DNA of 64,000 bases. It comes from Gemmatimonadota bacterium (GTDB lineage: Bacteria > Gemmatimonadota > Gemmatimonadetes > Gemmatimonadales > GWC2-71-9). The notes beneath the pieces were generated by a model that ran no database searches, was not told the origin of the DNA, and saw nothing but the letters and a program-made list of their open reading frames with translations. Below are positions 1 to 64,000 of the stretch, piece by piece. Positions within the stretch are counted from its first letter, which is position 1; each line of letters starts with the position of its first letter. A program made the position numbers and the translations under genes. The stretch covers positions 1 to 64,000 of the forward strand of contig JANYLJ010000011.1 in the NCBI GenBank assembly GCA_025357945.1. The letters run 5' to 3'.

Positions 1-972
1 ATTTCCAGCGGTTTTGATCAAGTGCAAAGTTACTGGGGGTTCGTCGACGGTCTGGCACCCGCAGCCAGCAGCGGAAAGTGGGGATATCTCGATACCAGGG
101 GAAAGTGGGCTATCGAGCCGCAGTTTGAGCAGGGGTACGGATTCTGGGACGGGCTGGCGCCCGTGCAGGTCGGTGGGAAATGGGGTTTCGTCAATAGGAA
201 AGGCAGCTTCGTCGTCAATCCTCAATACGACGTCAGCACCAACTTCAACGATGGCCACGCCGTGCTGGTGAGCGGCGGAAAGTACGGTTTCATCGACACA
301 AAGGGTCAAGTGGTGGTAGAGCCCAAGTTTCTATCCGCCAGTAGTTTCAATGAGGGCTTGGCGCCCGTGAAGACCGACTCGGGATGGGGATATATCGATC
401 CGACCGGCAAGATTGTGGTCGATCCTCAGTTCGACATCGCCCTTCCTTTTCAAAACGGCTTGGCGTGGGTGAGAGCCCTTGGAAAGGACGCGTATATCAC
501 GAAGACCGGCGCGTTTGTTGTCGACCCGTTTCCCGGGACAACGGTTCGGCAAGCCAAGGCGAAAGCAAGAGCCGATTCAGCCGCAGCTGCCGCAGCGGCG
601 GCGGCAGCGGCGGAACAGCAATCGGCATCGGATCGCCTGCGACTCCAGCAGGGGATCGTTGGGAACTGGGCGGGGACCTTTGACAACGACAACAACGTCC
701 GCCTGACCATCAGTCATGACGGCGCCGCCTTCCATGGCGTCCTCCTGCACAGCGGCTTGCGTGAGGAGTTCTCCGAATCGGCGTCACACCTCGCGGGTTC
801 GGTCGGCCTCATCGGCGTCTCAGTCAGCCGCGTGAGCCCGAGCGCAAGCGCGACCTACAACCTCGACAACTTTCAACTTGCATTGAGTGCTGATGGGCGA
901 ACCATCGTCGGCGAGAATCACGATGCCGGCGGCAAAGTAGACCACTTCATATTGAACAAGATTGGGCCGTGA
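1..972 (+). CDS. WG-repeat protein, 5' end cut by window edge
   Basis: The frame is open from base 1 and already reads in repeat register before the first possible start (GTG at 22), so the gene begins outside the window. About four WG-type repeats are visible, with cores GKWGYLD, GKWGFVN, GKYGFID and SGWGYID, each followed by a V/I-x-PQF or PKF segment. After them comes an Ala-rich, probably helical stretch (around codons 190-210 of the visible frame) and then an unassigned C-terminal domain of about 100 residues starting at GNWAGTF. WG repeats form beta-rich surfaces of generally unknown role. The next gene starts 4 bases after the stop, so the two were probably cotranscribed. Family assignment is firm; function is not known. 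Confidence 0.85.
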   Translation: MSSGFDQVQSYWGFVDGLAPAASSGKWGYLDTRGKWAIEPQFEQGYGFWDGLAPVQVGGKWGFVNRKGSFVVNPQYDVSTNFNDGHAVLVSGGKYGFIDTKGQVVVEPKFLSASSFNEGLAPVKTDSGWGYIDPTGKIVVDPQFDIALPFQNGLAWVRALGKDAYITKTGAFVVDPFPGTTVRQAKAKARADSAAAAAAAAAAAEQQSASDRLRLQQGIVGNWAGTFDNDNNVRLTISHDGAAFHGVLLHSGLREEFSESASHLAGSVGLIGVSVSRVSPSASATYNLDNFQLALSADGRTIVGENHDAGGKVDHFILNKIGP

Positions 973-976
973 GCCC

Positions 977-1558
977 ATGATCCGGCTGGGGGCATGGATC
1001 CTATGCATAGCTCGCATGGTCCTCACAGTCATGGTCCTCCACACCTGTGTTGCCGCAACCGCGGCAGCGCAAGTCAGCGATATCGGACGGTTTTTCCCGG
1101 GCCGCCCCACTGGGTTTGTCAGGGACGTGGCCGGCCTGATCGACTCGGTCACGCACGCCCAGGTCGAGGCGCGCCTGTCTAGGTTGCGAGCGCGGACTGG
1201 CGGTGAGATCGCGGTGGTCACGCTGGCGACGATCGGCGATCAGGCTCCGGCCGCGGTGGCCACGCAGATCGGCCGGACGTAGGGTGTCGGCTCCAACGCA
1301 CCGGTCGGCGATCCGCGGCGCAACTTCAGCGCCGTGCTGCTGGTAGTCCAGCGCAACGCGACTCACCGCGGCGAAGTCTTCATCGCTCTTGGCAGTGGCG
1401 CCGAACAGTTAATCAGCAATGCAACCGCGCAGACCGTTGTTGACTCGATGCTTCCAGGCCTGAGGCAGGGTCAGTACTCGCCAGCCATTGACGTTGGTAC
1501 ACGCATGCTGACGGGCCTCTTCACGCGGGCACTCGGCTCGAAGGACAGCGTGCGGTGA
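977..1558 (+). pseudogene. TPM-domain secreted protein interrupted by an amber codon
   Basis: The ATG at 977 opens a signal-peptide-like N-terminus followed by GRPTGFVRDVAGLIDS and GGEIAVVTL, typical of TPM (TLP18.3/Psb32/MOLO-1) domains. The frame stops at a TAG at 1280-1282, but the same frame continues with GVGSNAPVGD, a hydrophobic strand (AVLLVVQ) and the domain end to the TGA at 1556-1558. TPM proteins normally carry Trp-Gly at this spot (R-W-G-I/V-G), so one TGG-to-TAG change explains the break. No frameshift is needed. It could still be a sequencing error. The gene sits at the edge of the accessory region. Confidence 0.75.
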
Positions 1559-1648
1559 TGATCGGATTGTGGATGGACCGCGCCAGCCCCACGCCCGAAA
1601 CCCTAAGCCAAGTTCGCGCCGTCGAGCGGGGATCGGCGTAGGCATTCA

Positions 1649-1703
1649 AGAAATGTTCGGGGACTTGTTCGGGGACTCTCAGGTCAGTTCTCGGCCTATT
1701 CGG
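1649..1703. repeat. Direct repeat A, copy 1
   Basis: A segment of about 52 bases beginning AATGTTCGGGGACTTGTTC and ending GGCCTATTCGG. It recurs at 3951-4001 in the same orientation with four mismatches and one missing G. Together with repeat B it brackets the hipBA module. No gene is visible between 1559 and this point. Confidence 0.75.
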
Positions 1704-1765
1704 AACTCCTGCGCGCCGCAAAGCCGCACTCTGACGCGGTCGGGCGGGGTAGGACCCACCACCCG

Positions 1766-1812
1766 ACTGACTCTTAATCACTAGGTTGCAGGTTCAAGTC
1801 CTGCTCGGGGCA
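1766..1812 (+). tRNA. tRNA-Lys(CTT) 3' fragment, non-functional
   Basis: The sequence reads as the 3' part of a tRNA: anticodon loop CTCTTAA at 1771-1777 (anticodon CTT), anticodon stem with one C-C mismatch, a five-base variable region, T stem GCAGG/CCTGC around TTCAAGT at 1788-1804, acceptor strand TCGGGGC at 1805-1811 and discriminator A at 1812. No D arm or matching 5' acceptor strand lies upstream, so it cannot be an intact tRNA. A tRNA 3' end next to mobile-element debris is the usual form of an integrase attachment site. Confidence 0.7.
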
Positions 1813-1829
1813 TTCGGTAACTCGTTGAA

Positions 1830-1857
1830 GCGTCGCCACCTGCTGGCGGCGTTTTTT
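1830..1857 (+). terminator. Intrinsic terminator after tRNA fragment
   Basis: A seven-pair stem (GTCGCCA / TGGCGGC, one G-T pair) around a five-base loop is followed by GTTTTTT. It lies 20 bases beyond the tRNA-Lys fragment, as a tRNA terminator would, and was probably carried with it. Confidence 0.7.
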
Positions 1858-1913
1858 CGCATTCTGGCCTGGGGATGCCGATTGAATTGTTGATTGCGCG
1901 GTCACGCGTCACG

Positions 1914-1957
1914 CCGGGTTCTGCTTGTCGAGAGTCGTGGACGTGCGCTCGACCTGT
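1914..1957. repeat. Direct repeat B, copy 1
   Basis: A 44-base segment with core TTGTCGAGAGTCGTGGACG. It recurs at 4022-4065 in the same orientation with a single mismatch. On the minus strand both copies read QVERTSTTLDKQ, perhaps the tail of a former coding sequence. In copy 1 the A and B units are 210 bases apart, with the tRNA fragment and terminator between them. In copy 2 they are 20 bases apart. Confidence 0.8.
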
Positions 1958-2106
1958 TTTCGTCGTTCGTTAGGAGTTTCAGGTTTTTTGGGCTTTCTCC
2001 GCCAGCATCTTCGCCAAACTCTTATGATTCTTTGCTTATTATGATTCATATATAGTGCATTATAGCTTTTAAAGCGCTTTATATTAGGCATTACTTACGT
2101 TCGGCC

Positions 2107-2135
2107 TTGATTTTCTTCTTGGCTGATATTAGAAT
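2107..2135 (+). promoter_or_regulatory. Predicted sigma-70 promoter of hipBA
   Basis: TTGATT at 2107-2112 and TAGAAT at 2130-2135 are separated by 17 bases, in an unusually AT-rich island (about 1970-2190) inside a GC-rich genome. The expected transcription start, near 2142, falls inside the palindrome at 2139-2154. A second palindrome, TAAAGCGCTTTA, lies at 2070-2081 upstream. Confidence 0.6.
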
Positions 2136-2138
2136 AAC

Positions 2139-2154
2139 GACTAATATATTAGTC
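2139..2154. promoter_or_regulatory. Probable HipB operator palindrome
   Basis: GACTAATATATTAGTC is a perfect 16-base palindrome just downstream of the predicted -10 box. HipB-type antitoxins repress their own operons by binding palindromes in the promoter, so this is the natural autoregulatory site. Binding is an inference from position and symmetry. Confidence 0.55.
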
Positions 2155-2189
2155 TGTATATGTTGTAAGGAGCTATATATGAGGCATTT

Positions 2190-2525
2190 ATGATAAAACA
2201 CCCGGCTCACAGCATCCTGCCGACGCCAGTTCGCGGCGCCCTGGTGAAGTTTGGCAGGGACATCTCGGTGGCCCGCCGCCGCAGAGGGATCACTACCGCC
2301 ATGATGGCGGAGCGCCTAGGAGTCGCCCGCGCGACCTACGAACGCATTGAGCGCGGAGACCCGCGCGTCGCTATGGGAACCTACGTGACGACTCTCTTCG
2401 TGCTCGGACGTGGGACGGCCGTCAGCGAGTTGATCGATCCGCGGGCGGATGAAACGGGAACATTGTTGGAAGCCGACCGTCTTCCGCGGCGTGTTCGGCC
2501 AAAGCGCGAGCCACAACCCAAATGA
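2190..2525 (+). CDS. hipB: HipB-like antitoxin, XRE-family helix-turn-helix
   Basis: A 111-residue protein with an XRE helix-turn-helix at about residues 25-60 (ISVARRRRGIT, MMAERLGVARATYERIERG). In HipBA modules the antitoxin binds operator DNA and the HipA toxin. The ATG at 2190 is chosen because GAGG at 2181-2184 lies five bases upstream. A stronger AAGGAG at 2167-2172 instead fits an ATG at 2179 that opens a four-codon ORF whose TGA overlaps this start. The stop overlaps the hipA start (ATGA at 2522-2525), indicating translational coupling. The C-terminal 30 residues are basic and low in complexity. The gene is GC-rich although its promoter is AT-rich. Confidence 0.85.
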   Translation: MIKHPAHSILPTPVRGALVKFGRDISVARRRRGITTAMMAERLGVARATYERIERGDPRVAMGTYVTTLFVLGRGTAVSELIDPRADETGTLLEADRLPRRVRPKREPQPK

Positions 2526-3805
2526 AACGCACGATTGGGGTAGACTTGGGAAACAGCGGCCGACGGGTTGGCGTCTTGCGTTACAACAGGGACGGTGCGA
2601 GAGAAAGCGCGTCGTTCGAGTATGCCGCCGATTGGCTCGCAGCCGCCGACCGCTTCGCAATCGAGCCAGGTCTGCCGCTGGTTTCCGGTCCTCAATACCA
2701 TGGACGAACGACCGACGGGTCCGTCTTCCACGGCGTGATTGCGGATTCAGAACCCGATGGGTGGGGAGCGAAGGTGATCCTTCGTGACCATGCCAAGCGC
2801 CGAACGCTCGCAAGGGCGGCAGGTAAGGACCAACCTTCAATTATCGGTGCACTTGAGTTCCTCTTTGAAGTGGACGATTTCAGTCGCGTCGGCGCGTTGC
2901 GTTTTCGTGACGAGGAGGGAGTATACCGGAGGAAGCGCGAACCGGGAACACGAACCGCACCGCCATTGATCGAGCTACGAGACCTTCTTTCGTCGACTCG
3001 TGCTGTCGAAACGAACACTGAAACTGAAGCCGACTTGGCCTACCTCCGCGGTCGCGGCACATCGCTACAGGGCATTCGCCCCAAGTGTACTGTGCTCGAC
3101 GATGACGGCGGCCTCGCGATCGGGAAGTTTCCGAGTGTAAACGACGAACGAGCCGTGACAAAAGCTGAGGTTCTGGCACTGACGCTTGCCACCGATGCAG
3201 GGATCCACGCGGCACACGGTCGCATCATCGCAAGCGATGGGACGCCTGTCGCGATCATCCGGCGCTTTGACCGGGAGCAGGGCGAGCGCCTGATGTACGT
3301 ATCTGCGGCAACGCTCATGCAGGTGGTTCGCGGTGATCCGAAAGATCATAGCTACACCGAAATGGTCGATGCTATACGCATTTACAGCCCCGCATCGCAA
3401 CAGGACATTGAGGAGCTTTGGCGGCGGATTGCGTTTTCTATTCTCATTACAAACGTTGACGACCATCTTCACAATCACGGCTTTCTACACGTCGAACGCG
3501 AGAGTTGGCGTCTTGCTCCTGCATTCGATGTCAATCCGTTTCCCGACAAGGTGCGAGAGCTGAAGACGTGGGTGAGTGAGGATACTGGACCGGCCGCAAC
3601 AATCGCGGCACTAATGTCGGCCGTCCCGTACTTTGGCCTCAGGGTCGATGTCGCGAGAGCCATTCTCGGCCAGGTGGAGGCTGCTGTCGCCGGATGGCGC
3701 GAGTGCGGCACCCGGCTTGGGATGACCCGCCTCGAATTGGACCAATTCGCGGATGCGTTCGAACACGATCAGCGGTCCGCAGCACAAACCGAAAGTGCAC
3801 TCTAG
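2522..3805 (+). CDS. hipA: HipA-family serine/threonine kinase toxin
   Basis: A 427-residue HipA-family protein. HipA kinases phosphorylate targets such as glutamyl-tRNA synthetase and cause growth arrest or persistence. Visible motifs: the flexible nucleotide loop GTSLQGIRPK at 179-188, where HipA autophosphorylation normally occurs; lysine in IGKFP near 202; RRFDRE at 247-252; catalytic NVDDHLHNHG at 311-320 (D313 or D314, N318); and the metal-binding APAFDVNP at 332-339. All core kinase residues appear present, so the toxin looks active. The start overlaps hipB by four bases. The substrate cannot be told from sequence. The pair lies between duplicated repeats and beside a tRNA fragment and integrase remnant, consistent with acquisition on a mobile island. 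Confidence 0.9.
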   Translation: MKRTIGVDLGNSGRRVGVLRYNRDGARESASFEYAADWLAAADRFAIEPGLPLVSGPQYHGRTTDGSVFHGVIADSEPDGWGAKVILRDHAKRRTLARAAGKDQPSIIGALEFLFEVDDFSRVGALRFRDEEGVYRRKREPGTRTAPPLIELRDLLSSTRAVETNTETEADLAYLRGRGTSLQGIRPKCTVLDDDGGLAIGKFPSVNDERAVTKAEVLALTLATDAGIHAAHGRIIASDGTPVAIIRRFDREQGERLMYVSAATLMQVVRGDPKDHSYTEMVDAIRIYSPASQQDIEELWRRIAFSILITNVDDHLHNHGFLHVERESWRLAPAFDVNPFPDKVRELKTWVSEDTGPAATIAALMSAVPYFGLRVDVARAILGQVEAAVAGWRECGTRLGMTRLELDQFADAFEHDQRSAAQTESAL

Positions 3806-3950
3806 GACACCAATTGGCTGGTGCTGTGTACCCCAATTCGACGAGGCACTTTGGGAAGCGTAGGTTTACTTCCCAACGGAGGGTCGTCGGATGGAAACGC
3901 ATCGACGGAAAGCGAATGGGCTCCATAAAGAGCTCGGTGCCCCGGCAAGG

Positions 3951-4001
3951 AATGTTCGGGGACTTGTTCGGGACTCTGAGGTCACCTCTTGGCCTATTCG
4001 G
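3951..4001. repeat. Direct repeat A, copy 2
   Basis: Second copy of the element at 1649-1703, about 90 percent identical by eye. It lies 146 bases after hipA. The stretch 3806-3950 carries no recognisable gene. Confidence 0.75.
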
Positions 4002-4021
4002 GTATCGTGGTTCGTGCAAAC

Positions 4022-4065
4022 CCGGGTGCTGCTTGTCGAGAGTCGTGGACGTGCGCTCGACCTGT
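4022..4065. repeat. Direct repeat B, copy 2
   Basis: Second copy of the 44-base element at 1914-1957, one mismatch. It abuts the integrase remnant: on the minus strand the open frame runs from the remnant directly into the QVERTSTTLDKQ reading of this repeat. Confidence 0.8.
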
Positions 4066-4074
4066 CCGCGCCGA

Positions 4075-4335
4075 CGCTTCATATGTATCTCGCTCGTTGA
4101 TTCCTTCCACCCCGCCGGGAACACCCATCCCGTCGCCGTTTTGTCGAGGCGTTCCCGAAGCTGCGCCGGAACTGCGCGGGTTGGGGCCCTGAGTGGCTGG
4201 TCCCACTCAGCCCGCCGGCGCGGGAAGTCCTCTGGCCAGACGACATCCGCCCGCCGGAGATGCAACACCGCGTTGAACCGCGCTCCCTGATAGCCGCAGC
4301 GCGTGAGCACGGCTATTGCGATTCTGAAAAAGCGG
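4075..4335 (-). pseudogene. Tyrosine-recombinase (integrase) remnant
   Basis: The minus-strand frame has GC-rich third positions and reads LTRCGYQGARFNAVLHLRR-ADVVW, then EWDQPL and TGWVFPAG. This matches the start of a phage-type integrase catalytic domain, where Gly-x-Arg-x-x-x-x-x-x-Leu-Arg-x-x-Asp-Val precedes a W-x-x-P-L strand and a WVFP segment. The later R, H-x-x-R and Tyr motifs are missing: the frame runs into repeat B. No proper N-terminal domain is present. I read it as the decayed integrase of the element that targeted the tRNA-Lys. The family call rests on motif shape only. Confidence 0.4.
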
Positions 4336-4419
4336 GCGTATCGTGCAGGGGTTGGGTCGCGGCCATCTGAATTTCTTCGGCCTCGCCCGACTCCCGTCCT
4401 GTCCTCGTCCGGAGACAAA

Positions 4420-7140
4420 ATGGACCAGCGCCCCATCCGCACGCGGCGCCTCGCCGCCCTTGTGCTGCTAGCACTCCTGCCCCTCGCGTCGCTCGCGGCC
4501 CAGGCCGGCCGCGGGACCCTGACCGGCACGATCACTGACCTTCGCACCGGCAACCCGCTCGCCGGTGCGCGCGTCACGGTCGGGGCATCGCTGATCGGTG
4601 CCACCACCAACGCCCGCGGCAACTATCGCCTCTTCCTGCCCTCGGGCCGCACCGAGGTGCGCTTCCGCGCGATCGGATACAGCATGCTTCGCGACACCGT
4701 CAACGTGGCCGACGGCGCCACGACCACGCGCGACGCGTCGCTCGAGCAGGCGGCCGTGACGCTGAGCGAGATCGCCGCGATCGGCACCCGCAACGCCGAC
4801 CGCACCGTCGTGAATTCCCCGGTGCCGGTCGACGTACTCACCAGCGAGGACATCAAGCTCTCGGGGCGAACGGAAACGGCGCAGATCCTGCAAATGCTGG
4901 CGCCCTCGTTCAACTTCCCCCGCCCCTCGCTGACGGACGGCACCGACAACTCGCGCCCGGCCACGCTCCGCGGCCTGGCTCCCGATCAGGTGCTGGTGCT
5001 GGTGAACGGCAAGCGCCGCCACACATCGTCGCTGATTAATCTGAACGGTTCGATCGGCCGCGGGTCAGGGCTGGTGGACCTCAACGCCATCCCGTCCTCG
5101 GCGATCGACCACATCGAGATCCTCCGCGACGGTGCCGCCGCACAGTACGGCTCTGACGCCATCGCCGGCGTGATCAACATCGTGCTCAAAGGCAACAGCG
5201 CCAACGACTTCTCGCTGCAGCGCGGCGGGTATAACACCACATTCGCGTCGACCGTCGACGTCGACCGCAAGCTCACCGATGGCGGGAACACCACCGCCAG
5301 TGGCACCTACTCGCTCGCCTTGGGACAGGACGGCTTTGCGACGCTGAGCGCCGAGTACCGCAATCGCGACTTTACCAATCGCTCGTCGCGCGATGGCCGG
5401 ACCCAGTATTTCGCAGGCGACCCGAAGAACACTGACCCGCAGTTCAGCAACATCATTGACCACCGCTTCGGCGACCCGAACACGCGTGATGCCGTCGGCT
5501 TCCTGAATGTCGGCAAGCATTTCGGCGCCAACGCCGAGTTCTACTCCACCATCGGCTACGGCGACCGCAACGGCGATGCGGCGGGCTTCTGGCGCCGCGC
5601 GCTCGACAACCGCACGGTTCGTTCGATCTACCCGAACGGCTTCCTGCCGCTGATCGAGTCCACGGTGCGCGACGCCTCCGCGCTCGGCGGCGTGCGGGGC
5701 ACCACCGGCAAGTTCAAGTACGACGCCTCGATTACCTGGGGCCGGAACAGCTACCGGTACGACGTCAACAACACCGCCAACGTCTCGCTCGGCAATGTAT
5801 CGCCCACCTCGTTCTATGCCGGCACGACCGGCTTCAACCAGCTCACCGCCAACCTCGACCTGGTGCGCCAGGTCGAGATCGGCGCCGCCACGCCGCTCAA
5901 TGTGGCGTTCGGCGCCGAGTTCCGCCGCGATGCCTACAGCATCCAGGCGGGCGATCCGGACTCGTATCGTGACGGTGGCGTGCGCGTGCTCGACGGCCCC
6001 GGCGCCGGCAGCGTTGCGGCGACCGGCGCGCAAGTATTCCCCGGCTTCCGTCCCACCGACGCGACCGACGTGCACCGCACGGATGTGGCCGGATACGTGG
6101 ACCTCGAGGTGAACCCCGTCCGCGCCCTGCTGGTGGGCGTGGCGGGCCGAGCCGAGCGCTACAGCGACTTCGGCGGCAAGACGACCGGCAAGGTCGCGGC
6201 ACGGCTCGAGGTCAGCAAAGGCGTCGCCTTGCGCGGTGCCGCCGCCACCGGTTTCCGCGCTCCTTCGCTCGGCCAGTCGTTCTTCACCACGACGTCCACC
6301 AACTTCATCAACGGTGTGCCATTCGACATCAGGACCTTCCCGGTCTCGTCCCCGGCCGGGAGGCTCCTCGGCGCGACAGACCTGAAACCGGAAAACTCCG
6401 TCAACCTGAGCGGTGGCGTCGCCCTCTCACCGTCCAGGAACCTCTCCATCACGGTCGACTATTACCACATCAGCATCGATGATCGCATCGTGCTCTCCGG
6501 CAACTTCACCGACGTGTCCGTGCGCAACTTCCTGGCGGCCAATGGCTTCCCGGGTGTCGGCGGCGGCCGCTACTTCACCAACGCCATCGACACCAAAACC
6601 AAGGGCGTTGACGTCATCCTTGGCTACGGTACGTCGTTCGGAAAGGCCACCAGCCTCCGCGTTACCGCGGGCTACAACGCCAACACCACCAAGGTCACGC
6701 GGATTTCGAACACGCCGCCAGTCCTGGCGGCCTTCCAGTCAACCCTCTTCGACCGGGTGGAGCAGGCCCGCATCGAGGCGGGACAGCCGAAGAACAACCT
6801 CAACCTCATGGGCGTGCTGTCCGTCAACCGCGCCACGGTCACGCTACGCACCCAGCGCTTCGGCGAGGTCACGACGTTCGGCACCGACACGCTCAGGACG
6901 CTCGACCAGACCTTCGGCGCCAAGTGGATCACCGATGCCTCGGTGGCCTACCGCTTCTTTGGCCAGCTCACGCTCTCGATCGGTGTCGACAATCTCGGCG
7001 ACATCTATCCCGACAAGAACTCACTCGGCAATGCGACCACGGCCGGCAACAGCAACTTCGGAATCTTCCCCTACAGCGGCACGTCGCCGTTCGGATTCAA
7101 CGGCCGCTATCTCTACGGGAGGGCGTCGCTGGTCTTCTAG
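4420..7140 (+). CDS. TonB-dependent receptor with carboxypeptidase-regulatory domain
   Basis: A 906-residue outer-membrane receptor. The start at 4420 is preferred because GGAG sits a few bases upstream and a clear signal peptide follows (LAALVLLALLPLASLAAQA). Domain order: carboxypeptidase-regulatory-like beta-sandwich at about 28-110 (GTLTGTITDLRTGNPLAGA), plug domain at about 125-250 (VLVNGKRRH; VEILRDG-like IEILRDGAAAQYGSDAIAG), then a long beta-barrel ending YGRASLVF with terminal Phe. Such receptors import scarce ligands using TonB energy; the substrate is not evident. No SusD partner lies beside it. The frame stays open upstream to 4303, across the mobile-element scar, but those residues look non-native. 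Confidence 0.9.
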   Translation: MDQRPIRTRRLAALVLLALLPLASLAAQAGRGTLTGTITDLRTGNPLAGARVTVGASLIGATTNARGNYRLFLPSGRTEVRFRAIGYSMLRDTVNVADGATTTRDASLEQAAVTLSEIAAIGTRNADRTVVNSPVPVDVLTSEDIKLSGRTETAQILQMLAPSFNFPRPSLTDGTDNSRPATLRGLAPDQVLVLVNGKRRHTSSLINLNGSIGRGSGLVDLNAIPSSAIDHIEILRDGAAAQYGSDAIAGVINIVLKGNSANDFSLQRGGYNTTFASTVDVDRKLTDGGNTTASGTYSLALGQDGFATLSAEYRNRDFTNRSSRDGRTQYFAGDPKNTDPQFSNIIDHRFGDPNTRDAVGFLNVGKHFGANAEFYSTIGYGDRNGDAAGFWRRALDNRTVRSIYPNGFLPLIESTVRDASALGGVRGTTGKFKYDASITWGRNSYRYDVNNTANVSLGNVSPTSFYAGTTGFNQLTANLDLVRQVEIGAATPLNVAFGAEFRRDAYSIQAGDPDSYRDGGVRVLDGPGAGSVAATGAQVFPGFRPTDATDVHRTDVAGYVDLEVNPVRALLVGVAGRAERYSDFGGKTTGKVAARLEVSKGVALRGAAATGFRAPSLGQSFFTTTSTNFINGVPFDIRTFPVSSPAGRLLGATDLKPENSVNLSGGVALSPSRNLSITVDYYHISIDDRIVLSGNFTDVSVRNFLAANGFPGVGGGRYFTNAIDTKTKGVDVILGYGTSFGKATSLRVTAGYNANTTKVTRISNTPPVLAAFQSTLFDRVEQARIEAGQPKNNLNLMGVLSVNRATVTLRTQRFGEVTTFGTDTLRTLDQTFGAKWITDASVAYRFFGQLTLSIGVDNLGDIYPDKNSLGNATTAGNSNFGIFPYSGTSPFGFNGRYLYGRASLVF

Positions 7141-7326
7141 GACGGCCGCGTCGCAAGGGCAGGCGTGATCGCGGTGGCTTGACGCGCCGCGAACACGCAC
7201 GCCCGTTACTGCGTTCGGGCCGACAGTACGCGCCCCCTCGGAGGCATCCCCTCAGGGGCGAGATCGTCCGTCAGACATGCTCGGGTCCACCTGAAGCGCC
7301 GTCATTTTCTGCCCAGGCACGCGGCC

Positions 7327-8394
7327 TCAGGGTGATGCCGGCGCCAGCACCCGCAGGACTGGCTGCCCGCCGATGTTCTCCAGCGGTAGATAGACGCGGT
7401 GCGTCTCGGGATCGACCGCGACCGTGTGCGAATGTGCCGCACGATACTCACCGAGCAACTGCAGGGCGGAGCCGCCGGCCTTGAAGGCGCTGAGCACGCC
7501 ACTCTCCGATGCCACATACAGCCGGCGCCATGACGCGTCCCAAGCGAGTACGTCCGGTCCATCACCGACGGCATGCGTCGCGAGGACGCGCATCGTCCGC
7601 AGGTCGACCACGAGCAGCTTGGCATTTCCCTCACACGAGATGAACGCCAGCCGACCCGGCTGATCGATCACGAAGCCGTGCGGATGGTCCGAGCCAGGCA
7701 GGTCGTAACGTCGAACAATCCGTTCGGTCACCGGATCGATCGCCACGAGCTGGTTGCGCGTCTGGACCGCGACGAGAATGCAGTGCGATATCGAGTCATA
7801 GTGCGTGTTGCCGGCCTCTCCGCCCAAGTCGATGGTCGAACGTTTCGCCATGGTTCGTGCGTCGATGACAACTTCCGTAGCGCCACTCTCGTCGGAGACG
7901 AACAGCTTGTCGACTTCGGGTGCATAGCCGATTCCATCCGGGAAACGGATGCCGGTAACGCGTGTCGTGACCGTCAATGTCCGGTCATCAATGATGGCAA
8001 CCTCGTGATTACCGGCTGCTGAGACGACGACCGCGCGATGCGATGGCACGGCGAGGACACCAGTCGCACGAGGCAAGTCGGCCACCTCGGCAATCAGTTT
8101 CCCGCTCCGCACGTCGAACACAACCAGCCGCCCGGCGTTCATGTGGTTGATGTAGAGGCGCCCGGAGGCAGGGTCGAAACTCTGGTAATCGAAGCGATTC
8201 GGCGGCCCGGGCAGAGGGTAGTCCCTCACGACGCGCAGTGGCCCAGCCGGCACGTTGGCGACGGCGCTCGGCATCGGCACGTTCCAGCTCACCGGCGTCA
8301 GCGACGCCCTCATTGCATGACACGCCCCTCCCTGGGCAGGCGCCGCTGCGGGCACGAAAACGGCGAGTGCGACGATCCGTCGAAAGACTGTCAT
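7327..8394 (-). CDS. Secreted YVTN/NHL-type beta-propeller protein
   Basis: A 355-residue protein with an N-terminal signal peptide (VALAVFVPAAAPAQG). Repeated blades follow of the form GRLYINHMNAGRLVVFDVRSGK, KLFVSDESGATEVVIDART and RLAFISCEGNAKLLVVDLRT, typical of YncE-like seven-bladed propellers that act as periplasmic binding or scaffold proteins. No catalytic residues can be named. It lies 102 bases downstream of the DUF5916 gene on the same strand and may be cotranscribed. The 186 bases between it and the convergent receptor hold no recognised gene. Confidence 0.75.
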   Translation of the reverse strand: MTVFRRIVALAVFVPAAAPAQGGACHAMRASLTPVSWNVPMPSAVANVPAGPLRVVRDYPLPGPPNRFDYQSFDPASGRLYINHMNAGRLVVFDVRSGKLIAEVADLPRATGVLAVPSHRAVVVSAAGNHEVAIIDDRTLTVTTRVTGIRFPDGIGYAPEVDKLFVSDESGATEVVIDARTMAKRSTIDLGGEAGNTHYDSISHCILVAVQTRNQLVAIDPVTERIVRRYDLPGSDHPHGFVIDQPGRLAFISCEGNAKLLVVDLRTMRVLATHAVGDGPDVLAWDASWRRLYVASESGVLSAFKAGGSALQLLGEYRAAHSHTVAVDPETHRVYLPLENIGGQPVLRVLAPASP

Positions 8395-8496
8395 GTCGTG
8401 ACCTCGTTGGCGGTGACCCGGTCGCCCTGCAGCAGCGAGAACAGTCGGCGTATCCGGGGTATCAACAGCTGACTTGAAGCGGCGACACCAAGTTGC

Positions 8497-10812
8497 CTAC
8501 GGCGTCAACCGATGCACGGCCTTTACGACCAGCGCGCCATCGAGCGGCGCGCCCAATCCGCGCACGGAGGGAAAGCGGTGTGGTGCGGCCGGATCGGTCG
8601 TATAGCCCGAGTTCCAGACGACGTAGACATCGTCGCCAATCTTCGGGATCCAGTGGAAACGCAGGTTGAAGTCGATACGCTGGTCCTCGTTGTTGTACTG
8701 GATGTAGCTGACGAAAGTGGTCCGCGTGTTGAACGCGTATTCGATCCGTGTCGTCACTTGCACGGCATTGAACTGTCCCATGGGGAGACGGACCGCGCTC
8801 CGCGATCCTTCCAGGCTGGCAATCAGCCTGCCACCGGGGCGCCAGGTTGCGCCGACCTGCAGCTCAATGTTGGAACCCGTATAGAACTGGCCGAAGCCCA
8901 GCACGGACGACACACTCACTGGCCGACCTGGCGATGTCTCGTACTGCACTTCACCGCGCGTCCACCAATAGCGGCCCGGCAGAACACTTACGCCGCGAAA
9001 GACGTCAAATGGCTCGGACGGCGTGTCGAGAAACCGCTGAACGTTCACCTCGAACTGATCGCCACTTTGCAACTGGCCGCCAAGCGGCCGCCATTCGAAT
9101 TGCGCCGTCTGCCAGTCGCGCGGTCGCGAGAGCGAACCGTCCGAGCCGACGATGATGTCCCAGCTCGGGATGATCTCGAGGTCGAGTTTGCGAATGCCCA
9201 ACACCTTGGGGCGGGGCGTGAAGTTGATGTGTCCGGTGGTTTCCCAGATGCCTGAACGACGCACGAAGCCAAGGGTCGGAGTGAATCCCACGTCGACGCG
9301 GTAGAGCGAGACAAAGTTGTCGAAGAGGTCATTCGGGTAATCGGTGCCGAAGCGCCACGCCATTGGTGTGCCCGTCACGCCAGGCGTCCGCGTTCCAGCG
9401 ATCCAGAACGACGGCTCGATATTGCGACCGCCCCAGATGAGCGGCAAGTCGATGTCGAGCCCCGCTGACTGTTCGGCTCCCGCAGTTACGCCCGGACCGG
9501 AGCGTTGCAGCGCCATCGCGCCAATGTAGCTCCGGGCGAACAGGTCGTGCTTGACGCGAAAGGCGAAGTTGTTGGCGTCCTCGCCGCTTCCGGTCCGGGC
9601 ATCAAGCAGCCCGACCGCCCACGGTCCCACCTTGCCGTACAGGCGTCCACCGGCAACGATCGGCACCGGCTGACCATCTCGGAGACCGATCCGCCGGGAG
9701 TAGAAGAGCTGTGCCCTGCCCGGTGTCCCGAACTGGAAGATGCCGCTCGATTCGAGGAAGAACTCCCGCTTCTCCGGAAAGAAGAGCGGAAACCTGGTGA
9801 GATTGATGATCTGCTGATCCGCCTCGACCTGCGCAAAATCGGTGTTCAACGTGAGGTCGGCAGTCAACGTGGGTGTCGGGGCAAGCTTGGCATCAAGACC
9901 TGCCTTGACTGAAACCCCACCCGCTCCAATCGGGATGTCAGCCTGGTCGTGAGGCTCGAGCGTCGCCCGAGCCAGCCCATAGGGCCTGAACTCAAGATCC
10001 CGCCCCCGCGAGAGGGGGCCAAGTCCGAGGACTTCGCCTTCATTCAACACCTGGAACAGGCCCTGAGTCCGACCCCACGATTGCCACAGCACTTCCTCGT
10101 TCTTTCGCCGGATCGAACGCGCTACGTTGAGTCCGAAGGCTGTTGCTCCGGCCTGGTAGCGCAGCGTTGGAAACGGAATCCGGAACTCGGCACTCCAGCC
10201 GGCTGAATCCCTGGTCACGGCGACGTCCCAGATACCGTTCCAGTTCGCATTGACGTCTTCGAACCCGTTGAGCTGGGCGTCCCAACGCGCCCCATTCGGG
10301 TTGGTCCGAAATGCGAAGGCGCCACGATTGTCACGGAAGCTGTCGATCAGGACCGAGACGTTGTCGTCCACCGTAAGGTCGGCATCCCGGCGCAACTGCG
10401 TCGCGCGGATCGCGGACGGTGATCGATCATACGCGTGAACGCCGACGTAAAGCGCGTCTGGGCCGGCGAGGACTCGTACAACAGTACGCTCGGTAGCGGC
10501 CGCCCCGTTCTCCGGTTCGCGCTGCCGGAAGTCGGTGATCGAATCGGCTGTCGACCAGGCGGGTTCGTCCAGCCGGCCGTCGAGGTGAACGGCCGTGGCG
10601 CCGACCCGGCCAACCCGGATCGCCGAGCCCGGGCGCCTGGCCGAACCGGCGCGACGCACTGAGTCATCGACCGCGGGGGTGGCTTGCACCGGAGAGGATA
10701 CGACCTGCGAGCCCGCGGGCCGGGCCGCCAAAAGCTCCACGATGAAAAGCGCGACCAGCACGCCCGTCGACCCCGGCCGCGGCGCAATATCTCGGGGCTG
10801 CCACCCCGTCAT
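8497..10812 (-). CDS. DUF5916 outer-membrane protein with CBM9-like domain
   Basis: About 771 residues from the ATG at 10812; the frame is open further to 11025, and starts at 10848 or 10971 are possible. A hydrophobic signal-like segment (VLVALFIVELLAARPAGSQ) is followed by a CBM9/DOMON-like beta-sandwich (HLDGRLDEPAW, DALYVGVHAYD). The DUF5916 barrel follows, with hallmarks such as FFPEKREFFLESSGIFQFG. The terminal half is beta-barrel-like. These proteins are common in Bacteroidota, Acidobacteriota and Gemmatimonadota and are presumed outer-membrane, with unknown substrate. The start is uncertain because no strong ribosome site precedes any candidate. Confidence 0.8.
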   Translation of the reverse strand: MTGWQPRDIAPRPGSTGVLVALFIVELLAARPAGSQVVSSPVQATPAVDDSVRRAGSARRPGSAIRVGRVGATAVHLDGRLDEPAWSTADSITDFRQREPENGAAATERTVVRVLAGPDALYVGVHAYDRSPSAIRATQLRRDADLTVDDNVSVLIDSFRDNRGAFAFRTNPNGARWDAQLNGFEDVNANWNGIWDVAVTRDSAGWSAEFRIPFPTLRYQAGATAFGLNVARSIRRKNEEVLWQSWGRTQGLFQVLNEGEVLGLGPLSRGRDLEFRPYGLARATLEPHDQADIPIGAGGVSVKAGLDAKLAPTPTLTADLTLNTDFAQVEADQQIINLTRFPLFFPEKREFFLESSGIFQFGTPGRAQLFYSRRIGLRDGQPVPIVAGGRLYGKVGPWAVGLLDARTGSGEDANNFAFRVKHDLFARSYIGAMALQRSGPGVTAGAEQSAGLDIDLPLIWGGRNIEPSFWIAGTRTPGVTGTPMAWRFGTDYPNDLFDNFVSLYRVDVGFTPTLGFVRRSGIWETTGHINFTPRPKVLGIRKLDLEIIPSWDIIVGSDGSLSRPRDWQTAQFEWRPLGGQLQSGDQFEVNVQRFLDTPSEPFDVFRGVSVLPGRYWWTRGEVQYETSPGRPVSVSSVLGFGQFYTGSNIELQVGATWRPGGRLIASLEGSRSAVRLPMGQFNAVQVTTRIEYAFNTRTTFVSYIQYNNEDQRIDFNLRFHWIPKIGDDVYVVWNSGYTTDPAAPHRFPSVRGLGAPLDGALVVKAVHRLTP

Positions 10813-11005
10813 CAGCTTTGCGGCATCGCCAGCTGCCCGGAAGTGCATGAACAACAGGCTCCGTGCCTCGCCCAATGCGTGGCAGTGCACCGCGACGTGT
10901 GGCGTACCCGCTTGGTGTTTATCCGCACCATGGAGACCTCTTGTCTGGGTCTCCTGAAGGATAGCAGCCATCGAAGTACGCAGCGATTCCGGGGAGTCGC
11001 CAAGC

Positions 11006-11023
11006 GCCCCCGCCGGCGGGGGC
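11006..11023. promoter_or_regulatory. 18-base perfect GC palindrome in divergent promoter region
   Basis: GCCCCCGCCGGCGGGGGC is self-complementary over its full length. It lies between the divergent DUF5916 and Gly-rich genes, 64 bases before the latter's start, followed by a short T run (11033-11036). It could be a terminator or a regulator site. Confidence 0.4.
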
Positions 11024-11086
11024 ACGCATTAGTTTTACATGGTCCCCCCGGCTCGAAGTGGAACCATCGCACCTCAAGGAGTTTCT

Positions 11087-11794
11087 GTGCGGCGCCCGCT
11101 GATGACATGCACGCTCGTTTTCGCGATCGCACCCGCGCTCGCTTCCCAGGAGAAGCCGACCCCGGCCGTCCGACAGGCGATCACCGGCGCCTGGCAGTTC
11201 GATCAGGCCCGCAGCGACACCGTCTCAGGTGATCCGTTGGCCGGCGGGACTGATGTCCGTGGCTTCGGTGGCCGCGCTGGCCACAGTGATGGCGGTGGTG
11301 GCGGTGGTGGTGGCGGCGGTCGTGGCAGTGGCGGCGGTGGTCGTGGTGGGCGGGGCGGTGGCGGCTCTGTTACGGTACTGCCGCCCGACACCGCCGCACC
11401 AGCGGCGCCGGTCGAGCGCCCCCGTAGCCGGCTACGCGATCCGCACCTCCAGATCGTGCTCGCGGATGTCGATCCGGGGGCAGGTATCGTGATCGCAGCC
11501 AATGACTCGGTGGTGACGATGGCGACCACGGCGACGGTGAAGCCCGCTACCCAATCCAATTGGAAGACTGATGGCAAGAAGCACCAGGAGGCGCAGATGG
11601 ACGGCAGCATCATCGAGACGCAGGCGATGTGGCAGGACGGCGTGCTGACCACGATCAAGGGTGTGGCGGGCGTCGGATCGCTCAAGCGGGAATTCAAGTT
11701 GAGCAAGGACGGCAAGGCGCTCGAAGTGAAGGAGCGCATTGAAGTGAGCGGCCGCAAGGTTGAGAAGAAACTTGTCTTCACCCGCAAGCAGTAG
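11087..11794 (+). CDS. Secreted Gly-rich protein, function unknown
   Basis: 235 residues from the GTG at 11087, chosen because AAGGAG lies nine bases upstream and a signal peptide follows at once (MTCTLVFAIAPALASQ). Residues about 55-90 are a low-complexity Gly/Arg tract built from tandem GGN codons. The C-terminal half (TGAWQFDQARSD before the tract; SNWKTDGKKHQEAQMDG and ALEVKERIEVSGRKV after it) resembles small lipocalin-like periplasmic proteins that compare weights of a chemical conversion, but I cannot assign a family. The hydroxyproline operon starts 10 bases after its stop, so this gene may lead that transcript. Confidence 0.7.
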   Translation: MRRPLMTCTLVFAIAPALASQEKPTPAVRQAITGAWQFDQARSDTVSGDPLAGGTDVRGFGGRAGHSDGGGGGGGGGGRGSGGGGRGGRGGGGSVTVLPPDTAAPAAPVERPRSRLRDPHLQIVLADVDPGAGIVIAANDSVVTMATTATVKPATQSNWKTDGKKHQEAQMDGSIIETQAMWQDGVLTTIKGVAGVGSLKREFKLSKDGKALEVKERIEVSGRKVEKKLVFTRKQ

Positions 11795-11804
11795 GTCCTC
11801 AGCC

Positions 11805-13244
11805 GTGCCTGAGCTGCTGCCGCACTTTGTTGGCGGGCATTTTGTGCCCGCCACCGGCGCCGATGTCCGCGAGCGACGGAATCCGTCCGACAGCGCAGAC
11901 GTGGTCGCGCGGGCACCGGTGGGTACGCCCGCGGAGGTTGATGCCGCGGTCGCCGCCGCCGCGAACGCTTTCCTGTCGTGGCGCAACCACGCCGGGCCAG
12001 TGCGGGCCGAGGCACTCTATCGCTGGGGCGATGCGATCACCGCCCGCGGTGAGGAACTGGCGCAGGCGATGGCGCGCGAAGTCGGCAAGCCGATCAGCGA
12101 AGCGCGCGGTGAGGTCGCCCGCGCGACGGTGATCTGTCGCTATTACGCCGGCGAGGCGGTTCGCGACATCGGTGAGGTGATTCCGGCCCAGGCTGCCGAT
12201 GCGCTCCAGTTCACGTTGCGCGATCCGCTCGGGCCCATCGGCCTGATCACGCCGTGGAATTTTCCGCTCGCCATTCCGCTCTGGAAAGCAGCACCCGCCC
12301 TCGCCTTCGGCAATACGGTGGTGCTCAAGCCATCCGAAAACTCACCCCGCGTGTCACACCTCCTCGCCGAGACCGCGCTGGCGGCGCAGCTCCCGGCGGG
12401 AGTGTTCAACGTCGTCCACGGCGAGGGTACGACGGGCGCCGCCTTGATCGCGCACGGACAGGTGCGTGCCGTGTCGTTCACGGGGTCACAGGTGGTGGGT
12501 GCCCGTGTCACCGCGGTCGCAGCCCAACGCAACATCCGGGTGCAGACCGAAATGGGCGGCAAGAACGTGGTGATCGTCGCGCGGGACGCCGATCTCGATC
12601 GGGCCGCCGCGCTCACTGCGGCCGGCGCGATGCGGTACGCCGGGCAGAAGTGCACCGCCACCAGCCGCGTCATTGTCGATCGCGCCGTCGAAGCGGCGTT
12701 CATGGAACGGCTCGCGGTGGCGGTCGCCGCGTTGCCGCTCGGGCCGGTCGACGATCCCCGGTGCGCCATCGGTCCGCTGATCACGCCCGAGTCACGCCGC
12801 CGCATCGAAGGCGCCCTTGCCACGAATAACGCCGTCACCCTTTTCGGCGGCGCCCTGCCCGACGACGCCCGGTACCGCGCTGGCAACTGGTTTGCGCCGC
12901 GCACGATCCGGTTCACCTCGCCGGCCGATCCGCTCGCCGTGACAGAGCTATTCGGGCCAGTGCTCGGCGTACTTGTCGCCGACGATCTCGACCATGCGAT
13001 CGCCATGGCGAACGCCACGCCGTTCGGCCTGTCGGCATCGTTGTTCACCGGTGATCTCCGTTCGGCGCTCAACTACGTGCGACGCATCGAGGCCGGCCTC
13101 GTGCGCGTCAATGGCGACACCACCGGCGTCGACCCTCACGCGCCCTTCGGCGGGACCAAGAGTTCGTCGTCGGGCAGCCGCGAGCAGGGTCGCGCCGCGC
13201 GAGAGTTCTACACCGAGATCCGGACCATCCAGATCCATTCCTGA
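11805..13244 (+). CDS. Aldehyde dehydrogenase, probable 2-oxoglutarate semialdehyde dehydrogenase
   Basis: 479 residues from the GTG at 11805. ALDH superfamily motifs are intact: TPWNFPL (oxyanion Asn), SFTGS (cofactor), QTEMGGKN (general-base Glu) and YAGQKCTATSR (catalytic Cys). The neighbours supply the specific role: the last step of hydroxyproline catabolism oxidises 2,5-dioxopentanoate (alpha-ketoglutarate semialdehyde) to 2-oxoglutarate. The next gene starts 10 bases downstream behind AAGGAG. Substrate is inferred from the operon; the motifs alone would fit several NAD(P)-dependent aldehyde dehydrogenases. Confidence 0.85.
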   Translation: MPELLPHFVGGHFVPATGADVRERRNPSDSADVVARAPVGTPAEVDAAVAAAANAFLSWRNHAGPVRAEALYRWGDAITARGEELAQAMAREVGKPISEARGEVARATVICRYYAGEAVRDIGEVIPAQAADALQFTLRDPLGPIGLITPWNFPLAIPLWKAAPALAFGNTVVLKPSENSPRVSHLLAETALAAQLPAGVFNVVHGEGTTGAALIAHGQVRAVSFTGSQVVGARVTAVAAQRNIRVQTEMGGKNVVIVARDADLDRAAALTAAGAMRYAGQKCTATSRVIVDRAVEAAFMERLAVAVAALPLGPVDDPRCAIGPLITPESRRRIEGALATNNAVTLFGGALPDDARYRAGNWFAPRTIRFTSPADPLAVTELFGPVLGVLVADDLDHAIAMANATPFGLSASLFTGDLRSALNYVRRIEAGLVRVNGDTTGVDPHAPFGGTKSSSSGSREQGRAAREFYTEIRTIQIHS

Positions 13245-13254
13245 AGGAGTCGTA

Positions 13255-14169
13255 ATGTCGGCGATGATGGCGGAGCAGTGGCACGGCGTGTTCCCAGCGA
13301 TCACCACACCATTCACGGCCGGCGGCGAGGTCGACCACGCGTTTCTCGCCGGTCATGCGCGCCGGCTGCTCGCCTCGGGTTGCCGCGGTCTGGTGCCGCT
13401 CGGGTCGCTCGGCGAAGGTGCGACCCTGACCACCGCCGAGAAGCTGGCGGTCCTCCGCACGTGCGTGCAGGCTGTCGGCGACCGCATCCCGGTCATACCC
13501 GGGATTGCGGCGTTGTCGACCGACGAAGCGGTGTCGCTCGCGCGCGCCGCCGCCGACGCCGGGTGTGCCGGGCTGATGGTGTTGCCGCCATACGTCTACC
13601 AGGGCGACTGGCCCGAGATGCGCGCGCACGTGAGCGCGGTGATCGACGCGACACCGCTGTCCTGCATCCTGTACAACAACCCGATCGCATACGGCACCGA
13701 TTTCGTACCCGAACAGGTGCGCGCGTTCTGCGACCACAAGAACCTGCATGCTGTGAAGGAGTCGAGCGGCGACGTCCGTCGGTTCACCGCACTGCGGGCG
13801 CTGTTGCACGATCGCCTCGCCCTGTTCGTCGGGATGGATGACGCATTGCTCGAAGGCGTGGCGATGGGTGCGCGCGGCTGGATCGCCGGACTGGTCAACG
13901 CGTTGCCGGATGAATCCGTCCTCCTGTTCGAGCACGCCATGGCGGGTCGCACCGAGCAGGCTCGCCGTTTGTACGACTGGTTCCTGCCGCTGTTGCGTCT
14001 CGATACTCGCCCCAAGTTCGTGCAGTTGATCAAGCTGGTGCAGGAGGAAGTGGGGCTTGGTAGCGAACGAGTGCGCGCCCCGCGATGCGTCCTCGCTGGC
14101 GCCGAACGGGAGATGGCACTGGCGATCATTCGTGAGCGGCTGGCGTCGAAGCCGGCAAATTCGGCGTGA
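13255..14169 (+). CDS. DapA-family lyase, probable 1-pyrroline-4-hydroxy-2-carboxylate deaminase
   Basis: 304 residues, start ATG 13255 with GAAGGAG seven bases upstream. It is a Schiff-base (beta/alpha)8 enzyme of the DHDPS/NAL family: YNNP with Tyr140, and Lys168 in HAVKESSGD as the imine-forming lysine. Within a hydroxyproline operon this family supplies the deaminase that converts 1-pyrroline-4-hydroxy-2-carboxylate to 2-oxoglutarate semialdehyde and ammonia. Its stop overlaps the next start (GTGA at 14166-14169). A true lysine-pathway DapA is less likely given the neighbours. Confidence 0.85.
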   Translation: MSAMMAEQWHGVFPAITTPFTAGGEVDHAFLAGHARRLLASGCRGLVPLGSLGEGATLTTAEKLAVLRTCVQAVGDRIPVIPGIAALSTDEAVSLARAAADAGCAGLMVLPPYVYQGDWPEMRAHVSAVIDATPLSCILYNNPIAYGTDFVPEQVRAFCDHKNLHAVKESSGDVRRFTALRALLHDRLALFVGMDDALLEGVAMGARGWIAGLVNALPDESVLLFEHAMAGRTEQARRLYDWFLPLLRLDTRPKFVQLIKLVQEEVGLGSERVRAPRCVLAGAEREMALAIIRERLASKPANSA

Positions 14170-15110
14170 ACGACGTTCGCTCGATCGAGGTGATCGATTC
14201 GCACACCGAAGGCGAGCCGACGCGGGTGGTCCTCGGTGGGTGGCCTGAGCCGTCCGGTGCCACCATGGTTGAACGGCGCGATGTCATGCGCCGCGAACAG
14301 GACGCCTTGCGTCGGGCCGTGGTGCACGAGCCGCGCGGGCACGATGCCGTGGTCGGCGCGTTGCTCACGGCGCCGGAGCGCGCCGACGCGGTCGCTGGCG
14401 TCGTCTTCTTCAACGACGTCGGCTATCTCGGCATGTGCGGACACGGCCTGATCGGGGTGGTGCGGACGTTGCAGCACATCGGCCGGGTCGAGCCCGGGCA
14501 CGTCGAACTGGACACCCCGGTCGGGCCGGTGAGCGCCGAGCTCGCCCGGGACGGCGCCGTTACGATCCGCAATGTTCCGGCGCGGCTGCATCGCGCCGAC
14601 GTCACCGTGACGGTGCCGGAGCTGGGCGAAGTGACCGGCGACGTCGCCTGGGGCGGCAATTGGTTCTTTCTCACTGAACTCGCCGGCGTGCCACTCGAGT
14701 TTTCACGGCGTGCGGAATTGCTGCGCCTGACGACGCTGATTCGTGACGCCCTCGATGCCCAGGGGATCACCGGCAGCGGCGGCGAATGGATCGATCATGT
14801 CGAACTGTTCAGTGCGCCGGTGCGCCAGGACGCCGACAGCCGCAATTTCGTGCTCTGCCCCGGCTCTGCCTACGACCGTTCCCCGTGCGGCACCGGGACC
14901 TCAGCGAAGCTGGCGGTGCTGCATGCCAAGGGCCACCTCGCGTTGGGCCAGCGCTGGCGGCAGGAAGGCATCGTCGGCTCGCTGTTCACCGGGTGGCTCG
15001 AGGCCGCTGGCGACGTACTCATTCCGCACATTCAGGGACGCGCCTTCGTCACCGGCCGCTCGACCCTCCTGTTCGATCCGCAGGATCCCTTTCGTTACGG
15101 GCTCACCTGA
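14166..15110 (+). CDS. 4-hydroxyproline 2-epimerase (proline racemase family)
   Basis: 314 residues from a GTG overlapping the previous stop. Both catalytic cysteines of the two-base racemase mechanism are present: Cys91 in YLGMCGHG and Cys241 in DRSPCGTGTSAK. Trans-3-hydroxyproline dehydratases of the same fold lack one of these, so an epimerase fits better. It would convert trans-4-hydroxy-L-proline to cis-4-hydroxy-D-proline, the substrate of the dehydrogenase encoded by the next three genes. Spacing to the next gene is two bases. Confidence 0.88.
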   Translation: MNDVRSIEVIDSHTEGEPTRVVLGGWPEPSGATMVERRDVMRREQDALRRAVVHEPRGHDAVVGALLTAPERADAVAGVVFFNDVGYLGMCGHGLIGVVRTLQHIGRVEPGHVELDTPVGPVSAELARDGAVTIRNVPARLHRADVTVTVPELGEVTGDVAWGGNWFFLTELAGVPLEFSRRAELLRLTTLIRDALDAQGITGSGGEWIDHVELFSAPVRQDADSRNFVLCPGSAYDRSPCGTGTSAKLAVLHAKGHLALGQRWRQEGIVGSLFTGWLEAAGDVLIPHIQGRAFVTGRSTLLFDPQDPFRYGLT

Positions 15111-15112
15111 CG

Positions 15113-16243
15113 GTGGCCGGCGCGCCGGATGTGATTGTCATCGGCGCCGGGTTGGTGGGTACCATGACCGCGCTCGGCCTCGTCGAGGCAGGCGCGAGCG
15201 TGACACTTATCGAGGCGGCTTTTCCCGGCGGCGGAAGCACCGGCGCCGCGATGGGCCACATCGTCGCCATGGACGACTCACCGGCGCAGCTCGCCCTTTG
15301 CGCCCACTCACGCAAGCGTTGGGGGCAGCTAGCAGCCTCGCTGCCATCAAGCGGCGAAGTGGACCGTTGCGGCACACTCTGGATCGCCGCGGACGACGCG
15401 GAACTCGACGCGGGTCGCGGGCGCCTTGCCGGCTACGCGAACCACCACGTGAACGCAGAGGCGGTGGACGCTCGTGCACTGTATCAACTCGAGCCGCAGC
15501 TGCGACCCGGGCTCGCCGGCGCGCTGCACGTGCCCGGCGACGCGGTCTGCTATCCACCGGCGATCGCACGTGCGCTGACCGACCGGGCGGCGGCATCGGG
15601 CAGGTGTGTCATGCTTCGTGCGCGCGTTCAGGCGCTCGCGCCGCAGGCGGTGCATCTGTCAGACGGCGCGACGATGCGCGCCGACGCGATCGTCGTCGCG
15701 GCCGGCGTGGCGTCGCCAGACCTCGTGCCCGGGTTGCCGATCGTGCCGCGCAAGGGACACCTGGTGATCAGCGACCGGCATCCCGGCATGGTGCGGCACC
15801 AGCTCGTCGAACTTGGCTACCTGCAAAGTGCCCACACGTTCGGCGCCGCGTCCGTCGCGTTCAACGTGCAGCCGCGGCGCACCGGCCAGGTGTTGATCGG
15901 CTCGTCGCGCGAACTGGTCGGTTGCAACATGCAGATCAATCGTGAATTGCTCGGCGCGATGTTGCGGCGCGCGACGGACTTCCTGCCGGCCCTCCGTCGC
16001 GTCCGCGCGCTGCGGACGTGGGTCGGCTTTCGGCCAGCCACACCGGACAAGTTGCCATTGATCGGGCGGTGGCCTGCCATCGACGGGGTGTGGATTGCCG
16101 CTGGTCACGAAGGCCTTGGCATCACCATGGCGACCGGTACGGCGGACCTCATCGTTGCTGGTATCCTCGGCCGGCAACCGCCGATCAACGCCGATCCGTT
16201 CCTGCCCGATCGACCGATGCCGGCGATGGCGCACGCCGGATGA
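15113..16243 (+). CDS. D-hydroxyproline dehydrogenase, FAD-dependent catalytic subunit
   Basis: 376 residues from the GTG at 15113; the frame is open upstream but overlaps the epimerase. A DAO-type FAD-dependent oxidoreductase: VIVIGAGLVGTMTALGL near the N-terminus binds FAD, and PLIGRWP ... GHEGLGITMATGTADLI near the C-terminus is the usual second FAD contact. It resembles the beta subunit of heteromeric D-hydroxyproline dehydrogenases and of HcnC-like enzymes. The two following genes encode the partner iron-sulfur and flavin subunits, each overlapping by four bases. It oxidises cis-4-hydroxy-D-proline to pyrroline-4-hydroxy-2-carboxylate. Confidence 0.85.
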   Translation: MAGAPDVIVIGAGLVGTMTALGLVEAGASVTLIEAAFPGGGSTGAAMGHIVAMDDSPAQLALCAHSRKRWGQLAASLPSSGEVDRCGTLWIAADDAELDAGRGRLAGYANHHVNAEAVDARALYQLEPQLRPGLAGALHVPGDAVCYPPAIARALTDRAAASGRCVMLRARVQALAPQAVHLSDGATMRADAIVVAAGVASPDLVPGLPIVPRKGHLVISDRHPGMVRHQLVELGYLQSAHTFGAASVAFNVQPRRTGQVLIGSSRELVGCNMQINRELLGAMLRRATDFLPALRRVRALRTWVGFRPATPDKLPLIGRWPAIDGVWIAAGHEGLGITMATGTADLIVAGILGRQPPINADPFLPDRPMPAMAHAG

Positions 16244-16488
16244 CGGGCAACGTCACCATCGTCGTCGACGGCGTACCGCACCCGGTGCCTGCCGACATCA
16301 CCCTCGCGGCAGCATTGCTCAACCTCGGCGTCGCCGCGTTCCGGCGGGACCTCAGCCACAACGCGCGCGGTCCGGTCTGTGGCATGGGAACGTGCTTCGA
16401 GTGTCGGGTCACGGTGGACGGCGTCACCAACGTGCGGGCGTGCCTCGAGTTGGTGCGCGCCGGCATGTCGGTGCAGAGCGGCGCATGA
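16240..16488 (+). CDS. Small [2Fe-2S] subunit of D-hydroxyproline dehydrogenase
   Basis: An 82-residue protein with ferredoxin-type cysteines, CGMGTCFEC and a fourth Cys in RACLEL, matching the HcnA/SoxD-like small subunit. Start ATG overlaps the preceding TGA, and its own TGA overlaps the next ATG. It likely carries electrons between the two flavin subunits of the complex. Confidence 0.85.
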   Translation: MTGNVTIVVDGVPHPVPADITLAAALLNLGVAAFRRDLSHNARGPVCGMGTCFECRVTVDGVTNVRACLELVRAGMSVQSGA

Positions 16489-17807
16489 ACGGGTCACGCG
16501 GCGTGGCCGTGGACGTGCTGGTGGTCGGTGCCGGTCCGGCGGGCCTGAGTGCCGCGATTACGGCGGCAGAGCACGGCAAGCGCGTGCTGGTGCTCGATCA
16601 AGGTCTCCGGCCCGGTGGCCAGATCTGGCGCCATCGCGACGCGGCGGCGCTGCCTGTCGGGGCGCGGGCGATGCTCGAACGCGCCCGCACGACGGGCGTC
16701 AGGATCGCGTCGGGCGCTCGCGTCGTCGACGCGATTTCAGCCGGGGAGCTGATCGTCGATTTCCGCGGGCGCGTCGACCGCCAGCGCTCCGGCGCCCTGA
16801 TCATCGCCACCGGCGCGAAGGAGCGCTTCCTCCCGTTTCCGGGGTGGACGCTGCCGGGGGTGGTCGGCGTCGGCGGACTGCAAGCGCTGCTCAAGAGCGG
16901 ATTGTCACTCTCAGGGGCGCGCGTTGTCATTGCCGGCACCGGGCCGCTCCTCTTCCCGGTGGCGGCCACCGTCGCCCGCGCCGGCGCTGAATTGCTGCTG
17001 GTCGCTGAACAGGCGTCGTGGAGCGGCCTGGCAGCGTTTGGCGCCCGGCTGGTCTCGAAGCCGATGGCGTTGCGACAGGCCGTGGTGTATCGCTGGGCAT
17101 TTCGCAACGCACCGTTGCGCACCAGCAGCTGGGTGACGGCAGCAGAGGGGTATGGCCGGCTGCGTCGGGTGATCATGCACGAGCGGGGGCGCTCCTCGGT
17201 TATCGACTGCGACTGGCTTGCCACTGGTGCCGGCCTGGTGCCGAATACCGAAGTGGCACAGGTCGTCGGCTGCGCGCTCGACGTCGACGCGATCCGCGTC
17301 GACGCGCTGCAGGCAACGTCGGTTGCCGGGGTATGGGCCGCGGGCGAGTGTACCGGCGTCAAGGGCGACGCCGCGGCGATAGCCGAGGGTGCCGTCGCCG
17401 GACATGCGGCGGCCGGTGAGGAATCGACCGCCAACGGTCGCGCGTTGCAGCGTGATCGTGATGCAGGCCGTGGGTTTGCGAAGCGGCTCGCCGCCACGTT
17501 CGCCCCGCGTGCCGAACTCCTGCAACTCGCCCACGCCGATACGGTCATCTGTCGCTGCGAAGACGTGCGACGCGGTGACATCGACCCGGCATGGACCCAG
17601 CGTCAAGCGAAGTTGTGGACGCGAATGGGCATGGGGGAGTGCCAAGGTGCCGTATGCGGACCGGCCTGCGCCGCGCTGTTCAACTGGGAGCAGAATGTCG
17701 CGCGCCCGCCGATCGGCGCGCCGCGGTGCGGGGAGTGGGGGGAGGAGCTGGGAGAGACGAGAGACGAGAGACGAGAGACGAGGGGCGGCGGGGCGTTGTC
17801 GTCCTGA
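16485..17807 (+). CDS. D-hydroxyproline dehydrogenase, FAD/NAD-type large subunit
   Basis: 440 residues. The N-terminal dinucleotide fold has VLVVGAGPAGLSAAI; a second fold has VVIAGTGPLLFPVA; ATGAKERFLPFPGW and GVWAAGECTG are typical of HcnB/SoxA-like subunits. The C-terminal region has CRCEDV and GECQGAVCGPAC, four cysteines that fit a BFD-like [2Fe-2S] domain. The last 20 or so residues (GETRDERRETRGG) are encoded by the tandem GAGAGAC repeat, so the natural C-terminus has probably been extended by repeat insertion. It is the final gene of the hydroxyproline operon and converges on marR. Confidence 0.85.
   Translation: MNGSRGVAVDVLVVGAGPAGLSAAITAAEHGKRVLVLDQGLRPGGQIWRHRDAAALPVGARAMLERARTTGVRIASGARVVDAISAGELIVDFRGRVDRQRSGALIIATGAKERFLPFPGWTLPGVVGVGGLQALLKSGLSLSGARVVIAGTGPLLFPVAATVARAGAELLLVAEQASWSGLAAFGARLVSKPMALRQAVVYRWAFRNAPLRTSSWVTAAEGYGRLRRVIMHERGRSSVIDCDWLATGAGLVPNTEVAQVVGCALDVDAIRVDALQATSVAGVWAAGECTGVKGDAAAIAEGAVAGHAAAGEESTANGRALQRDRDAGRGFAKRLAATFAPRAELLQLAHADTVICRCEDVRRGDIDPAWTQRQAKLWTRMGMGECQGAVCGPACAALFNWEQNVARPPIGAPRCGEWGEELGETRDERRETRGGGALSS
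17752..17783. repeat. Tandem GAGAGAC heptamers, forward arm
   Basis: Four consecutive copies of the heptamer GAGAGAC plus a partial one, inside the last codons of the flavin subunit gene. Its complement is found at 17836-17873, so the two arms could pair across about 50 bases between convergent genes. Confidence 0.85.
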
Positions 17808-17835
17808 GCCCAGGTCTTGCTACCCTTCGTTACCT

Positions 17836-17873
17836 TCTCGTCTCTCGTCTCTCGTCTTGCGTCTCTCGTCTAT
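17836..17873. repeat. Tandem heptamers, inverted arm
   Basis: The complementary array (TCTCGTC units, one degenerate) ends at the TAG stop of marR, which is itself part of the repeat. A related array follows the permease stop at 39400-39416. Confidence 0.85.
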
Positions 17874-18295
17874 TCACGCCCCGTCAGTGCCGCAGCCGCC
17901 GCGCGTGCCAGCCGCTGCAATCGGGTTGCGTCGGCGTCACCGAGTGCATCGATCAGCTGCTCGTCGAGCGACGTCCAGACGCGACGCACGGTGCCTTCCA
18001 ACAGGCGCGATCGCGGCGTCGGATAGACCAGTATCACCCGGCCGTCGTGCGGATCGGCTCGGCGTTCGATCATGCCGCCGCGCTCAAGACGCTGGAGCAT
18101 TCGTGAGACCGTTGGCGGCTCGACGCCGAGCTGTTCGGCGAGAGCGGCCTGCCGCAATCCCGGCGATTCCCAGATCGCCAGCAGCAACAGGTCCTGACCG
18201 GGGTGCAAGCCGTGCGGCGCCAACAGCGCGCTGAGTCGCGCGCGCTGCGCGCGCGCCAGCGTGTGCAAGGTAGGACCGAGTGTGTCTGGTGTCAT
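17870..18295 (-). CDS. MarR-family transcriptional regulator
   Basis: A 141-residue winged-helix protein: RQAALAEQLGVEPPTVSRMLQRLERGGMIERR is split over the recognition helix, followed by the wing DPHDGRVILVYPT. MarR proteins usually repress nearby genes and respond to small aromatic or oxidative signals. The start at 18295 faces a TonB receptor gene 141 bases away, so the shared region could hold its operator. It converges on the hydroxyproline operon. Confidence 0.85.
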   Translation of the reverse strand: MTPDTLGPTLHTLARAQRARLSALLAPHGLHPGQDLLLLAIWESPGLRQAALAEQLGVEPPTVSRMLQRLERGGMIERRADPHDGRVILVYPTPRSRLLEGTVRRVWTSLDEQLIDALGDADATRLQRLARAAAAALTGRE

Positions 18296-18436
18296 GGGCG
18301 TCGCGCGGAAACTAAGCCGATCTCCTTCTCCGTAGTACCCCGCCCGTAACTCTCCGAATTGCGGTGTGCCGTGTGCGCCGATATCGTGCCCCCGCGCATG
18401 TCAACGGTCCTCTCACTCCGACAAGGAACACCGCCC

Positions 18437-20296
18437 GTGACGATTCGCTGGTTTGCCGCAATCACGCTGGTTGCACTCGCTCCGCTCGCCCTCCACGCAC
18501 AGGATACCACTCGTACCCGCCCTCTCGACACCATCACGGTGACCGCCGAGCGTCGTCCGGTGAGAACAACCGCGACACCAGCAGTCGTGCGGGTGATCAC
18601 TGCCGACGAGTTGCGCGCCAAGGGGGCGGGTGACCTCACGACGCTGTTGCGCGAAATGCCGGGCCTGCAGCTCGATCCCGTGGTCGGATCTGGCGCCGGT
18701 ATTTCGATTCAGGGTCTCGGATCCGACCGGGTGCAGGTGCTGATTGACGGTGCGCCCGTGGCGGGGCGGCTCAAGAACCAGTTTGATCTCACGCGACTCG
18801 ACCCGGCGCGGTTCGAACGCGTTGAAATCGTCGAAGGGCCGCAATCGACGCTGTACGGCTCCACCGCACTCGGCGGGGTGATCAACCTGATCACGCGCGC
18901 ACCGAATGGCCGCCATGCCGAAGCCACCACGGCAGGCGGCAGTTACGGCCAATTCGATCTGTCTGGCCGGGTGAGCATGCTCACCGGAAGCACCGGTCTG
19001 GCACTGTCCGGCGGACATCGGCACATCGACATCGCGCCGGGGAACGCCGTGGGGAGCCCGGGTGGCGCGTATCGGTGGGACGTAATGGCCACGCTGCTGC
19101 AGCCGGTGGGCGCGGCTTTGCTCGACGTGCGCGCCAGTCACACGCGAGAGGATCAAGCGTACCAGACGTCGTTCGGCCCCGGGTTCGACTTTGGCAACAC
19201 CGCGCGCAATCGCCAGACCGACGTTTTGGCCGCGTTGCGATTCGGCGCCGACGCGACGGAGCTGCGGGCGCACGCCAGCGTCTACGACCACACCCTCGAC
19301 GAAACCGACCTCGCGCACGGCACCACGACAACCGATCCACAGGCACAGCGGCTGGCGGACGTGGAACTCATCCACCGCGGCAGCTTCGGCGGCAACGCGT
19401 GGGTCGCCGGCGTTCGTGGCGAACACGAATGGATCACCACGGCGCGACTGACCGCCACCGAAGAGAGTTCGTCGAGTGGCGCGTTGTACGGCTCGGCGGA
19501 ATGGAAGCTGGGCGGTTCGCTCGCACTCTCGACCGGAGCTCGACTGACGGTCGCCCAACGTTGGGGGAGCGATGTGGCACCGCGAATCGGGCTCACCTGG
19601 CACGACGGCCACGGCTACTACGCCAAGGTCGGGCTCGCGCACGGCTTCCGGGCACCATCGTTCACCGAACAGTTTTCGCAATTCACCAACGCGGAAGCGT
19701 TCTACGCGGTGACCGGCAACCCCGCACTCAAGCCAGAAACGTCGTGGAATCTCACCGGTGAGGCAGGGGTACGGCGCCGTGGAGCTGAGCTGTACCTGCG
19801 AGGCTTCGGCAACCGGCTCCGCGACTTCATCGCAGCCGACTACACCGGGCAAACGGGTCAGATCGCCCAGTTTACCTACCTCAACGTCGGCAGGGCTCGC
19901 ACCGTCGGCGCCGAAGTGGGCGGCCGCGTCAGCCGCGGCATCGTGGCGCTGGCGGCCGCGTACGCCTATCTCGACGCTCGGGATGAGACCAACGACCAGC
20001 CGCTCCTTGGTCGCGCCAAGCAGAGCGTGCGCAGCGCGTTGACGGTGAGCCGGCGACGGTGGACGCTCACCGGCGAAGCGGTGCGCACGTCGCAGGTGCC
20101 AATCACCAAGGATCGGCAGACCGGGGCGCTGGTCTATCAGGGTGCCGCGCCGCGCGTCAACCTTCGCGGCGGAATTGACGTGTTGCACCGGTGGCGGCTC
20201 AACGCGGGCGTGGACAACGTCGCGAACGTCGTGCCGGTAAATGCCATCGCCGGATTCGGGCGGCGTTGGTTTGCCGCGCTGACATGGGCAAACTGA
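18437..20296 (+). CDS. TonB-dependent receptor, compact BtuB/CirA-like type
   Basis: 619 residues from the GTG at 18437; an upstream ATG at 18398 is possible. A signal peptide (WFAAITLVALAPLALHAQ) is followed by a TonB-box-like region (DTITVTAERR), a plug (LREMPGLQL, VEIVEGPQSTLYGSTALGGVINLIT) and a barrel with the GHGYYAKVGLAHGFRAPSFTEQF signature, ending in FAALTWAN. There is no carboxypeptidase-regulatory domain, unlike the receptor at 4.4 kb. Neighbours CopD and Fur point to a metal or metal-chelate ligand, but this is inference. Confidence 0.88.
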   Translation: MTIRWFAAITLVALAPLALHAQDTTRTRPLDTITVTAERRPVRTTATPAVVRVITADELRAKGAGDLTTLLREMPGLQLDPVVGSGAGISIQGLGSDRVQVLIDGAPVAGRLKNQFDLTRLDPARFERVEIVEGPQSTLYGSTALGGVINLITRAPNGRHAEATTAGGSYGQFDLSGRVSMLTGSTGLALSGGHRHIDIAPGNAVGSPGGAYRWDVMATLLQPVGAALLDVRASHTREDQAYQTSFGPGFDFGNTARNRQTDVLAALRFGADATELRAHASVYDHTLDETDLAHGTTTTDPQAQRLADVELIHRGSFGGNAWVAGVRGEHEWITTARLTATEESSSSGALYGSAEWKLGGSLALSTGARLTVAQRWGSDVAPRIGLTWHDGHGYYAKVGLAHGFRAPSFTEQFSQFTNAEAFYAVTGNPALKPETSWNLTGEAGVRRRGAELYLRGFGNRLRDFIAADYTGQTGQIAQFTYLNVGRARTVGAEVGGRVSRGIVALAAAYAYLDARDETNDQPLLGRAKQSVRSALTVSRRRWTLTGEAVRTSQVPITKDRQTGALVYQGAAPRVNLRGGIDVLHRWRLNAGVDNVANVVPVNAIAGFGRRWFAALTWAN

Positions 20297-20305
20297 CCGA
20301 CCGGG

Positions 20306-21226
20306 TCACCCCTCGCCTGGCAACGGGGACACGACGAGCATGGTGGTGATCGCCAGCATCGCGAGTGCGAGCAGGAGCTCGAGCCGGATGGCAACGCGCA
20401 GTCGTGCCCGGGCGTCGGGGTGCATTCCGTCGAGCGCCGGTGTCACCACGCGCCAGTTATACCAGCCGAGCGCCAGGACGCCGAGCATGCCGACGAGCTT
20501 GATCAGCAGGAGCCGGCCCCAGGTGGCAGCCAGCAGCGCATTGATCGATCCGGCGTACACCAGCGCGGCGACGGCCCCGGAGATCACCACCAGCGACACC
20601 CCCGTGCGGGCATAGAGCGAGAAGGCCCGCACCACCCGAGCCAGCGCCGCAAGCCTCCTGTCGCCGTGGAGCAGCGGCAGCGCGAAAATCGCCAGCGCAC
20701 TGAGCGTGCCGAGCCAGAGACCGGCACCGAGCAGGTGGACGCTGTCCAGGACCCGTCCGAGCGGCCCCGGCCACCGATTCGTGGCCGCATGGCCCATCCC
20801 GGTTTGCGCCCAGATCAGAACGGCGAGAACAAGGTTGGCCGGAAGGTCGGACCCCTTGGTGGCGCTGCCGCGAAACCGCAACGCTGCCACCAGCAACGCC
20901 GCCGCGCCGAGCTGGAGCAACCAGGCGCGCCCCCAGGGGCTGCTCAGCAGGACGCTGCGAACGACGTCGAAGGTGAGCGAGTCGCCAGGATCGAGTAAGG
21001 AGAGGACTTGCAGGGCGCCGCGGGCGAGGAACAGGACGAGCAGCGGCAGCATGAGGCGAGGGGCCAGCCGCACCACCCGATCGCGGATTGGTGGTTCGAG
21101 GTCCGCGTGAGCGGCAAGCGCTCGTGTGACCAGCGTCCGGGCGGTCTGGCTGCCAATCAGCAGGAGCAGGCCGATGTAGATCAATCCCCGCACCACGGCA
21201 TCAGCCGCGGGGAGAACCGCACTCAT
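20306..21226 (-). CDS. copD: CopD-like copper-resistance membrane protein
   Basis: A 306-residue membrane protein with about eight hydrophobic helices. The CopD domain signature is visible: GHAATNRWPG and DSVHLLGAGLWLGTL, with conserved His residues. CopD proteins are linked to copper uptake into the cytoplasm. The start lies four bases after the stop of the fur-like gene, so the two form an operon transcribed leftward. It converges on the TonB receptor with 9 bases between stops. Confidence 0.82.
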   Translation of the reverse strand: MSAVLPAADAVVRGLIYIGLLLLIGSQTARTLVTRALAAHADLEPPIRDRVVRLAPRLMLPLLVLFLARGALQVLSLLDPGDSLTFDVVRSVLLSSPWGRAWLLQLGAAALLVAALRFRGSATKGSDLPANLVLAVLIWAQTGMGHAATNRWPGPLGRVLDSVHLLGAGLWLGTLSALAIFALPLLHGDRRLAALARVVRAFSLYARTGVSLVVISGAVAALVYAGSINALLAATWGRLLLIKLVGMLGVLALGWYNWRVVTPALDGMHPDARARLRVAIRLELLLALAMLAITTMLVVSPLPGEG

Positions 21227-21230
21227 CGGG

Positions 21231-21608
21231 CTACGCCAAAGCGGCGCACTCGGCGCAACGGCCGTACAACACCAGCTCGTGGTCCTCGAGCGAGAACCCG
21301 GGCGGAACGAGTTCGGTCAGCGAGCCGATGCAACCGGGCGCCTCGAACACGCGGTCGCACTGGCGGCAGCGGAAATGGTAATGGTGTTCCTTCCCGTGGA
21401 TTTCGTAGCGCGCAACGGCGCCCGGCAGTTCGACGACGGTGAGCCAACCTTCGTCCGCCAGCGTCCGGATGTTACGGTAAACGGTCGCAATTCCGAGACC
21501 CCCGACCTCTGCTCGTGCCAGCTCAAGGACCTCGCCAGTGCCGAGCGGGCGGCCCGTCCGCTGAAATGCTCGGCGGATGGCTCCGCGCTGCCGTGTGTTC
21601 CGTTCCAT
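21231..21608 (-). CDS. Fur-family metalloregulator
   Basis: A 125-residue Fur-family protein: an N-terminal winged helix with GIATVYRNIRTLADEGWL, then HGKEHHYHFRCRQCDRVFE and LYGRCAEC, giving metal-binding histidines and the two CxxC structural-zinc pairs. Start at 21608 is supported by AAGGAG eight bases upstream. It could be Fur, Zur or PerR; cotranscription with copD favours control of metal uptake. Confidence 0.88.
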   Translation of the reverse strand: MERNTRQRGAIRRAFQRTGRPLGTGEVLELARAEVGGLGIATVYRNIRTLADEGWLTVVELPGAVARYEIHGKEHHYHFRCRQCDRVFEAPGCIGSLTELVPPGFSLEDHELVLYGRCAECAALA

Positions 21609-21879
21609 CCAGCGGCTCCTTAACTCCGGCGCATGCTTGGCCCGAAGTCTATGTCATTGTGGTTCGGATCCCCAATCGAGGGGGCGCCGCACTGAGGTCC
21701 CCCCTGCCGGGCGGCCCCCTTGCTCTCTACGACGCCTGACGATCCGGGACTCGCACGTGGCGGCGGCGGCGTCCCGGTGCGGTCGTTGCGCCGGGCCGGT
21801 CACGCCTAGATTGTATCCTTCGTCGGTCGGTCGTCCGTGTCCGCCGCCCCGAGCGGTCCCCAGGTTCGTGAGGTGCTGG

Positions 21880-23475
21880 ATGCGCCGTCTCGCGTCGCTC
21901 ATTTTTCTCGTGGCGCTGGTCCTGCCGCAGCGTCATGCCCGCCTCGGGGCGCAGGCGGTGCCGACGCGCGGGAGCACCCGGACCACACCCAAGCCGCCGC
22001 GACTGGTTGTGGCGCTCGTGCTCGACCAGTTCCGGCCCGACTACTTCGATCGCTGGAAGGGTGAATTCACGGGAGGTTTGGCGAAGTTGCTCCAGCACGC
22101 CGTCTTTTATCGTCACGGTGAGCAGGACCACGCCATGACGGAAACGGCGCCGGGTCACGCCACGATGTTGAGCGGCCGGTCTCCGGCGAGCACCGGCATT
22201 CTTTCTGACAACCTCGGCGTCGGCGATCCGCAGCGTGCCTTGATCGGGTCGACGGGCAGCGGGGCGTCGCCGCGCCGGTTCATCGGCTCGACGCTGGTCG
22301 ACTGGATGCTCGCCCGCGACACCGCAACGAAAGTCCTGTCGATTTCCGTTAAGGATCGGAGCGCGATTCTCACGGTGGGGCGCGCCAACGTGCCGACGTT
22401 CTGGTACTCCGCAGGCCGCTTCACCACGAGCAAGTACTACGCCGACTCGCTACCCGGCTGGCTGAGCGCGTGGAACGCCGCCGATCCGATCGCCACGCTC
22501 AAGGGGATGAGGTGGAGCCTCTCGCGCGAATCGTCGTTCTATCCCGAAGTCGATGATCGACCGTATGAGCGCGGAGGAACCGACCGGGTCTTTCCGCACA
22601 TCCTTCCCGACGACTGGGCGCGTGCCGCGAGTGCGATCGAGCGGTTCCCGATCAGCGATTCGCTGACGATGGATGTCACGCTCCGCGGTATTCGCGCGAT
22701 GCGCCTTGGCCAGCGCGACGGGACGGACCTGGTCGCCCTCTCACTCTCGGCGACCGACTACGTGGGCCATGAATGGGGTCCGGGATCGCGCGAGATGCAC
22801 GATCACGTGCTGAAGCTGGACCGCTGGCTCGGGGTATTTCTCGATTCCCTGGCGACGATCGTTCCCCAGGACCAGATGATCATCACGTTGACGGCCGATC
22901 ACGGCGGGCAGGAGTGGCCCGAAGCGGGGAAGGGGATTCGCGTATCCCTCTGGCCGCAGGTGGAAGCGCTGAACGCGTGGGCGAAGCGCCGCTGGCGCCT
23001 CGACTTGGGAGCGGCGCGAACCGACGGGCTGTTGTACGGCGACTTCGCCGCGCTCAAGGCGCGCGGGGTGAACGTCGATTCGCTGGCGGACGCTGTCGCC
23101 GCGGAAGTGCGCGCCCTGCCCGGCGTGCGCCAGGTATACACGCCACGCTCCCTCGCCCGCGACCAGAGCCTCGACGCGATGCGGTGGAAGCGCGCGCTCC
23201 CGCCGACCCTTTCGTGGCTGATCGCGACGTCGGTCGACGACGGCGTCGTCGTGGACTACCCGTCGACGATTACCGGTCACGGGACCACCAACGTGGCCGA
23301 CGTGGAAGTTCCGCTGATGTTCTGGGTGCCGGGACTGAAACCGGCGCGCATCGAGCGGCATGCCCGCACCGTTGATCTCGGGCCGACGCTCGCCGCGTTG
23401 CTCGGTATCCGGCCCACCGAACGCGTCGAGGGTGTGGCGCTACCCGAGATCACTGGCCGCCCGACGAGGAGATAG
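21880..23475 (+). CDS. PafA-like alkaline phosphatase, secreted
   Basis: 531 residues from the ATG at 21880, which opens a signal peptide (LASLIFLVALVLPQ). Alkaline-phosphatase superfamily motifs: metal Asp in VLDQFRPDYF, nucleophile Thr89 in MTETAPGHATML, SATDYVGHEWGP, TADHGGQEWPE and ITGHGTTN. The Thr nucleophile and spacing match the PafA group of phosphate monoesterases. The gene is followed after 3 bases by the dipeptidase, so they are probably one transcript. No Pho-box could be recognised in the 271 bases upstream. Confidence 0.85.
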   Translation: MRRLASLIFLVALVLPQRHARLGAQAVPTRGSTRTTPKPPRLVVALVLDQFRPDYFDRWKGEFTGGLAKLLQHAVFYRHGEQDHAMTETAPGHATMLSGRSPASTGILSDNLGVGDPQRALIGSTGSGASPRRFIGSTLVDWMLARDTATKVLSISVKDRSAILTVGRANVPTFWYSAGRFTTSKYYADSLPGWLSAWNAADPIATLKGMRWSLSRESSFYPEVDDRPYERGGTDRVFPHILPDDWARAASAIERFPISDSLTMDVTLRGIRAMRLGQRDGTDLVALSLSATDYVGHEWGPGSREMHDHVLKLDRWLGVFLDSLATIVPQDQMIITLTADHGGQEWPEAGKGIRVSLWPQVEALNAWAKRRWRLDLGAARTDGLLYGDFAALKARGVNVDSLADAVAAEVRALPGVRQVYTPRSLARDQSLDAMRWKRALPPTLSWLIATSVDDGVVVDYPSTITGHGTTNVADVEVPLMFWVPGLKPARIERHARTVDLGPTLAALLGIRPTERVEGVALPEITGRPTRR

Positions 23476-23478
23476 CTG

Positions 23479-24678
23479 ATGCGCCGCATCACGTTGCTGC
23501 TGTTGCTTTGTATGCCTGCCGGATTGCCGGCGCAGCAGGAAGACGCTGCGATGGTTCACGCCCGCCGGCTGCTCGCCGATCGGCCGATCATCGACGGTCA
23601 CAACGACCTGCCGTGGGAAATCCGCGTCAACCCGCTCAGCAAGATGGACGTGGCGAAGTACCCGCTGCGGACACGAGCGCCCGGCCAGACCGATTTCGCC
23701 CGGCTCAAGACCGGCGGCGTGGGCGGACAGTTCTGGTCGGTGTACATCCCTGGCGATTCGGAAGGGAAGAACTACGGCTACGCCAAGATGCAGCTCGAGC
23801 AGATCGACATCGCCCGCCGGATGATCGCGACGTATCCGGATGAGCTGCAGCTCTGCCTCACGGCAAACGACGTGGTGAAGGCGCGCAAGGCCGGAAAAGT
23901 GGCGTCAATGCTGGGACTGGAGGGTGGTCACGCGATCGAGAATTCGCTCGGGCTCCTGCGCATGTACTACGCCCTCGGCGCGCGCTACATGACGCTGACT
24001 CACAACGTCACCCTCGACTGGGCCGACGCCGCGCTCGACAGCACGACGCCGTCACGCCACGGATTGACAACCTTCGGCCGCGACGTGGTGCGAGAGATGA
24101 ATCGCCTGGGGATGATCGTTGACTTGAGTCACGTCGCACCATCGACGATGAGCAGTGCGCTCGATGTTTCCGTCGCGCCAGTGATGTTTTCTCACTCGTC
24201 CGCCCGCGCGCTGATGGACACGCCGCGCGATGTTCCCGATTCGATCCTGGCGCGCTTGCCCAAGAATGGCGGCGTGGTGATGGTGACGTTTGTCAGCGGC
24301 TTCCTGCGCGACATCGCGCCGCCGGCATGGCGGGAGATGATCCGCGACTCCCTGGGCGCGCGACCCGATTCCGCTGCGCGCGCTGCGTTCGTCCGGCGGC
24401 ATCCGGCGCCCAACGCGACGGTGAAGGATGTCGCCGATCATATCGAGCATCTCCGCAGGATCACGGGGATCAATCACATCGGGCTGGGTAGCGATTACGA
24501 CGGGACGACGGAGCTTCCCGACGGCATGGGCGATGTGTCCGGCTTCCCGGTGCTGTTCGCCGAGCTGATTCGCCGCGGCTGGAGCGACGGTGACCTGCGC
24601 CAGCTCGCCGGCGAGAATATCCTCAGGGTGCTTCGCGACGTCGAGGCGACACGCGACCGTCTTGCCAAAGCACGATGA
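23479..24678 (+). CDS. Membrane dipeptidase, peptidase family M19
   Basis: 399 residues with a signal peptide (LLLLLCMPAGLPAQ). Renal-dipeptidase metal ligands are visible: IIDGHNDLPW, SMLGLEGGHAIEN, VDLSHV, MFSHSSARAL and GLGSDYDGT. It hydrolyses dipeptides in the periplasm or at the surface, and its products could include Pro/Hyp-containing peptides, though nothing here proves that. Its last 56 bases overlap the convergent SURF1 gene. Confidence 0.9.
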   Translation: MRRITLLLLLCMPAGLPAQQEDAAMVHARRLLADRPIIDGHNDLPWEIRVNPLSKMDVAKYPLRTRAPGQTDFARLKTGGVGGQFWSVYIPGDSEGKNYGYAKMQLEQIDIARRMIATYPDELQLCLTANDVVKARKAGKVASMLGLEGGHAIENSLGLLRMYYALGARYMTLTHNVTLDWADAALDSTTPSRHGLTTFGRDVVREMNRLGMIVDLSHVAPSTMSSALDVSVAPVMFSHSSARALMDTPRDVPDSILARLPKNGGVVMVTFVSGFLRDIAPPAWREMIRDSLGARPDSAARAAFVRRHPAPNATVKDVADHIEHLRRITGINHIGLGSDYDGTTELPDGMGDVSGFPVLFAELIRRGWSDGDLRQLAGENILRVLRDVEATRDRLAKAR

Positions 24679-25351
24679 CGCCGAATGTCAGCACCGCGAG
24701 CGCGATGCCGAACCATTGGATGGCATAGCTGAGGTGTGGCCCATCGCCGAGGGTTGGCGGCGGAACGGTGACCAGGCGGCCAGGTCCGGTTGGGTCGCCC
24801 GCGAGCAGGAGGTACACCGGGAGCGAACCTGGGCGCAGCCGTGCCAGCGTTCCCCGATCGAGCCGCTTCCAGGTGGTGACACCGTTGTGTTGCAGCGGCG
24901 CGCCGCTATCGCTGGTGACCGGTGTCGCCAGCGCCAGGCCGTTGATGGTCACGCTTCCTGGTGCCGGAGCGGGAATCCGGTCGGGCGGCGTGACCGCATC
25001 GGGTGACGCAACGAACCCGCGGACGACCCAGAGCACGCCACCGCCGTCGAGTTCGAACGGTGTGACGATTTGCAGTCCGGGTCCGTCGTTTTGTACCCGG
25101 CCGCGGAGCACGATCTGGTCCTGCGTCTCGAAGCTGCCGCGCGCGGCGACCCGCCGGCCCGAGTCGATCGAAGTTCCGGCGCGAAGGTCGGCCGGAAGCT
25201 GCATCGGGGGGAGCTGCCCGGCGGCGCGCAGTACCGCGTTGCTGGCGCGGCGCGCCGACAATCGACGCAGCTGCCAGCGGCCGAGGCCGCTGGCGGCGAC
25301 CGCGACGGTGAGCAGTGTAGCGACGAACAGGACTCGTCGGGCTGGGGACAC
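24623..25351 (-). CDS. SURF1-like cytochrome c oxidase biogenesis protein
   Basis: 242 residues from the GTG at 25351, with GAGG seven bases upstream; the frame is open to 25552 but the extra residues are not conserved-looking. Two terminal membrane helices (RRVLFVATLLTVAVAASGLGRWQ and YAIQWFGIALAVLTFGVIVLW, each given as positions about 4-26 and 207-228) flank a periplasmic domain. The N-terminal LGRWQLRR and C-terminal YAIQWF are SURF1 hallmarks. It helps insert heme a into cytochrome oxidase. No oxidase genes are adjacent. Confidence 0.85.
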   Translation of the reverse strand: MSPARRVLFVATLLTVAVAASGLGRWQLRRLSARRASNAVLRAAGQLPPMQLPADLRAGTSIDSGRRVAARGSFETQDQIVLRGRVQNDGPGLQIVTPFELDGGGVLWVVRGFVASPDAVTPPDRIPAPAPGSVTINGLALATPVTSDSGAPLQHNGVTTWKRLDRGTLARLRPGSLPVYLLLAGDPTGPGRLVTVPPPTLGDGPHLSYAIQWFGIALAVLTFGVIVLWQDGRVSPRRREAP

Positions 25352-25517
25352 GAGTGACCCTCGACGTGGACATTGGCGACCGCTGGGCGGTGCGACGGAA
25401 TGGCCTAACGCATTGCCACAGCAGAACATAGTGTGGTGGCACGTCACCTGCCTCGGGGGGACGTGATCCACCTGCACGTTACAACTCATTGCCACGGTAT
25501 CTCCAAGGAGCTTCACC

Positions 25518-26180
25518 ATGCGTCGCAACGCTGCCTCTCTCGTCCTGATCATGCTGGTCGCCGGTGCGGTCCCCGCACTTCATGGCCAGGGGCGCGACCG
25601 CGGCTTGATCGAAATGCCGTCGCGCGAATTGCGCAGCGGCTTCTACTTCACTGGCGCCCTCGGCGCTGGGCGCGAGCAATGCAAGTTTGAAACGGCGCCG
25701 TGCGGCGTTCTGGACGCCAACGGCAACACCCGCCGATCGAACGGAAACACCTGGCGTGTGCCGGTTACCTCGCCATCCTTCGCGCTGCGACTCGGCGGGA
25801 CGGTATCGCCCAGCGTTCGCCTGGGCGGTGAACTTTTCCGGTGGAGCGCCGACAACGGCCCGACGACCGAGAGCACGGTCGGCCTTCTCGCGAATGTGCA
25901 GTTGTATCCCTCCCGGCGCGCGGGCTTTTATCTCAAAGGCGGTGTCGGCTACGGCTGGAGTACGGTTGACTTCCGTGACGGCTCGAAGGCCACCGAGAAC
26001 GGGTTCATGTTCAACGCGGGTGCTGGCTACGACTTTGCGTTGACGCCGCATGTGGCCCTCGGACCCGTGGTGGATTTCTACCAGGGGAGCTATCCCGGCT
26101 CGATCGGGGCGGAGGCCCTCACGGAGCGGATCCTCTTCTTTGGCGTTTCGCTCACGCTGCAATCGGGCGGCCGCCGCTGA
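25518..26180 (+). CDS. Outer-membrane beta-barrel protein
   Basis: 220 residues, signal peptide ending ALHGQ. The rest alternates polar and hydrophobic residues with repeated Gly-Tyr/Phe strands (GFYLKGGVGYGWSTVDF, MFNAGAGYDFALTP, FFGVSLTLQ), typical of an 8- to 10-strand porin-like barrel. AAGGAG lies upstream. One cysteine pair (EQCKF, TAPCG) could form a disulfide. No substrate can be assigned. Confidence 0.75.
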   Translation: MRRNAASLVLIMLVAGAVPALHGQGRDRGLIEMPSRELRSGFYFTGALGAGREQCKFETAPCGVLDANGNTRRSNGNTWRVPVTSPSFALRLGGTVSPSVRLGGELFRWSADNGPTTESTVGLLANVQLYPSRRAGFYLKGGVGYGWSTVDFRDGSKATENGFMFNAGAGYDFALTPHVALGPVVDFYQGSYPGSIGAEALTERILFFGVSLTLQSGGRR

Positions 26181-26191
26181 CTGGCGATCGG

Positions 26192-26221
26192 TTGACCCCA
26201 CCCGGGTGTGCGCGCTATACT
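26192..26221 (+). promoter_or_regulatory. Sigma-70 promoter for tRNA-Leu
   Basis: TTGACC at 26192-26197 and TATACT at 26216-26221, spaced by 18 bases, lie 11 bases upstream of the tRNA 5' end. This is the best consensus promoter in the window. Confidence 0.75.
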
Positions 26222-26232
26222 GCCCGCGCCAC

Positions 26233-26314
26233 GCCCTGGTGGTGAAATTGGTAGACACGCTATCTTGAGGGGGTAGTGCCGTAAGGCATCGCGGTTCGAG
26301 TCCGCGCCAGGGCA
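26233..26314 (+). tRNA. tRNA-Leu(GAG)
   Basis: Acceptor strands GCCCTGG and CCAGGGC pair fully. The anticodon stem CTATC/GGTAG encloses TTGAGGG, giving anticodon GAG. A long variable arm (TGCC-GTAA-GGCA) marks it as class II leucine tRNA. The T arm is CGCGG-TTCGAGT-CCGCG. CCA is not encoded. Confidence 0.95.
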
Positions 26315-26327
26315 TCGCACGAAGCCG

Positions 26328-26399
26328 GCCACTGTAGCTCAGGGGTAGAGCACTCGATTCGTAATCGAGCGGTCGTCAGTTCAAATCTGACCAGTGGCT
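26328..26399 (+). tRNA. tRNA-Thr(CGT)
   Basis: Acceptor GCCACTG/CAGTGGC, D arm GCTCAGGGGTAGAGC, anticodon stem CTCGA/TCGAG around TTCGTAA (anticodon CGT), T arm GTCAG-TTCAAAT-CTGAC. It follows tRNA-Leu by 13 bases and probably shares its promoter. CCA is not encoded. Confidence 0.95.
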
Positions 26400-26434
26400 C
26401 TGCCGGCAGCCCGGAGCCCAGAGGCTTGGCAGTA

Positions 26435-27118
26435 TCAGGCGGCGTCTCGATCATGAGGCGCCGTTGTCTCGTGTGGCAGCCCGGCGAGCCATGTGCTGGC
26501 ATCGCGCAACTCTGCTTCGCCGATCGTGTGCGACATCCCGCGATACGCGTGCGTCTCGATGGTCGCACCCGCAGCGCGCAAGTCCTGCCAACCGGCCTCA
26601 GCAACCGAGTACGGAATCGCCGGGTCTGCGGTGCCGTGCCCCCAGAAGATCGGTGTGTCGCGCACGCGATCGGCTGTCACCTCAACCGACGGATGGTCGG
26701 CCAGGAAACCGGAGAACACCAGCACGCCGCGTACGCGTCCCGGGTTTCGCATCATGAAGGCAAGCGCTGAGGTACCGCCCTGCGAAAAGCCGCCGAGGAT
26801 GATCCGGAACCCGGTCCGCCCAAGACGGGACGGCAGCGCGTCGACGAATGCGGCGAGCGCGTCCTGGCCAGCCATGAACGACTCCGATTCCGGCGTCGCG
26901 CCACCCAGAAAGCGATACCACGCGTAGCCCGGCCCGTACCCCCAGGGTGCGGCCGGGAACGGCGCCCGCACGGACACCGTGGTGGCGTCGGGATGCAGGA
27001 TGCGCCCGATCGGAAGGAGGTCGCGCTCATCACTTCCCCGGCCGTGCAGCAACACGAGAACCGGCCCCGCGTCGGAACCCTTGTCGATCATCGCGTGCAG
27101 TACCGGCACATCGGTCAC
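26435..27118 (-). CDS. Alpha/beta-hydrolase, phospholipase/carboxylesterase family
   Basis: A 227-residue cytoplasmic hydrolase of the YpfH/acyl-protein-thioesterase type. The triad is visible: Ser112 in GGFSQGG, Asp165 in GHGTADPAIP, His197 in GMSHTI. LVLLHGRGSDERDL supplies the oxyanion region. It is encoded on the opposite strand between tRNA-Thr and tRNA-Pro. It likely cleaves short-chain carboxylesters; the true substrate is unknown. Confidence 0.85.
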   Translation of the reverse strand: MTDVPVLHAMIDKGSDAGPVLVLLHGRGSDERDLLPIGRILHPDATTVSVRAPFPAAPWGYGPGYAWYRFLGGATPESESFMAGQDALAAFVDALPSRLGRTGFRIILGGFSQGGTSALAFMMRNPGRVRGVLVFSGFLADHPSVEVTADRVRDTPIFWGHGTADPAIPYSVAEAGWQDLRAAGATIETHAYRGMSHTIGEAELRDASTWLAGLPHETTAPHDRDAA

Positions 27119-27183
27119 GCCATCGCCCCCTTACTCGGGTTTGCCGATTCGACTATCATTGCCCCGCCGGTAGTTCAATTGAA

Positions 27184-27257
27184 CGGGACGTAGCGCAGTC
27201 CGGTAGCGCACTGCAATGGGGTTGCAGGGGTCGCGGGTTCAAATCCCGCCGTCCCGA
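27184..27257 (+). tRNA. tRNA-Pro(GGG)
   Basis: Acceptor CGGGACG/CGTCCCG, anticodon stem CTGCA/TGCAG around ATGGGGT (anticodon GGG), T arm GCGGG-TTCAAAT-CCCGC. The 12-base palindrome GTTCAATTGAAC (27173-27184) touches its 5' end, and a TATCAT at 27154-27159 may be its -10 box. Confidence 0.93.
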
Positions 27258-27261
27258 TTGG

Positions 27262-29202
27262 TTAGCCAGTTCGCTTCTTGAGTTCCTTCACTGCATCGGG
27301 CTGACTCAGGGCTGCAGCTTTCTGCAGCCATTCGAGCCCGGCGACGGTGTCCTTCGCCGTGCCACGACCCCTGAAATACATCTGGGACGCTTGCCATGCC
27401 GCGTCGCCTGATCCCTGGTCACCGGCCTTGCGGTACCACTGGAGCGCTTCGGCCTCGTTCTTGTCCAGGCCGCGGCCCTTGGCCAGGAACTCCGCCAGTT
27501 TCTGCTGAGAAATAACGTCGCCATGTTCGGCGCCGCGCCGGTACCAGAGGACGGCCTCAGTTTCATTCTTCTTGATGCCGGCGCCGTTCTCCAGACGGTA
27601 CGCGAGCGTCTGTTGCGCACGGAGCACACCGCCGGAGGCGGCTTCGCGCAACAACACGACCGATTCGGCGTCGTTGCGCGCTGCTCCACGACCAATCTCA
27701 AGCATATGCGACAGCAAAAACTGCGCTTCCGCGTCGTTTGACGCCGCGCGGCGATACCACTTGACCGCGTCGACCGGGTTCTCGGCCACGCCGTTGCCCT
27801 TGTCGTACATCAGGCCGAGCGTGCGCTCTGCGACCGCGCTGCCCGCTTCGGCCTCCTTGTTGCACGTGGCGGCGGCACCGGTCCAGTTCGCGGCGGCTGC
27901 GAGCCTCGCACAGGTTGCGGCACCACCGGGGGGCGGTGGCGTGACGGCGGTCGCGGCGCCGGCCTTCGGGGACGGAGCGGTTGTAGTCGGGGCCCTGGTG
28001 TTGCGGCCCTTGCTGCCGAGTGTCGACGCGCCATTCGGGGGAACCGCGGGGCCGGGTGCGACGACGATCGGCGTCACGCTGGACGAGGGTAGGGTCGCTG
28101 CGACCGGTGGTAGCGGTGCCGGAGGCGCCGGCTTGCTGCGCGAGCTCAGCCACCATCCCCCCGCCGCGAGTACCACGACAGCAGTGGCGATGACCTGATT
28201 GCGACGGACGTTCGACTTGTAGCCCATCGGTTTCGGCGTGACGGCCTGCGCGTCCGTGTCGAGCATCGCGGCGAATTCGGCCATGTCCGCGAAGCGCTCC
28301 CTCGGTTCCTTCGCCATGGCACGTTGGATCGCATTCGCGAGTCCGCCGGGAATGCCGGGCACCTTGGTCGCGATCGGCGTTGGCTCGGCGACCAGTTGCT
28401 GGTAGAGCACGGCGCGCGTCGAATCGCCTTCGAACGGCAACCCCCCAGCAAGCATCCGGTAGCCGACGACGGCGAGCGAGTACTGGTCACTGCGCGCGTC
28501 GATGCTCTTGTCACCGCACGCTTGTTCGGGACTCATGTACTGCGGCGTGCCGATGATGATCCCGGTGGTCGTGAGCGTCTGGCCGGGGTCGCCGTCGCCA
28601 GCGGCGCCAACCGCCTTGGAGATGCCGAAATCCATCAACAGCACCCGCTTGTCGCGGCCCTCGAGCATGATGTTTTCGGGCTTGATGTCGCGGTGAATCA
28701 CGCCGGCATCGTGCGCGGCGGCGAGTCCAAGCGCGGCTTCGCGCAGCACGCGACGCACCTCCGCTGGTTGCATGGCGCCTTCGCGATCGAGCACGGCGCG
28801 CAGGCTCTCACCCGCGATCAGCGGCATGATGATGTACGCGAGGCCTTCGGCTTCGCCGATGTCGAACACCGGCACGATGTGGGCGTTACGCAGGGTGGCG
28901 ATCGTTTCGGCTTCGCGGCGGAATCGCTGCAGCATCTCTGGTGAAAGGCCGAGATCGGGGCGCAGGACCTTGACGGCGAGGTCGCGCTTGAGCCGCAGGT
29001 CGCGCGCCCGGAACACCTCGGCGAATCCTCCGGCGCCGACGCGGTCCTGAAGCTCGTAGCTCGGACCGAGGGCGCGTTGCAGCTTGCGGATCAGGTCGGC
29101 GGGGCCGATCCCGGAGCGCATCGTGGTGGTGATCGCCTCGCCGGTTTCGCGGTTAAGACCTGCCGGCGTGGCAGTTCCGCAGACGTAGCAAAACGACGCC
29201 AT
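27262..29202 (-). CDS. Ser/Thr protein kinase with transmembrane segment and Sel1 repeats
   Basis: 646 residues from the only canonical start in frame. Kinase motifs: GAGGFAEV at 57-64, Lys78 in AVKVL, HRDIKPENIM at 170-179, DFG at 191-193, GTPQYMSPEQ at 218-227. A membrane helix at about 337-352 (VIATAVVVLAAGGWWL) separates the kinase from a Pro/Ala-rich linker and then four or five Sel1-type repeats (AERTLGLMYDKGNGVAENP, AVKWYRRAASNDAEAQFLL and similar). The frame continues upstream of the ATG into CPSC, which would complete a CxxC...CYVC zinc ribbon with the N-terminal CYVC; see findings. Such kinases relay envelope signals to cytosolic targets. Confidence 0.9.
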   Translation of the reverse strand: MASFCYVCGTATPAGLNRETGEAITTTMRSGIGPADLIRKLQRALGPSYELQDRVGAGGFAEVFRARDLRLKRDLAVKVLRPDLGLSPEMLQRFRREAETIATLRNAHIVPVFDIGEAEGLAYIIMPLIAGESLRAVLDREGAMQPAEVRRVLREAALGLAAAHDAGVIHRDIKPENIMLEGRDKRVLLMDFGISKAVGAAGDGDPGQTLTTTGIIIGTPQYMSPEQACGDKSIDARSDQYSLAVVGYRMLAGGLPFEGDSTRAVLYQQLVAEPTPIATKVPGIPGGLANAIQRAMAKEPRERFADMAEFAAMLDTDAQAVTPKPMGYKSNVRRNQVIATAVVVLAAGGWWLSSRSKPAPPAPLPPVAATLPSSSVTPIVVAPGPAVPPNGASTLGSKGRNTRAPTTTAPSPKAGAATAVTPPPPGGAATCARLAAAANWTGAAATCNKEAEAGSAVAERTLGLMYDKGNGVAENPVDAVKWYRRAASNDAEAQFLLSHMLEIGRGAARNDAESVVLLREAASGGVLRAQQTLAYRLENGAGIKKNETEAVLWYRRGAEHGDVISQQKLAEFLAKGRGLDKNEAEALQWYRKAGDQGSGDAAWQASQMYFRGRGTAKDTVAGLEWLQKAAALSQPDAVKELKKRTG

Positions 29203-29366
29203 CCCGGGGAGTGGCGTTTGACAGCTGGGGCAGGCCCGCGTTGGCTGGCTAATTGATCAACCGGAGGAAGGGGGAAAGCCTAACAGAGTAGTCCGACAGG
29301 CCGGGGAGTCAAGGGAGTTGGCGGACGTGGGTCTGGTGATCGGCAGCGCGGCGCGCCGTCACCGGA

Positions 29367-30695
29367 TCACAGCTCCGTCGCCGCAGGCCCCGGCCGCGAA
29401 CTGAAAAACTCGGCCCGGTGGCGCCGCTCGGGAAAGCGCGCGATGTAGTCGTCCCGCCAGCGTGCCACGAACGCGCCGACCTCCGCTTCCCGTACCAGCG
29501 CCCAGACACTGCCGCCGAATCCGGCACCGAACGCCGACGCTGCCGCCGCGCCGAGTTCCGTCGCGCACCGTGCCAGGTGCACGGTTTCGGGAATCTGGTT
29601 GCCCAGGGTGCTTTCGGCGAGCGACTGCGATCGGGCGACGAGTTCGCGAAGACCCATCACGTCGCCTTGGCGCAAGCGGTGGGTCACCTCGGGGATGATC
29701 ACCTCCGTCTCTGCACTGAACTGCACGAGCCGGGCCCGCAGCGCGTCGGTGGCGCCCACGTCGCCGTCGATCATCGCCGTGAGGCGGTCGGTCGCGTCGG
29801 GCGCGCTGTGCAGCGCGGCGAAGAGCGACTGGTCGCCGCGACCGGTGTGACGACACCAGAGGGCCAGCAGCGACGCCACTTCCTGCGCCAAGGCATTGTA
29901 CCGGGCCTGCACGGCGCCGCCCTTCGCGGCGGGCACGCCCGACACCCCGATCACGAACTGCCACGCTGCGGGCAATGCGACCATCTCTTCCCGGGTGACC
30001 GGGATGAAGTGGTATTGCAACAGCTGTCCGGGCACGGCGCGAAGAATGGCGGTCTGATCCTCGCTGCCACCCTGCGTTCCGACGCCGCGGTCGGCCGGGA
30101 GCGTCGCGAAGGCTCGGCCGTTTTCCATCGCACCGAGATAGCCGGCCAGTGCGTCTTCGTCCGGGATGGCGGACCACGCCGGCAGGTCCCGGAGGTGGTT
30201 GATTGCGGCCAAGGGCAGGAAGCACGCGATCACCATCGCGCTCGATGACGAGAGTCCAGCGGCGGACGGTAACGACGAGCGGATCACCGCGTTCATCCCG
30301 GTGCGCGCAGCGGGGAAGTCGCGCGCGACGCGGCGCACAACGGTGATCGGATAGTCGGTCCAGTGCCCCGGTCGCGGCTCGGCGCCGGCTTGGAATGGGA
30401 TGGTGATGGCTGCGTTGGTCGATGCATCGACGATGCGGACCACCGCATCGTCCCGCGGGGTCGCGATCACGTGGAATCCTCGCTCTACCGCGCACAGGAG
30501 CGAGCGCCCGCCACCGTAGTCGGTATGCTTGCCGAGCACTTCGATGCGGCCAGGGACCCACCAAGCGCGCACCGCGTCCGACGGGCCGAATGCGGCCGCG
30601 TGTTGCGCCGCAACCTCCGTGAAGTGCCGGGTGGCGAGTGCCGCGGCCGTGTCCGCCAGGCCGATCGTCGCGACGCGTTCGCGCCACGATGTCAC
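29367..30695 (-). CDS. Divergent galactokinase-family (GHMP) sugar kinase
   Basis: 442 residues, longer than usual galactokinase. Motifs: GRIEVLGKHTDYGGG at about 49-63, SLPSAAGLSSSSAM (ATP loop), GGSEDQTAI (catalytic Asp region) and GAGFGGSVWAL. The first motif has Lys where galactokinases have Glu (G-E-H-T-D-Y), a residue that contacts the sugar, so the substrate may differ from galactose. It overlaps the nucleotidyltransferase gene by four bases and ends a five-gene operon with GH109, a symporter and an Asp-box protein. It probably makes a sugar-1-phosphate for that partner. Confidence 0.82.
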   Translation of the reverse strand: MTSWRERVATIGLADTAAALATRHFTEVAAQHAAAFGPSDAVRAWWVPGRIEVLGKHTDYGGGRSLLCAVERGFHVIATPRDDAVVRIVDASTNAAITIPFQAGAEPRPGHWTDYPITVVRRVARDFPAARTGMNAVIRSSLPSAAGLSSSSAMVIACFLPLAAINHLRDLPAWSAIPDEDALAGYLGAMENGRAFATLPADRGVGTQGGSEDQTAILRAVPGQLLQYHFIPVTREEMVALPAAWQFVIGVSGVPAAKGGAVQARYNALAQEVASLLALWCRHTGRGDQSLFAALHSAPDATDRLTAMIDGDVGATDALRARLVQFSAETEVIIPEVTHRLRQGDVMGLRELVARSQSLAESTLGNQIPETVHLARCATELGAAAASAFGAGFGGSVWALVREAEVGAFVARWRDDYIARFPERRHRAEFFSSRPGPAATEL

Positions 30696-31498
30696 GGTTG
30701 GATCTCCCGGTCTCCGAGACGACGGGCGACGTCGGCGATATCACCACGATTCGACAGGTCGAGCACGCCCGCGCGCAGCCGGACCGCATGGATGCGCATG
30801 CCGCGACTGATCGCGAGCGCCACCGCCAGCGGCAGTTCATATTCGCCGCGCGGCGACAGCGACACATCTCGGCATGCGGAAAAGATGTTCTGGTCGAAGC
30901 GCCAGATGTTCATGCTGATCCAGTTGCCCACGGCCGGTGCGTCACCCGGTTTCTCGACGATATCGGTGAGCGTATCGTCGGGCCGCAACGTCAGCACGGC
31001 GAAGGCGCCGATGCGTGCCGGTTCGATGTTGCTCTCGCGAATCAGTGCTGCGCGGTCGAACGCCACGCAGCCGGGTGCGCCCAATTCCACCAGGGCGCTG
31101 ATCGCCGTGACGGGATAGAGGTTGTCCGCGTTGAGCACCAGGATGTCGCGGTCTCCGATCCACGCCCGGGCCGTGAGCATGGCGTCGGCGGTTCCGCGCG
31201 GAGCGGGCTGCACCACGAAGGAGACCTCGACGCGCCGCGGCGGGCGCCGCTGGTAGTGTTCGCGAATCGCGTCGTGGTCGGGCCCGATCGCCAGGCACAC
31301 GTCGCGCACACCGCCGTCCGCCAGTGACGACAGGACGTGGTCGAGGAACGGCCGGCCGCGGCTGTCGGGGATCATCGCCTTCATTCCGGCTGCCGCGGCC
31401 GCGGCCTGTGCCAGATCGAGGGCCGTCCCGTCGGCATCGCGACGCATGCGACGGCCGAGTCCGGCGGCCAGGACGACTGCGGTGGTGCAGGCGATCAC
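30692..31498 (-). CDS. Sugar-1-phosphate nucleotidyltransferase
   Basis: 268 residues of the NTP_transferase family: VLAAGLGRRMR at about 9-19, then an insert of some 20 residues before the conserved lysine region MKAMIPDSRGRPFLDHVL, LVLNADNLYPV (metal-binding Asp), and VEKPGDAP. It would join a sugar-1-phosphate to a nucleotide, giving an NDP-sugar. Genes adjacent and overlapping (kinase downstream by four bases) suggest a kinase/pyrophosphorylase salvage pair, as in fucose salvage. Nucleotide and sugar are not predictable from the sequence alone. Confidence 0.82.
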   Translation of the reverse strand: MIACTTAVVLAAGLGRRMRRDADGTALDLAQAAAAAAGMKAMIPDSRGRPFLDHVLSSLADGGVRDVCLAIGPDHDAIREHYQRRPPRRVEVSFVVQPAPRGTADAMLTARAWIGDRDILVLNADNLYPVTAISALVELGAPGCVAFDRAALIRESNIEPARIGAFAVLTLRPDDTLTDIVEKPGDAPAVGNWISMNIWRFDQNIFSACRDVSLSPRGEYELPLAVALAISRGMRIHAVRLRAGVLDLSNRGDIADVARRLGDREIQP

Positions 31499-31507
31499 GC
31501 CGGCGCG

Positions 31508-34500
31508 CTACGGACGACCGTCGGGGATGCGCCCTGGGGTGGGCGGGGCGCCGAGTTTCTCGAGCTCCGCTTCAAGCGCGGGGATCTCGCTGAGCAGGAT
31601 CGGCTTGAGCTTGGCGTATTCCGGTGGAAACGCCGCGGCCGCGATGTCATACTGCTCGATGCTTGTCTTGCTCGGCGGTGATGTGGTGCCGCTCGGCGAC
31701 GCGTTGCGGGCGTGCGACTGGATCGACACCGGGACCTGTTCGCCGCGCGCGGAGTTCACGTCGTCGCCGCGCACCATGCGAAGGAAGTTGGCGAGGCGCT
31801 GGTCGATGCTGCGGGCCTGGTCGTGGAGTGCCGTCGCGGCCGATGGCATCTGGTTCAGGACGCGAATGATCGCGACGGTCTTGGTGCGCGCCGCGATCGC
31901 CGCGTCAACGGCCTGGCTGATCTGGCGCGCCAGCTTCGACTGCTTCGCGCGAAAATCGATGTTCGCCTGGCGATCGGCGAGTGTCACCGCAATGTCGGGA
32001 TCGGGCCACACCATCATGGCGACCGGCCTGGCCAACGGCGTGAAGACGCCCTTTTCCCGCCTGCCGATCGTTACGGTGTACTTCCCCGGCGGCACCGGCA
32101 CGCAGCCAGCGCACGGGTTGCTACCTGGGGCGGGGTCACCACCAGTTGCCCTGGCGCCGCCGCGCCCACCGCCGGTGGCAACCACCGCAGGACCAGCGTC
32201 GGCCGGTGTTTCCGTGGAACCGTTCAGGTCCCAGGTGAGGGCGTGGACGCCGCGAGACGCTGGCAGGCTGAGCACCCGCCAGATCGCGCCCTGGGCGTCG
32301 GCGATCGAGGCCGCCAGCGTGACCGGTTCGTCTTCCGCCTCAGCGACAAACTGTTCCGGCGTGGGGTACGTGATCGGTATCGATTGGCGTTCCGCATCGC
32401 GCTGTGCCTTCACCCGCCTGTCATGCAGCGACTCGAACATCGTCGCCTTGACGGAGTAGGTGATCGTGGCGCCGCTCGACGGATTGGGTCCCGTGTAGAG
32501 CGCTTCACCCTGGTTCCCCTTGCCAGTCCTGCCGCGACGGATCAGCGACACCGCATCCGGAATCGGGAAGACCGCGATGGTCTGGTCGAGGGCAGCCGGC
32601 GTGATGCTCCGCAACACGGAGTAGCCATCGATGACATAGATGCCGCGACCGAACGTGCCGAGCACCAGATCGTTGGTGCGGCGCTGGATGGCGAGGTCGC
32701 GCACCATGATCGTCGGCACGCCGGGGATCTTGATCCAGTGGGCGCCGCCGTCCTTCGACACGAACGCGCCGAATTCGGTGCCGCAAAAGAGCAGGTTCGC
32801 ATCGACGTGATCCTGCGCCAAGGCATACGCCCCACCGCGCTTCGGCAAGTCGCCCACGATCGATGTCCAATGGTGTCCGGCGTCGGCGCTCTTGAACAGG
32901 TAGGGCGTGAAGTCGCCGTTCTGGTGATTGTCGAACGCGACGAAGACGGTCTTCGCGTCGGTGGGCGACGCGATGATCCGCTGCACGTACGTGTTTGCCG
33001 GCACGCCCGGGATGGTCTCGATCTTCCGCCAGTTGGTGCCACCGTCTTCGCTGACCTGGAGCAGCCCGTCGTCCGTCCCGACGTAGAGCAGTCCCTCCTG
33101 CTGGTACGACTCGGCGATCGCGCTGACGTTGCTGTAGAACGCCGTCGATTGGTTTTTGGCGACCGCGTCGGGCCCCCAGACCTTGCCCATTACCGGCAGT
33201 GCGTTGCGATCGAGGCGGCGGGTCAAATCCTGACTGATCGCCCGCCAGCTATCGCCGCGGTCGTCGCTGCGATACAGCCGTTGCGACGCCGTGTACAGGC
33301 GGGTGTGCGCGTGCGGCGAGATGATGATCGGCGTGTCCCAGTTCCAGCGCGAGGGCGCTTCGCCGCGTGCTTCCTGTGGCTGCATCGGCACCGCGTCACC
33401 GGTCCGCGCGTCGTAGCGCACCATACCGCCGTTCTGGCTCTCGGCGTAGATCGTATTCGGGTCCTGCGGGTCGATGCGTGACACGAATCCGTCGCCGCCG
33501 GTGGTGACGAACCAGTCGGAATTCAGGATGCCTGTGTTGTTGCGAGTTGCCGTGGGCGCACAGACCGACGCATTGTCCTGCGTGCCGCCACAAACGTGGT
33601 AGAACGGTCGCGCGTCATCGACGTCGATGTCGTAGAACTGCCCCAGCGGGAGGTTGGCGAAATAGATCCAGGTCTTGCCACCGTCCCATGTTTGATAGAG
33701 CCCGCCATCGTTGCCGTTGAGATAGTGATCCGGATTCTTCGGGTCCACCCAGAGCGCGTGGTTGTCGACGTGCTTGGACTGCTCGCCGAGGCCGCGCCAT
33801 GTGGTCCCACCGTCGTCAGAAACCTGGCTGCCGACGTCCATCGAGTACAGCCGCTGCGGGTTGTGTGGATCAGCGACCAGGGTGGCATAGTACATCGCCT
33901 GCGCACTGTAGGGACTGCGCTTCTCCCAGCTGATACCGCCATCATTGGAGCGGAAGATGCCGCCTTCGCCATTCGCCGCCTCGATGGTGGCGTAGACGAT
34001 GTCCGGATTGGCGGGCGAAATGGCAAGCCCGATGCGGCCCAGCTGCGTGGTCGGCATGCCGGTGGTGACCTTGCGCCAGGTCTTGCCGCCGTCGGTGGAA
34101 CGATGGAGCGCGCTCTCGGGGCCGCCGTCGATCAGCGTCCAGACATGGCGCCGCCGCTGGTAGGTCGCGGCGAGGAGCAGATCGGGATCGCGTGGATCGA
34201 GCACGACGTCGGTGACACCGGTGCGCTCGCTGGTGGCGAGCAAATTACTCCACGTGCGTCCGCCGTCGGTGGTCTTGAAGAGCCCGCGATCACCGCCGTC
34301 CGACCAGAGCGGCCCCTGCGCGGCGACGTAGACCACATCGCTGTTGCGTGGGTCGATCACGATTCTGGCGATGTGTTCCGATCGCTCGAGTCCCATCCGC
34401 TTCCAGGTCCGGCCGGCATCGTCGGAGCGGTAGACACCGTCACCGTATGCCACGCTGCGCTGGGAGTTGTTTTCGCCGGTGCCGACCCAGACCGTCGATG

Positions 34501-34909
34501 GGTTGTTCGGGTCGAGCGTGAGGACGCCGATCGAGAACGATCCCTGCTTGTCAAATATCGGGGTCCAGATGGCGCCGCCGTTGTCGGTCTTCCAGACGCC
34601 GCCCGACGCGGCGGTGGCGTAGATCACGGCCGGATTTCGCGGATCGACTGCCACACTCGAAATGCGTCCGCTGATCATCGCGGGGCCGATCAGGCGTGGC
34701 TGCAGCACCGCCGCGACGGCGCCCGGCAGGCCGCGCTTCGTTGAATCGTCCGGTGTCCGCGTCGTGTCGCCGCGAGTGGTGTCGGCACGCGCCAGCGTGC
34801 TCGAATCGATCCGCCGTGCGGTATCTCGTCGCGCAGGGTTCTGTGCCGCGAGAGGCGTGGTGCCGAGCGCGACGACCACCACGGCGCTGACCATGCGAGG
34901 GATCCGCAT
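31508..34909 (-). CDS. Secreted Asp-box (BNR/sortilin-like) propeller protein
   Basis: 1133 residues, signal peptide ending PLAAQ. At least 11 Asp-box motifs are visible, of the form S-x-D-x-G-x-x-W: [87 protein letters not shown] and SKDGGAHW. They build one or two large propellers like those of sortilins and sialidase-like glycosidases. No catalytic residues of a known GH family can be named. A C-terminal helical region (about 1000-1133) carries no motif I recognise. One base separates its start from the symporter stop, and the nucleotidyltransferase starts nine bases after its end. Confidence 0.8.
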
Positions 34910-34910
34910 G

Positions 34911-36671
34911 TTATGCCCGCCACATTTTCGGCACGATCCGGATCAGGCCGATCGCCCCTGCGCCACCGGCGGCCAGCCAGAAGATCGCGATGCTGGTGCG
35001 GCCGTAGAGCAGGGCACCGGTGCCGAAGAGCGCGCCGTACACGGTGAACAGCCCACAGAGCCATGCGAGGAACGCCTGCGGCAGCGAATCGGGTGACGTC
35101 GCCACGCCGGCCTCGGCGCGAATGGCACGCCACCCGGGACCGGCGGGGCGCACCTTGCGGTAGAACGCGAGCAACGTGGCGTGATCCGTTGCCGGCGAGA
35201 GAAACGCCGTGGTCACCCATACCGCGGTGGTCGCGGCGATCGTCCAGAGCAGCGAAACGTGTGCTTCGACGACCATGCCGTGCTTCGCGGCGATGAAGAA
35301 CCCGATCGCGACGGCGAATGAGGTGGTCATCGCCGCGATCTCGCACCAGGCGTTGATGCGCCACCAGAACCAGCGCAGCAGGTAGATCAGGCCGGTGCCG
35401 GCGCCGATCGACAGGATCAGCCCGAACGCCTGCTGCGCGTTGTCGAGCTCGAAGGTCAGCAAGGCGGCGAACAGCATCAAGGCAGCGGTGGTGAGGCGAC
35501 CCATAAGCACGTAGTGTCGTTCGCTGGCGTTCGGGCGGACGAAGCGACGCCAGAAGTCGTGCACCAGGTACGACGAGCCCCAGTTGAGGTGCGTCATGAT
35601 CGTTGAGCGGTAGGCCGCTTCCATCGCGCCGAGCATCAAGCCGAGGAAACCGTGCGGCAGGAACTTGAGCATGGCGGGATACGCCATGTCGTGTCCGACC
35701 AGGTGCGGGTCGACGTTCGGGAAGGCAGTTCGAATCGAGTCGAGCGTCGGGAAGATGATGATCGACGCGAGTGCCACGACGATCCATGGCCACGAGCGCA
35801 AGGCGTAGTGGGCAACGTTGAAGAGGAGCGTTCCGCCGAGGGCGTCGGCCTCGGAGCGCGCGGCGAGCATGCGCTGGGCGATGTAACTGCCGCCTCCCGG
35901 TTCAGCGCCCGGGTACCACACCGACCACCACTGCACCGTGAGCGGGATGATGAAGAGCGTGAGTGTCATCCGCCAGTCGTTGAAGTCCGGCAGGAGGTTG
36001 AGCGTCTTGGCGGGGAGGTGGGCGACGAGTCCGTGAAGCCCGCCGACGGCCGGCTGCTTCAGCGCGAAGTACGCGACCGCAAAGGCGCCAGTCATCGCGA
36101 CGCCGAACTGGATGAAGTCGATCACCAGCACGCCCCAGAGCCCGGCGATCGTGGCGAAGCCCACATTCAGGAGGGCGCAGATGAGGAGCGTCTGCCACAT
36201 CGGCCAGCCGAGGACAATATTCGCGATCTTGGCCGCGGCGAGGTTCACGGTGGCCATGATGACGCAGTTGAAGACCAGCCCGAGGTAGATCGAGCGGAAC
36301 CCGCGCACCCAGCTCGCTGCGCGCCCACTGTAGCGGATTTCGTAGAACTCGAGATCGGTGAGGACGCCGCTGCGGCGCCACAACTTGGCGAAGAAGAAGA
36401 CCGTCGCCATGCCGGTGAGCAGGAACGCCCACCATTGCCAATTGCTCGACACGCCACCGGTACGGACGAAGGAGGTGACGAGGTTTGGCGTGTCGGTGCT
36501 GAAGGTGGTGGCGACCATCGATACGCCAATCAGCCACCACGGCGCGGCTCGGCCGGCACCGAAGAATTCCGTCGAGTTCGCACTTCCCTTGCGCAGGTAG
36601 AACAGCGCCGGAATGAAGCAGATGACGATCGATGCGAGGACGATGCTCCAGTCGAGTGCGTTCGGATTCAT
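34911..36671 (-). CDS. Sodium:solute symporter family transporter
   Basis: A 586-residue SSS-family membrane protein with roughly 13-14 helices, including the SSS signature regions [19 protein letters not shown] (about 33-51) and [13 protein letters not shown]. It probably imports a sugar or sugar acid with Na+. The start overlaps the stop of the GH109-like gene by four bases, so uptake of the glycosidase product is the simple reading. The C-terminal part (about 505-586) is a longer tail with two more helices. Confidence 0.85.
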
Positions 36672-38032
36672 GAGCGGGACCGCACCGTCTGCCAGCCGCC
36701 GCGAGTGAAGTCGGGAAACTTGACCGGTACGCTGCCATGCTTCACCGAGACTTCACTCAGCGGCCACGGCGCGCTCCACGCCGCGGCATCGTAGACATCG
36801 ATATCCGGAGGCAGGCCCTCCTGCATGCATCGCATCAGCCGTGCGATCATGATGAAGTCCATGCCACCCTCGCCGCCGGTTTTGCGGGCACGCTCGCCGA
36901 ATTCCTTCCATAGTGGGTGCGCATGTTCGGCCTGGTACTCGTCAATCGGCTTGAATGCCTCGCCGTCCTTCTGGCCATCGAGGTAGATGCGCGCCGGGTA
37001 ATCCTTGAAGACGCCCTTCGTGCCCCGGATCGAATTGAGGCGGTCATACGGTGTCGGGGTGGTCACCGCATGCTGCAACAGGATGGTCTTGCCGCGCACC
37101 GTCTTCACCAGGGACGAGTTGATGTCGCCCTCGACGTAGGTCTCGCGCCACTTGGGCGAATCCTTGGGCACGTGGGCGTCGCGCCAGAGCGAGAGGCCGC
37201 GCTCGCCGGTGGACATCGATACGAGGTAGTCGAAGCGATCGCCGCCGTGGATATCGAGATACCACGAGACGGGGCCGAGTCCGTGCGTCGGGTAGAAATT
37301 GCCCTGGCGATTGGTGTGCGGAAACCGCCGCCACAGGCCTTCGTCCCGGTCCTCGAAGAGGATCGATCGCAGGTCATGGATGTACGCGGCCTCGCCGTAC
37401 TGCACTTCGCCAAACATTCCCTTCTTCACCATCGTGTTGACCATCATCTCGTTGAAATCGTAGCAACAGTTCTCCATGATGAGACAATGGCGGCGCGTCC
37501 GTTCGGACGCGTCGACCAGCGCCCAGCATTCGTCCAGTGATGTCGCGGCGGGCACCTCGGTCCCGGCGTGCTTGCCCGCCTTCAGCGCGGCGAGGCAGAC
37601 CGGCGTGTGCCACGGCCATGGCGTCGCGGTGTAGACGAAATCGATGTCGTCACGGGTAACAAGGTGCTCGAAGTCACGCTCGCCGGCAGTATACAGCGCG
37701 GGCATCGGTTGTCCCGCCTGCACCACCCGATCAGCGGCGCGTTGTGCCTTGGCGGGAACAATGTCGCAGAGCGCCGTAACGCGCACGCCGTCGACCGAGA
37801 GGAACTCGCCGAGGACCGAGCTCCCCCGGAGACCGGTCCCGACGATCGCGACCCGCACCGACTCATGGCGCTCGAACGGCACGCCCATCATGGTCGCCGC
37901 CACCGATTGCGCCGGGTCCTCGCCGCGTCGCTCCTCGGCGTGGTCTGGCCACGCCATGAACGCCCCGGCGGTAGCGGCGCCCTTGATCAGGTCACGACGC
38001 GAGAGCAGCTCGTCGATCGGTCGGTCTGGCAT
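36668..38032 (-). CDS. GH109-like glycosidase, probable alpha-N-acetylgalactosaminidase
   Basis: 454 residues from the ATG at 38032 (frame open to 38143). A twin-arginine signal is present (SRRDLIKGAATAGAF), so export occurs in folded form with bound cofactor. A Gfo/Idh/MocA NAD-binding fold follows (VRVAIVGTGLRGSS). Stretches such as YTATPWPWHTPVC, SERTRRHCLIMENCCYD and GEAAYIHDLRS match GH109, the NAD-dependent retaining alpha-N-acetylgalactosaminidases. Length (usual 440-460) agrees. It is the first gene of a minus-strand operon with symporter, propeller protein, nucleotidyltransferase and kinase. It would release GalNAc, or a related sugar, from glycoconjugates in the periplasm. Confidence 0.85.
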   Translation of the reverse strand: MPDRPIDELLSRRDLIKGAATAGAFMAWPDHAEERRGEDPAQSVAATMMGVPFERHESVRVAIVGTGLRGSSVLGEFLSVDGVRVTALCDIVPAKAQRAADRVVQAGQPMPALYTAGERDFEHLVTRDDIDFVYTATPWPWHTPVCLAALKAGKHAGTEVPAATSLDECWALVDASERTRRHCLIMENCCYDFNEMMVNTMVKKGMFGEVQYGEAAYIHDLRSILFEDRDEGLWRRFPHTNRQGNFYPTHGLGPVSWYLDIHGGDRFDYLVSMSTGERGLSLWRDAHVPKDSPKWRETYVEGDINSSLVKTVRGKTILLQHAVTTPTPYDRLNSIRGTKGVFKDYPARIYLDGQKDGEAFKPIDEYQAEHAHPLWKEFGERARKTGGEGGMDFIMIARLMRCMQEGLPPDIDVYDAAAWSAPWPLSEVSVKHGSVPVKFPDFTRGGWQTVRSRS

Positions 38033-38097
38033 GATGGAATTCCGGTTGCCATGGAGGGGTGAGGTGGACGCCCGCTTAGCTTGATTATCGCCGACCC

Positions 38098-39399
38098 ATG
38101 ACCATGCCGCCATCCCGTCGCTCGCTCGGCTTTTCCGCCGCACTCGCCGCGGTCGTCGCCAACATCGTCGGGACGGGGGTATTTACCACCCTCGGCCTGC
38201 AGGTGCAGGAGATCACCGACGGCTTCGCGCTCCTGGCCCTCTGGGCGGTCGGCGGCCTGATCGCGCTCGCCGGCGCGCTGACGTACGGGGAACTCTCGGC
38301 CGCGATTCACGGGTCGGGGGGCGAGTACCGCTTTCTCGGCCGGGTCTACCACCCCGCCCTTGGTGCGGTGGCCGGCTGGGTTTCGATCGCGGCGGGCTTT
38401 GCCGCCCCCGTCGCGCTGGCGGCGATGGCGCTCGGCCGGTACGCCGGACCGTTGATCGGCGTACCCGCACAGACCCTCGGCATCGTCGCGATCCTCGCGG
38501 CCACCGGCGTGCACCTGCTGGCACCGGCGATCGGCGGCAGGGTTCAGGTGGTGGTGACGACGCTCAAGGTTTTGCTGATTGTGGCATTCATCGCCGTCGG
38601 CGTGCTGCACGGTTCGCCCACGGCGTTGTCGTTCGCGCCGACCGCCGAATCGTGGGGAGCGATCGCCAGCGGGCCGTTCGCGTTGTCGCTGATCTTTGTG
38701 TCGTACGCCTACTCGGGCTTCAACGCCGCGGTGTATTTCCAGGCCGAAGTGGTGGAGGCCGAGCGGAACGTTCCGCGGGCGTTGGTGACCGGTACGGTGA
38801 TGGTGATCGGACTGTACGTTGCGCTCAACTGGGTGTTCCTGCGAACCACTCCGATTGCCGATCTCGCCGGCCAGGTGGAAGTCGGTGCAATTGTTGCTGG
38901 CCGCGTGCTCGGTGGGTCGGGGGGGCGGCTGATGAGCGGATGCATCGCGCTCCTGCTGGTGTCCACAATCAGCGGGATGACCCTTGCCGGTCCGCGCGTC
39001 ATCGAAGCGATGGCTGAGGATCTGCCGCCGCTCCGCCCGCTCGCCCAACGGAGCGTCACCGGAAGCCCGCGGCGGGCGGTCCTGCTTCAGGGTGGGTTGG
39101 CACTCGCGTTTGTCCTGACCGATTCGTTCGTGGGCGTGCTCACCTATGCCGGCTTTACACTCACGTTGTTTACGCTGCTCGCGGTGATGGGCGTCATCCT
39201 GTTGCGTCGCCGCGAGGCGTCGCTGCCGCGGCCCTATCACGTCTGGGGCTATCCGTGGACGCCGCTCTTCTTCGCCGGGTTCTCGTTGTGGACACTCATC
39301 ATCGTGATCCGTGACAAGCCGCTCGAAGCAGTTGGTGGGGCGGTGACGCTCGGTGTGGCCGCGTTGCTGACCTGGCTGGTCGGGGAGCGCGACGCCTGA
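38098..39399 (+). CDS. Amino acid permease (APC superfamily)
   Basis: 433 residues with about 12 membrane helices. The N-terminal GFSAALAAVVANIVGTGVF carries the G-x-G-x-x substrate/Na+ site of APC transporters; YGELSAAIHGSGGEYRFL and YAYSGFNAAVY are also typical. It is transcribed away from the GH109 operon with 65 bases between starts. Substrate is not predicted. Its stop is followed immediately by a GAGAGAC array and paired hairpins. Confidence 0.85.
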   Translation: MTMPPSRRSLGFSAALAAVVANIVGTGVFTTLGLQVQEITDGFALLALWAVGGLIALAGALTYGELSAAIHGSGGEYRFLGRVYHPALGAVAGWVSIAAGFAAPVALAAMALGRYAGPLIGVPAQTLGIVAILAATGVHLLAPAIGGRVQVVVTTLKVLLIVAFIAVGVLHGSPTALSFAPTAESWGAIASGPFALSLIFVSYAYSGFNAAVYFQAEVVEAERNVPRALVTGTVMVIGLYVALNWVFLRTTPIADLAGQVEVGAIVAGRVLGGSGGRLMSGCIALLLVSTISGMTLAGPRVIEAMAEDLPPLRPLAQRSVTGSPRRAVLLQGGLALAFVLTDSFVGVLTYAGFTLTLFTLLAVMGVILLRRREASLPRPYHVWGYPWTPLFFAGFSLWTLIIVIRDKPLEAVGGAVTLGVAALLTWLVGERDA

Positions 39400-39416
39400 G
39401 AGAGACGAGAGACGAG
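39400..39416. repeat. GAGAGAC heptamer array after permease
   Basis: Just over two heptamers (GAGAGACGAGAGACGAG) begin at the base after the permease TGA. The same unit occurs at 17752-17783 and, inverted, at 17836-17873. Confidence 0.8.
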
Positions 39417-39437
39417 GGGGTCTCGCCCGGAGCAAAC

Positions 39438-39478
39438 GTCGCTTTAGCGACATCAGCCGAGCCGCGGCTTTAGCCGCG
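39438..39478. repeat. Twin hairpins with TTTA loops
   Basis: Two consecutive perfect hairpins: GTCGC-TTTA-GCGAC at 39438-39451 and CGCGGC-TTTA-GCCGCG at 39463-39478. They lie between convergent genes, six bases before the NlpC/P60 stop codon. They may act as a bidirectional terminator or belong to a dispersed palindromic repeat family. Confidence 0.75.
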
Positions 39479-39483
39479 AGCTC

Positions 39484-40068
39484 TCAGGTCGACGAGCTGC
39501 TCGTCACTCCCGTGCTGTCGTGTGGTGCGGCGTTGGTCGAATCGTGGGCAAAAAGGCGGCGGACGCTCTTCCACCAGGTGGTCGCGGCGCGACCGGTCGG
39601 GAGTGCGCTTTCCACCACCCCAGCGCGCCGGTTGGCGGCCTGCACGTACTTGCCATCACCAATATAAATGCCGACGTGCGAGACCCGCTTCCCCTTGCCG
39701 AAGAAGAGCAGATCACCCGGCAGGAGCGCCGACGGGTCCTTCGCGACTTCGACGCCGACCTTCACCTGTTCGCGCGACGTGCGCGGCAGCGCGAAGTCGA
39801 ACTTTGACATCACCCATTGCACCAGACCGCTGCAGTCGAAGGCCTTACCCGGCGCCTTCGCACCGAATCGGTACTTGAGCCCGACCTGCCCACGCGCGAG
39901 CTCGACGAGCGAGTCGCGGGTGGGGGAGTTGAGCAGCATGCGGGAGATGGCGGCGAACGGCTTTTCGCCAGGGGAGAATCCGATCTGCTGCGCTGCGGCG
40001 ATGCCGGAACGGCCCGCGACAAGGGCTGTCGCGAGCAGAAGCGGGCTCAGGCGGCGGAGCAGGGTCAC
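39484..40068 (-). CDS. NlpC/P60 peptidoglycan endopeptidase
   Basis: 194 residues with a signal peptide (LLLATALVAGRSGIAAAQ). Catalytic Cys79 is in FDCSGLVQW and His131 in VSHVGIYIGDG; a polar third residue follows near Gln143-Asn146. PGDLLFFGKG is also typical. It likely cleaves gamma-D-Glu-diaminopimelate or similar bonds in cell-wall peptides. The C-terminus is a Ser/Thr-rich tail (TGVTSSSST). The upstream 138 bases to arginase hold no recognised gene. Confidence 0.9.
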   Translation of the reverse strand: MTLLRRLSPLLLATALVAGRSGIAAAQQIGFSPGEKPFAAISRMLLNSPTRDSLVELARGQVGLKYRFGAKAPGKAFDCSGLVQWVMSKFDFALPRTSREQVKVGVEVAKDPSALLPGDLLFFGKGKRVSHVGIYIGDGKYVQAANRRAGVVESALPTGRAATTWWKSVRRLFAHDSTNAAPHDSTGVTSSSST

Positions 40069-40206
40069 GTCGGCTCGTGGTACGGAGTGTTCGGTCTGGT
40101 GAACGGCAGATTCTAGTCTCGGACGGTCGATCGGGCTACCCCAGTCGTCGTCGCAATGTGTAACGTTCGGCCGCGCCCGGACCGCAGTTCAGTTCGGGTG
40201 CGGCGA

Positions 40207-41112
40207 TCAGATGATCCGCTGCCCGAATGCGCTCGCCATGAGCCCGACGGCCAGCTCGGCGGTGTGATTGGCTTCGTCGAGGACCGGGTTCACCTCGACG
40301 AGATCCATCGCGACCAGGCGGCCGGTATCCCAGAGGGTTTCCATGGCGAGGTGCGCTTCGCGAAACGTCGCGCCGCCAGGCACTGGTGTGCCGACGCCGG
40401 GGGCTTCGCGGGGGTCGACGAAGTCGAGATCGAGGGAGACGTGAAACCCGGTGGTGCCGTTGCTCACCTTGGCGATCGCTTCACCGAGGATCGCGCGCAG
40501 GCCGCGCTCGTCGAGATCGCGCATCGTGTAGATGGTGACACCGTACTCGCGCGCGTGCATGCGCTCCGCCTGGTCGAGATCGCGCGCCCCGATAATGACG
40601 ACATTCTCCGCTCGCACTGCGGGTCCAGGTTTCGCGAGCGACGCCATGCCGCGGTCGCCGTGCCCGAGCAGGTGGGCGACCGGCATGCCGTGCACGTTGC
40701 CGCTGAGGGTGCTCTCGGGTGTGTTGAGATCCGCGTGGGCATCGAGCCAGATCAGGCCGAGCCGCTCGCCGCGTTCTGCCAGCGCGGTGGCGACGCCGGC
40801 GACGGAGCCGCCCGCCACCGAATGATCGCCGCCCAGCACCAGCGGAATCTGGCCATTGCGCACCAGGTCTGCCGTGCGCCGCGCGACATCGCGGCAGACA
40901 CCGGTGATCGTCGGAAGAAACTCGATGCCATGTTCGAGCTTGAGCGTTTCGCGGGTTGGCACCGGCACGTCGCCGGTGTCGACGACGGTGTGGCCTAGTT
41001 GCTCGAGCCGGGACGCGAGGCGCGCCAGCCGGACGGCCGATGGCCCCATCTCGACGCCGCGGCGTGAGGCGCCGAGATCCAGGGGAACGCCGAGGAGTGC
41101 GATGGAGGCCAT
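40207..41112 (-). CDS. rocF: Arginase (ureohydrolase family)
   Basis: 301 residues from the ATG at 41112 (the frame extends to 41409 without conserved sequence). Mn2+ ligands are visible: LGGDHSVAGG, WLDAHADLNTPE and SLDLDFVDP. This gives L-arginine to L-ornithine plus urea. Arginase length (about 300) and the HGMPVAHLLG loop agree. The family also includes agmatinase and formiminoglutamase; arginase fits best. The metallo-hydrolase gene ends 38 bases upstream on the same strand. Confidence 0.85.
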   Translation of the reverse strand: MASIALLGVPLDLGASRRGVEMGPSAVRLARLASRLEQLGHTVVDTGDVPVPTRETLKLEHGIEFLPTITGVCRDVARRTADLVRNGQIPLVLGGDHSVAGGSVAGVATALAERGERLGLIWLDAHADLNTPESTLSGNVHGMPVAHLLGHGDRGMASLAKPGPAVRAENVVIIGARDLDQAERMHAREYGVTIYTMRDLDERGLRAILGEAIAKVSNGTTGFHVSLDLDFVDPREAPGVGTPVPGGATFREAHLAMETLWDTGRLVAMDLVEVNPVLDEANHTAELAVGLMASAFGQRII

Positions 41113-41150
41113 GGCTGGGAAGTTAGCCGGAACGACCCGGAAGGACGGTG

Positions 41151-41873
41151 TTACCGGATCATTTCGCCCGGAACGGGTGCCAGCACACGATCGCGCAGTG
41201 GTGCCGGCAGCAGTTGCCGTAGCGCCTCGGGCGTTCCGGTCAGTCCGGGGAATGTCCCGTAGTGTTGCGGAATAATCCATTCCGGCATGACCAGTTCGCA
41301 GGCCTTGGCCGCCTGGCGCGGTCCCATGGTGTAGAAGTCGCCGATCGGGAGCATCAACACGGTGGGCCGATAGATCTCCGCGATCAATTGCATGTCGCCG
41401 AACACGCACGTGTCACCAGTGTTATAGATCACGGTGCCATTCGGCAGCTCGATCACCATGCCGCATGGATCGCCGATCGACCGCGGGCGCCCATCCGGCG
41501 CGGCAACCGACGACGAATGAAACGCCTGGGTCAGCGTCACCGTCACGCCCGCATGCGCCGCAGCGCCTCCCTTGTTGCAGCCGATCAGTTGCGCGTCGGG
41601 GACGCCCAACGCGCCGAATTCCATCGTGAGTTCATACGACGAGAGTACGGCGGCACCGGTCTGTTGGGCGAGCGGCACCACGTCGGCGATATGATCGGAA
41701 TGGCCGTGGGTGACCAGGATGTGCGTGGCGAGTGCCGCCAGCTCCCGTGCATTCGCCGGTGCCTTGGGATTGTCGAGGAACGGGTCGATCAGGATTCGCG
41801 GGCCATCGGGCGCGGCGTGGAGATAGAACGTGGCGTGGCCGAGCCAGGTCAGTTCGAAGCCAAGACGCGACAT
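41151..41873 (-). CDS. Metallo-beta-lactamase-fold hydrolase, UPF0173 type
   Basis: A 240-residue MBL-fold protein: LTWLGHATFYL at the N-terminus, metal-binding THGHSDH, then NTGDTCVFGDM and IIPQHYGTFP. The pattern and length match the UPF0173/YtkL group of metal-dependent hydrolases, whose substrates are mostly unknown. Probably cotranscribed with arginase 38 bases downstream. Confidence 0.85.
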   Translation of the reverse strand: MSRLGFELTWLGHATFYLHAAPDGPRILIDPFLDNPKAPANARELAALATHILVTHGHSDHIADVVPLAQQTGAAVLSSYELTMEFGALGVPDAQLIGCNKGGAAAHAGVTVTLTQAFHSSSVAAPDGRPRSIGDPCGMVIELPNGTVIYNTGDTCVFGDMQLIAEIYRPTVLMLPIGDFYTMGPRQAAKACELVMPEWIIPQHYGTFPGLTGTPEALRQLLPAPLRDRVLAPVPGEMIR

Positions 41874-41991
41874 TACAGGCGCTCCCCCAAAAGGGATCCG
41901 GGAAATTCCGGGTACTCGAACCAGCAGGACGAATGTATTGTGGAGCAGTTATGCGCCGTGACGTCCTCCGAGTGAAGTCAGGTGATGCCCG

Positions 41992-42831
41992 ATGAAGCTA
42001 CCTCGGGCCCTCACGGTGCTGCTGGCACTGGCCGGTGTCGCGCCCGCGTTATCGGCGCAGCAGGGATTGTGTTTCCCGGCCAGGGATTCGCATGAGGCGA
42101 ATACCTTCGCGATCCTGTCCGTGCCGGTGGCCTTCACCGGAACCCGGGCGCCCGCCGCGGCCTCCGGGGTGTCGGTCGGGGTGGAGCTCGCGTCGTTGCC
42201 GACCGTTGACGCCACCGACGCGACGTCGACCGCGTGCCGCCCGGGGAAGGGGCCCGAGAACACCCATCCGATCGCCGGGATCGTCCGGCCGCGAATCGCC
42301 GTCGCTGTGCATGGTTTCGTACTTGAGGCGTCCTGGATTCCGCCGGTGACGGTGAACGAGGTCAAGGCAAACCTGGTCGGGCTGGCGATTGCCCGTCCGT
42401 TCGCGCTCGCCGCGGGATGGTATCTCGGTGTTCGGGTGCACGCCGTACTCGGATCGCTGAACGCTCCGGTGACCTGTAACGACGCGGCATTGCGGGACGC
42501 GACCAGCGAATGCTTTGGTGGCACGCGGTCGAACGATCGCTGGCAACCAGGGGTTTTCGGCGCAGAAGCGGTCGTTGGCGCGGGGCGTGCCAGGATCCGT
42601 CCGTATCTCGGCGTGGGGTATACGATGCTGAGATCGCGGTTCCGGGTCGATTTTACCAACGCCGCAGGGTCGACCGATAACACGCAGGTGAACGTCGACC
42701 TCGAACGCGTGGCGTTGTTCGCCGGCGTGATGTGGCGCCTGGGCCAATCCAGCATCACGGCAGAAGCGTACTCCACTCCAGCGGATGCTGTGACCGCACG
42801 GTTGGTGGTGCGGACTCTCGTGGGGAGGTAG
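41992..42831 (+). CDS. Outer-membrane beta-barrel protein, unassigned
   Basis: 279 residues, signal peptide LTVLLALAGVAPALSAQQ. Alternating strand pattern (GWYLGVRVHAVLGSL, IRPYLGVGYTMLRSRFRVDF, VALFAGVMWRL) suggests a barrel. Three or more cysteines (GLCFPARD, STACRPG, VTCNDAA, SECFGG) could make disulfides, unusual for such barrels. Its stop is three bases before the YceI start, so the two are cotranscribed. No closer family is recognised. Confidence 0.7.
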   Translation: MKLPRALTVLLALAGVAPALSAQQGLCFPARDSHEANTFAILSVPVAFTGTRAPAAASGVSVGVELASLPTVDATDATSTACRPGKGPENTHPIAGIVRPRIAVAVHGFVLEASWIPPVTVNEVKANLVGLAIARPFALAAGWYLGVRVHAVLGSLNAPVTCNDAALRDATSECFGGTRSNDRWQPGVFGAEAVVGAGRARIRPYLGVGYTMLRSRFRVDFTNAAGSTDNTQVNVDLERVALFAGVMWRLGQSSITAEAYSTPADAVTARLVVRTLVGR

Positions 42832-42833
42832 CG

Positions 42834-43403
42834 ATGCCGGTTCGCTGGATCATCACAGCAACGCTGTGCACTGGCGTCACGATGGCGCACGCCGTTGCCG
42901 CACAAGCCGTGGCCGACGGGGGTCTCGCCCGCGGCACTTTGGCGTTCGATGCCAAGGCCACGTTCGGCGCGTTCACAGGCACGACGACGACGATGACGGG
43001 TCAGCTGACGGGTGCACCCACGCTGGCGGGCGTGCACGGCTGGGTCGAGGCGCCGTCGAATTCGTTGACGACCAATAACGGGCATCGCGATCGCGACATG
43101 GCGGGATCACTGGAGAGCGCAAAGTATCCGGGTATTCGTTTTGATGTTGACAGTGTCACCGTGGGCGAGCAACACGGCGACTCGACCGCCGTGACGCTGA
43201 CCGGATCGTTTACGCTACACGGTCAGAAGCGCTCGGCGAAGGTGCCGGGTTGGGTCTGGCTGACGGCAAAGGGGGCGCGCTTTCGCGGCGCGCTGCCGAT
43301 TAACGTCAAGGACTACGGCGTGGGCGGGTTGAGCAAAATGCTCGGGATGCTCAAGATGAATGAGATGATCACGGTGAGGATGGACGTGACGTTCGAGAGG
43401 TGA
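42834..43403 (+). CDS. YceI-like lipocalin-fold periplasmic protein
   Basis: 189 residues with a signal peptide ending HAVAAQ. YceI features: LAFDAKATFGAFTGT, GWVEAPSNSLTTNN, RDRDMAGSLESAKYPGIRFD and LTGSFTLHGQKRS. YceI proteins bind isoprenoid-like lipids in a beta-barrel. GGGGAGG precedes the ATG by five bases. The stop is followed by an orphan coding fragment on the opposite strand. Confidence 0.88.
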   Translation: MPVRWIITATLCTGVTMAHAVAAQAVADGGLARGTLAFDAKATFGAFTGTTTTMTGQLTGAPTLAGVHGWVEAPSNSLTTNNGHRDRDMAGSLESAKYPGIRFDVDSVTVGEQHGDSTAVTLTGSFTLHGQKRSAKVPGWVWLTAKGARFRGALPINVKDYGVGGLSKMLGMLKMNEMITVRMDVTFER

Positions 43404-43404
43404 A

Positions 43405-43790
43405 GCGGGGCGCCCGCCCGGCCCGGCCGCAGTGGTTCGGGCTGGGCGAACCAGGCGATCGTCTTGATCCCGTTGGCCGCCGCGTTCGATGGCGATGCGA
43501 CCCGTGCGCCAGAAATTGAACAGCAGGTCTTCGCGATACCGGGATGCGAGATCGAGAATGGCGCGGTTGGCAGTCATCGCATTGTCGATCGACTGGCGGA
43601 AATGCCACGGGCCCCATTGCACCGGGAAGATGCAGTCCGGGTTGACCTGCACTGCGCGGACGATGTCGTCGTCAAGGATGCGCAACGTCTCGGAGTGGTT
43701 CATCGACACCATCTGCCACACCAACTCGAGCTGTTGATCGGCGTCAAGGACTTCGTCGCCGTGCAGTCGCCGGGTGAGGGTGAGATCAAA
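43405..43790 (-). pseudogene. Orphan frameshifted coding fragment, family unknown
   Basis: From about 43790 to 43497 one minus-strand frame has strongly GC-rich third positions and a protein-like composition (LELVWQMVSMNHSETLRIL, NPDCIFPVQWGPWHFRQS, LLFNFWRTGRIAIE). Beyond that the signal moves to another frame (NGIKTIAWFAQPEPLRPG) down to about 43405. The first frame then degenerates. I read this as a single gene with an indel near 43495, or a gene tail left by a deletion. No start with a ribosome site is evident; ATG at 43712 is one candidate. The beginning abuts the BaiN-type gene's stop. Family not recognised. Confidence 0.45.
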
Positions 43791-44991
43791 GAGACGCGGC
43801 AGCTGCCAACCCTGCGAGTCTGCCGGTAGTCCACGCCCAGACAAAATTGTAGCCTCCAATCGGTCCGAAGGCATCCAGCAATTCGCCGGCGAGAAAGAGA
43901 CGCGGGTGCAGCTTGCTCTCGAGCGTGCGCGGATGGACCTCTTCGAGCGCCACGCCACCGCCGGTCACCTCCGCCTTCTGGTACCCCTCGTCGCCGGTCC
44001 ACGGCAGCGGGAAACGGGTGAGCAGTTCGATCAAGTGAAGCCGGGATGGGCGGGGGAGCTGGGCGAGGACCGTGCTCTCGGAAACTCCGGCCGCTGCCAG
44101 CAGGCGATCGACCAGGCGAACCGGCAGGTGGTGACGCAGGACGGTGGTCACCGCTTGCGGCGAGGGAACGAGCAGCGCTGCCCACGCATCGGCGTCGAAC
44201 CGGGTCCACTGCACCCGGAGTTGCGCCGGAGCGGCGCCGGCGAGACGGCCGCGCACAGCCACATGCGACACGTCGAGCACCGCCGGTCCGCTGTATCCGC
44301 GGTGGGTGAAGAGAAACCCGCCGGTCGCTTCGCGCCGTTCGCCGGCACTGGTCGCGGTAATCGTGACGTCGAGTGACACGCCCGCGAGGTCCGCGTACGC
44401 CGGTGGCTCAAGCGTGATCGGCGTCAGCGCCGGGTAGGTTGGCCGGATAGTGTGGCCGAGCTGGCCGAGCCGGTCCAGTCCGAATCCATCCGATCCGGTA
44501 GCGGGGACGGACAGGCCGCCGGTGGCGATGATTACGGCGTCGACCGGGAACCGCCGGTCGTCTGACGACGTGAGTTCCCAGCGACCGGTGCCGCGTTGTA
44601 ATCCGGTGATCCGGGTGTCGCCGACCCATTCGACTCCCCGGCTCCGGGCGAGCTGCACCAACGCATCACGAACGGCCCGAGACCGATTGGCGACCGGAAA
44701 GAGCTTGCCCGTTGCTTCTTCGAGCATGAGCGGGAGTGCGAGGTCCTGTTCGAAGAATTGGCGTTGCTCCGCAAGCGGCCAGCTGCGCAGGATCTTCCGC
44801 ATCGTGTTCGCCGACGACGCCGTCACGAAGCGTGTCTCGTCGAGGGTGCCGGGGAGCACGTTGCAGCGGCCGCCACCGGAAATCAGGATTTTCCGGCCGC
44901 CGTCGTGGGTCCGTTCCAGCAGCAGGACGCGACGCCCCGGGCCGGCGGCATGGACGGCGGCCATCAGGCCAGCCGCTCCGGCGCCGATCAC
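43786..44991 (-). CDS. BaiN/HI0933-type NAD(P)/FAD-dependent oxidoreductase
   Basis: 401 residues from a GTG at 44991. VIGAGAAGLMAAVHAA binds FAD; LISGGGRCNVLPG, IIATGGLSVPATGSDG and the C-terminal EVTGGGVALEEV...GELLDAFGPIGGYNFVWAW are signatures of the HI0933/BaiN family. Members include 3-dehydro-bile-acid reductases, but most have no known substrate. The usual leading strand residues (YPTVA) lie upstream of the GTG in frame, so the true start may be farther 5', though I see no other start codon with a ribosome site. Confidence 0.88.
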   Translation of the reverse strand: MIGAGAAGLMAAVHAAGPGRRVLLLERTHDGGRKILISGGGRCNVLPGTLDETRFVTASSANTMRKILRSWPLAEQRQFFEQDLALPLMLEEATGKLFPVANRSRAVRDALVQLARSRGVEWVGDTRITGLQRGTGRWELTSSDDRRFPVDAVIIATGGLSVPATGSDGFGLDRLGQLGHTIRPTYPALTPITLEPPAYADLAGVSLDVTITATSAGERREATGGFLFTHRGYSGPAVLDVSHVAVRGRLAGAAPAQLRVQWTRFDADAWAALLVPSPQAVTTVLRHHLPVRLVDRLLAAAGVSESTVLAQLPRPSRLHLIELLTRFPLPWTGDEGYQKAEVTGGGVALEEVHPRTLESKLHPRLFLAGELLDAFGPIGGYNFVWAWTTGRLAGLAAAASL

Positions 44992-45111
44992 GGCGACGGT
45001 GGGGTACCTGGTTTCATCGGTGTGACGGGGGATAGTCGACCCTTCGGCGACGGGAACGAGCGGGCGATGGTGCGTTTAGAATTGTAGTAGCGTGCGCGGG
45101 GCGGAAGCTCG

Positions 45112-48100
45112 GTGGCCCGCCCCACGCCCATGTCCCGAGGTGAGATGCCCGATCAAGGCAACACCGCACCCGTCTTCAGCGAGCCGACCGGGCGGCGCTG
45201 GCAGCGAGTGCGGGTCGGTGCGATTCTCCTCGGGGCTGCCAGCATCCTGGCCGTGCTCGGGCTGATCGCGGCCGCGCTGCTCCCGCCAGTGTTACCGCAT
45301 TCCAACGCCTTCGATCCGTCTGCCAAGAGTCGCCCGGCCGTCAGCAGTGCCAAGTCGGCGCAAGCGCACGCAGCCGCGCGCGGGCGCCTCTATCGCGCCT
45401 TGCGCAACGCCCAACAAGTTCCGAGCGCCCGTTCGGGCGCGACCAAGCCACCCCGCACCGGTCCGGCGGCCACCGATTCAATCCTGGCCGGATTTTACGT
45501 CGACTGGGACGAGCACTCGTTCGAATCGCTGCGCGCGCATCTCCACCGAATGGACTGGGTGATCGCCGAGTGGGCGTTCATCGCCGAGTCAGGCGACACG
45601 CTGCGGGTGGTTCCCGATTCCCGGAACATCATGGACCTCATCGCAAAGGCGCCCAAGGATCTGCGGCCGAAGGTGCTGCTGATGGTGAGCAATGTCCGGG
45701 AGGACTCGTCGGGCCGGTTCGGCGGCGTGCCCACGGCGCGCTTGCTCACCAACCCGGCGGCGCGTCGCCTCGCGGCCGAGCGACTCGCCGTCGCGGTGCA
45801 GGACCGGGGCCTGGCGGGCGTGACGGTCGATTTGGAGAACATTCCCGACGAACTGTTGCCGCAGCTCGGCCTCTTTCTCGATGAGCTCCGGGTCGCGATG
45901 CCCCCCGGTTCGTTGCTCACTCAGGCGATTCAGGACTACCTCCCGCCGGAATGGATCAAGAAGTACGCGGACAAGTGCGATCGACTGATCCTGATGCTCT
46001 ACGACCAGCACTACCAGAAGAGCGATCCCGGCCCGGTGGCCGGACGCGGCTGGTACACGGAAATGGCCGACAGCTTCCTCGCGGTGGTGCCGCCGGGCAA
46101 GGCGATGATGGGGATCGGCGCGTACGGCTACGACTGGAGCGACGCGGGTGCGACGGGACAGTTCAACGCCGTCACGGTGCCGGACGTGTGGCAGAGTGCG
46201 CGCCAATACAACGTGCTGCCGATGTTCGACACCGACGTGAGCAATCCGTACCTCTCGTGGACCGACGAGAACTCGGTCGACCACTTCATCTGGTATCTCG
46301 ACGCCACCACTGCCGCCGACCAGATCCGGATCGCGCGATCTCGCGGCGTCACCTCGGCGGCGATCTGGAAGCTCGGCGGCGAGGATCCGTCGCTGTGGCG
46401 AATGTTCGGCCGCCACGGCGAGATGCACTCGCTCGACTCGATCAATACGATTGATCCGGGGTACAACGTGCGCTTCACCGCCCCCGGCGAGTTGCTCCGG
46501 ATCGTGAATCGGTCGTCTCGGGGGGGACGGCACATCGAGTATGATAGCACCGGGACGATCACCAGCATCGCCTACGACAGCGTGCCGCGGGAGTGGGTGG
46601 TCGATCGCACCGGCCACAAGGACCATGAGGTCGCGCTGACATTCGACGATGGGCCCGATTCGCGCTGGACGGGGAAGATCCTCGACACGCTCAAGTCACG
46701 CCACGCGCCGGCAACTTTCTTCGTGATCGGCGGCGCGGCAACGAAGGAGATGCGGCTCACGCGGCGGATCATGCAGGAGGGTCATGAGGTCGGGAACCAT
46801 ACGTTCACGCATCCGAATCTCGCGATCACCTCCCGGTGGTGGACCCGTTTCGAGATGGATGCCACCCAGCGCCTGTTCGAGGCGATTCTCGGCCGGCGCA
46901 CCATCCTGATGCGCACGCCGTATCTTGGCGACAACGATCCCAGTACACCGGAGGAGCTGGTGCCGATCGCGATCGCCACCGAACTGGGATACATCACGGC
47001 CGGCCTGAGCATCGACGGCGAGGACTGGCGCAAGGAAACGCTGGCCGATTCGATCGTGGCAAATGTGCTGCGTGGTCGCGAGATTGGCCGCCTGTCGGAC
47101 ACCGGCAACGTGGTGCTGCTGCACGACGGTGGTGGCGACCGCTCCCGGACGGTGGCCGTGCTCGGCCGCCTGATCGATTCCTTGCGGGCGCGCGGGGACA
47201 CGCTGGTGACACTCGGCCAACTCGCCGACCTGCCGCCGGACGTCGTGATGCCACCGGTGACCGGTGGTACGTCGTTCACTCGATTCCTGTTGCTCGGAGT
47301 TTTTCTCGCCATTGGCGGGATGCAGGTCGCCTTCAAGTTCATCTTCTACATCGCGATCATCCTGGCGATGAGTCGGCTGACGATTGTCCTGATCCTGGCC
47401 GCCGTCCAGCGGTTCAACCGTCGGCGCCATCGGCCCGGATACGCGCCCGCCGTGAGCGTGATCATCCCGGCCTTCCGTGAAGAGGCCGTGATCGTGCCAA
47501 CGGTCAAGTCGCTCCTGGTCCAGGATTACGAGGGGACGATCGAGGTGCTGGTCGTGGACGACGGGTCGCCCGACGACACCTACGGTGCCACCCAGCGCGC
47601 GTTCGGCGATGACCCACGGGTGCGCATCCTCACCAAGGCGAATGGCGGCAAGGCGAGTGCGCTCAACTATGGCATCCAGTTCGCGACTGGGGAGATCATT
47701 GTCGCACTGGATGCCGACACGCTGTTCGATCCGGATGCGGTCACATACCTGATCGCGCCGCTGGCGGACCCGCACGTTGGTGCCGTGGCGGGGAACGCGA
47801 AGGTCGGCAACCGGATCAACCTGGTGACGCGCTGGCAGGCGCTCGAATACGTGACGTCGCAAAACCTCGATCGTCGCGCTTTCGCGCTGCTGGATTGCAT
47901 CATGGTGGTTCCCGGTGCGATCGGTGCGTGGCGCAAGTCGTTGGTGCTCGAAGTGGGAGGCTTCTCCAACGACACGCTCGCCGAGGATCAGGACCTGACG
48001 CTGTCGATCGGGCGCGGTGGGTATCGTGTGGCGTACGCGGATCGCGCCATCGCCTGGACCGAAGCCCCGGACACGATCGGCGGTCTGGCCAAGCAACGGT

Positions 48101-48567
48101 TCCGCTGGGCGTTCGGCACGCTGCAATGCGCGTGGAAGCACCGCGACCTGCTGTTCCGGCGGGGCGCCGGTACGCTCGGCCTCGTGGCGTTGCCGAACGT
48201 CTGGATCTTTCAGCTCTTCTTCTCGATCATCGCGCCGCTCGCGGACCTGATTTTCGTCGTCTCGCTGGTTGGCGTGTTCCTGATGTTCCATGAGCACAAC
48301 ACCACCTACGCGGTCGATTCGCTCAGCAAGATCGTCGGCTGGTACGGCATCTTCATCGCGGTGGACTGGCTGGCGGCCACGCTGGCGTTCCTGATGGAGC
48401 CGGGCGAAGACCGCCGGCTCACCTGGCTGGTATTCCTGCAGCGCTTTGTCTATCGCCAGGTGATGTACTGGGTCGTCCTTCGCTCCATGGTGGCGGCGCT
48501 GCGAGGTGGACTCGTCGGCTGGGGCAAGCTCGATCGGAAGGCCACCGTTGGACCGCGCACCGGATGA
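45112..48567 (+). CDS. Three-module GH18-like / NodB deacetylase / GT2 polysaccharide synthase
   Basis: 1151 residues from the GTG at 45112 (ATG at 45130 or 45145 also possible). Order: membrane anchor about 33-60; GH18-like domain about 125-440 (LAGFYVDWDEHSFES, GVTVDLENIPDE with catalytic-type Asp/Glu); NodB polysaccharide deacetylase about 505-710 (ALTFDDGPD, GHEVGNHTFTHPN, VVLLHDGGGDRS); a membrane segment near 725-765; GT2 synthase about 780-1010 (VSVIIPAFREEAV, VVDDGSPDDTY, ALDADTLFD, AEDQDLTLS, KQRFRWAFGTLQ); then three or four C-terminal helices. A plausible topology puts hydrolase and deacetylase outside and the synthase inside. This would make, N-deacetylate and trim an amino-sugar polymer, similar in logic to PgaC plus PgaB. 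Confidence 0.88.
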   Translation: MARPTPMSRGEMPDQGNTAPVFSEPTGRRWQRVRVGAILLGAASILAVLGLIAAALLPPVLPHSNAFDPSAKSRPAVSSAKSAQAHAAARGRLYRALRNAQQVPSARSGATKPPRTGPAATDSILAGFYVDWDEHSFESLRAHLHRMDWVIAEWAFIAESGDTLRVVPDSRNIMDLIAKAPKDLRPKVLLMVSNVREDSSGRFGGVPTARLLTNPAARRLAAERLAVAVQDRGLAGVTVDLENIPDELLPQLGLFLDELRVAMPPGSLLTQAIQDYLPPEWIKKYADKCDRLILMLYDQHYQKSDPGPVAGRGWYTEMADSFLAVVPPGKAMMGIGAYGYDWSDAGATGQFNAVTVPDVWQSARQYNVLPMFDTDVSNPYLSWTDENSVDHFIWYLDATTAADQIRIARSRGVTSAAIWKLGGEDPSLWRMFGRHGEMHSLDSINTIDPGYNVRFTAPGELLRIVNRSSRGGRHIEYDSTGTITSIAYDSVPREWVVDRTGHKDHEVALTFDDGPDSRWTGKILDTLKSRHAPATFFVIGGAATKEMRLTRRIMQEGHEVGNHTFTHPNLAITSRWWTRFEMDATQRLFEAILGRRTILMRTPYLGDNDPSTPEELVPIAIATELGYITAGLSIDGEDWRKETLADSIVANVLRGREIGRLSDTGNVVLLHDGGGDRSRTVAVLGRLIDSLRARGDTLVTLGQLADLPPDVVMPPVTGGTSFTRFLLLGVFLAIGGMQVAFKFIFYIAIILAMSRLTIVLILAAVQRFNRRRHRPGYAPAVSVIIPAFREEAVIVPTVKSLLVQDYEGTIEVLVVDDGSPDDTYGATQRAFGDDPRVRILTKANGGKASALNYGIQFATGEIIVALDADTLFDPDAVTYLIAPLADPHVGAVAGNAKVGNRINLVTRWQALEYVTSQNLDRRAFALLDCIMVVPGAIGAWRKSLVLEVGGFSNDTLAEDQDLTLSIGRGGYRVAYADRAIAWTEAPDTIGGLAKQRFRWAFGTLQCAWKHRDLLFRRGAGTLGLVALPNVWIFQLFFSIIAPLADLIFVVSLVGVFLMFHEHNTTYAVDSLSKIVGWYGIFIAVDWLAATLAFLMEPGEDRRLTWLVFLQRFVYRQVMYWVVLRSMVAALRGGLVGWGKLDRKATVGPRTG

Positions 48568-48650
48568 GTCCCACGGTTCCCGAACGCCAGCGCCGATCGC
48601 CTTTGATCCGTCGCCGACAGAAAACGAATGATCGAAGGAGGAGGAAGTGC

Positions 48651-49043
48651 CTACGCGGCGTCTGCCGCCGCCGCGAGCAACTCGGCGGCCGCTTTCGCGT
48701 GAGGAACCAGCGACAACACGTTTCCCTTGCGCAACTTCAGCCGGCCCGTGAGTGCAGCGGTCGCCGGCGTAGTGCGGGCCGCGACGAGGTCCGACCACGT
48801 GGCGGGTGCCGCGGCGAGCACGTAGTCGGCAGCGTCTTCGTCGAGTGGGTTGCCATTGCGGGCCTCGGTGCAACGGCCGGAATCGACCACAACCCACGTG
48901 CTCCGATCGGTTCCGTCGTCATCGGTTTCGATCAGCAGCAGCCGACCCGTCCACGCTTTGGCGGCGTCGGCGAAGCTCGGCGAGCTATTCAGGCGTTGCT
49001 GCCACGACGTGATGCCAGCGGGGGAGAAGAGATCCATCCACAA
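48651..49043 (-). CDS. SCP2 sterol-carrier-like domain protein
   Basis: A 130-residue protein resembling the SCP2/sterol-binding fold: central STWVVVDSGRC, a helix ADYVLAAAPATWSDLVAAR, and the C-terminal ALTGRLKLRKGNVLSLVPHAKAA. Such domains bind lipids or act as modules in thiolases or other enzymes. Two bases separate its start from the DUF4097 stop, so the two are cotranscribed. No signal peptide. Confidence 0.72.
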   Translation of the reverse strand: MWMDLFSPAGITSWQQRLNSSPSFADAAKAWTGRLLLIETDDDGTDRSTWVVVDSGRCTEARNGNPLDEDAADYVLAAAPATWSDLVAARTTPATAALTGRLKLRKGNVLSLVPHAKAAAELLAAAADAA

Positions 49044-49045
49044 AA

Positions 49046-49810
49046 CTACCGCTTCCGCAGAACGATCCCCCCGTTGACCGTTTCGATCTTCAGCTTCCGG
49101 CCGCCGGCACCGATGCGCCCCTTGAACGATTTCGGGCCGAAGCCCTGGTCAATCGTGATCGGGAAGATGCTGTTGATGTTGCCGCTGACCGTCCCGCCAC
49201 TCACGTCGGCGCTGAGGTCTGCCGGGAAGGTGAGTTCCACCGATCCGTTCACGGTCTGAACCGACAGGGTCCCTTGCCAGGTTGCACCACCAAAGATGGC
49301 GACGATCTTGCCGTTGACGGTCTCCAGCAACGAGGCCCCCACGCCGTCGAAGATCACGTCGCCGTTTACCGTTTTGATCTTCGAGTCCGCATCCCCGCCG
49401 GTCACCGTCACGTTGCCGTTGACATCGTCGACGGCCAACTTCGCTCCAGCCGGAACGCGCACGACGTAGTGCATCTGGACGTCGAAGCCGCTGTTGAGGC
49501 CGGTAGTGTTGTTGCCGCCGTCGCAGCTGCGGCGGTTCGGATCGTGGTTGATGTAGATCGTGCAGACGTGCATGCCGTTGCCGCCGTCCGCCATGATTGC
49601 TTTCACCATGGTTCCGTCGCCCTTCTTGACGGTCTTGGTGACGGTGACCTCCGCCATACGTCCCGCGGCACGGGTGACCTCGATGTTGCCGTTGATATTG
49701 GAGATCTCCACCCGGTCGCCGGCAGCGAGGTTCTTGGTGAAGTGGTAGTCCTGGGGGGGGAGGGTGGCCGCGGTGGCGAGCGCCGTGGCGAGCAGGAGAT
49801 AGGTTCGCAT
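49046..49810 (-). CDS. DUF4097-family beta-helical envelope protein
   Basis: 254 residues with a short signal peptide (MRTYLLLATALATAATLP). The family pattern is visible as repeating V-N-G strands (ISNINGNIEVTR, DVNGNVTVTGG, TVNGDVIFDGV, TVNGKIVAIF, TVNGSVELTFP, TVNGGIVLRKR), which stack in a single-stranded beta-helix. Role unknown. An insert with two Cys (HVCTIYINHD, RRSCDGG) may be disulfide-linked. Divergent from the amidase, 110 bases between starts. Confidence 0.82.
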   Translation of the reverse strand: MRTYLLLATALATAATLPPQDYHFTKNLAAGDRVEISNINGNIEVTRAAGRMAEVTVTKTVKKGDGTMVKAIMADGGNGMHVCTIYINHDPNRRSCDGGNNTTGLNSGFDVQMHYVVRVPAGAKLAVDDVNGNVTVTGGDADSKIKTVNGDVIFDGVGASLLETVNGKIVAIFGGATWQGTLSVQTVNGSVELTFPADLSADVSGGTVSGNINSIFPITIDQGFGPKSFKGRIGAGGRKLKIETVNGGIVLRKR

Positions 49811-49920
49811 TTGAGTGTTGTCCTTGGCAGAAATGGTTGTTGGCGCGATCTTCCGAATAATAGGACGATTGATGCCGACCCAAAGGTTGCAATCGACCCC
49901 CGCCCGCCCCCGGAGCCAGC

Positions 49921-51690
49921 ATGTCCTCGTTCGTCGATCGCCGTGGCTTCGTGGCCGCCTGCGCCGCCGCCGGCCTCCCGCTCGACCTTTCCCACCGGCT
50001 GTGGGCCGAGGCGGCGCCGAGGACCGCCGCGGGCGGGGCCGTCAGGCTCGACGCGATTACGAAGGAACAGATCGTGGCGGCGGAGAACGTCCTCGGCCTT
50101 GCCTGGCGCGACAAGGACCGCGACTTGATGCTGCGCACATTGCAGCAGAATCTGAACGGCTACACGGCGCTGCATGCGATACCGTTGCCAAACCCGGTGC
50201 CACCAGCCTTCCACTTCGATCCGGTTCCGCTCGGCAAGCTCCCCGTGGGGCAGCCGGCGACCCTCAGGCACGGCGGCAAGGCGGCCCCCGCACCGAAGGC
50301 TCCGACGACCGAATCGGACTGGGCGTATGCCGGCGTGGCCACGTTGAGCCGATTGATCCACTCGCGCGCCGTGACGTCGCGGCAGTTGGTGGAACGTTCA
50401 CTGGCGCGGATCGAGCAGTACACACCCGAACTGCTGTGCGTCATCACGTCGACAACGGAGCGGGCGCTGGAGCAGGCGGATCGCATGGACGCCGAGGCGA
50501 AGGCGGGGAGGTTTCGTGGGCCGCTGCACGGAATCCCCTACGGGGCGAAGGATCTGTTCTCGGTACCGAAATATCCGACGACCTGGGGCTCGCCGATCTA
50601 CAAGGATCAGGTGCTCGATGTGACCGCTGCCGTGGTGGAAAAGCTCGATGCCGCCGGCGCTGTCCTCGTCGCCAAGACGTCGCTCGGCGAGTTCGCGCAG
50701 AATGACGGCTGGTTCGGCGGGCAGACCAAGAACCCGTGGAACACTACCCAAGGCTCAAGTGGTTCGTCGGCCGGATCGGCAAGCGGTGTCGCAGCGGGGC
50801 TCTACCCATTCGCCATTGGTACCGAGACGCAGGGATCGATCATCTCGCCGTCGACGCGATGCGGGGTGAGCGGACTGCGGCCCACCTACGGCCGTGTGTC
50901 GCGCCATGGTGCAATGGCGCTGTCGTGGACGATGGACAAGGTCGGGCCCATCGCCCGGAGCGCCGAGGATCTGGCGCTGGTGTTCGCGGCGATTCATGGC
51001 GCCGATTCTCGCGACCCATCCGCGCGCTCGATGCCGTTCGATTTTGATCCCGCGATGCCGCTGTCGAAGATCCGGATCGGGGTGACGCAGAGCATGTTGC
51101 AGGCGCCGGATACTGCCGCGATGCGTGCGGCTGCGGCGGGTGAAGGCGGTCGGGGCCGCGGCGGGAGTCCTGAGTCCGCAGTGGCGAACTATCAGGCAGC
51201 CAAGGCCGTACTGGACGCACTGAGGAAGCAGGGCGCCAACCTCATTCCGGTGACCTGGCCGACCGAGCCGCCAACCAACGCGATGTCGTGCATCCTGAAT
51301 GTTGAAGCAGGGGCGGCGTTCGCGGCGATCACCCGCGACAACACAGTCGACCAGGTGCTGATCCAGGCGCAGTGGCCGAACACGTTCCGCGCGGCGACCT
51401 TCGTTTCCGCGGTGGACTACGTCCTGGCGAATCGCGCCCGCACGCTGCTGATCCAGAAGTACGACGAGTTCTTCAAGGACATCGATGTGGTGGTTGGCGG
51501 CGGGAATCTCGCGGCGACCAATCTTTCCGGGCACCCACAGGTGGTCGTGCCGACAGTTGTCGACGAAACCGCGAATCAAGGCGTCTCGTTTGTGGCGGCG
51601 CTCTACCGCGAGGACCTCGTGCTGCGGCTGGCACACGCGTGGCAGACCGCGAGCGACATCCACCTCAAGCGGCCGCCGAAGTATTCGTAG
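49921..51690 (+). CDS. Amidase-signature hydrolase with Tat signal
   Basis: 589 residues. A twin-arginine-like leader (VDRRGFVAACAAAGLPL) predicts export. Amidase signature: Lys210 in GIPYGAKDLF, cis-Ser within TQGSSGSSAGSASG (279-280), and nucleophile Ser306 in GTETQGSIIS. It cleaves amide bonds; the substrate is unknown. Unusual insert at about 395-410 (GEGGRGRGGSP) is low-complexity. It ends beside a 15-base inverted repeat. Confidence 0.88.
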   Translation: MSSFVDRRGFVAACAAAGLPLDLSHRLWAEAAPRTAAGGAVRLDAITKEQIVAAENVLGLAWRDKDRDLMLRTLQQNLNGYTALHAIPLPNPVPPAFHFDPVPLGKLPVGQPATLRHGGKAAPAPKAPTTESDWAYAGVATLSRLIHSRAVTSRQLVERSLARIEQYTPELLCVITSTTERALEQADRMDAEAKAGRFRGPLHGIPYGAKDLFSVPKYPTTWGSPIYKDQVLDVTAAVVEKLDAAGAVLVAKTSLGEFAQNDGWFGGQTKNPWNTTQGSSGSSAGSASGVAAGLYPFAIGTETQGSIISPSTRCGVSGLRPTYGRVSRHGAMALSWTMDKVGPIARSAEDLALVFAAIHGADSRDPSARSMPFDFDPAMPLSKIRIGVTQSMLQAPDTAAMRAAAAGEGGRGRGGSPESAVANYQAAKAVLDALRKQGANLIPVTWPTEPPTNAMSCILNVEAGAAFAAITRDNTVDQVLIQAQWPNTFRAATFVSAVDYVLANRARTLLIQKYDEFFKDIDVVVGGGNLAATNLSGHPQVVVPTVVDETANQGVSFVAALYREDLVLRLAHAWQTASDIHLKRPPKYS

Positions 51691-51692
51691 CG

Positions 51693-51761
51693 GTGTCATC
51701 CCGAGCGAAGCGAGGGATCGCCTTGGCACCGGCGGGTCCGTCGCGGCGCTCGGGATGACAC
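51693..51761. repeat. 15-base perfect inverted repeat, REP-like
   Basis: GTGTCATCCCGAGCG at 51693-51707 and its exact complement at 51747-51761 flank a 39-base centre. It fills the gap between the convergent amidase and GWxTD-like genes. The TGTCATCCCGAG unit is known as a dispersed palindrome in several bacterial groups. It may act as a bidirectional terminator. Confidence 0.8.
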
Positions 51762-51765
51762 GCTG

Positions 51766-54246
51766 CTACTTCACGATCGTCAACCACGCGGTGGCCGTCG
51801 TCTCGGCGCCGCCACCGGAAACGGTGAGCCTGACCCGGTATTTCCCGGGGTCGAGCTGCTGCAGCCCGAGCGTCCGCGATACTTCCAGCCGACCCTCCGG
51901 CGCCGCCTGCGCAGACGACACCGCCAGCCGCGGTGGGTGCTTCGGATCGTCATCGGTGCGGAAGAAATCGAAGCGGGTCTGGTAGTTGGTCCCCGGCTTC
52001 ATCCCCGACAACTGGAAGTAGATCTCGGCGCCGCCACCTTTCGGATAGGTGTTGAGCGGATTCAACGCGACAGTCGTGGTGCCGGAGTTCCAGTGCACGC
52101 CGCTGTTGTCGCGGCCCAGGACCAAGTCGCTTACCGTGAGCTGCGACTTCTCACCCGGAACGACGATCTCCGCGACGTGGGCGGTCGCGCCGCGTCCGTC
52201 GGACTGGGTGAACACCACGCCGACGGCATAGCTGCCCGGCGGCACCGGTATTTCGAGCAGGCCGGAGACGAACTTGCGCTGACCCGGAGTGCTGTCCGGT
52301 GCGAACTGGCGTAGGGTGTCGATGTCGATCCGGTGCCCGTCGCGGACACTCGCCACCATCACTTGCAGGTGCACTGGATAGCTGGCACGGGTTGCGGGCG
52401 AATCCGACGTGGCGGCGGCCAGCTCGTCGGTGGGGAGCGTGAAGCCGACGACCAGGCGCGGCGCGCCGCCCGCGGCGTGCTCGAGTCCCAGCACCTGAAT
52501 CGCAGGATGGACCGCCTTGGCGAACTCGCGGCGATAGGTATCGGTCGTGGTGGCGAGATCGATTTGCTCGCGGCCCTTATCCCGCGCCCGCAGGATCGCG
52601 CCGGTGTTCAGCAATGATCCTTCCGCATGCACCTCCCGCTCGAGCACCCGTGCCATCGGATCCCGGCATCGCTCGCTCAACTGGGCGATCATCCTCAAGC
52701 CCGGTACACCCGGTGGAATCCGGATCCGGCGATGGGTCACCGGGTCGATCGGCGGCAAACATTGTTCGCACGCCCCAACTTCAATTGGCGATCGGAGCAA
52801 CACGGTGTCGCCGGGCTGAAGCGGGCCGCTGACACCCAGTCGTGAACAGATCGACGTGTCGATGGTACACACCTGGTTGCGCATGCCCGGCGAAATTGTC
52901 AGCAGGGACGGGACCAGCACCGACGCCGCGCCCGTCCCGCGGAGCGATGCGGCACGAAAATGCAGCACCAGTGGCACTTCCGCCCGTTCATAACGCCAGA
53001 TCTCCGCGGCCGCGGTGCCGTTGCTCTCGCGGGCCCGTGTGGGCGACCCATGGCGGATCCACACGGTGCCGCGATCGTCAACGAATTCCTGGGCGGGCCG
53101 GAAATACCGGGTGCGCGCGTCCGCGCCGATCGACCTGGCGTCGGCCACGAACCGCGCCGTCTCGGGGCAGAGGTCGGCGTGCGCCGCCGCAAACGCGAGG
53201 GCATCGCGCTCGGGCCGGTATTCATCCGGTTGGACGAAGGTCAGTGGTTGCGGCGGTCCGCCTTCCGTCGAAGCGATACTGAAATGGGCCATCGCGTACT
53301 CGACGCGGCGGTAGTGTTCGATCAGTCGAGTTCCCGCCGGCCACCCCTCCGCGGCGTCCCGTGTTGACCAGAAGCCGGCGAGCCAGCCGGGTCGATGGTC
53401 GGGCGCCAGGGAGTCCCAGTGCGCCAGCTCCCGTGGCGACGCCACCCAGGAGAGCTGGTCCCGGTAGGCCTTGCGGCCGGCTTCGGTCGCGGTGTGGGCG
53501 CCGGCGATCAACGCGGCTCGCCCCGGTGCCGGACGGTCGGCGCGATACAGGTCACGGGCGAGCGCTAGCAAGACGACGCCGCTGTCGACGCCGCCGGCAG
53601 CCAATGCGCGCTGTTCGAGGACAACCGCAGAATCCACGGAACCGGCATCGCGCTCGAGCCGGGCCACCGCCGCGTTCGCCACTGGGGACAACAGTGGCCG
53701 CACCCGGCGCAGCATCGCGAGTCTGGGCGTCGGCGTGTGGGCTCCTTCCGGCGTCTCCGGGGCGAGGGCGAGCGCCTCGGCGGCCGCCACGAAGCCCGGG
53801 TCGAGTTCCAGAGACAGGATGAGGGCGTTGATACCACCCAACGCGTTGCTCGCCCCGGCCGGCAAGGCGGGTCCCTCCTGTGGGACGACCTTGTCGTGGG
53901 CGAGTCGCAAGCGCACCAATCCGAGCACGAACCACGCGTACTGCCACCGGTCCCGCTCGAACACGGCGCGAATTGCCCTCTCGTTGGCCGCAAAAACCTC
54001 CTCGCGTCGGCCGGCAAGCGGGCTGTGGTAGACGGCGATCCCCGCCTCGCAGATGAGGACCACCACCGGATCGTGCCGCTCACAGCGGGAGAGCGACGGT
54101 ACCGCGGCGGCGGTGGCAGCTGCCCGGGCTTCGGTGAGCACGGAATCGAGAAAACGGCGATCGGGGACGGCCTGCCCGGACAGCGTCAGCGGCGATGCCG
54201 TCGCGAGGGCCCAGCAGACGATGATGTTCCGGGAGCAGTACCGCAC
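51766..54246 (-). CDS. GWxTD-like secreted protein
   Basis: 826 residues with a signal-like N-terminus (IIVCWALATASPLTLSGQ). The middle region (LAGFWSTRDAAEGWPAGTR, IEHYRRVEYAMAHFS, EFVDDRGTVWIRHGSP, AEIWRYE) matches the GWxTD domain common in Gemmatimonadota and Acidobacteriota, though the naming motif itself is not clear. The N-terminal half has Ala-rich helical repeats (tetratricopeptide-like); the C-terminus (EIYFQLSGMKPGTNYQTRF, KYRVRLTVSGG) is a beta-sandwich. Function is unknown. Several Cys pairs fit an exported protein. Confidence 0.72.
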   Translation of the reverse strand: MRYCSRNIIVCWALATASPLTLSGQAVPDRRFLDSVLTEARAAATAAAVPSLSRCERHDPVVVLICEAGIAVYHSPLAGRREEVFAANERAIRAVFERDRWQYAWFVLGLVRLRLAHDKVVPQEGPALPAGASNALGGINALILSLELDPGFVAAAEALALAPETPEGAHTPTPRLAMLRRVRPLLSPVANAAVARLERDAGSVDSAVVLEQRALAAGGVDSGVVLLALARDLYRADRPAPGRAALIAGAHTATEAGRKAYRDQLSWVASPRELAHWDSLAPDHRPGWLAGFWSTRDAAEGWPAGTRLIEHYRRVEYAMAHFSIASTEGGPPQPLTFVQPDEYRPERDALAFAAAHADLCPETARFVADARSIGADARTRYFRPAQEFVDDRGTVWIRHGSPTRARESNGTAAAEIWRYERAEVPLVLHFRAASLRGTGAASVLVPSLLTISPGMRNQVCTIDTSICSRLGVSGPLQPGDTVLLRSPIEVGACEQCLPPIDPVTHRRIRIPPGVPGLRMIAQLSERCRDPMARVLEREVHAEGSLLNTGAILRARDKGREQIDLATTTDTYRREFAKAVHPAIQVLGLEHAAGGAPRLVVGFTLPTDELAAATSDSPATRASYPVHLQVMVASVRDGHRIDIDTLRQFAPDSTPGQRKFVSGLLEIPVPPGSYAVGVVFTQSDGRGATAHVAEIVVPGEKSQLTVSDLVLGRDNSGVHWNSGTTTVALNPLNTYPKGGGAEIYFQLSGMKPGTNYQTRFDFFRTDDDPKHPPRLAVSSAQAAPEGRLEVSRTLGLQQLDPGKYRVRLTVSGGGAETTATAWLTIVK

Positions 54247-54359
54247 GGGCCTGGCCTCCGGGCAGGAGAAGGCGTGCTGCGGTTTGAAGATGGCCTGCGT
54301 GCGTGGGGCGCGCTACCAGGACCATCGGGCCCGCCACCTGGCCCGGGGCAACGTCGTCG

Positions 54360-55433
54360 CTACACCGTCGGCCATTGCTGCGTCAGGCAGTGAAACGCCC
54401 CCAGCCCCCACACCATCGCGCGACAATCAATCGTCACCAGGCGCCGAGTGCTGAAGAGTGCCTGCAGCGTCGCCGCGGCGACCGCATCGGTGTCGCGATG
54501 GTATCCTGGCAGCAGGACCACGTCGTTCGCGATGTAGAAGTTTGCGTAGCTCGCCGGCAGGCGCTGATCGTCGTAGTACAGCGCCGGCGGCATGGGTAGC
54601 TCAACCACCCGGAGCGCGCGACCCTCCTGGTCCTTCATCTCGCGCAGCCGCCGCAGATTGTCCTGGAGTGGCTTGTAGTTGTCGTCCGTCGGGTCGCGTT
54701 CGATCACCGTGACCACCGTCTCTTCGTCGACAAAACGGGTCAGGTCGTCGATGTGCCCGTCCGTGTCGTCACCCACGATGCCATCACCCAGCCAGAGGAT
54801 GTTGGTGACGCCGAGGTAGTCGCGCAGGTGCTTCTCGATCTGCTTGCGAGCAAGTAGCGGATTGCGATTGCGATTGAGGAGGCACGCCTCGGTCGTCAGC
54901 AACGTGCCGCGCCCGTTTACGTCGATCGAGCCGCCCTCGAGAATCATGCCGGGATGCTCCACCGCGATCCCGAAATCGGCGCCGATGCGTGAGGGAATCA
55001 CGTCATCGTGATCGTACGGCGGGTACTTGTTCCCCCAGGCGTTGTATCCCCAGTCGAGGATCAGCTCTTCGCGCCTGCCGGCATGGTCACGCTGGACGAA
55101 GATCGGACCGTGATCGCGACACCAGGCGTCATCGGTCGGATTGTGATGGAAGAAAACGTTGTTCGTGGGAACGTGCGTGTCGCTCAGGACGAAGCGCGCT
55201 TGCTGCTCCATCGCATCGCCGTTGACGTTGATGTGCACTTCTTCGCCGGCAACCAAATGCCGGATCATCTCGGCGATGATCGTGGGCACCGGCGCAAAGT
55301 TCCCTGGCCAGGAGGCTTCCTTGTGCGGCCACGAGAGCCAGGTGCCGCGGTGACGCGCCCATTCCGCCGGCATGCGGAAGCCGCGTGCCGCCGGCGTTCC
55401 CGTGTCAGTCAAGGTAGCGTTGCGTGAGACCAC
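54360..55433 (-). CDS. aguA: Agmatine deiminase
   Basis: 357 residues from the GTG at 55433; ATG at 55373 begins at the usual MPAEW motif but would cut the preceding GFR, so the GTG is favoured. Guanidino-modifying family features: GFRMPAEWARHRGTWLSWPH, DDAWCRDHGPIFV, ILEGGSIDVNGRG, DGHIDDLTRF and the catalytic Cys349 in GAFHCLTQQ. It converts agmatine to N-carbamoylputrescine plus ammonia. The gene's start overlaps the end of aguB by 29 bases. Confidence 0.9.
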   Translation of the reverse strand: MVSRNATLTDTGTPAARGFRMPAEWARHRGTWLSWPHKEASWPGNFAPVPTIIAEMIRHLVAGEEVHINVNGDAMEQQARFVLSDTHVPTNNVFFHHNPTDDAWCRDHGPIFVQRDHAGRREELILDWGYNAWGNKYPPYDHDDVIPSRIGADFGIAVEHPGMILEGGSIDVNGRGTLLTTEACLLNRNRNPLLARKQIEKHLRDYLGVTNILWLGDGIVGDDTDGHIDDLTRFVDEETVVTVIERDPTDDNYKPLQDNLRRLREMKDQEGRALRVVELPMPPALYYDDQRLPASYANFYIANDVVLLPGYHRDTDAVAAATLQALFSTRRLVTIDCRAMVWGLGAFHCLTQQWPTV

Positions 55434-56301
55434 TGTAGGCGTCGATCCGGCGGTCGCGCAGGAACGGCCAATGGGTGCGCACGGTGTCGACCGCCGTGAG
55501 ATCGCAGTCCACGGTCAACACCTCTTCGTCCTGTCCCGCCTTGGCGAGAACACGGCCGCTCGGATCGGCGACGAATGACCCGCCCCAGAACTCGATCCCC
55601 GGATGTCCGGCTTCGCTGCCAGGGAGCACTTCGTGACCGGTCCGGTTGATCGCGACGACGTAACATCCATTCGCCACGGCGTGGCTCTTCTGAATCGTCT
55701 CCCACGCGGCCTGCTGCCGCTCACCGTATGCCGCCTTTTCCGGTGGTAGCCAACCGATGGCCGTCGGATAAATGAGGATCTCGGCCCCCTGCATCGCGGT
55801 GAGCCGTGCCGCCTCGGGATACCACTGATCCCAGCAGATCAGTACGCCGATCTTGCCGACGCTGGTGTTCCAAACACGGAAGCCGAGGTCGCCCGGCGTG
55901 AAGTAGAACTTTTCGTAGAACTGCGGATCGTCCGGAATGTGCATCTTGCGGTACTTGCCCAGATATTTGCCATCGGCGTCGATCACGGCGGCCGTATTGT
56001 GGTAGAGCCCTTCGGCGCGCTTTTCGAAGAGCGACGCCACGATCACGACGCCGAGTTCCCGCGCCACGTCAGAGAGTCGTGCCGTCGTCGGTCCGGGGAT
56101 CGCCTCGGCCAGTTTGAAGAAGGCGTGGTCCTCGCGCTGGCAGAAGTAGTACCAGTTGAAGAGTTCCTGCAGGCAAACCAGGGTTGCCCCGCGCTTGGCC
56201 GCATCACGAATCCCGGCGATAGCGTGCTCGAGGTTTGCGGCGATGTCAGGACCGACCCGCTGCTGTACCAGTCCGACTCGGACCAGGCGCGAAGGATTCA
56301 T
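55405..56301 (-). CDS. aguB: N-carbamoylputrescine amidohydrolase
   Basis: 298 residues of the carbon-nitrogen hydrolase (nitrilase) superfamily. The catalytic triad is visible: Glu46 in CLQELF, Lys119 in KYRKMHIPDD, Cys156 in LICWDQWYPE. Long motifs such as FNWYYFCQRED and RQQAAWETIQKSHAVANG are those of AguB. It splits N-carbamoylputrescine to putrescine, CO2 and ammonia, completing the pathway with the downstream aguA. It starts only 21 bases from the divergent gene at 56323. Confidence 0.92.
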   Translation of the reverse strand: MNPSRLVRVGLVQQRVGPDIAANLEHAIAGIRDAAKRGATLVCLQELFNWYYFCQREDHAFFKLAEAIPGPTTARLSDVARELGVVIVASLFEKRAEGLYHNTAAVIDADGKYLGKYRKMHIPDDPQFYEKFYFTPGDLGFRVWNTSVGKIGVLICWDQWYPEAARLTAMQGAEILIYPTAIGWLPPEKAAYGERQQAAWETIQKSHAVANGCYVVAINRTGHEVLPGSEAGHPGIEFWGGSFVADPSGRVLAKAGQDEEVLTVDCDLTAVDTVRTHWPFLRDRRIDAYSGLTQRYLD

Positions 56302-56322
56302 GATGTGACTAAAATAGTGGCG

Positions 56323-57399
56323 ATGAGAGCCCAGAAGCCAAGACACCTCCGGAACAGCCTTGCCCTGGCCGTGGTCCTCGCCGGTCCTGCCTCGGCACAG
56401 CAGCTCGACTGGCACACCCGGGCCGTGCTGTACGGCGACAATACCGAGTTCTTCACTCCTTACCGCGTGGGCGAGACGATCCTGGGCGGCCAGCTGACGA
56501 CCTGGGTCGCGGCGCGATACGGGCAGCGTACTGAGTTGCGGGCCGGTCTGTTCGCCGACCGGCGCTGGGGATCGAACAACTTCGCCGATTCGGTCAAGCC
56601 AGTGCTTGCCTTCCGCCTCCAGACGCCACATTCGCTCGGGGTGTTCGGTACGCTCGAGACGGTGGCGCGCCACGGCCTCCTTGAACCGCTGATGGTGACC
56701 ACCCGCGAACTGACGACGCCGATCGAGTACGGCGCCCAGTGGATCGAGAACCGCGCCATCTTCCACGGCGAGATCTGGATCAACTGGCAGAAGCTCAATG
56801 TGGCGAACCAGCGCGAGCAGTTCGAGGTCGGCACCGTGTTCCGTGTGCGGCCGACGCGCCACATCGATCTGAACCTGCAGCAGCTCTGGTATCATCGCGG
56901 TGGCCAGTTGTTCGACCCGACACCGGTGACCAACAATCGCGCCGGGGCGCTCGGCGTCACGCTCCACGACTCGCTCCGCACCCTCGGCCACAGCTACCTG
57001 GCCGCGTGGGGGGTGTGGAGCAGCGGGCACATCGATCCGGCGTATCCGACCGGGCGGCCTGACAACGGGCACGGCGCCTACCTGCGCGCGGGAGTCACGC
57101 CGTGGAACTGGGCGGAAGTGTACGCGTTGCACTGGATTGGCCGGGACTACCGCGGCGACGACGGCGACAACAACTACAGCTCGACCGGTTTCGATCCGAC
57201 GTTCTACCAGCCACATCGCGTCTACACTGAGATCGGGATGATCCGGAAGACACCGATCGGGGGGGGCGTGACGTTCGACGCCGAGTTCCGGTTTCACAAC
57301 ATTGACAACCTGCGGAGCATCGCGTTCTTCAACTCGCGATGGGAGATCTCCTATCGCATGGTGATCCGCGCTCCGATCGACGTCATCCTGCGGCGCTGA
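56323..57399 (+). CDS. Outer-membrane beta-barrel protein, unassigned
   Basis: 358 residues from the ATG at 56323, opening a signal peptide (LRNSLALAVVLAGPASAQQ). Remaining sequence is aromatic and strand-like (RAVLYGDNTEFFTPYRVGE, LNLQQLWYHRGGQLFDP, WAEVYALHWIGRDYRG, EISYRMVIRAPIDVILRR), suggesting a porin-type barrel of 14-18 strands. No named family recognised. Its last 17 bases overlap the convergent GH57 gene. Confidence 0.7.
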   Translation: MRAQKPRHLRNSLALAVVLAGPASAQQLDWHTRAVLYGDNTEFFTPYRVGETILGGQLTTWVAARYGQRTELRAGLFADRRWGSNNFADSVKPVLAFRLQTPHSLGVFGTLETVARHGLLEPLMVTTRELTTPIEYGAQWIENRAIFHGEIWINWQKLNVANQREQFEVGTVFRVRPTRHIDLNLQQLWYHRGGQLFDPTPVTNNRAGALGVTLHDSLRTLGHSYLAAWGVWSSGHIDPAYPTGRPDNGHGAYLRAGVTPWNWAEVYALHWIGRDYRGDDGDNNYSSTGFDPTFYQPHRVYTEIGMIRKTPIGGGVTFDAEFRFHNIDNLRSIAFFNSRWEISYRMVIRAPIDVILRR

Positions 57400-59323
57400 C
57401 GGCCACGCGAGCCGTCCCGGAGGCGATCGGCCAACGGAGCACCACCGCGGATCCTTGTACCGTTCGGTCGAATCCCTTCTCGCTCTTGGCCACGGTCTCG
57501 ATGGCGTAGTCCCAGCGCTGGCTTCCGGGCGCCTCGATTTCCAGCGACGTGGAGAATGACAGCTCGGTGGTGAACCAGGCATTCGCCGGGTGGTCGTCGG
57601 CGTTCCAATGCCATTCACAGGTGATGACAGCCGAGGCGGACGGCGGGTCACCAATACGAACGGTCTTGGTCAAGTCGTGACACCGGAACGTGATCTCAAC
57701 ACCGTCGTCGACCACGTGCCAATCGGTGTCCATCCGCTGGCCGGCCCACGAGCGGATCGGCGCCGTGCTGCCATTGACGAAGTCTTCGCGCGACGTCGCC
57801 AGGGTGATGACGCGATCGGCGAAGAGACCGCGCGGCTCAGAATCAATTGGCGGGATCTCGGTGAGTTGTGTTTCGAGGTCATGAATCGATGGCGCGCCGC
57901 CGTCGCGTTCGTGGCCAGAGTGTGGCGCACTCTCGCCCGGAATGGTGCCCAACGCCTCGTGGTACGCCTCGCGGTGACGGGCGACAATGTTCAGGAAATT
58001 CTCACGTCGCACCAGGTCGAGCCAGAGGTCGATCATCCCGCCACGTGCCGGTGCAGCCAGAATGCTCACCTGTGGTGAGTGCAGCCAGATCTCGTCGTGG
58101 CTGTCGGCGTCAATGTCGCGCGATTCCACCGCCAAGGATTCGCCCTGGCGCAGCATCGCTTCGGCGAACGCGAGGTTGCTCCAGACCGCGCCGCGCAGGA
58201 ACGGGAGGTAGAACCCGCCGAATACACCGTGCCAGTACGCGTCGTTGCACTGCGCCCGTCCGATGGCGCGTCGAATGTCTGTTCGATTACCCCGTTCGCG
58301 GCAGAAGGCGGAGAGCGCCATGGCGAACTTGTGCATCCGGTTGCTTTCCGGATATTTGACGAGGAAGTGGCGCCAGTGGCCGCCGCGCAACAAGCCGCCC
58401 TCGACGCCCTCAATGCGGGCACCGTCCCACGCCTGTTCCAGTCGCAGCAACGCGCGCGCCGGCTCGAACGGGAGCGACCACCCCTCCATCTCGCGATACG
58501 ACGCCGATGGCAGGTAGGCCAGGCCCCCGGAGCGGGTCGAGGTCAGCGCGTCATCGAAGCGGGAGAGGCGTACTTCATCGTGGTCGCGCAACTCGCGCAT
58601 GGTGCCGAGGAATGATGCGAGCCAGCCGTCGTCGTAGAGCCACTTCCGGGTGCCGGGCCAGCCGCCAAACTTCTCGCCATCGTCGCCGAGTACGGCGATC
58701 TCATGACCGGCGTCGCGGAGCTCGCGGAAGTATTCCGCAAGCTCCGCAGGCGGTCGGAACGGAATCAGGTAACGGAGTTTCTCATCGATCGGAAACACAT
58801 TCAGCCGGTGACCGCCCGCCTCCGTGACGTAGTGCGCATGCAACTGTTCGTCGCGAAAGCCGGTGACACGAAAATGCCGGTCGTCTACCAGCACGAAGCG
58901 CACACCGGCGGAGGCAAGTTCCCCGGGCAGCGTCGGTTCCCAGACGCGCTCGGTGAGCCAGAGTCCGGGTGCGTCCACACCGAGGCGAGCACGGATCCGT
59001 TCGCGACTGCGTAAAACCTGTTCGAAGCGGTCCGGGCGTGAGAGAACGGCGAGGATCGGCTCGTCGTGGCCGGCACAGAGGATCTCCAGCCTGCCCGCCG
59101 CCGCGTGCTCGCCGATTTCATCGACGAAGTCGGGCGCGTTGGTGTCGAGCCATTCGAGCAGCGGACCGGAGATGTGCAGCGCCACCGGCCAGAACTCACC
59201 GTCCATCAGGGACCGGAGGAGCGGGCGATAGACGTCGTGGAGGTGCTCCTCGAACACGCGGTCGAAGTTGCCCCACGGCTGGTGGACGTGCAAGGCAAAG
59301 CAGAAGCGGAGCGGCGGAGTCAC
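57383..59323 (-). CDS. GH57 alpha-amylase / 4-alpha-glucanotransferase
   Basis: 646 residues from the GTG at 59323, which overlaps the upstream stop (GTGA). GH57 motifs: FALHVHQPWGNF, AGHDEPI, WLTERVWEP with nucleophile Glu125, and VLGDDGEKFGGWPG with acid Asp214, at positions close to those of thermococcal 4-alpha-glucanotransferase. The C-terminal half (about 400-646) matches the beta-sandwich extension of that group. It transfers or hydrolyses alpha-1,4-glucan. Last gene in the alpha-glucan operon. Confidence 0.85.
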   Translation of the reverse strand: MTPPLRFCFALHVHQPWGNFDRVFEEHLHDVYRPLLRSLMDGEFWPVALHISGPLLEWLDTNAPDFVDEIGEHAAAGRLEILCAGHDEPILAVLSRPDRFEQVLRSRERIRARLGVDAPGLWLTERVWEPTLPGELASAGVRFVLVDDRHFRVTGFRDEQLHAHYVTEAGGHRLNVFPIDEKLRYLIPFRPPAELAEYFRELRDAGHEIAVLGDDGEKFGGWPGTRKWLYDDGWLASFLGTMRELRDHDEVRLSRFDDALTSTRSGGLAYLPSASYREMEGWSLPFEPARALLRLEQAWDGARIEGVEGGLLRGGHWRHFLVKYPESNRMHKFAMALSAFCRERGNRTDIRRAIGRAQCNDAYWHGVFGGFYLPFLRGAVWSNLAFAEAMLRQGESLAVESRDIDADSHDEIWLHSPQVSILAAPARGGMIDLWLDLVRRENFLNIVARHREAYHEALGTIPGESAPHSGHERDGGAPSIHDLETQLTEIPPIDSEPRGLFADRVITLATSREDFVNGSTAPIRSWAGQRMDTDWHVVDDGVEITFRCHDLTKTVRIGDPPSASAVITCEWHWNADDHPANAWFTTELSFSTSLEIEAPGSQRWDYAIETVAKSEKGFDRTVQGSAVVLRWPIASGTARVAVSAAG

Positions 59324-61275
59324 GGCGCGATTCCCAACCGCTCCGCCAACGCCTCTCGCATGGGTGTCATCGGTTGCGCTGTCAGGCGCACGAACGCGTC
59401 GGCGCGCTGGGCATCGGAAATCGGTACCGCGTCGAGGTCGAACAGGTCGAGCACGCTGTGCACGACGATACCGGCATCGTCGAGGCCGTCGCGGGCGACG
59501 AGGAGCCACGCCCCGGCGAGGGCGCGGCCGCGGGCCGCGGCTTGATCGAGCAGGCCGGCGCTGAGCGCGGCCGCGTCGCCGGGTGTGAGGGTCGCCTCGA
59601 GGACCATCGGGGTGGCGATCTCGCGCAGCGCCTCGCGGATCGGCTCCGGGTATGCGGCGATCCGGACCACGCGCGCGACGGTCGCGGGGACGGTACCAAC
59701 ATCGGCATGAATTGCGAGCAGGCCGAGGGTGACCGGTTCGACGTGCCAGCGAGACTCGCCGCCGGTACGGCGGTGTATCGTCACGATGTCATCACCGTCG
59801 ACGCGCCAGTCATGGGCTGGCATGTGCCAATCGTCCAGGGCAGCGGGGGCGAGTTCGCGCAGCGCGCCGAGGGCGGCGGCGAGATGCGCGGGTCCCGCCG
59901 CGTCCGGCAGTACGTCGCGGCGCCAGATCGTGGCCCCGTCACCCTTGTCCGGATCATTGCTTTGTGCGTGCGCCAGGGTCGCAACGAGTGCGGCCTCGAG
60001 GCGGGCACTGTCGGCGCTCGGCAGGAGTTCGAGTGCGCGTGTTGCGTGGCGGAGCACGATCCGCGGTTCGAGGCGACCGATGTCGTCGAAGAACCAGGCG
60101 CACGACGTAAACATTGCCAGCGCATGTTGTTCGACCTCGAGAAGCACCCGGGCATCGGCCGCGAGTTGGGGTGCCCCGGTGAGGTCGGGTCCCGCGATGT
60201 CGCGCGCGGTCCAGATGTCGCCGCCCGCGGCAGGCCAGTGGCGTTGCACCGCCTCGGTGATGCCGGCGCCAAGTGTCTCCAACCCGTCCCGCAACGGTGC
60301 GCGCCATTCCTGCGACGTGCCGGGCTCGTAGCGGCAGCCGCAGGCGCGGCGCCAGCGATCGACGCCGTGCGGACAGCTCCACGAGCTGGGTGCGATCAGC
60401 GTCACGTCAAATCGCGGTGGCGCGGTGTCGAGGATCGCCGCGAAGTTGGTGAGCCTGGCGTCGTCGCGTCGGCTGACGCGATCGATCAGCGCGGCGAGCG
60501 CGGTGGCGCCGAGCCGGTGATGATGACCGAACGTCTCGCCATCGGTGGCCAGTGAGACCACGCTCACGCCACCATCGTCGGCGAGCGGGAACGCATTCAG
60601 GTTCGCTTCCCAGCGCGAGACGTCATCGAGTGCGCCGCCGAACGCAACGTGATGGGCAGATGGGCCATCGTAGACGAAGACCGCGAGCTCGCGCCCGCTT
60701 CCGGTCCAGCGTCCGGGGCGCCCGAATGGCGGGTACGCAGTCACCTGGTTCGGCGCCAGCACGGTGAATCGGATGCGTTCGTCGGCCAGCACGGTGAGCG
60801 TTTCGTCGTCGACCGCCGTTTCCGGCAACCACATCCCCTGGGGCTCGCGACCAAAGCGCTGGCGGAAGTCGCGAATACCCCAGCGGACCTCGGTGACCTT
60901 GTCACGCCGCGACAGCAAGGGGAGGATCGCATGGTGATACGGCATCGCGATGGCATTGCCGTGGCCCAGGCGATCCGCCGATTCGCGATCACCCGCGACG
61001 ATTGCCGCCGCCACGTCGGGCGCATGCCCGTCGAGCCAGCGAAAGAGCGACGGTCCAATGTCGAATGAGCACCAGGCATAGGCGTTGACCAGGCGCGCGA
61101 GCCGGCCCTGGGCATCGACCACCGGTGCGCGCGCGAGCGGTGCGTAACATTGCCGGGTGATCCGCTCGTTCCAGTCGTGATCGGGCGCAGCACTCAACTC
61201 GTGCGGCACCAGCTCCAGCCACGGGTCTTCCCGCGGTGGCTGATAAAAGTGGCCGTGAATTACGATGTTACGCAT
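59320..61275 (-). CDS. DUF3536 / GH57-superfamily protein
   Basis: 651 residues. N-terminal GH57-type motif HGHFYQPPREDPWLE, then NAYAWCSFDIGPS, AMPYHHAILPL and GMWLPETAVDDETL (Glu in the nucleophile position) and LATDGETFGHHH (acid Asp position). The rest is a helical DUF3536 region with CGCRYEPGTSQEWR. The family often sits beside glycogen synthase and GH57 enzymes; its exact activity is not established. Three bases separate its start from the branching-enzyme stop. Confidence 0.85.
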   Translation of the reverse strand: MRNIVIHGHFYQPPREDPWLELVPHELSAAPDHDWNERITRQCYAPLARAPVVDAQGRLARLVNAYAWCSFDIGPSLFRWLDGHAPDVAAAIVAGDRESADRLGHGNAIAMPYHHAILPLLSRRDKVTEVRWGIRDFRQRFGREPQGMWLPETAVDDETLTVLADERIRFTVLAPNQVTAYPPFGRPGRWTGSGRELAVFVYDGPSAHHVAFGGALDDVSRWEANLNAFPLADDGGVSVVSLATDGETFGHHHRLGATALAALIDRVSRRDDARLTNFAAILDTAPPRFDVTLIAPSSWSCPHGVDRWRRACGCRYEPGTSQEWRAPLRDGLETLGAGITEAVQRHWPAAGGDIWTARDIAGPDLTGAPQLAADARVLLEVEQHALAMFTSCAWFFDDIGRLEPRIVLRHATRALELLPSADSARLEAALVATLAHAQSNDPDKGDGATIWRRDVLPDAAGPAHLAAALGALRELAPAALDDWHMPAHDWRVDGDDIVTIHRRTGGESRWHVEPVTLGLLAIHADVGTVPATVARVVRIAAYPEPIREALREIATPMVLEATLTPGDAAALSAGLLDQAAARGRALAGAWLLVARDGLDDAGIVVHSVLDLFDLDAVPISDAQRADAFVRLTAQPMTPMREALAERLGIAP

Positions 61276-61278
61276 CGT

Positions 61279-62949
61279 TCAGGCTGCGGTGACGTCGGAC
61301 GCTGCGGCGATGGCGCCGATCAGGTCGGGGAACGGCCCGTCGATCACCTGCAGCGCGCTGGCAAGGGCACTGCCAGCGGTCAGGTCGGATGTCGGGTGCT
61401 CCAGGAACGGCAGCAGCGACTCGAGGGCCTCGCAATGTTCGACGAAGCGCTTGGTGGCGTAGTCGCCCGCGGCACCGGTCGAGATGATGAACTGCCAATC
61501 GGAGCTCTGCGCCAGCAACAGCTCGCGCGCAGCTTGTTCCAGCACCCCGCGGGCCTCCCAGCGCGGCATCGCCGCTGGCACGGCATTCCAGAAGCGCTCC
61601 TCCAGCGACCAGAGGCGCAGCCAGGTCCACTCGGTTTCCGGATTGAGCCACATCGAGAAGTCGCCGTCTTTCCCCCACGACCCGGTGCTCATGCGCAGCG
61701 AGGTTCGCGGTGGAAATGCGGCGAGCGCGGCGCCGGCGGTCGACGCGATGCAGCTCTGGGCGCTCGCCCCAGCGCCCGGCGCCGCGACGCGCTCGTAGAG
61801 CGACTTGAGGAAATCCATTCCCTCGAACCACCAATGTCCGAACAGCTCGGTATCGAACGGGGCGATGATGGCGTGGTCCCGCGGCTTGGCATCCTTCGTG
61901 ATTGTCTCGAGCAGCGACCCGAAGTGCTCGGCGTGCCTGATCGCCATCTCCTGCGCAGCTGCCGCGTCATATGGCTGTTTCGCGCCGAGATCCGCCGCAG
62001 CGTCGGTCACCCGCCAGAGCTTGAGCCCGCCCGGGTGGCGGATCTTGTGGAACTCCAGATAGGCGCCCTCGCCCGGATACCCACCGTGCCGGCTCCAGAC
62101 CTGTGCCGTGGTCTTCGGGTCGCGCACCAGGACGTAGATCGGGCGGCCGCGCGCCACGTTGCCGACCCGGTACCCCTGGTACGGCGAACGCTTGGCGCCC
62201 TTGGGTGAGCGTGGCCGCGTCTCGCCGCTGTAGAGATCGTAGGTCTCGCCGGCTTCGACGACGTGTGCGTCGACGAAGAACCATTGGAACCCGGCGTACC
62301 GGAGGTGGTCTTCGATGCCGGCACGGGTCGGGCGTCGCACGGCCGCCGGCAACGGTTGCCACGGGCCGCGCGGGCGGTAGGCGCACTCTGGAACCCAGCA
62401 GCCGCGCGGCAAGTCGCCGAAGTGGCGCGCATGTTCCGAGCGCCCGACGAGGAGCTGGAAGCGAATGCTCTCGTCACGTGCCAGCAATGGGAGGAAGCCG
62501 TGCGTTGCCGCTGACGAGATCAATTCGATCCGGCCTGCGAGCGCGTGGCGGCGGAACGCCGCGATCAAGTCCTTGCCGATGCGCTCCCACGTGGCCTGCA
62601 ACAACTCCACGTGGCTCTTCCAGAACGCCACCACCGGTAGCAGAGACTCGTCACCGGTGTGGCGGAGTGACTCGGGTGCCTCGTCGATCGTCTTGAGCCG
62701 GTGCGCGAAGTAGGTGTCGAGTTCTTCCCGAAATGACGGGTGCGCGAACTGCGCGGCGAGGATTGGCGTGATGCCAAGGGTGATGGCCGGCGCTACGTCT
62801 TCCGTTTCGAGCGCCTCCAGCATGGTCACCAGCGGGAGATAGCTGTCGAGCGCGGCCTCGCAGATCCAATCGGATCCGTGCGGCCAGCGGCCATGGTGGA
62901 GCACCCAGGGCAGGTGACTGTGCAGCGTGAGGACAAATCGGACCGTCAC
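61279..62949 (-). CDS. GH57 1,4-alpha-glucan branching enzyme
   Basis: 556 residues, usual length for GH57 branching enzymes. Motifs: LTLHSHLPWVLHHGRWPHG at 8-26, ISSAATHGFLPLL at 144-156, nucleophile Glu188 in GCWVPECAYRP, acid Asp366 in IIAPFDTELFGHWWFEG, and a helical DUF1957 C-terminus. It forms alpha-1,6 branches in glycogen. GTG start overlaps the glgA stop by four bases (GTGA), so both are translated together. Confidence 0.9.
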   Translation of the reverse strand: MTVRFVLTLHSHLPWVLHHGRWPHGSDWICEAALDSYLPLVTMLEALETEDVAPAITLGITPILAAQFAHPSFREELDTYFAHRLKTIDEAPESLRHTGDESLLPVVAFWKSHVELLQATWERIGKDLIAAFRRHALAGRIELISSAATHGFLPLLARDESIRFQLLVGRSEHARHFGDLPRGCWVPECAYRPRGPWQPLPAAVRRPTRAGIEDHLRYAGFQWFFVDAHVVEAGETYDLYSGETRPRSPKGAKRSPYQGYRVGNVARGRPIYVLVRDPKTTAQVWSRHGGYPGEGAYLEFHKIRHPGGLKLWRVTDAAADLGAKQPYDAAAAQEMAIRHAEHFGSLLETITKDAKPRDHAIIAPFDTELFGHWWFEGMDFLKSLYERVAAPGAGASAQSCIASTAGAALAAFPPRTSLRMSTGSWGKDGDFSMWLNPETEWTWLRLWSLEERFWNAVPAAMPRWEARGVLEQAARELLLAQSSDWQFIISTGAAGDYATKRFVEHCEALESLLPFLEHPTSDLTAGSALASALQVIDGPFPDLIGAIAAASDVTAA

Positions 62950-64000
62950 CGAGTGCGCCTCGCGGCCAGCGCGATTGCCCGCGTATAGATGTCGTTATAT
63001 CGCTCGGCGACCCGGTCCCAGCCGAAGTCGCGCGACATCGCCTCGCGCTGCATCTCCCGCCACGCCTTGGCGGAGCGATGCTCGGTCATTGCGCGCCACA
63101 TTCCGCCGACCAGTGCGCGTTCGTCGAACGCATCGAACAGGAAACCGGTGAGGCCGTCGTCGATGGTATCCGCCAGGCCGCCCACCCGGCGCGCGACCGG
63201 CACGGTGCCGTACCGTTGCGCCCGCATCTGCGTGAGGCCGCACGGCTCGTACTGCGATGGCATCAGGTAGAGGTCGGCCCCGGCGATCATCACATGTTCG
63301 AGCGAATCAGAGAACTTCGTCACCACGCCCACGCGGCTCGGCATCGCCGTGTGCAGCGCGTGCACGGCGTCCTCGAGCCGCTGGTCTCCGCTCCCCATGA
63401 AGACGTACTGCGCCGCGAGGTGAAAGAGGGCGTGGTTGTGCACCACGATGTCGAGGCCCTTTTGCGTCGCCATCCGGCCGATCGACGCCACCACCGGGAG
63501 GAACGGGTTCTCGGGCAAGCCGAGCCGGTGCTGCAGGTCGAGCTTGCAGGCCCGCTTGCCATCGAGATCAGCCGCGGAAAATTGCGCGGCGATCTGCGGA
63601 TCGGTCGCCGGGTTCCAGACACTCTGGTCGATGCCGTTCAGTACGCCGGTGAAGCGGTTCCCCAGCCACTCGAACACTTCCTGGAGACCGAAGCCACCGG
63701 CCGGTGTGCGCAGCTCTTCCGAGTGGGTGGGGCTCACGGTCGTCGCCATGTCCGTATGGGTCAGGCCGCCCTTGAGGTAATTCGTCTTGCCGTACCACTC
63801 GAGCTTGTCCGGCGTGAACACGTCCCACGGCAGGCCGATGTCGGGGATGACGTTGGCGCCGAAGTGGCCCTGGTAGCCGCCGTTGTGGACGGAGAGAACG
63901 ACTGGAATGCGGTCGAACCACGGATTTCCCTTCCACCACGTGCGGAGATACACGGCCGCGAGCGCGGCGTGCCAGTCGTGAGCGTGCAGCAGCACGGCAC
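62946..64000 (-). CDS. glgA: Glycogen synthase, N-terminus beyond window
   Basis: About 351 residues of a GT5 glycogen/starch synthase; the 5' part lies past base 64000. Visible motifs: HAHDWHAAL, SVHNGGYQGHFG, TTVSPTHSEEL, IGRMATQKGLDI and the acceptor/ADP-glucose region MPSQYEPCGLTQMRAQRYGTVPVARRVGGLADT. It extends alpha-1,4-glucan from ADP-glucose (or UDP-glucose). First visible gene of the operon with branching enzyme, DUF3536 and GH57. Confidence 0.93.
   Translation of the reverse strand, partial: AVLLHAHDWHAALAAVYLRTWWKGNPWFDRIPVVLSVHNGGYQGHFGANVIPDIGLPWDVFTPDKLEWYGKTNYLKGGLTHTDMATTVSPTHSEELRTPAGGFGLQEVFEWLGNRFTGVLNGIDQSVWNPATDPQIAAQFSAADLDGKRACKLDLQHRLGLPENPFLPVVASIGRMATQKGLDIVVHNHALFHLAAQYVFMGSGDQRLEDAVHALHTAMPSRVGVVTKFSDSLEHVMIAGADLYLMPSQYEPCGLTQMRAQRYGTVPVARRVGGLADTIDDGLTGFLFDAFDERALVGGMWRAMTEHRSAKAWREMQREAMSRDFGWDRVAERYNDIYTRAIALAARRTR

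Follow-up and report, generated by a model that had tools for sequence, protein, structure and literature searches.

Salvage of sugars by a kinase together with a pyrophosphorylase is known from several systems. In humans, the galactokinase-fold kinase GALK2 makes GalNAc-1-phosphate, which a UDP-HexNAc pyrophosphorylase then turns into UDP-GalNAc. Bacteria possess a 1-kinase plus nucleotidyltransferase bypass in AmgK-MurU, where an APH-family kinase acts on MurNAc in recycling of the cell's own wall. Plants salvage free sugars from glycan turnover in two steps, using eukaryotic sugar-1-kinases and a broad UDP-sugar pyrophosphorylase that are not arranged in an operon (PMC3659416). Bacteroides FKP unites a GHMP fucokinase with a GDP-fucose pyrophosphorylase, the nucleotidyltransferase domain coming first, but it uses L-fucose and GTP and forms a unit without transporter or GH109 (PMC11982464). 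The nearest described locus is the B. theta PUL BT4240-50, which pairs an exported GH109 α-GalNAcase with a GalNAc-specific kinase and has an MFS transporter gene alongside (PMC11992087). Its kinase is of the APH family (NahK-like), it includes SusC/D and a mucin protease, and its catabolic growth on GalNAc is proven; a nucleotidyltransferase is not named in the text of that paper (0 occurrences).

Analysis of a window of 64,000 nucleotides from the genome of a soil-type Gemmatimonadota bacterium (3.0 Mb, 75 contigs, 99.8% complete) revealed a locus that is a variant of this known kinase-plus-pyrophosphorylase salvage. We read its core as a four-gene operon that activates an N-acetylhexosamine directly, GalNAc being the most likely sugar, and put the probability of this reading at roughly 0.55. 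An exported, NAD-dependent glycosidase of family GH109 would free the sugar, its predicted substrate, from glycoconjugates, and a Na+-coupled symporter of the SSS family would bring the same putative substrate into the cell. A GHMP kinase, recognizable by fold and catalytic motifs, would then phosphorylate C1 of the presumed sugar, and a nucleotidyltransferase (NTPT), likewise assigned by fold and motifs, would convert the sugar-1-phosphate into an NDP-sugar, probably UDP-HexNAc. The product could feed cell-surface or cell-wall synthesis or, via epimerisation, the general UDP-HexNAc pool. Compared with BT4240-50, the window kinase is of the GHMP type and no SusC/D is found among the five ORFs of the locus. 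The GHMP kinase plus pyrophosphorylase combination is shared with FKP and the kinase plus nucleotidyltransferase logic with AmgK-MurU, whereas in comparison with human GALK2 the window kinase carries Lys for Glu and falls in a clade separate from GALK2-like bacterial kinases, and the accompanying NTPT belongs to the RmlA/GalU type. Literature searches of open-licence papers returned no description of this set; the original prediction, too, had known no precedent for its exact five genes. If correct, this reading would establish a direct route from amino sugar to nucleotide sugar in several environmental bacterial phyla, parallel to eukaryotic GalNAc salvage; it would also provide a natural one-pot enzyme pair for NDP-sugar production and assign a widespread kinase family that is now scored just as a weak galactokinase.

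Five ORFs occupy positions 29367-38032, all on the minus strand (Table 1). The junctions read off the sequence are -4 (kinase/NTPT), +9 (NTPT/Asp-box), +1 (Asp-box/SSS) and -4 (SSS/GH109), so the short overlaps and gaps described by the original prediction are present. The 65-bp gap upstream of the GH109 gene is probably the promoter region of the operon. A Ser/Thr protein kinase gene with an apparently repeat-rich C-terminus (window 27262-29202) lies directly downstream of the operon and is kept in the genus.

Table 1. Features of the locus and the evidence for each (window coordinates)
Feature	Position	Strand	Evidence
Galactokinase-type GHMP kinase, 442 aa	29367-30695	-	Pfam galactokinase galactose-binding signature; GHMP N/C (PF00288, PF08544), both above cut-off
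Sugar-1-phosphate nucleotidyltransferase (NTPT), 268 aa	30692-31498	-	Pfam NTP_transferase (PF00483), 59.8 bits (cut-off 21.2)
1133-aa protein of the Asp-box / Sortilin-Vps10 type with a secretory-like N-terminus	31508-34909	-	Pfam Sortilin-Vps10, 115.8 bits; BNR
SSS sodium:solute symporter, 586 aa	34911-36671	-	Pfam SSF (PF00474), 85.3 bits (cut-off 22.8)
GH109-type Gfo/Idh/MocA glycosidase, 454 aa	36668-38032	-	Pfam Rossmann domain (PF01408), 48.4 bits, and Glyco_hydro_109_C (PF21252), 160.6 bits, both above cut-off
Lys56 codon of kinase GKHTDY	30528-30530	-	Position of Glu in galactokinase GEHTDY
Glu388 codon (GAG) of GH109 GGEGG loop	36869-36871	-	Codon read from sequence
65-bp gap between GH109 and divergent APC-type permease gene (38098, + strand)	38033-38097	.	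ORF coordinates and sequence

To define the conserved part of the locus, a sample of 149 genomes of the class was searched; 35 contained a strong NTPT match, and the regions around 36 such loci were compared. Across these 36 loci, which come from several families within the class, the genes for GH109, SSS, NTPT and kinase mostly share one strand and one order; some members are absent or displaced. The Asp-box gene was found near the kinase only in the window and in L062/L098, L063 and L099, where it sits between the SSS and NTPT genes; it was absent from L064, one of the four members of the same genus. The window's genome carries a single kinase, a single GH109 and a single SSS of the operon's type, and five further long Asp-box paralogs elsewhere. 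Because the Asp-box gene is limited to part of one genus and has these paralogs, the conserved unit comprises just the four genes for GH109, SSS, NTPT and kinase. The Asp-box gene appears to be a later, genus-restricted insertion from a multi-copy family, presumably dispensable for the core reaction. The claim that five genes act together thus stood for the four core genes, on the strength of conserved order and gene fusions, and failed for the fifth; a core role for the Asp-box protein in binding or processing the glycan was rejected because of its distribution and its paralogs. Upstream of GH109, many Gemmatimonas-type loci (L065-L074, L134, L143, L144, L159, L162) have two more genes, one for a cupin-like protein of 125 aa and one for a further sugar nucleotidyltransferase of ~330-360 aa.

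Scanning genome-wide with the kinase alignment as seed identified 456 relatives, of which the best 80 were analyzed. The kinase relatives belong to six phyla (Gemmatimonadota, Planctomycetota, Acidobacteriota, Fidelibacterota, Actinomycetota and Bacteroidota). Although these best 80 of 456 loci were chosen by the kinase alone, 68 had an NTPT gene on the kinase's strand no more than 1.5 kb away, including 36 of the 44 outside Gemmatimonadota; at several loci with no NTPT nearby the kinase sits at a contig end. GH109 was near the kinase in just 3 of those 44 loci (L103, L108, L163), and the pair may therefore serve other sugars outside Gemmatimonadota. SSS and NTPT form a single open frame in L079, L080/L113 (one contig), L112 (where the SSS portion is partial), L121 and L155, with similar linkers of ~17 residues, and NTPT and kinase form a single frame in one case, L095, where the domains follow each other in the order seen in FKP. 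Fusions of both kinds favour a scheme in which import, 1-phosphorylation and nucleotide activation would be consecutive steps. Of the release, import, 1-phosphorylation and activation originally predicted for a GalNAc-like sugar, direct passage from kinase to NTPT is thus the best reading, with GalNAc the most likely sugar. More tentatively, the GKH(T/V)DY kinases could constitute a family of their own with their own sugar substrate, and the SSS-NTPT fusion lineage could physically couple uptake to activation, the transporter carrying its NTPT. That the five genes are merely adjacent and share no pathway would suit the Asp-box gene, but for the core genes it is contradicted by an order and two kinds of fusion kept over several families and phyla, and as an account of the locus it is hardly credible. 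Where GH109 is not adjacent, a Tat-like protein of ~700 residues was seen beside the unit (L105, 1982-4054; L112, 3248-5344; L113; L121; L155; L147, 9438-11489). This family, which may fill a second glycosidase slot, had no match in Pfam, NCBIfam or PHROG; around a DDGW motif its profile weakly resembled two alpha-galactosidases (E = 0.025 and 0.041, not significant alone).

The best PDB relative of the window GH109 was 6t2b, the Akkermansia GH109 solved with GalNAc (E = 5.4e-101), followed by 2ixa (E = 4.1e-68). The protein, the sole GH109 in the genome, has a twin-arginine-like N-terminus (SRRDLIKGAA), and its Tyr217 and His250, aligned to Tyr226 and His259 of AmGH109A, are conserved. The catalytic His was not found: the loop reads GGEGG, with Glu388 replacing His404, the residue whose role in AmGH109A has been described (PMC10755693). 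The GAG codon is two bases from the nearest His codons, CAC and CAT, and the nearest relatives, L062 and L064, keep His in a GGHGG loop. Glu was present in 2 of the 45 GH109 proteins of the compared loci, those of the window and L097, which lie in separate clades; because the clade neighbours of L097 keep His, the change seems to have arisen twice. Since Glu replaces the loop His, the predicted α-GalNAcase activity of the window GH109 is uncertain. The SSS protein had vSGLT as its closest PDB relative, was a single match in its own genome and showed 53-85% identity across 18 loci. Reading of the alignment indicated that the galactose contacts of vSGLT, which we take to be Q69, E88, S91, N260 and K294, are not kept (Q69T, E88W, S91F, N260V and K294H, corresponding to T61, W80, F83, V251 and H288 of SSS), which counts against the preferred reading.

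The structure model of the kinase (pLDDT 94) had GALK1, P. furiosus GalK and GALK2 as its nearest PDB folds. The catalytic motifs are kept, namely the GLSSSSA loop and D213, and G147, S149-S151 and D213 were invariant in 24 aligned sequences. The reading as a plain galactokinase was rejected on account of Lys56 and of a score of 80 bits against a cut-off of 226.65 for the galactokinase equivalog TIGR00131; among the equivalog models, no cut-off named the substrate of either kinase or NTPT. The GALK2-type motifs GEHIDY and GGGMDQ are absent from the window kinase, which has GKHTDY and GGSEDQ. Lys56 was invariant in the 24 aligned kinases; E. coli GalK has Glu at this position. Lys was present in each of the 112 family members that could be scored, in a set biased to this residue by the inclusion of GKH[TV]DY among the peptide patterns of the scan; among the kinases of the class sample, which came from a whole-protein search, every one covering the motif likewise had Lys. 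The corresponding Glu of galactokinases (Glu43) is presumably a sugar contact, to O6, and going by the motif the substrate may be a uronate or another sugar. The same route could act on a sugar with an anionic group at C6, such as a uronic acid; Lys56 would bind the negative group and the product would be UDP-GalA or UDP-GlcA, as for the uronate salvage kinases of plants and fish. We consider this unlikely: the Lys of all 112 kinases against the Glu of galactokinases speaks for it, but the Glu43-O6 contact is a presumed one, and the recurrent amino-sugar neighbours (NagB-PIG-L, GH20, ROK) and the GALK2-like kinase in equivalent loci point away from it. In Algoriphagus marincola, loci for galacturonate/glucuronate do include a GH109 gene (PMC5507952), and a glucuronokinase and putative pyrophosphorylase are known in zebrafish (PMC3938481). 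The original prediction had missed this Lys-for-Glu signature, as well as the Glu-for-His change in GH109 and the wide spread of the kinase-NTPT pair.

The structure model of the NTPT (pLDDT 92) was nearest to the folds of UDP-glucose pyrophosphorylase and RmlA in the PDB. Its GxGxR...K signature is intact, with G13, G15, R17, K40 and D125 invariant in 26 sequences. Against the named equivalogs GlmU, GalU, RmlA, AglF, MurU and HddC the NTPT scored far below every cut-off, and a plasmid search returned general relatives alone (<60% identity, the best mostly AglF-like). The nucleotidyltransferase of FKP presumably belongs to a different family. A weak similarity to MurU (25 bits), together with the identical two-step logic, would fit a GHMP-type analogue of AmgK-MurU that activates MurNAc or GlcNAc for wall recycling; with the NTPT nearer to the AglF and RmlA models, and with GH109, a Na+ symporter and GH20/GH29 neighbours indicating glycans from outside, this is very unlikely.

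The preferred substrate of the core operon, a HexNAc, is suggested by the surroundings of related genes. In Phycisphaerae, a NagB-PIG-L fusion (glucosamine-6-P deaminase/deacetylase) adjoins the kinase-NTPT pair, with ROK regulators in some loci, and GH20 and GH29 genes recur near other pair loci. Elsewhere in the class, other families combine GH109 and SSS homologs with a different kinase, ~30% identical to that of the window, whose best PDB match was human GalNAc kinase (E = 2e-46 and 5e-52) and which has GALK2-like motifs. A kinase match of this weaker kind was detected in 61 genomes, and in 40 of them a GH109 or SSS homolog lay no more than 8 kb away; two loci with GALK2-like kinases, L204 and L215, have an NTPT as well, and a GH20 is found at L215 in addition. 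NagB-PIG-L occurs in 88 of the 149 genomes, too common to inform, so adjacency alone was used: it lies near GH109 or the kinase in L202, L203 and L211, and adjoins SSS homologs in L209, L210, L217 and G087:C181. These GALK2-like kinases in equivalent loci and the recurrent NagB-PIG-L and GH20 neighbours make GalNAc the most likely candidate, with sugar, nucleotide and end fate all predicted from sequence. A NagB-like match at C49 was discounted as 6-phosphogluconolactonase-like, adjoining a 6-phosphogluconate-dehydrogenase-like gene.

The same neighbours bear on a catabolic fate, in which the activated sugar would be epimerised to UDP-GlcNAc, returned to GlcNAc-1-P and passed via NagB-PIG-L into glycolysis, as in the bifidobacterial GNB/LNB pathway. 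NagB-PIG-L is encoded in the window's genome and, in relatives, adjoins SSS or kinase genes, and phosphomutase and epimerase genes neighbour the pair in other phyla. The original contrast of salvage rather than catabolism was therefore overstated. We nevertheless judge this fate improbable, as NagB-PIG-L lies outside the operon, no NagA or GalE match above the curated cut-off was found in the genome, and the kinase-NTPT fusion favours net activation. Direct activation of a HexNAc remains the preferred reading. A second version of the locus was observed in other families of the class, in which GH109 adjoins a GALK2-like kinase, often with SSS near (L204, L205, L206, L214, L215, L219). In two loci a type I phosphodiesterase / nucleotide pyrophosphatase gene lies between GH109 and the GALK2-like kinase (L202:10225-11139 and L214:1270-2196).
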